In this document: in pieces, positions 1 to 20,279 of the stretch
Numbering within the stretch: position 1 is the stretch's first letter
Layout of the letters: each line of letters starts with the position of its first letter
Source of the DNA: a virus
IMG/VR virus record: IMGVR_UViG_3300020179_000230
Coordinates: 1-20,279 of that record
DNA: 20,279 nucleotides
Direction: 5' to 3' (one strand)
The notes under the pieces: model-generated
What the model was told of the DNA's origin: nothing
Database searches by the model: none
The model's input: only the letters and a program-made list of their open reading frames with translations
Program-made: the position numbers and the translations under genes

Positions 1-9
1 ATGTTTAAG

Positions 10-36
10 AACCTCACTAACAAAGTGGGGTTTTTT
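10..36 (+). terminator. Rho-independent terminator upstream of the tail module
   Basis: The arms AACCTCAC (10-17) and GTGGGGTT (25-32) form an 8-bp stem with one G-T wobble around a 7-nt loop, and a T-run (31-36) follows. It would end transcription of the gene lying left of the window. The short ATG reading frame that starts at base 1 runs straight through this hairpin and is not considered a gene. Confidence 0.75.
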
Positions 37-59
37 GTTTACAAAAAATAAAGTAAAGT

Positions 60-75
60 TATTTTTTAAATAAAA
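60..75 (+). promoter_or_regulatory. Candidate late-promoter or initiation element, copy 1
   Basis: TATTTTTTAAATAAAA begins 22 nt before the ATG at 82. It matches the element before the gene at 1004 (982-997) at 15 of 16 positions and at the same distance. Related elements lie before the genes at 2967 and 15838. The sequence could be a phage late promoter core or an A/T-rich translation-initiation region; the sequence alone does not decide. It is not a clear T4 late box (TATAAATA). Confidence 0.35.
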
Positions 76-81
76 ATAATT

Positions 82-834
82 ATGGATAACGCAATTGAAT
101 ACGGACAACAACAATTTAATTTACCTCATGATGTGGTGAAATTACCATCAAAAGGTATTTTTTATACCCCTAAAAAAGAATCATTAAAGGTTGGTTATTT
201 AACCGCCGCTGACGAAAACATTTTAATGTCACAAAATAATAACAAAGAAGGTTTGATTAAAACTTTATTAAGAAATAAAATTTATGAACCAGGGTTTGAT
301 ATTAACCAAATGATTAATGTTGATATACAAGCCATACTTATCTTTTTAAGAAACACTGCTTTTGGTCCTGAATATAATTTTATTGTAAAAGACCCAAAAA
401 CATCAATAGAATTTGAAACCACTGTATTAATAGATGAGTTAAATTACATTGAATCTAAAGTTAAACCAGACGAAGACGGTCTTTATACTTTATTATTACC
501 AAAAACACAAAAAACGGTTAGATTAAAACTTTTGAATATAGGAGAAGAAACAGAAATTGAAAGTTTATCAGATAAATACCCAAAAGGTATGGTTGCTCCT
601 ATTGTTACAAAAAGATTAGAAAAACAAATAGTTGAACTTGAGGGTAATAGAGATAAAGGTGTAATAGCCACATTTGTAAATCAAATGCCAATAATGGATT
701 CAAAAGAAATTAAAAATTTTCTATTATTGTGCGAACCAAAAATTGATTTAAATAAAAAAATTATAGCCCCGTCTGGAGAAGAAGTCACTGTAATGGTGAA
801 CTTTGGGGTTGAATTTTTTCGGCCTTTCTTCTAA
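82..834 (+). CDS. T4 gp26-like baseplate hub assembly protein / tail assembly chaperone
   Basis: The 250-residue product resembles the T4_baseplate family (T4 gp26). It has the N-terminal LPSKGIFY motif (21-28), the YLTAADENIL segment (39-48), and a D..A.L.FLRNTAFG stretch (about 81-95). In T4, gp26 takes part in building the central hub of the baseplate and is probably not a major virion component. T4 gp26 is about 208 residues, so this protein is slightly longer. It has no membrane segment or signal peptide. Its position just before a probable tape measure gene is where tail assembly chaperones are usually found. The last codons read TTT TTT CGG CCT TTC TTC TAA. A +1 slip onto TTC at 818-820 would bypass the stop and fuse it to the 40-residue ORF downstream. 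The family call rests on motif recall, not on a search. Confidence 0.7.
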   Translation: MDNAIEYGQQQFNLPHDVVKLPSKGIFYTPKKESLKVGYLTAADENILMSQNNNKEGLIKTLLRNKIYEPGFDINQMINVDIQAILIFLRNTAFGPEYNFIVKDPKTSIEFETTVLIDELNYIESKVKPDEDGLYTLLLPKTQKTVRLKLLNIGEETEIESLSDKYPKGMVAPIVTKRLEKQIVELEGNRDKGVIATFVNQMPIMDSKEIKNFLLLCEPKIDLNKKIIAPSGEEVTVMVNFGVEFFRPFF

Positions 835-850
835 TCATAAAAAAAATTTA

Positions 851-973
851 ATGGATGAGTTCTATTACTTGGTAAAATACGCTCACTTTTCATACAATGA
901 CTTATTAAATGTACCAACATACGAAAGAAAATACTACGTCGATAAGTTATTAGCAGAATATGAAAAAAAATAA
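851..973 (+). CDS. Small 40-residue protein, possible frameshift extension of the gp26-like protein
   Basis: This ORF encodes a 40-residue protein beginning MDEFYYLVKYAHFSY and ending in a charged stretch (LLAEYEKK). Its F/Y-rich start and the YNDLLNVPTYERKYYVDKLL segment look like the short second products found next to tail assembly chaperone genes. Its frame is +1 relative to the gp26-like gene and stays open upstream from position 800, so it could be made as a 296-residue fusion. It could also start independently at ATG 851, where the upstream sequence is A-rich without a Shine-Dalgarno site. The residue pattern and its place before the tape measure gene support it as a real gene despite its size. 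The chaperone role is inferred. Confidence 0.6.
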   Translation: MDEFYYLVKYAHFSYNDLLNVPTYERKYYVDKLLAEYEKK

Positions 974-981
974 TAATAACC

Positions 982-997
982 TATTTATTAAATAAAA
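982..997 (+). promoter_or_regulatory. Candidate late-promoter or initiation element, copy 2
   Basis: TATTTATTAAATAAAA begins 22 nt before the tape measure ATG at 1004 and is almost the same as the element at 60-75. It sits in a 30-bp gap between genes. It may be a promoter core or an A-rich translation signal. Confidence 0.35.
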
Positions 998-1003
998 GAA
1001 AAT

Positions 1004-2938
1004 ATGTGGTTATTTTTTCAAGACGCTACTGATGAATTCGGAACAGGAGGAATTGATATTCAAGCCGATCCAAAAAATGGTATTCTCAAGTCCTTAATCA
1101 ACGCAATGGAAAACGGTATAAAACCAAACGAAACGTTTAGGGTTTTAAGTCAAATGGAAGATAAGGTTAAAGACTTACAAAAAACAATGGGTAGTGGTCT
1201 TGTTTTAGGTGGTGAGGCGTTTAGAGAAAAAGTCGAACAAATATACTTTGAAACCACAGAATTAGGAATACAATTTAAAGACGTAACCGATGTAATGGGG
1301 GGTATGTCTAAAAGTGTCGGTCGTATCATAGATCCCTCAAAAGATGTCGTCCAACAAATGGCAATACTTGGTAAAAATGTTGGAATAGCCTCTGAAGCAA
1401 TGGGACAAATGGTTGGTGAATTTATGAAACTAACATTTTCTCAAGAAAAGAGTGTAGAACTAATTAATAAAATAACAGATTCAGCAAGAAGAAGTGGTGT
1501 AAATGTTAAAGCAACATTAGAGGGAGTCCAAAAAAATCTATCAAAAGTAGACGCTTACGGTTTCAAAAATGGTATTGAAGGTTTAACCAAAATGCAAATT
1601 CAGGCCCAACAACTAAGAACCTCAGTTGAGGAAATTAATGCTGCACAATTAGGTCAAACTTTTTGGGATCCTGAAAAGGCAATTGAAGCGGCAGCAGGTA
1701 TGTCCATGTTAGGTGGTTCTATGTCAAATCTTATGAACCCCTTTCAATTAATGAACATGGGAGCAAACAATGTTGAAAAACTTCAAGAAAGTTTAATAGA
1801 TTTATCTGCATCCGCATTTAAAGTAAATGATGCGACGGGTGAAGTAGAAACAAATTTTGTTGCACAACAAAGATTGAAACAACAATTAGAATCTTTAGGA
1901 AGGGGTGGTGAGTATGAAAAATACATTAATTTAGGTAGGGAGGCATCAAAACAAGCAAAAATAATTGCAGACATTAATAAAAGTGGTTTAGGTACGTTAT
2001 TTGAAGGTGAGGGTAAAACGTTCACGGAAGAAGATAAAAGATTAATAGCATCTCTAAGTGAGGTAAAAGATGGTAAGATAAGTTTAAAAATACCTGGATT
2101 TGATCAAGTTGATAATCTACAAGAAGCACTATCAGGAAATCCTGAAAGAATAAAAGAAGCCTTAGAAAAATATCAAAAAGAGGCCGCAATGTCAGAAAAA
2201 GATATTGCTATGAAAAGTTTGTCAACTGTAGACAACATTAAAAATGATACAACAGTTATATCTCAAACTCTTTTAAGAACTCTTTCTGAAACAGAAAGAA
2301 CTGCAGTTTTACAGACTGTTGGTGGTGTTGCGCAAGAAGGAACTGACAAATTTAAAACTGTCACACAAACAGCAGCTACTGGTGTTAAATCAACAGTATT
2401 AGACCCTAATTTTTGGAGAGATATTTTTACATCAAATCCACCAACACCCGCAGAAGAAGATAAATTTTTTGGTGATGGTACTAAAAGATTAAGTACAGGT
2501 AAAGGTGAAATGTTTAGTTTTATTAAAGAAGATCAAGCATTATTTGCTCCCGATTTAGATGAAAAACTAGGCGTTCTTAAATCAGCATATCTAAAATTAA
2601 CAAAGATACGACCAAATTTAGAAACCGATGTGACTTTAACTCCTCAAGAATTCCAACAACCTGAAGTTAATTTCAAACAACCTGAAATAAAAACTCTTGA
2701 TTTTTCTAAAATTATGGATTCTCTTGGGTTGTCTACTGCGCAGATTGAATCTATGTCTAATAAAGAGACTGTCCAAAAAATAGAAGGTTCGGGATCTGTT
2801 AATATCAATGTTAATATTTCAAGTAGTGGCGATTTAGCTAGTTCATTGATTTCAGATAGAAGATTTAAAGACGATTTAGAAACAGAAATATTAAACACAT
2901 TAAAAAACAAAGACTTATTAATGGTTAAAAAACCATGA
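1004..2938 (+). CDS. Probable tail tape measure protein
   Basis: The 644-residue product is largely predicted helical. It is rich in Q, K, E and A, has almost no cysteine or long hydrophobic runs, and carries Gly/Met-rich stretches such as GGSMSNLMNPFQLMNMG (about 236-252). The C-terminus has a VNINVNISSSGD segment followed by a short charged helix ending LLMVKKP. Size, composition and position between a gp26-like gene and baseplate genes fit a tape measure protein, which sets tail length and is ejected with the DNA. T4 gp29 is 590 residues. At the usual ~1.5 Å per residue, 644 residues predict a tail of roughly 97 nm. An in-frame stop at 989-991 rules out a longer N-terminus. No coiled-coil repeat period was computed, and another elongated tail protein remains possible. 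Confidence 0.65.
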   Translation: MWLFFQDATDEFGTGGIDIQADPKNGILKSLINAMENGIKPNETFRVLSQMEDKVKDLQKTMGSGLVLGGEAFREKVEQIYFETTELGIQFKDVTDVMGGMSKSVGRIIDPSKDVVQQMAILGKNVGIASEAMGQMVGEFMKLTFSQEKSVELINKITDSARRSGVNVKATLEGVQKNLSKVDAYGFKNGIEGLTKMQIQAQQLRTSVEEINAAQLGQTFWDPEKAIEAAAGMSMLGGSMSNLMNPFQLMNMGANNVEKLQESLIDLSASAFKVNDATGEVETNFVAQQRLKQQLESLGRGGEYEKYINLGREASKQAKIIADINKSGLGTLFEGEGKTFTEEDKRLIASLSEVKDGKISLKIPGFDQVDNLQEALSGNPERIKEALEKYQKEAAMSEKDIAMKSLSTVDNIKNDTTVISQTLLRTLSETERTAVLQTVGGVAQEGTDKFKTVTQTAATGVKSTVLDPNFWRDIFTSNPPTPAEEDKFFGDGTKRLSTGKGEMFSFIKEDQALFAPDLDEKLGVLKSAYLKLTKIRPNLETDVTLTPQEFQQPEVNFKQPEIKTLDFSKIMDSLGLSTAQIESMSNKETVQKIEGSGSVNINVNISSSGDLASSLISDRRFKDDLETEILNTLKNKDLLMVKKP

Positions 2939-2945
2939 TAAAATC

Positions 2946-2961
2946 TATTTATACTAAAAGT
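2946..2961 (+). promoter_or_regulatory. Candidate late-promoter or initiation element, copy 3
   Basis: TATTTATACTAAAAGT begins 21 nt before the ATG at 2967, in a 28-bp intergenic gap. It shares TATTTAT and the following A-run with the elements at 982 and 15818. Confidence 0.3.
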
Positions 2962-2966
2962 AATAA

Positions 2967-5900
2967 ATGGAAAGCCCATTATCATTCAATTCGTCAGAAA
3001 ACTTTAGAAAGAAATTACTTCTTAGAAACCTTAGACCATATGGTGTTGAGGGTTCTTATCAAGGAAATGACTCTAAAAAAAACACAGAAGTTTCAATTAT
3101 TGATTATTCAGTAATTGATTCACCACCTATTGAGGTTGAGGCTAACATACAAGAACCAAAATTAATAGGGTTAAATAAATATACACCATTAGATTCTGAT
3201 TTTGGTAATATAGTTAATATAAATAAAAATTTAGGAACACAAACTAATTTTGGTAATTATACATTTACCCAGAGTTTTGGGTCTCAATTAGAAATTTTTG
3301 GTAAAAGAACAGAAAAAGAACAATTAGTAAAAAATCAGTATTCTAAAGATGTCGGTGAAAATCAAAACACAGTAAACCCAAATTTAAATAAACAAACAAA
3401 AGCTAACGAAGGTAACTACGGATATCAAGATAGTGTTAATAGCGACTTAGAAAAAAAAGGAAATGAACTTGAAAAGTTTTTAAGGGTTTTAAACAAATAC
3501 GGACCAACTAAGATGGCTAATGGTTTTGGAGATACGGTAACATTTGACTTAGAATCTATTGGCACAAGAGTAGGTGAATATACATACGTATCGAATGGAC
3601 CTGAAATTTCGGCAGAACAATCTAGAACTAATGCTTACACTTCAAATTTCTTTGGACCAAGTGGTGGTTTTGGGTTCGAAGTTGAGCCAAATGTAAACAA
3701 ACAAACAAAACCTAACTCTGGACCTTTCTTATACCCAACTTCAGAACCAAATAGAACAACAGAAAGATCTCAAAAAATGGCGTATCTTTCAAATGTTTAT
3801 GGACCTGAGGATATACCAAACGGATATGGGGTTTTTATTGACCCAAATTTGAATTTCCAAACAAGATCAAATCAAGGAGAATTTGATTATGAGTCATCTT
3901 CACCAAATTTAACAACATTACAGTCACAAACATTTTTTTATGGAAAAAATAAATATAATAGTGGTGAAGGAACATTTGATGCTTTAACTGTTGAAGATTA
4001 TTCTTTTGAAAATTTAAATGACCCTTACTATAATAGTGACACAACATTTATTTTTATTCCATCTGATTATAGCCCAATAAATATTTTATCACAAGATGAT
4101 TTAAATAATGTTAGAGGGTCTGAAGGTTCATTGAGTCAAGATTCTGATTTGGCAAAATTAGGGGCAAAACAATTACAAAAAGAATTTAAGGCAAGAGTTG
4201 CTTTTGAATTATTACAACAAACTTTGGGTAAAACATTAGGGACAACTACCACTGTAAATCAAAATAGTGGTGCAATATCGGCCGAATTGAAACCTGACCC
4301 ATTTGATGCGTTGGGTGTTATTACTAATAATATACCATTGATACAAAGGGATTTTAAAATAACATCTGTTGGTGGTATTATTGGTGAAGCACTTAGCTTC
4401 ACATCTAGATTAGCAGGACTTTATTCCCCATATTCTTTGATACCAGGTGAATATTTTGATTACCCACAAAAAAATATTTTGTCTCAAGCGTTAACAAACC
4501 CAATAGGAGGGTTAGCGTCACTTGCAACTAATTTAGCAACGAAAATATTAACACCAAATATAGATACAGGATCTGAAACATTATTGGCAAATACATCAAA
4601 CGCAACAAAAAGTTTATTGTTCGATATGTTATATTATAATGAATATAGACCACAGTACAAACTTAGTTCCGTTCTCAGTCCAAACTTAACGGCACCTGGT
4701 GGTAATTTTTATATTGGTAAAGGTAAAAACTACATGAGGGATTTAGTGAGTCCGAAAACGGATTTACCAAGAGATAACAAAGGTAACCCTGTTGTTGGCC
4801 CTGTTTATAGTTATGGTAGAATAGGAAAAGACTATGAAGGTAATTCAGTAAACCAAAAATTATTTGGATTAAACGCGAGAGCTTTTTATGACAAAGTAGG
4901 GATACAAGGTGGTTTTACATGGACAGCTAAAAAGAATTATATTGATCCAGGAAGATTAGTTGGACCTAAAAATGAAAAGACAGGTAAGTTACAAAACTTT
5001 TCAATTGATAGTGTTTTTGGTGCTGGATTTCAAGCAACATATAATCAAACAAAATCTTCAGATACAAAACTCACACCGGGATCGATTTTAGACGTAACAC
5101 AAAGATTGGTTGAGGCGGGTAGCGTTGGTTCAGCAAGTAAACTTGAACATGTTGGAAATGCAATTAATCAAGTATCTAAAGTATTTTTTGATGGATATCA
5201 AGAAGTTACTAAAGGATCAAGAGCAAGAAGATTTTTAACACCTACATCATTAGGACAAAGTGGAAAGCAAGTTAAAGATGTAGTTGGTTATGAATATTGT
5301 AGATTATTCACTAAAGATAGACCTTACTATTCGTTTAATGAATTACAAAAAACTGACAGAAATATAAGAAAATATAACAGTTCAGTTTTAGATAATACAT
5401 ATAATTTAAATATCGCCCCGATGGGTGGAGTTGACTCAACAAACATACAATTTATTGATGGTAAATTGAGGGCAAAAAAATATATGTTTTCTTTAGAAAA
5501 TTTAGCATGGAAAACATCAAGTAGAGTTGGTTATAGAGTCGAGGATTTACCTGCATGCGAAATAGGACCTAATGGTGGAAGGATAATGTGGTTTCCTCCT
5601 TATGATCTTACGTTTGATGACTCGTCTACTGCGAATTGGACAGATACCGCGTTTCTTGGTAGAACAGAGCCTGTTTATACCTACACAAAAACATCAAGAA
5701 AAGGTAATATTAGTTTTAAAATTGTAGTGGATCACCCGTCCGTTTTAAATGTTTTAGTTAATAAAGAATTAGAAAAAACTGAAGAGTCTTTGGCAACAAA
5801 AGTAATTGACTCTTTATTTGCTGGATGTTTAAAATATGATTTAGTAGATCTACTAAAAAAATACCCCATGTTCAGTTATTCTGACATATATGAAGTTGTT

Positions 5901-8795
5901 GAAACTTTAAGAACAGTAGAACAAGTTAGAGAGTTCACTAAGTACACATCACCAACACAAACAAATGGAGAAAATAATACAAAAGAAAACGCTCAATTAG
6001 AGAGTAATGAAGAAAGTACAGGAAGTGAAACTAAAGAAATTATTGACGAGTTAAACAGTAAAGAAAAGGATAATAAGTTTGAAGAACTTATATTACTTTT
6101 CCCACAAGCAATACCTGATGGTGACACGTCAGAAAGTGATAGTATTTATGAAACTTACTTTAATGATTTAATAGGTAGAAGTGACGAATATATTAAAAGT
6201 GTAACCTATGGGGGTGTTTCTGATGGGTATTATATCGAATATTCTAAAAAAACAAATCAAAAAACCACTTTACCGGATAACCCACCGATTAAAGAATTGG
6301 CAGATAAATGGATTATCGCTAAACCATCAGTAACCCAAACAATATTAGATGAACTAAATCAAGAATATCAAGACTTTAAAGAATTTTTAGAAAAAGTTTT
6401 AAAAGTATTAAAAAGTGGTGCTGAAGTTAATTTTTCACTTATTGCTTCCGCAAATGCGAATGGTGGAGAAGAGTATAATCAAAAACTATCTGAAAGAAGA
6501 ATTGATTCAGTATATAAAGAAATTTTACAATTTGGTGATGGAGAAAAAACTTTATCTGATTTTATTGATAATAAATTAAAAATCAAAAAAAAATCAGAGG
6601 GAAAAAAATCTAAATTAAAAACTGATAAATACTCATCTATTGATTGTTCTAAAGGATTCAAAAGCTCAAGTACGGATGGTAAAGGTTCTATGCAAGCGAT
6701 GCTATGTAGAAGAGTTAGTGTTAGTGAAATTAAAATAAAACCTAACGAAGAAAAACCAAAAACACAAACAGAAGAAGAAAAAAGAAAGAACAACGAAGGA
6801 CAATTACCACAAACAAATGCTGCTGAAAACAATAATACTAATAACACACAAGCACAAGCAACAACAGTAAAAGAAATTTCACAAACAACTGTAAAAGATA
6901 AGACAAATAAATTAAGAGGAGATTTAACAAAAAGACTACTGAGAAAACTTTTAACTGAGTGTAATTACTTTGAAATGGTAAAAGAAACTAATCCGATGAT
7001 TTATGATGGAATTAAAAGTAAAATTAAAAACTTCCAACCGGCATTTCACTCAATAACTCCTGAAGGATTAAATGCTAGATTAACGTTTTTAAATCAATGC
7101 GTAAGACCTGGAGATACAATCCCAACTGCGGTAGAAACAGGAGGAGAAACACAATTCCAATATAACGATGTATTTAATAGTGCTTTTGGTACACCACCGA
7201 TTTTAGTATTGAGAGTTGGGGACTTTTATCATACAAAAATAATTCCAATGTCGTTAACGTTTAAATATGAAGATGCTAAGTTTGATATAAACCCTGAAGG
7301 TATTGGGTTACAGCCTATGATTGCAACGGTAAGTCTTTCATTTGATTTTATCGGTGGACAAGGAATTAATAATCCGGTATCTGAATTACAAAACGCATTA
7401 TCGTTTAATTATTACGCAAATACCGAAATGTATGATGATAGAGCAACAATAACTGAAGATGTATTATCTGAATTTGATTCTGAAGTTTTAGATATTATTA
7501 AAAATGAAGTTGGTTTGATTGATGCGACCGATAAACCACAAGGTAGTGGTGCGGGTAATACTATAGGTAATGTAAAAACAAATAATCTAGACATACAGAC
7601 AAGTGCAATTACCGGAACAATTGAATATAAAACTAAAATGAACGAGTTCGTTCAAACGACTGGCTCATATTTTAATTCACTATTTTTCAATTTAAACATA
7701 TTAAAAGACTATTTGAATTTAGGTGGATTGTTACTATATACTAAATCTAGAAAATATAAAGAAGGTTATTTTGATTATTTAAGTGGAACGTCAAATAGTT
7801 TAATTACTAATATTTTAGGAAAACCGGAAAACTATCAAGATAGGGTTGACGATTTAGTAAGAAGAGCAAAAAAAGATGTAAACGAGCTATTAACACCACC
7901 ATTGGCTCAAGTTTTAGAAAAGAATTTTACGAACGATCAAATACGAAAAGTAAAAAGAAAATTAAAGTCCATGATTGATGATAAAAAACAACCATACATT
8001 GATTTTTTAGAAAGTGCTCAAACAAATATAATTACAGAAGAATTAAAATTTATTAATATTTCAGACCAAGTAAATTACGTAATCAATAAAAGAGACGGTT
8101 ATGTAACAAAAAAGGGTTCAGTAATAATTTATGATTTGTCTGGTAAAACTGAAGGGGTTGAAGCATCTAGTGATTCACCGAACACATATGAAGAACTGAA
8201 AAAAGATTTTATCAAAATTGGTACAGATTTAAATGACTTTATGAAAAAATTAGATGAGTTTGGGATCGTTCCAACAGGAGAAACTTTTACATATAAAGAC
8301 GATTTCACAACTCAACTATATTTGAAAGAAGATTTACAAGAACAGGTGCCACCAGCGACAAACGTATTTTTTATGTTATTTGGTACACAAATAATAGAAA
8401 ACCCAGACACTTTTGTTAATGAATTAGCAAAGGCCGCGGTTAATAACAATGTTTCAAATTTTCACTATACCGCTTGGAAAGACTTTATATATAATAATTT
8501 AGGATTTACAAAAAATAATGACACGTATGTGGAAAAAACAAATGGAGGTTTAGTTAAAGATTTTAAGAGATCTAAAGATAGGTTAAAAAATAAATTTGAT
8601 GATTTTAAAAATGATTTCTTGAATGATTTACTTCCTAACGACATATATAAACCATTCACCGACAAAAAAGAAAGAGTTTTAGATTACTCTAAACAACTAA
8701 CATCTAATGATACTGATGTAAAAAATCTAAAAAATGTTTGGTCAACCGTTGATTCAAATGACGATAAATATAATTTGAAGAAAAAAATGAATTGA
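2967..8795 (+). CDS. Giant baseplate/tail structural protein with repeats and an OmpA-like domain
   Basis: This 1942-residue protein has several visible modules. Residues ~88-342 hold five divergent ~50-residue repeats with the pattern PNLNKQT..N.G...Y. Residues ~840-930 form a well-conserved-looking block (GGRIMWFPPYDLTF ... FLGRTEPVYTY ... IVVDHPSVLN). Residues ~1035-1258 look like an OmpA/MotB-type domain, including EYNQKLSERRIDSV. A low-complexity K/E/N/Q-rich linker follows (~1256-1310). Residues ~1350-1490 form a second block with FGTPPILVLRVGDFYHTKII and NPEGIGLQPMIATVSLSFDF. The C-terminus is highly charged. I recognise this general layout from large phage baseplate proteins but cannot assign it to one T4 gene product. 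It lies between the tape measure and the gp53-like gene, which supports a baseplate role. It is almost twice the size of T4 gp7 (1032), the largest T4 baseplate protein. Confidence 0.65.
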   Translation: MESPLSFNSSENFRKKLLLRNLRPYGVEGSYQGNDSKKNTEVSIIDYSVIDSPPIEVEANIQEPKLIGLNKYTPLDSDFGNIVNINKNLGTQTNFGNYTFTQSFGSQLEIFGKRTEKEQLVKNQYSKDVGENQNTVNPNLNKQTKANEGNYGYQDSVNSDLEKKGNELEKFLRVLNKYGPTKMANGFGDTVTFDLESIGTRVGEYTYVSNGPEISAEQSRTNAYTSNFFGPSGGFGFEVEPNVNKQTKPNSGPFLYPTSEPNRTTERSQKMAYLSNVYGPEDIPNGYGVFIDPNLNFQTRSNQGEFDYESSSPNLTTLQSQTFFYGKNKYNSGEGTFDALTVEDYSFENLNDPYYNSDTTFIFIPSDYSPINILSQDDLNNVRGSEGSLSQDSDLAKLGAKQLQKEFKARVAFELLQQTLGKTLGTTTTVNQNSGAISAELKPDPFDALGVITNNIPLIQRDFKITSVGGIIGEALSFTSRLAGLYSPYSLIPGEYFDYPQKNILSQALTNPIGGLASLATNLATKILTPNIDTGSETLLANTSNATKSLLFDMLYYNEYRPQYKLSSVLSPNLTAPGGNFYIGKGKNYMRDLVSPKTDLPRDNKGNPVVGPVYSYGRIGKDYEGNSVNQKLFGLNARAFYDKVGIQGGFTWTAKKNYIDPGRLVGPKNEKTGKLQNFSIDSVFGAGFQATYNQTKSSDTKLTPGSILDVTQRLVEAGSVGSASKLEHVGNAINQVSKVFFDGYQEVTKGSRARRFLTPTSLGQSGKQVKDVVGYEYCRLFTKDRPYYSFNELQKTDRNIRKYNSSVLDNTYNLNIAPMGGVDSTNIQFIDGKLRAKKYMFSLENLAWKTSSRVGYRVEDLPACEIGPNGGRIMWFPPYDLTFDDSSTANWTDTAFLGRTEPVYTYTKTSRKGNISFKIVVDHPSVLNVLVNKELEKTEESLATKVIDSLFAGCLKYDLVDLLKKYPMFSYSDIYEVVETLRTVEQVREFTKYTSPTQTNGENNTKENAQLESNEESTGSETKEIIDELNSKEKDNKFEELILLFPQAIPDGDTSESDSIYETYFNDLIGRSDEYIKSVTYGGVSDGYYIEYSKKTNQKTTLPDNPPIKELADKWIIAKPSVTQTILDELNQEYQDFKEFLEKVLKVLKSGAEVNFSLIASANANGGEEYNQKLSERRIDSVYKEILQFGDGEKTLSDFIDNKLKIKKKSEGKKSKLKTDKYSSIDCSKGFKSSSTDGKGSMQAMLCRRVSVSEIKIKPNEEKPKTQTEEEKRKNNEGQLPQTNAAENNNTNNTQAQATTVKEISQTTVKDKTNKLRGDLTKRLLRKLLTECNYFEMVKETNPMIYDGIKSKIKNFQPAFHSITPEGLNARLTFLNQCVRPGDTIPTAVETGGETQFQYNDVFNSAFGTPPILVLRVGDFYHTKIIPMSLTFKYEDAKFDINPEGIGLQPMIATVSLSFDFIGGQGINNPVSELQNALSFNYYANTEMYDDRATITEDVLSEFDSEVLDIIKNEVGLIDATDKPQGSGAGNTIGNVKTNNLDIQTSAITGTIEYKTKMNEFVQTTGSYFNSLFFNLNILKDYLNLGGLLLYTKSRKYKEGYFDYLSGTSNSLITNILGKPENYQDRVDDLVRRAKKDVNELLTPPLAQVLEKNFTNDQIRKVKRKLKSMIDDKKQPYIDFLESAQTNIITEELKFINISDQVNYVINKRDGYVTKKGSVIIYDLSGKTEGVEASSDSPNTYEELKKDFIKIGTDLNDFMKKLDEFGIVPTGETFTYKDDFTTQLYLKEDLQEQVPPATNVFFMLFGTQIIENPDTFVNELAKAAVNNNVSNFHYTAWKDFIYNNLGFTKNNDTYVEKTNGGLVKDFKRSKDRLKNKFDDFKNDFLNDLLPNDIYKPFTDKKERVLDYSKQLTSNDTDVKNLKNVWSTVDSNDDKYNLKKKMN
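3219..3992 (+). repeat. Five divergent ~50-residue repeats in the giant structural protein
   Basis: Repeat units begin near residues 88, 137, 194, 240 and 292 of the protein. The clearest shared words are NPNLNKQTKANEGNYGY, EPNVNKQTKPNSGPFLY and DPNLNFQTRSNQGEFDY. Each is followed by a TT..SQ..-type segment and then N.YGP or NKY and a Gly-rich turn. The third unit is shorter and the first is the most degenerate. DNA identity between copies is low, so the repeats are old at the protein level and have not been recently copied. Function unknown; an extended beta-rich scaffold or attachment site is a guess. Confidence 0.55.
6069..6740 (+). other. OmpA-like domain within the giant structural protein
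   Basis: Protein residues ~1035-1258 follow the order of an OmpA/MotB C-terminal domain. There is a first strand (LILLFPQAIPD), then helices, a central strand (VNFSLIASANANG), the signature EYNQKLSERRIDSV, and a last strand (LCRRVSVSEIKI). In bacterial OmpA domains, the Asp of the GHTD-like motif and the Arg of N..LS..RA..V bind diaminopimelate in peptidoglycan. Here the Arg is kept but the Asp position reads as Ala/Ser (IASA). A cell-wall contact is therefore plausible but not certain. The call rests on motif pattern only. Confidence 0.6.
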
Positions 8796-8799
8796 TATT

Positions 8800-9117
8800 A
8801 TGGATTTTTATAGAAGATATGAAAAATTTTTAATTAATGGTACACAGACTGTAGTACCATATGTTAATATTGGGTCAAGGCCGTCTGATCAAAAATATGT
8901 CTACAGAGCAGGTCAAAGTAGGTTAGATAAAATTAGTTATGAAAAATACGGTAGCCCCTATTTTGGTTGGTTAATACAATTAGCAAACCCAATTTACGGT
9001 GGTTTAGAATCTAATATACCTGATGGAACCATAATTATTATACCTTTTCCACTTATAGGTGCGTTACAAGACTACAAAAATGCAATAGATACACATATTT
9101 TTTATTATGGCAGATAG
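8800..9117 (+). CDS. LysM/gp53-like baseplate wedge protein
   Basis: The 105-residue product has a LysM-like fold pattern at residues ~33-84. It starts YVYRAGQSRLDKISYEKYG, continues SPYFGWLIQLANP, and ends with a strand rich in I and P (IPDGTIIIIPFP). The YGSPYFGWLI..AN segment is characteristic of phage gp53-type baseplate wedge proteins, where the domain joins wedge parts and does not cut peptidoglycan. T4 gp53 is about 196 residues, so this is a minimal version. The gene starts 4 nt after the giant protein's stop codon. Its own stop overlaps the next gene by 11 bp, suggesting translational coupling within one baseplate operon. No catalytic residues are expected or seen. Confidence 0.75.
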   Translation: MDFYRRYEKFLINGTQTVVPYVNIGSRPSDQKYVYRAGQSRLDKISYEKYGSPYFGWLIQLANPIYGGLESNIPDGTIIIIPFPLIGALQDYKNAIDTHIFYYGR

Positions 9118-12100
9118 TTTAAACCAAAAATCTATATATGTAGAAACCGATTATGATAATATCATATTGATCGACCCCAATAAAATTGTTGTTGACAACA
9201 AAGTTAAAGATAGGTTGGTTGATCATGAAGAATTAGTTTTTTATGCAAATTTAGAAACAAAAGTAATTCCTAGAACTAAACTAGCTATCGGAGAGTCCTT
9301 TGACAGTCCGGTAATCAACTCAAGTATTGCGAGTTTGGTCGGCAAATCAGATGGAACAAGTATAAATTTTCTACAACCAATAGGAAAAAAAAAATATTTT
9401 GACACGTCTTGGTCAGATCAATTAACAGGAAGTGGCGCCAGAGAAGGTAAGGGTTTCAATCAAATAAGAGAATCTAAACAAAATAAAGACGGTAAAAGTG
9501 TTTTTGTAAGAGACGTTTCAAATTATAACGACACACAAACATTGGGGATTAAAGACATAACCATAGACATATCAGGAATAAATTCAACACAGGTTAAAAT
9601 AAATCTAGTGGATGTTCAAGGTAGGACATTATTTGAACAAGGAGAAAAATCGATATATTCTGTTTTTTTTAATTTACCGTACCCACTATTTTATTTAACA
9701 CTTAAAGGTTATTATGGTAAGGCAATTAAATACGCATTAAATCTTACTAAATTTAATGCTAGTTTTGATCAAAGAACGGGTAATTATGATATATCTTTAA
9801 CGTTGATTGGTAGAAATACTGGACTGTTAACAGATACTCTTTTGACTTATGCTAAGACGGCACCAAAAATGACACCTACAACATTACAACAACAATCAAC
9901 CGTTAGTAATGCGCCGGGACAACAATTTAGTAATTTAGAAATATTAGATTCTTCTATTGGTGAACAAACAATGTATGAAGTTTACAAAATTTATAAATCT
10001 AAAGGTTTAATAGATAAAGATTTTCCAGAAATATCAATAGATGAGTTTATCGATAGTGCCGATACGTTTGTGACAAAAATGCAAGATGGTATTAAACAAG
10101 GTGATTTTGCTGTCCTAAGTGACGTATCAAAATTTAGAGGAGTATTAACTGATATAAAAAACAAAGTATTTACATTATCTAAAAATAAATTTTTAGATTT
10201 AAATAACTACATTTTTTACAAAGGTCAGATACATTATACTTTCAAAAACACGGTCGATTATACGAAAAGAAAGGAATTAATTTCAGGTATCGAAACAGAA
10301 ATTAATGATGCCAATAAAAATTTAAAGGCCAACAAATCCTTTGGCGACAATGCGGAATACGTTGTTGCTGGAAACACATATAGAGAAGGTATAGTAGTAA
10401 CACTAGACCCAAAAGACGTTATAGAACAAATAGCTATAAGCTCATTTACGGATCTTGATTTGGAAAACACTTTAACAAAAAGATTAGGTAGAACACCAAC
10501 ACCTGACGAGGTTTCCAAATTTAAGATTCAAACATTACAAGATATAGAAATTTTCAGTAAAAAAATAGACGACAATACTGGAGATTTAGTAGATGACACA
10601 CCAACGTTTTTTAGGTTTGGTGAAGTGGATTTTGGTACAAATACTTATCTCGCCAATAGTTTTTTAGACGATATTAACAACGGTTTAAATAAGATAAAAA
10701 CAAGAGAAGAAAAAATTGAGCAACAATTTACAGATTTACTCGCTAAAAAAATAACATCAGAAGACGGTGGTTTAGGGTTTAGTCCGACAATAAGAAATAT
10801 TTTTGCAATATTATTGGCTGGTGTGGATACATTTTATCGTTTGATGGATAAAACACATAAATTAGCTTGGGATCAAAGAACAAACCCAAAAAGATTACTA
10901 TCGATAATACCTGCTGATAAAAATTTTGGAATAGATTCTAAAAACGTAATTAATGGTACTGGTCAGTTAAACGATAAAAATGTTGTTTATCCGTGGCCAA
11001 CATACTTTACTAAGGAAAGAGACCCTAAAGACAAGAGCGGTAGAGAAAAATATATACTAAATTATGTTGCCGATCCTAAATATGTGGATCTAACTAATGG
11101 GTATGATTATACGACATGGCCGGAAGTTGCATTTTTAGAAGATTATATAAATGCTCAAACAAGAAGATCTCAAACTAATAAAAGAAAAAAATATAATAAC
11201 AATAAAAATGCATCACCATTTGGGTCTTGTAATACTTTAGATTTTCCATTTGAGGTTTTACCATATGAAAATGTTTCTGAAGTTTCTTTTTTTTATGAAA
11301 TTTATGAAAGACTTTATAGTTTAGTTAATTATACAAACTTATACAGAGGAAATTATAAAACAAATCAGGTTGATAAGTTTTTATCAGATTTAGAGGCTAA
11401 AAATATTATTTTTGGTTCAGAGGATAGTTTATTACTTAAAGAAAAACTTAAAAATTTTAAATTTAATTTACAACAATTTGAATCATTTTTAGAAAATACT
11501 GATAAAAACACTTGGGAGGTTAGTAAAAGGGATTTGTTTGTGACTGATTATGTTGAAAACTCAATAAAAAAAGATTATGGAATTTACGCTCTTTCAGAAA
11601 TAGATGGTAGGTCAATATCTTTGGAAAATTCAAGTCCATTAATTAAAGAATTTGATAAATACTTAAAGAGTACTGAACACAATGTCTATAATTTTTTAGA
11701 CACAGAACCTGTTTCATTAAATAATGACTACACCGACATTGGAAAAAGTTTAATATTTTTAGACGATAAAAAAACACTTGCTAGATTAAACGAATCAGAT
11801 ACGGTTAAGAACATATCAATGATTAGTTGGTATGATAATAAAAGATTCGCAAATCAAAATTTAAAAATTTTAACAAGAGATAATACTGATAAAATCATAG
11901 ACTTAACTAGTTTACAACAATATTATGACGTTGACGTACCTACAGAGGTGATCGGGAATACTGTAATTACTCAATACCCAAGTACTAAATGGAATGTTAC
12001 CGAACAATATTTAGGATATGAACCAACTACATATTCAGGTTTGGTTAGTACGATTCAGTCTACTAGTTTGTTAAACACACCATATTTTATAAATTCAATT

Positions 12101-15100
12101 TTAAATGGGGTTGAAAAAGAAAAAAATAAAGAGTCAAACCCATATGTGCCTACCGGATTTCTTTTTCTCTATTCTTTACCTGTCGAGGACATATCCAATC
12201 CAGCATTATATGATATTGACAAAGAAGAGACTTTAGGAAATTTTTATGGACAAGTAAGAAAATTCTCAGCAATACACCAAGTACCTTATTCATTTATATT
12301 AAAAATGGGTGCTTTTTGGCATAGATATAAAACCTATCATACAACAGGTGTCGATATATTAGATGAATGTTGGAAAGACTTTGACTACAAAAAATATTAT
12401 GATCCAATAAATAATGACTTAACTAAAGTTTATAAAATAAAAACTTATGATGGGAACGATGAGGACTTTACAGCATATAGAAATATAGTAGAAGTTATTA
12501 ACATACCTAACGAAGAGGATGAAGAAGAATCAGGAACTAGTGGTACTAGCGGTTCTTCAGGTACTAGCGGTTCTTCAGGTACTAGCGGTTCTTCAGGTAC
12601 TAGCGGTTCTTCAGGTACTAGCGGTTCTTCAGGTACTAGCGGTTCTTCAGGTACTAGCGGTTCTTCAGGAACTAGCGGTTCTTCAGGAACTAGCGGTTCT
12701 TCAGGAACTAGCGGTTCTTCGGGTGGAGGAAATGGATATACCACCATATATAAAGAATTTGACATATTTAATTATGGATTTTATCCAAAATTAATAAACG
12801 ACTTTCAGTACTTTTTTACAAAAAAAGATTTAATAAAAAATTACACAGAACAAGAAATAAAAAAAATATTTGAAAAAGGTAAAATAAAACTAGGTAACAA
12901 TACTAATTCTAGTTTTTATATGCCAACAAGTGGAGACATAAACAATGAAAATAGATCAATAATAAATAATTCTTATTTTGAATATCTTATTTTTGATAAA
13001 GATTCATTAATTGACCAATCTAATAAAGTCTATATGATGATCCCATCATGTGGAGGTATACCTTTTAATCAGGCAAATTACGAATGTTTTACAATAGATA
13101 AAAAATTAAATCAAGAAGTAAAAGATAATAGTTCCATATATAATGGTACAATAAGAAGTTTTTGGGGATGCTCTCAATTTGGTTATTTTGATAATAATTC
13201 TTTAAAAAAACCAAGCATTTTTGAAGAACTTAATTATTTGGGTACCGATTACCAATCTGTAACACAAATTTTTTCTGCGTTTGACAAATCAAAATTAGAT
13301 GATTTTGAATCATTATTTTTACAATTCTGTGAACCAAACCCAATCACGACAAATTCAATTATACAAAACGAAAATACAATTGAAAAAACAAGAAATTCAG
13401 GACTTAAACAATTAAAATTTGTTTTAAAGGATTTATTTACCATTAAAGAAAGTGAACTAACACTTTCAAACCAACAAAATAATGATGGGGAACTTTTGGC
13501 ACAAAAACAAGTATTTAACCTAACTCAAAAAATAAAAACGTTTTCTAAATATGATTTAATACTAAAAATAGGTAATTCCGGACAATTTGATAGAAGACTC
13601 TTTGGTAGTCTAGCAAATAATACCTCATTAAAACCACAAAATCCAATAGTACCGATTGGAAATGGTTATAAAAAAGGAACACTTCCAGGTGACGGAACAT
13701 CTGTAAATCTATTGCAAAGTAAAGTATCAAATAAAGATGCATGGGAATCATTATATTTAAATGTTGGTTTTTATGTTAAAGACATTTCTTTTGAAGGCGT
13801 TGAATACTCAACATATACCGATACAGGATCAACAATTTTTGACTTTTTTATTGATAACAATATTGAGTTTAATAAAAGTAACGTTGAGGTTTATTCTAAA
13901 TTAATAAAAATATATTCAACACAAAAAAATAAAAAACTCCTTAATAATGAAACTTATGGTAACACTGAGTTTATAAGTGAGTTAGAAACTTTTTTATTAG
14001 AAAAAAATAAAATATTAGATGATAGTGTTGTAGAAGTTTTTACTTATTTAAATAAAAATTTACCGACAGTTACTGTAAATAATAAAAACACAAAATCAAC
14101 ATTAGATGGTAACGTATCTAAATTAAGTATATATAATACATTTCAAGCATTTAACGACAAATGGATTGCTGGGAGTGATTTAACAACAAGAACAATTTTT
14201 GAAGACTTTTTGTTTCATGATCCCGCAAACCACGATATTGGTGATGAGTTACAGGTTGATGTTTTAGCAATAAAAGATATGTTAAAAAATAGCGATCCTG
14301 CCACAGACATACTTTTAATAATTGGTTCTATTTTAAAATCGGCTGGAGATTTACTTTTCTTTTCAATGCCGGCGTACATTAACTTTTATGGTATTAATAA
14401 CGCTACAAAAACACCAAACCCACAGAATATTGACGTACCAAATTCACTATTTGGTACTTGGACAAACGTTAATTATTTAGACTCAAGGCCCAAATTTTTG
14501 TGTGTTTATGTCGGTAAAGAATCTGAAAGACCCGTTTCTAAAGAAAATGAATTCATGTTATATGCCGACGATAGTTTTGATTTAAGAAACCCAACAACCA
14601 ACCCAAATAGAATTGAAGTAGATAAGCAAAATATATCACTTTCTAATAAAGTGGTTGCCTTTAATGTAGATTTTGGTATAAGAAATCAAAATATGTTTAC
14701 AAACATAAATGTAAATATGAATGATAAAAAACCAACTAATGCAACTTTTTTAGTAAACGATCAATTAGCAAATGGTGTTAATGGAGATAAAATAGCACAA
14801 CAAACAACATCATTATATAGTCTTTATAAGTCCATGAGTTATTCTTGTACTGTAGAATCTTTAGGTAATGTTATGATACAACCACTCATGTATTTTAATT
14901 TAAGACACGTTCCATTATTTTATGGGCCTTATTACATTTACAAAGTAAAACATACAATAAGGGAGGGAGAATTTAAAACAAGTTTTGATGGTTCTAGGAT
15001 GCCAAAATATGCTTTACCACAACCAGATAGTTTAGGAACATTTATAAAAATAAATTATTTAGAAAATTTTAAATCTGAAATATTAAAGGCGGGTAGTGAC

Positions 15101-15799
15101 ACGGTTGTCGAAGAAACCACACCGACAATTTTAGATCCAGAAAGAGCAGCTGAAAGAGAAAATTTAGTACCAAACGATAACGAACAATGTCAAATAAAAA
15201 TTATTGAAAAATATAAAACATTAGAAGAAGACCCTATTAGACGAGGTACTATGACGTTTGAAGATTTAAAAAATTTAATAAACGAAAACGTATCTTTAGA
15301 TAGGTCAATAAAAACACTTTTATTTACTATTGTCATAACTAGAACAACAAATTTAGTTCAAAATGAGTTAATACAAATATTAAATAATAACTTAACTGAA
15401 GTTAGGGCAACAAACGAATGGCCCGATAGATCCGATCTAAACAAGTGGGTTTGTTATAATAATGGAGTTGAGGCTGTACCATATTTTTCTTTTGATCAAC
15501 TTAAAGACTCGATATTATTAACAAGAGATTGGTTCAAAAATGTATTACCTATTATATCAGAATTGAACGCATTAAATAAACAAGTTAATTTAACTCAAGA
15601 AGAAGTTGAACAAATAACATTATCACAAGCAATAATTTCATATTGGGACACAATTTTAGGTTTTGGACCACCACCATTAAGTGCAAACGAAATAAAAACA
15701 ATTATAGATACAAACTTACAAAATGAGAGGTTACCAAAAGTAGCCTTTGACAATTATAAATATAACGTTAAAAGGGCTCAAAAGTATTTTCCATTTTAA
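9107..15799 (+). CDS. Giant candidate baseplate hub protein with GTSGSS linker
   Basis: The 2230-residue protein has a conserved-looking beta domain at residues ~143-245 (GIKDITIDISG, VDVQGRTLFEQGE, FFNLPYPLFYLTLKGYYGKAI). Near the C-terminus (~1853-1966) a block reads VAFNVDFGIRNQNMF, VESLGNVMIQPLMYF and VPLFYGPYYIYKVKHTI, then a FKTSFDG segment. The latter resembles the hub fold of gp27/gpD/VgrG-type proteins (GPYYI..V.H.I....F.T), so a baseplate hub role is inferred. About 1600 residues separate the blocks, including a pure Gly/Ser/Thr linker (~1143-1205). The start at 9107 overlaps the gp53-like gene by 11 bp. No enzyme motif such as a lysozyme domain was seen. The size is far above typical hub proteins (T4 gp27 is 391), so this may combine hub and wedge or fibre functions. 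Confidence 0.55.
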   Translation: MADSLNQKSIYVETDYDNIILIDPNKIVVDNKVKDRLVDHEELVFYANLETKVIPRTKLAIGESFDSPVINSSIASLVGKSDGTSINFLQPIGKKKYFDTSWSDQLTGSGAREGKGFNQIRESKQNKDGKSVFVRDVSNYNDTQTLGIKDITIDISGINSTQVKINLVDVQGRTLFEQGEKSIYSVFFNLPYPLFYLTLKGYYGKAIKYALNLTKFNASFDQRTGNYDISLTLIGRNTGLLTDTLLTYAKTAPKMTPTTLQQQSTVSNAPGQQFSNLEILDSSIGEQTMYEVYKIYKSKGLIDKDFPEISIDEFIDSADTFVTKMQDGIKQGDFAVLSDVSKFRGVLTDIKNKVFTLSKNKFLDLNNYIFYKGQIHYTFKNTVDYTKRKELISGIETEINDANKNLKANKSFGDNAEYVVAGNTYREGIVVTLDPKDVIEQIAISSFTDLDLENTLTKRLGRTPTPDEVSKFKIQTLQDIEIFSKKIDDNTGDLVDDTPTFFRFGEVDFGTNTYLANSFLDDINNGLNKIKTREEKIEQQFTDLLAKKITSEDGGLGFSPTIRNIFAILLAGVDTFYRLMDKTHKLAWDQRTNPKRLLSIIPADKNFGIDSKNVINGTGQLNDKNVVYPWPTYFTKERDPKDKSGREKYILNYVADPKYVDLTNGYDYTTWPEVAFLEDYINAQTRRSQTNKRKKYNNNKNASPFGSCNTLDFPFEVLPYENVSEVSFFYEIYERLYSLVNYTNLYRGNYKTNQVDKFLSDLEAKNIIFGSEDSLLLKEKLKNFKFNLQQFESFLENTDKNTWEVSKRDLFVTDYVENSIKKDYGIYALSEIDGRSISLENSSPLIKEFDKYLKSTEHNVYNFLDTEPVSLNNDYTDIGKSLIFLDDKKTLARLNESDTVKNISMISWYDNKRFANQNLKILTRDNTDKIIDLTSLQQYYDVDVPTEVIGNTVITQYPSTKWNVTEQYLGYEPTTYSGLVSTIQSTSLLNTPYFINSILNGVEKEKNKESNPYVPTGFLFLYSLPVEDISNPALYDIDKEETLGNFYGQVRKFSAIHQVPYSFILKMGAFWHRYKTYHTTGVDILDECWKDFDYKKYYDPINNDLTKVYKIKTYDGNDEDFTAYRNIVEVINIPNEEDEEESGTSGTSGSSGTSGSSGTSGSSGTSGSSGTSGSSGTSGSSGTSGSSGTSGSSGTSGSSGTSGSSGGGNGYTTIYKEFDIFNYGFYPKLINDFQYFFTKKDLIKNYTEQEIKKIFEKGKIKLGNNTNSSFYMPTSGDINNENRSIINNSYFEYLIFDKDSLIDQSNKVYMMIPSCGGIPFNQANYECFTIDKKLNQEVKDNSSIYNGTIRSFWGCSQFGYFDNNSLKKPSIFEELNYLGTDYQSVTQIFSAFDKSKLDDFESLFLQFCEPNPITTNSIIQNENTIEKTRNSGLKQLKFVLKDLFTIKESELTLSNQQNNDGELLAQKQVFNLTQKIKTFSKYDLILKIGNSGQFDRRLFGSLANNTSLKPQNPIVPIGNGYKKGTLPGDGTSVNLLQSKVSNKDAWESLYLNVGFYVKDISFEGVEYSTYTDTGSTIFDFFIDNNIEFNKSNVEVYSKLIKIYSTQKNKKLLNNETYGNTEFISELETFLLEKNKILDDSVVEVFTYLNKNLPTVTVNNKNTKSTLDGNVSKLSIYNTFQAFNDKWIAGSDLTTRTIFEDFLFHDPANHDIGDELQVDVLAIKDMLKNSDPATDILLIIGSILKSAGDLLFFSMPAYINFYGINNATKTPNPQNIDVPNSLFGTWTNVNYLDSRPKFLCVYVGKESERPVSKENEFMLYADDSFDLRNPTTNPNRIEVDKQNISLSNKVVAFNVDFGIRNQNMFTNINVNMNDKKPTNATFLVNDQLANGVNGDKIAQQTTSLYSLYKSMSYSCTVESLGNVMIQPLMYFNLRHVPLFYGPYYIYKVKHTIREGEFKTSFDGSRMPKYALPQPDSLGTFIKINYLENFKSEILKAGSDTVVEETTPTILDPERAAERENLVPNDNEQCQIKIIEKYKTLEEDPIRRGTMTFEDLKNLINENVSLDRSIKTLLFTIVITRTTNLVQNELIQILNNNLTEVRATNEWPDRSDLNKWVCYNNGVEAVPYFSFDQLKDSILLTRDWFKNVLPIISELNALNKQVNLTQEEVEQITLSQAIISYWDTILGFGPPPLSANEIKTIIDTNLQNERLPKVAFDNYKYNVKRAQKYFPF
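12533..12721 (+). repeat. 18-bp tandem repeat encoding (GTSGSS)10
   Basis: Ten head-to-tail copies of GGTACTAGCGGTTCTTCA run from 12542 to 12721, after a partial unit (12533-12541). The first seven carry GGTACT and the last three GGAACT. The final copy ends TCG instead of TCA. The array stays in frame and encodes Gly-Thr-Ser-Gly-Ser-Ser repeats at protein residues ~1143-1205, probably a flexible linker. An acidic run (EEDEEE) comes just before it and a Gly-rich exit (GGGNG) just after. The near identity of the copies points to recent expansion by slippage or recombination. Confidence 0.97.
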
Positions 15800-15817
15800 T
15801 TTTTTACTTCTTTGATA

Positions 15818-15833
15818 TATTTATATATAAAAA
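15818..15833 (+). promoter_or_regulatory. Candidate late-promoter or initiation element, copy 4
   Basis: TATTTATATATAAAAA begins 20 nt before the ATG at 15838, in a 38-bp gap after the giant hub gene. It shares TATTTAT and the A-run with the other three copies. Confidence 0.3.
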
Positions 15834-15837
15834 AGTT

Positions 15838-16062
15838 ATGAGCGTAAAAAAATTACTTGATGATTATCTTAGAAAGGATACTAAGATTACGGAAAAACAA
15901 ATAGACCCTGACCATAAACAAGTTTGTGATTTGGATACAGGTGAATGTTATACCGTTAGAATGAAAGACGGTCTTATTGAAAGATTCGACAACACAATGA
16001 AGACTAATAGAACATTAAGAGTTGAAACACCACAAGGAGTTAAAACATTATTAAACGGGTAA
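15838..16062 (+). CDS. Small protein of unknown function (74 residues)
   Basis: I do not recognise this 74-residue protein. The N-terminus is Lys-rich (MSVKKLLDDYLRKD). The middle holds a Cys pair seven residues apart (C30 and C37, within CDLDTGECYTVRMKDGLIERFD), with a D.DTGE turn between. The C-terminus is polar and ends LLNG. It has no membrane segment or signal peptide. Two cysteines alone do not make a convincing zinc site. It follows the hub gene and precedes the Pro-rich protein by 11 bp, so it is likely expressed with the late structural genes. A minor virion component or assembly factor is possible but not shown. Confidence 0.7.
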   Translation: MSVKKLLDDYLRKDTKITEKQIDPDHKQVCDLDTGECYTVRMKDGLIERFDNTMKTNRTLRVETPQGVKTLLNG

Positions 16063-16073
16063 AAAAAAATTAA

Positions 16074-16751
16074 ATGATTTCAGAAAAAAAGATTTTAGAA
16101 GAATTAAGAAGATTTAATGAAATAAATAAATATATTCTTAATGAACAAGAACCACCCCCACCCCCACCACCAGCAGGAGATGCGGGAGCAGTGCCGCCAC
16201 CTCCAGCAGGAGATGCGGGTGCACCACCACCCCCACCACCAGCAGGAGATGCGGGAGCACCACCAGCAGGAGGCGCTGAAGAAATCCCTGAGCCTGTTGA
16301 TGTTGCAAATGATCCCGATGTTGAAGAGGTCGATACAGAAGAGAAAAAAGAAGGTGAAGAAGAAACTGAAGAAATCGATATCACTGATTTAATTACCGCA
16401 CAACAAGAAATTAAAGATAAACAAGATACCTTTATGGATGATATGTTTAAGAGATTAGACGATTTACAATCAAAACTTGAAAACATGGATCAAATTATGA
16501 GTAAGATTAGTTCGTTAGAAACTAAATTTGACAGGTACAGAGAAAAAACACCTGAAGAAAGATTAGAACTTAGGTCTTTAGATTCATACCCATACAATCA
16601 AAAACTTACAGACTTTTTTGATGATAAAAAAGTAGATATGGAAAAAACAGGTAAGAATGAATATATTTTAACATCTGACGAGGTTGAAAATTTTTCACCT
16701 AATGAAATTAAAAAAACTTTTAATAGTTACAACAACGAAGAGGAAATGTAA
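16074..16751 (+). CDS. Pro/Ala/Gly-rich coiled-coil protein of unknown function
   Basis: The 225-residue protein has four visible parts. A short amphipathic N-terminus (1-25) is followed by a PPPP..AGDAGA tract (27-68) made of three to four repeats. Next is a strongly acidic region (69-105), then a likely coiled coil (about 106-158, with the MDDMFKRLDDLQSKLENMDQI heptad pattern). The C-terminal domain (about 165-225) contains SYPYNQKLTDFFDDKK. No enzyme motif is present. The layout suggests an elongated linker or oligomerising virion protein, but I cannot place it in a known family. It is the last gene before the terminator at 16759, so it closes the structural module. The G+C-rich repeat tract is unlike the AT-rich surroundings. 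Confidence 0.7.
   Translation: MISEKKILEELRRFNEINKYILNEQEPPPPPPPAGDAGAVPPPPAGDAGAPPPPPPAGDAGAPPAGGAEEIPEPVDVANDPDVEEVDTEEKKEGEEETEEIDITDLITAQQEIKDKQDTFMDDMFKRLDDLQSKLENMDQIMSKISSLETKFDRYREKTPEERLELRSLDSYPYNQKLTDFFDDKKVDMEKTGKNEYILTSDEVENFSPNEIKKTFNSYNNEEEM
16170..16276 (+). repeat. G+C-rich in-frame repeat encoding P(n)AGDAGA
   Basis: The core CAGCAGGAGATGCGGG occurs at about 16171, 16204 and 16240, with a partial fourth copy from about 16264. CCACC-rich spacers of variable length separate them (periods 33, 36 and about 24 bp). All are multiples of three, so the frame is kept. The first and third cores are identical over 20 bp. The segment encodes the Pro-rich tract of the coiled-coil protein and stands out as G+C-rich in an AT-rich genome. 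Confidence 0.85.
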
Positions 16752-16758
16752 AAATAAT

Positions 16759-16787
16759 AAGGGACCAACAAGGTCCCTTTTTTATTT
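16759..16787 (+). terminator. Strong Rho-independent terminator closing the structural module
   Basis: GGGACC (16761-16766) and GGTCCC (16772-16777) pair perfectly around the loop AACAA. The flanking AA/TT pairs extend the stem, and TTTTTTATTT follows. The hairpin lies 8 nt after the stop of the coiled-coil protein. Its T-run merges with the -35 region of the next promoter. Confidence 0.92.
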
Positions 16788-16815
16788 GACATTCTAACAA
16801 AATCACTTATAATTG
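16785..16815 (+). promoter_or_regulatory. Promoter for the replication module
   Basis: TTGACA (16786-16791), a 16-nt spacer and TATAAT (16808-16813) form a near-perfect sigma70-type promoter. The same stretch also fits the Bacteroidota pattern: TTTG (16785-16788), 19 nt, then TATAATTG (16808-16815), one mismatch from TAnnTTTG. The transcript would start near 16820, leaving a leader of about 30 nt before the gp32-like gene. It is the only clear promoter in the window and would serve 16853 onward, probably early or middle in infection. Confidence 0.75.
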
Positions 16816-16852
16816 TTATAGATAAAAGAGTTAAAAATTAAAAACAAAATCT

Positions 16853-17707
16853 ATGGCAAATTCAATTGACGCAGTACTAGCACAGTACGAAAAGAATTCA
16901 CAACCAAGTGGTTCACAGAGACAAAACATCTCACAAGAAGACAGAATGAAAAAGTATTTTTCAGCAATTCTTCAAAAAAATGAAAAATCAGCACAAAAAA
17001 GAATTAGAGTGTTACCTACAAAAGATGGTTCTTCACCATTTGTTGAGGTTTGGTATCATGAGATTCAAGTTAATGGGCAATGGGTTAAGTTGTACGACCC
17101 TGAAAAAAATGACAACGAAAGATCCCCTTTAACAGAAGTTTATAATGAACTTATTTCAACAGGTAAAAAAGAAGATAAAGAATTGGCTTCACAATACCGT
17201 TCACGTTTATTTTACATCGTAAAGGTTATTGATAGAAATAACGAACAAGATGGTGTTAAATTTTGGAGATTCAAACACAATTACAAACAAGAAGGTGTGT
17301 TAGATAAAATTCTCCCTATTTGGAAAGCAAAAGGTGACGTAACTGATTCAGAAAAAGGTAGAGACCTTATTATTGAACTTATTAAAGCAAAAACACCACA
17401 AGGTAAAGAGTATACAGTTGTTCAAACAATTATGTATGACGATCCAGCACCATTACACACAGATAAAGAAATTATGGAAGGTTGGTTACAAGATGAGTTA
17501 ACTTGGAAAGATGTTTATTCTAAAAAACCTGTCGAGTATTTAGAGGCGGTTGCAGTTGGGGAGACACCTATGTGGAACTCTGAACTTAAAAAATATGTTT
17601 ACGGTGAAGAAGCAGAAATCTCATTAGGTGGTGGAACACAAAAAGAAGAAACACATATTGTTGACCCACAAGCGGATGAAGATCCATCAGAAGAATTACC
17701 TTTTTAA
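16853..17707 (+). CDS. gp32-like single-stranded DNA-binding protein
   Basis: The 284-residue product is close in length to T4 gp32 (301) and shows its layout. A polar N-terminal arm (1-30) precedes a core with KRIRVLPTKDG (49-59), like IRFLPSK of gp32, then a strand segment with HEIQVNGQWVKLYDP (69-83), FYIVKVIDRNN (120-130) and VKFWRFKHNYK (135-145). The C-terminal tail is acidic. The protein would coat single-stranded DNA and recruit replication and recombination proteins. It has no cysteine at all: where gp32 has CPVCQYI, this protein reads SPLTEVYNEL, so the zinc site is lost. The tail ends EDPSEELPF, which resembles the tip of bacterial SSB (DDDIPF) more than the T4 tail. It follows the promoter at 16785 and heads the replication operon. 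It is not an OB-fold SSB of the bacterial length. Confidence 0.85.
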   Translation: MANSIDAVLAQYEKNSQPSGSQRQNISQEDRMKKYFSAILQKNEKSAQKRIRVLPTKDGSSPFVEVWYHEIQVNGQWVKLYDPEKNDNERSPLTEVYNELISTGKKEDKELASQYRSRLFYIVKVIDRNNEQDGVKFWRFKHNYKQEGVLDKILPIWKAKGDVTDSEKGRDLIIELIKAKTPQGKEYTVVQTIMYDDPAPLHTDKEIMEGWLQDELTWKDVYSKKPVEYLEAVAVGETPMWNSELKKYVYGEEAEISLGGGTQKEETHIVDPQADEDPSEELPF

Positions 17708-17718
17708 TTCAAAATATT

Positions 17719-18003
17719 ATGAATAAGATATCAGAAAAAATGTATGAAGCCCTGACCTTGAAATATAGGTCAGAAATGGCTGAAGTGGAGGCAACACTTT
17801 TAATTTACTTCAATAATTCTGTCGGTATTGGAGAACATCCTCAACATTTAGAGGAAATGGATAAGCTTGTTGAAAAAATGACAAACGCAAAAGATAAACT
17901 TGAAATGTTGGAAACAGTATACAAATACAATGTCAAAAGAGAGGACAAGTTTGAAGTAACAGAAGACATGTTAAAAGTTTTGAATGAACAAAAAGTGGAA
18001 TGA
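17719..18003 (+). CDS. Small helical protein of unknown function (94 residues)
   Basis: The 94-residue product is mostly helical and charged, with no cysteine and no membrane segment. The most distinctive segment is IYFNNSVGIGEHPQHLEEMDKLVEKM (about 29-54), followed by a helix with KDKLEMLETVYKYNVKRED. I recall similar small proteins near replication genes of T4-like phages but know no function. It starts 12 nt after the gp32-like stop and ends 1 nt before the UvsX-like ATG, so it is surely co-expressed with both. It is too short to be gp59, the T4 helicase loader (217 residues), and no homology to gp33 is evident. A mediator role between gp32 and UvsX would fit the position but is speculation. 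Confidence 0.75.
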   Translation: MNKISEKMYEALTLKYRSEMAEVEATLLIYFNNSVGIGEHPQHLEEMDKLVEKMTNAKDKLEMLETVYKYNVKREDKFEVTEDMLKVLNEQKVE

Positions 18004-18004
18004 G

Positions 18005-19012
18005 ATGGCAATTAAAAAAAATGATTTTAGTTCATTAAAAAAAAAGTTTTCCACATCTGCAAAATATAAACCACAAAGGTTTTTTGATTTAGGAGAACCT
18101 TTTTTAGATGCGGTTGGTTTACCTGGACCTGCAATGGGGCACATCAATATGTTTTTAGGACATAGTGATACAGGTAAAACCACGGCTTTAATTAAAACTG
18201 CGGTTGATGCACAAAAGAAAGGAATTCTTCCTGTGTTTATTATTACTGAACAAAAATGGTCTTTTGAACACGCGAAACTTATGGGATTTGAATGTGAGGA
18301 AGTTGTTGATACTGAAACAGGAGAGTTAGAGTGGGACGGATTTTATATATTTAATAATAACTTTGACTACATTGAACAAATTACAGATTACATTAATGAT
18401 TTGTTAGATGCACAAGAAAAAGGTGATTTAGATTATTCACTTTGTATTATGTGGGATTCTGTTGGTTCTGTTCCTTGTAAGATGACCTATGAAGGTAAAG
18501 GAGGTAAACAACACAATGCAAGTGTTTTGGCCGACAAGATTGGTATGGGAATCAACCAAAGAATATCAGGTTCACGAAAAGCGGATTCAAAATATGAAAA
18601 CACTTTGATTATTGTGAATCAGCCTTGGGTAGAATTACCTGATAATCCATTTGGTCAACCTAAGATCAAGGCAAAAGGTGGAGAGGCTATTTGGTTAAAC
18701 TCATCCTTAGTTTTCTTGTTTGGAAATCAAAAAGGCGCAGGGACAACAAAGATTACAGCAACAAAAGACAAAAGAACTGTAAAGTTTGCATCAAGGACAA
18801 AAGTATCTGTAATGAAAAACCACATCAACGGACTCGGTTTTGAGGATGGTAAAATTATCGTAACACCACATGGGTTTTTACCAGGTAAAGAAGCATCTGA
18901 AGAAAAGGCATCCATTGAACAATACAAAAAAGATTATGCTGAGTATTGGAAAGAAATCATTGGTGTTGATGGTGACTTTGATCTAAAAGCAGAAAAAGAA
19001 GAAGTAGAATAG
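18005..19012 (+). CDS. uvsX: UvsX/RecA-like recombinase
   Basis: The 335-residue product is a RecA-family ATPase. It has Walker A GHSDTGKT (52-59), a likely catalytic Glu in IITEQKW (E82), Walker B LCIMWDSVGS (146-155, D151), and an NQPWVE segment (205-210) leading into a KAKGGEAIWLNSS stretch (222-234) like the RecA L2 DNA-binding loop. In T4, UvsX forms filaments on gp32-coated DNA and performs strand exchange for recombination-dependent replication and repair. T4 UvsX is 391 residues; this one lacks some of the N- and C-terminal extension. I chose ATG 18005 (MAIKKND), one base after the previous stop. The longer in-frame start at 17984 would lie inside the previous gene and is less likely. 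The close spacing suggests translational coupling. Confidence 0.9.
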   Translation: MAIKKNDFSSLKKKFSTSAKYKPQRFFDLGEPFLDAVGLPGPAMGHINMFLGHSDTGKTTALIKTAVDAQKKGILPVFIITEQKWSFEHAKLMGFECEEVVDTETGELEWDGFYIFNNNFDYIEQITDYINDLLDAQEKGDLDYSLCIMWDSVGSVPCKMTYEGKGGKQHNASVLADKIGMGINQRISGSRKADSKYENTLIIVNQPWVELPDNPFGQPKIKAKGGEAIWLNSSLVFLFGNQKGAGTTKITATKDKRTVKFASRTKVSVMKNHINGLGFEDGKIIVTPHGFLPGKEASEEKASIEQYKKDYAEYWKEIIGVDGDFDLKAEKEEVE

Positions 19013-19020
19013 TAAGAACC

Positions 19021-19034
19021 CTGTAAGTTTACAG
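19021..19034 (+). promoter_or_regulatory. Inverted repeat before the RNase H gene
   Basis: CTGTAAGTTTACAG has perfect 6-bp arms (CTGTAA/TTACAG) around GT. It ends 2 nt before the ATG at 19037 and starts 8 nt after the UvsX stop. It overlaps the ribosome-binding zone, so it could be a weak hairpin that tunes translation or a binding site for a dimeric regulator. No second copy was noticed in the window, so function is uncertain. Confidence 0.3.
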
Positions 19035-19036
19035 AA

Positions 19037-20044
19037 ATGACAAAAACCCTATTAGTAGACGGGAATAATTTATTAAAAATTGGTTTTCACGGAGTTAAAG
19101 ATTACTTTAACGGTACTGAACACGTAGGAGGTATTTGGCATTTCCTTAACACATTACGTAGGTTTATAAACGAAGAAAACTTCAACAAGGTTGTTGTATT
19201 TTGGGACGGAGAACTTTCAACATCCCAACGAAGATTACTCTACCCAAAATACAAACTTAACCGAAAAGGCGTAACAGATGACTTCAAAGAAGAATCATTT
19301 GGAAAACAAAAACAAAGAGTAAAACAATACTTGGAGGAAATGTTTGTTAGACAAATTGAATTTGAAAATTCTGAAGCGGACGACCTAATCGCCTATTATT
19401 GTAAAATAGCTAAAGACGAATCTAAAACCATTTTTAGTGGTGATAGAGACCTCACACAACTTATCTCGGAAGACGTAACCCTTTATTCACCTAATACCAA
19501 AAAGTATTATAAGAATGGAGATAAAATCAAAATACATGAAATAGAGATTCCCCACTACAATGTTAAAACATATAAGATATTATCTGGTGATAAATCGGAT
19601 AATATAGATGGTATCTATTACTTAGGTGAAAAAACATTAATCAAACTATTTCCTGAGATACTTGATAAAGAGGTTAGTTTTTCGGATATTTTACAAAAAA
19701 GTGAAAAATTACTAAAAGAACAAAAAGATAATACCGTCTTAAAAAACCTATTAACAGGTAAAACAAAAGAAGGTATTTTTGGTGACGAGTTTTTTGAAAT
19801 CAATAAAAAGATTGTGGATTTATCGGAACCACTTATCAGTGAAGAAGGAAAAGAATTAGTTGAATTATATTACTCTGAGTCATTGGATCCTGACGGAAGA
19901 GGATATAAGAACTTAATTCGGATGATGATGGATGACGGATTATTTAAATACCTACCAAAAGGGGATGAACAGTGGGTATATTTTTTAAAACCATTTTTAA
20001 AGTTAACAAGAAAAGAAAAAACAAAGTTTAAAACAAAAAAGTAA
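19037..20044 (+). CDS. rnh: T4 RNase H-like 5'-3' exonuclease (FEN/PIN family)
   Basis: The 335-residue product has all the acidic motifs of the 5' nuclease family: LLVDGNN (D8), VVFWDGE (D57), FENSEADDLIAYY (E113, D115, D116), FSGDRDLTQL (D136, D138) and LSGDKSDNIDGI (D185, D188). The last one is part of the helix-hairpin-helix region that contacts DNA. In T4 the enzyme (305 residues) removes RNA primers from lagging-strand fragments and works with gp32, whose relative is encoded three genes upstream. The active site looks complete, so the enzyme should be functional. The Lys-rich end (LTRKEKTKFKTKK) may help bind DNA. The start at 19037 directly follows the inverted repeat at 19021. A DNA polymerase I-type 5' nuclease domain is related, but no polymerase domain is attached. 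Confidence 0.9.
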   Translation: MTKTLLVDGNNLLKIGFHGVKDYFNGTEHVGGIWHFLNTLRRFINEENFNKVVVFWDGELSTSQRRLLYPKYKLNRKGVTDDFKEESFGKQKQRVKQYLEEMFVRQIEFENSEADDLIAYYCKIAKDESKTIFSGDRDLTQLISEDVTLYSPNTKKYYKNGDKIKIHEIEIPHYNVKTYKILSGDKSDNIDGIYYLGEKTLIKLFPEILDKEVSFSDILQKSEKLLKEQKDNTVLKNLLTGKTKEGIFGDEFFEINKKIVDLSEPLISEEGKELVELYYSESLDPDGRGYKNLIRMMMDDGLFKYLPKGDEQWVYFLKPFLKLTRKEKTKFKTKK

Positions 20045-20048
20045 AATT

Positions 20049-20279
20049 ATGAAAGAGCAGAATGATGTAACAAAGGTTGAGTTTCTAATTACACTTAACA
20101 ACAATTTTGTGGTTCAAAGATTCTTTAATGTAAAAGGGTATGTAGAAAAGGCTGAAAAATCAGTTGATTTGTATGACTACATTAAGTATCTATCTGAGTC
20201 ACTTCAAACAAAATTAAAAAACAAGTGTATGGTTTATATGTTAGACAACAGATACCAAATTGAAGAAGACTCAAGCGTT
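20049..20279 (+). CDS. Unknown protein, cut by the window edge
   Basis: The ATG at 20049 opens a frame that stays open to the end of the window (77 codons so far). It begins MKEQNDVTKVEFLITLNNNF and includes YVEKAEKSVDLYDYIKYLSE and a single Cys in KNKCMVYMLD. It starts 4 nt after the RNase H stop, preceded by AAAATT without a Shine-Dalgarno site, as with neighbouring genes. I do not recognise a family from this N-terminal part. Its place in the replication operon suggests an accessory replication or regulatory protein, but no motif supports this. Confidence 0.7.
   Translation, partial: MKEQNDVTKVEFLITLNNNFVVQRFFNVKGYVEKAEKSVDLYDYIKYLSESLQTKLKNKCMVYMLDNRYQIEEDSSV

Follow-up and report, generated by a model that had tools for sequence, protein, structure and literature searches.

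A conserved shift site and an upstream RNA hairpin point to programmed +1 frameshifting in the tail assembly chaperone gene of a family of T4-like phages

In the 20,279 nucleotides of viral DNA analysed here (IMG/VR record IMGVR_UViG_3300020179_000230, referred to below as the window) a gp26-like gene overlaps a reading frame in the +1 register. Programmed +1 ribosomal frameshifting very probably explains this overlap, and one gene would thus yield two proteins in a set ratio. The gene ends in GAA TTT TTT CGG CCT TTC TTC TAA (positions 811-834). The +1 frame has a TGA at 797-799, is open from position 800 and stops at 971-973, exactly as the original prediction had described, and the predicted fusion is 296 aa long. 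Comparison with relatives revealed a conserved shift site, an open +1 frame under selection, missing start codons, a covarying hairpin and homology to the gp26 and gp51 proteins of T4. The features are listed in Table 1.

Table 1. Features of the chaperone gene region in the window
Feature	Positions	Strand	Basis
Short-form tail assembly chaperone ORF, 250 aa (gp26-like, 'G'/TAC-N)	82..834	+	phrog_150, PF12322, relatives
Conserved RNA hairpin upstream of the shift site	765..810	+	covariation, RNAalifold, fold of the window
Predicted shift site TTT TTT C GGC	814..823	+	Phe and Arg codon counts in relatives, codon controls
Predicted +1-frame extension, 50 codons + stop, C-terminal 'T' domain resembling the C-terminus of T4 gp51	821..973	+	dN/dS, phrog_150, hhalign
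0-frame TAA, end of short form	832..834	+	0-frame stop 3-6 codons past the Arg codon in all relatives among the matches listed
Tape measure candidate, 644 aa, next gene	1004..2938	+	position only

A first search of IMG/VR returned 17 relatives and a profile search at least 589, and all close relatives inspected retained both the shift site and the open +1 frame. As a guard against bias, IMG/VR was scanned with degenerate patterns permitting alternative codons for FGVEFFR, and a site was counted as a member of the family if the protein upstream of it matched the family HMM. At least 195 distinct members were obtained, which are mutually related and correspond to an effective number of about 80 at 80% identity. 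In all 195 distinct members among the matches listed the gp26-like gene ends in [TTT/TTC] TTT CGN: 171 have TTT and 24 have TTC as the first Phe codon, the second is TTT (195/195) and the codon following it is CGN (195/195). Not one family member turned up in complete scans of IMG/VR for TTT TTC or AGR as alternatives. The +1 frame stays open for 45-65 codons past the site in 187/187 closed members among the matches listed, none being shorter, and the -1 frame ends early in the relatives shown. Because the open +1 frame is kept in every closed relative, the overlap is not a product of chance; this comparison of sequences confirms it as real and far beyond what chance would give. Both the slippery TTT-C and the open frame are therefore found where the original prediction had expected them in related phages, and its proposal that a +1 shift joins the two reading frames into a protein of 296 aa is supported by the relatives.

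The original prediction had further assumed that the ribosome waits at a rare CGG. This codon accounts for 2 of the 183 Arg codons in the coding sequences of the window, one of the two being the codon at 820. In the relatives (211,425 codons) CGG and CGC are the two rarest Arg codons, with 0.4% and 0.3% of the total, and AGA makes up 77% of Arg codons elsewhere. CGG and CGC together nevertheless fill 148 of 189 shift sites among the matches listed, as against 0.7% of Arg codons, and AGA was found at 0 of the same 189 sites although another conserved Arg column of the same gene has AGA in 157 of 189. In 39 of 39 CGG-type genes checked there was a single CGG, located at the shift site. The assumption of a stalling codon thus holds in so far as rare codons predominate, but CGG itself is not obligatory, since CGC and CGT also occur. 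Other controls from the same gene gave similar results among the matches listed: TTC makes up 14-16% of other conserved Phe columns and is never found at the second Phe of the site, and GGG makes up mostly 4-15% of other Gly columns compared with 93% at the site. By these codon counts the site has the slow A-site codon expected of programmed +1 frameshifting.

From these comparisons we infer the following course of events in vivo, in which the efficiency of the shift, the part played by the hairpin and the function as a chaperone are likewise proposed. Most ribosomes would read on to the TAA at 832-834 and produce the short chaperone of 250 aa. A minority would stall when TTT 817-819 occupies the P site and the rare CGG 820-822 the A site, and tRNA-Phe (presumed anticodon GAA) would slip one base forward onto TTC 818-820, which is the better match. 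Reading would then resume with GGC CTT TCT and lead to a long form of 296 aa with a helical gp51-type domain at its end. The hairpin at 765-810 would refold behind the ribosome and promote the forward slip in the manner of the internal Shine-Dalgarno duplex of prfB. If the pair works as lambda G/GT does, the tape measure protein would be coated by the short form, and recruitment of the tail tube protein would fall to the long form. The junction in the window would read ...VEFFGLSSNHK, giving the tryptic junction peptide IIAPSGEEVTVMVNFGVEFFGLSSNHK, and the unshifted 0-frame product would yield IIAPSGEEVTVMVNFGVEFFRPFF.

The upstream hairpin was absent from the original prediction. Its outer stem is formed by 765-771 and 804-810 and its inner stem by 783-788 and 796-801, of which only 785-788 and 796-799 pair in the window; 6 nt separate the 3' arm from the P codon and the loop comprises 32 nt. 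The [Ala/Thr]-Pro codons about 40 nt upstream and the GGG GTN preceding the site vary little at their synonymous positions. Among the matches listed, 174 members have both CCCC and GGGG, 13 have neither and 2 have only one of them, and in most of the exceptions C-G pairs are replaced by A-U and G-U at free third positions. Ranked by mutual information, 765-810, 768-807 and four inner-stem pairs were within the top 13 of about 19,000, and RNAalifold recovered the outer stem unaided. The covariation score (118 sequences) was 0.290; shuffled controls scored 0.185 ± 0.007 and slid controls no more than 0.129. With a tree made from the remainder of the protein, the count of two-sided branch changes that preserve the pair was 38, as against 0-10 in slid controls. 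The structure is not perfect: 68% of the cells of the inner stem are paired, and mismatches are tolerated in five relatives (L192, L313, L323, L342 and L343). The computed upstream folds of the distant +1 phages immuto, Mel-JY01, RM378 and SP-15 contained no clearly shared hairpin.

Two further roles for sequences within the hairpin were considered and rejected. The loop contains GGAGAA (775-780, Gly-Glu codons), which is synonymously conserved (GGA in 175/182 and GAA in 145/150 among the matches listed) and complementary to TTCTTC at 826-831, pairing in 88% of cells. A pseudoknot between the two is not supported, as there were no two-sided changes and the pairing is broken where TTC is replaced by TAC. 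The GGGG at 805-808 might be taken for an internal Shine-Dalgarno sequence of the prfB type, which precedes the P codon by about 3 nt and pairs to 16S rRNA. GGGG lies 8 nt from the P codon, however, and it changes to GGTG along with its CCCC partner. Since, in addition, no Shine-Dalgarno motif was found before 11 starts of the window, this role was dismissed.

It has been reported that engineered upstream hairpins, by refolding, mimic the internal Shine-Dalgarno duplex and stimulate +1 frameshifting at a hungry codon on 70S ribosomes (PMC6321510). The hairpin described here resembles them in its location just upstream of the site and in acting, as proposed, with a hungry codon; it differs in its spacing of 6 nt to the P codon and its loop of 32 nt, and whereas those were designed constructs it would be a natural, conserved case. 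Judging from covariation and position, we think it somewhat probable that the hairpin stimulates the +1 shift. A more far-reaching idea, to which we give even chances, is that a natural hairpin refolding behind the ribosome drives the +1 shift in place of the duplex between Shine-Dalgarno and anti-Shine-Dalgarno sequences, in hosts (probably Bacteroidota) that do not rely on this duplex for initiation; the lack of Shine-Dalgarno motifs at the 11 window starts fits a Bacteroidota host. It is possible, if on balance unlikely, that shift and hairpin are both real and the hairpin serves another role, for example in mRNA stability or in translational control of the chaperone gene. The whole hairpin is contained in coding sequence and no role has been assigned to the conserved GGAGAA of its loop, as such a function would allow, but the hairpin keeps a constant position just before the site and belongs to the same class as the upstream duplexes published as +1 stimulators (PMC6321510).

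The downstream ORF of 40 residues, to which the original prediction had joined the gp26-like gene, does appear to be joined to it by the shift; judged by its sequence it is not an independent gene but a gp51-type C-terminal domain whose start codon is usually absent. In the core of this T domain dN/dS was 0.121 in the +1 frame versus 1.17 and 1.25 in the other two frames, and changes by codon position numbered 1249, 938 and 3069. As an alternative, the ORF might be translated on its own from the ATG at 851. This ATG is present in the window, several relatives keep it, and separate ORFs are annotated in the records of immuto, SP-15 and cyanophages. Among the matches listed, however, the stretch from the site to the T core lacks ATG, GTG and TTG alike in 137 of 187 members, and in 112 of 187 the +1 ORF contains no ATG ahead of the core. 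Many members thus could not express the T domain independently, and a separate start was rejected. The +1 frame is moreover always open over the overlap, the L-S residues after the site are conserved and the synonymous sites upstream are frozen, all of which makes two separate genes very unlikely. Twenty members among the matches listed carry an in-frame TAG in the +1 frame just 5' of the site, which confines the shift to about 20 nt, and 15 of these 20 are without any start codon.

Because +1 and -2 shifts reach the same frame, the direction of the slip has to be considered as well. A -2 slip like that of phage Mu, whose tail chaperone gene uses this shift (PMC5009743), would move the tRNA from TTT 817-819 back onto 815-817 and produce EFFFG instead of EFFG, the junction reading ...VEFFFGLSSNHK (...EFFFGLSSNHK). 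Such re-pairing is possible in the sequence of the window itself and is permitted by TTTTTT in 171 of the 195 members among the matches listed, but it does not hold across the family: in the 24 members with TTC TTT C among the matches listed, and in GXN1 with the same arrangement, a -2 slip would set tRNA-Phe on TCT. Slippage on their first Phe codon, from TTC to TCT, is equally impossible, and a move from TTT to TTC one base forward gives a perfect match. The -2 slip was rejected on these grounds and can be given very little credence, the more so since TTT is invariably followed by a C, which is of use to a +1 slip only, and the hungry codon and the upstream hairpin also fit +1. The invariant TTT-C (195/195 among the matches listed) is what re-pairing of the P-site tRNA one base forward needs, and agrees with the slip from TTT 817-819 to TTC 818-820 in the original prediction. 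That the fusion arises by slippage of RNA polymerase on the homopolymer T6 and not on the ribosome is extremely improbable, since six T are short for polymerase slippage, the run is broken by TTC TTT in 24 members among the matches listed, and enrichment of rare codons is a feature of translation.

The 0-frame protein matched phrog_150 over positions 9-233 of 282 (E=4.5e-12), placing it in this family, and PF12322 with E=8.6e-4 and 19.5 bits, under the gathering score of 24.5. T4 gp26 and gp51 both match PF12322 over its full length and cover 14-235 and 13-280 of phrog_150; the two are paralogues, gp51 having an extra C-terminal domain. The +1 fusion extended the phrog_150 match to 9-274 in the window and 9-279 in one relative (L014), and 39 of 39 fusions tested matched this profile. 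The T domain of the family aligned to gp51 and -1-type T domains alone with a probability of 77% (E 2e-5) in hhalign, compared with E values of 0.3-0.8 for column-shuffled controls. By profile coverage and hhalign the long form would thus carry a gp51-type C-terminal domain. AlphaFold2 modelled the fusion with a pLDDT of 81 and the T domain as a helical hairpin (249-266/279-295). The model matched T4-like 'baseplate hub' proteins in BFVD by Foldseek; sequence and fold searches of the PDB returned nothing significant.

An ORF of at least 150 aa, mostly of 550-750 aa, starts at most 60 nt from the +1 stop in 174 of 187 relatives among the matches listed, and a tape measure gene is annotated at the same place in immuto, LIS04 and SP-15. 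The ORF of the window at this place gave no profile match. By position, this agrees with the chaperone pair in front of the tape measure gene of the original prediction. A short form and a predicted shifted long form, an overlapping open frame and a conserved slippery site are all present as in a G/GT pair. Since the fusion matches the gp26/gp51 family nearly end to end, homology and gene order suggest that the gp26-like gene and its T tail represent a short/long tail assembly chaperone pair of the lambda G/GT type.

No match of the window to known phages was obtained by megablast and a scan of bacterial genomes found no relative of it. Elsewhere in the window, a 2230-aa protein (ORF 9107-15799) contains a tandem SGTSGS repeat at about 12500-12760, the reverse strand of which is an open (EEPLVP)n ORF, and a 225-aa protein (16074-16751) has a Pro/Ala/Gly-rich PPPPPAGDAGAP repeat close to its N-terminus.

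Outside the family a +1 overlap with a comparable tail was found in Flavobacterium phage immuto, Microcystis phage Mel-JY01, SP-15, LIS04, GXN1 and RM378, and the T tails of Mel-JY01, immuto, LIS04 and SP-15 had profile support. The sites were AGC TTT CTT TGG in immuto, AAC TTT TTT TGG in Mel-JY01, TTT TTT TGG in RM378, GAA TTT TTT CAC in SP-15, TTT TTT AGT in LIS04 and AAC TTT CTA in LR756508; because they differ from those of the family the exact slip is less clear there. Short genes annotated as 'hypothetical protein' in immuto (L019, 4863-4973) and SP-15 (L023, 4740-4859) probably represent T domains that belong to long forms of the +1 type. The T domain lies in the -1 frame in Synechococcus phage Sf-FS3, Bellamy, S-H34, metaG-MbCM1, VH7D, phiAS5, Rhizobium phage IC12, RL38J1, Y68, Vibrio phage K369, Mooltan and Cygsa01. 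The domain in metaG-MbCM1 (L112, about 2175-2385) follows gp26 after AGT TTT TTC GGA TAG, lacks an ATG and is unannotated. LR756511 (L025, about 4690-4960), a relative of the +1 phages, encodes its T domain in the -1 register downstream of GCG GGT TTT TTC TTC CCA and may, on this sequence, shift -1. An in-frame long form was found in T4, Aeromonas phage 31, Krischvirus and RB43.

A 2016 review describes conservation of the G-T shift 'except T4' and the use of -1, -2 and +1 shifts by tail chaperones (PMC5009743). The original prediction had known of no shift in the gp26 family. Passages in two papers that cite and credit Vladimirov et al. 2022 state, however, that some T4-like phages possess both a short gene and a long one formed by fusion (PMC10885494) and that T4-like TAC-N genes contain poly-T -1 slippery sites (PMC12846349), so that, as far as these passages go, the chaperone identity, the two-gene form and the -1 shift have already been published. 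Neither a +1 shift in the gp26/gp51 family nor the upstream hairpin was described in the literature searched, an absence which is weak evidence; both appear to be new.

T4 gp26 and gp51 belong to the same protein family as the products of the window gene (PF12322, phrog_150), and the C-terminal domain of gp51 corresponds to the +1 tail; T4, however, has its short and long forms as two genes whereas the window family would make them from one gene by frameshifting. The -1 gp26 (TAC-N) genes of cyanophages, Schizotequatrovirus, Ackermannviridae and Pootjesviridae share the gene, its place, the poly-T at the FF codons and the T domain, but their site is T TTT TTC/G or similar, in contrast to the +1 site TTT TTT CGN or TTC TTT CGN with its hairpin. 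Lambda G/GT, P2 E/E' and Mu (-2) differ in protein family, direction and slippery site, and we know of no conserved upstream hairpin in these systems. The prfB (RF2) gene shares the P-site slip one base forward, the slow A-site codon and the upstream duplex; there the A-site codon is a stop codon and the duplex a nearby one between mRNA and anti-Shine-Dalgarno sequence, whereas the window has a sense codon, an intramolecular hairpin and starts without a Shine-Dalgarno motif.

The family with the +1 chaperone gene is very large and made up of uncultured T4-like phages, and annotators currently miss their predicted long form. The covarying hairpin is a candidate natural example of a stimulator hitherto demonstrated with designed RNAs. 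One protein family would thus have taken three routes to the same ratio of short and long chaperone: a +1 shift in the window family, apparently a -1 shift in other relatives of T4, and gene duplication in T4 itself.
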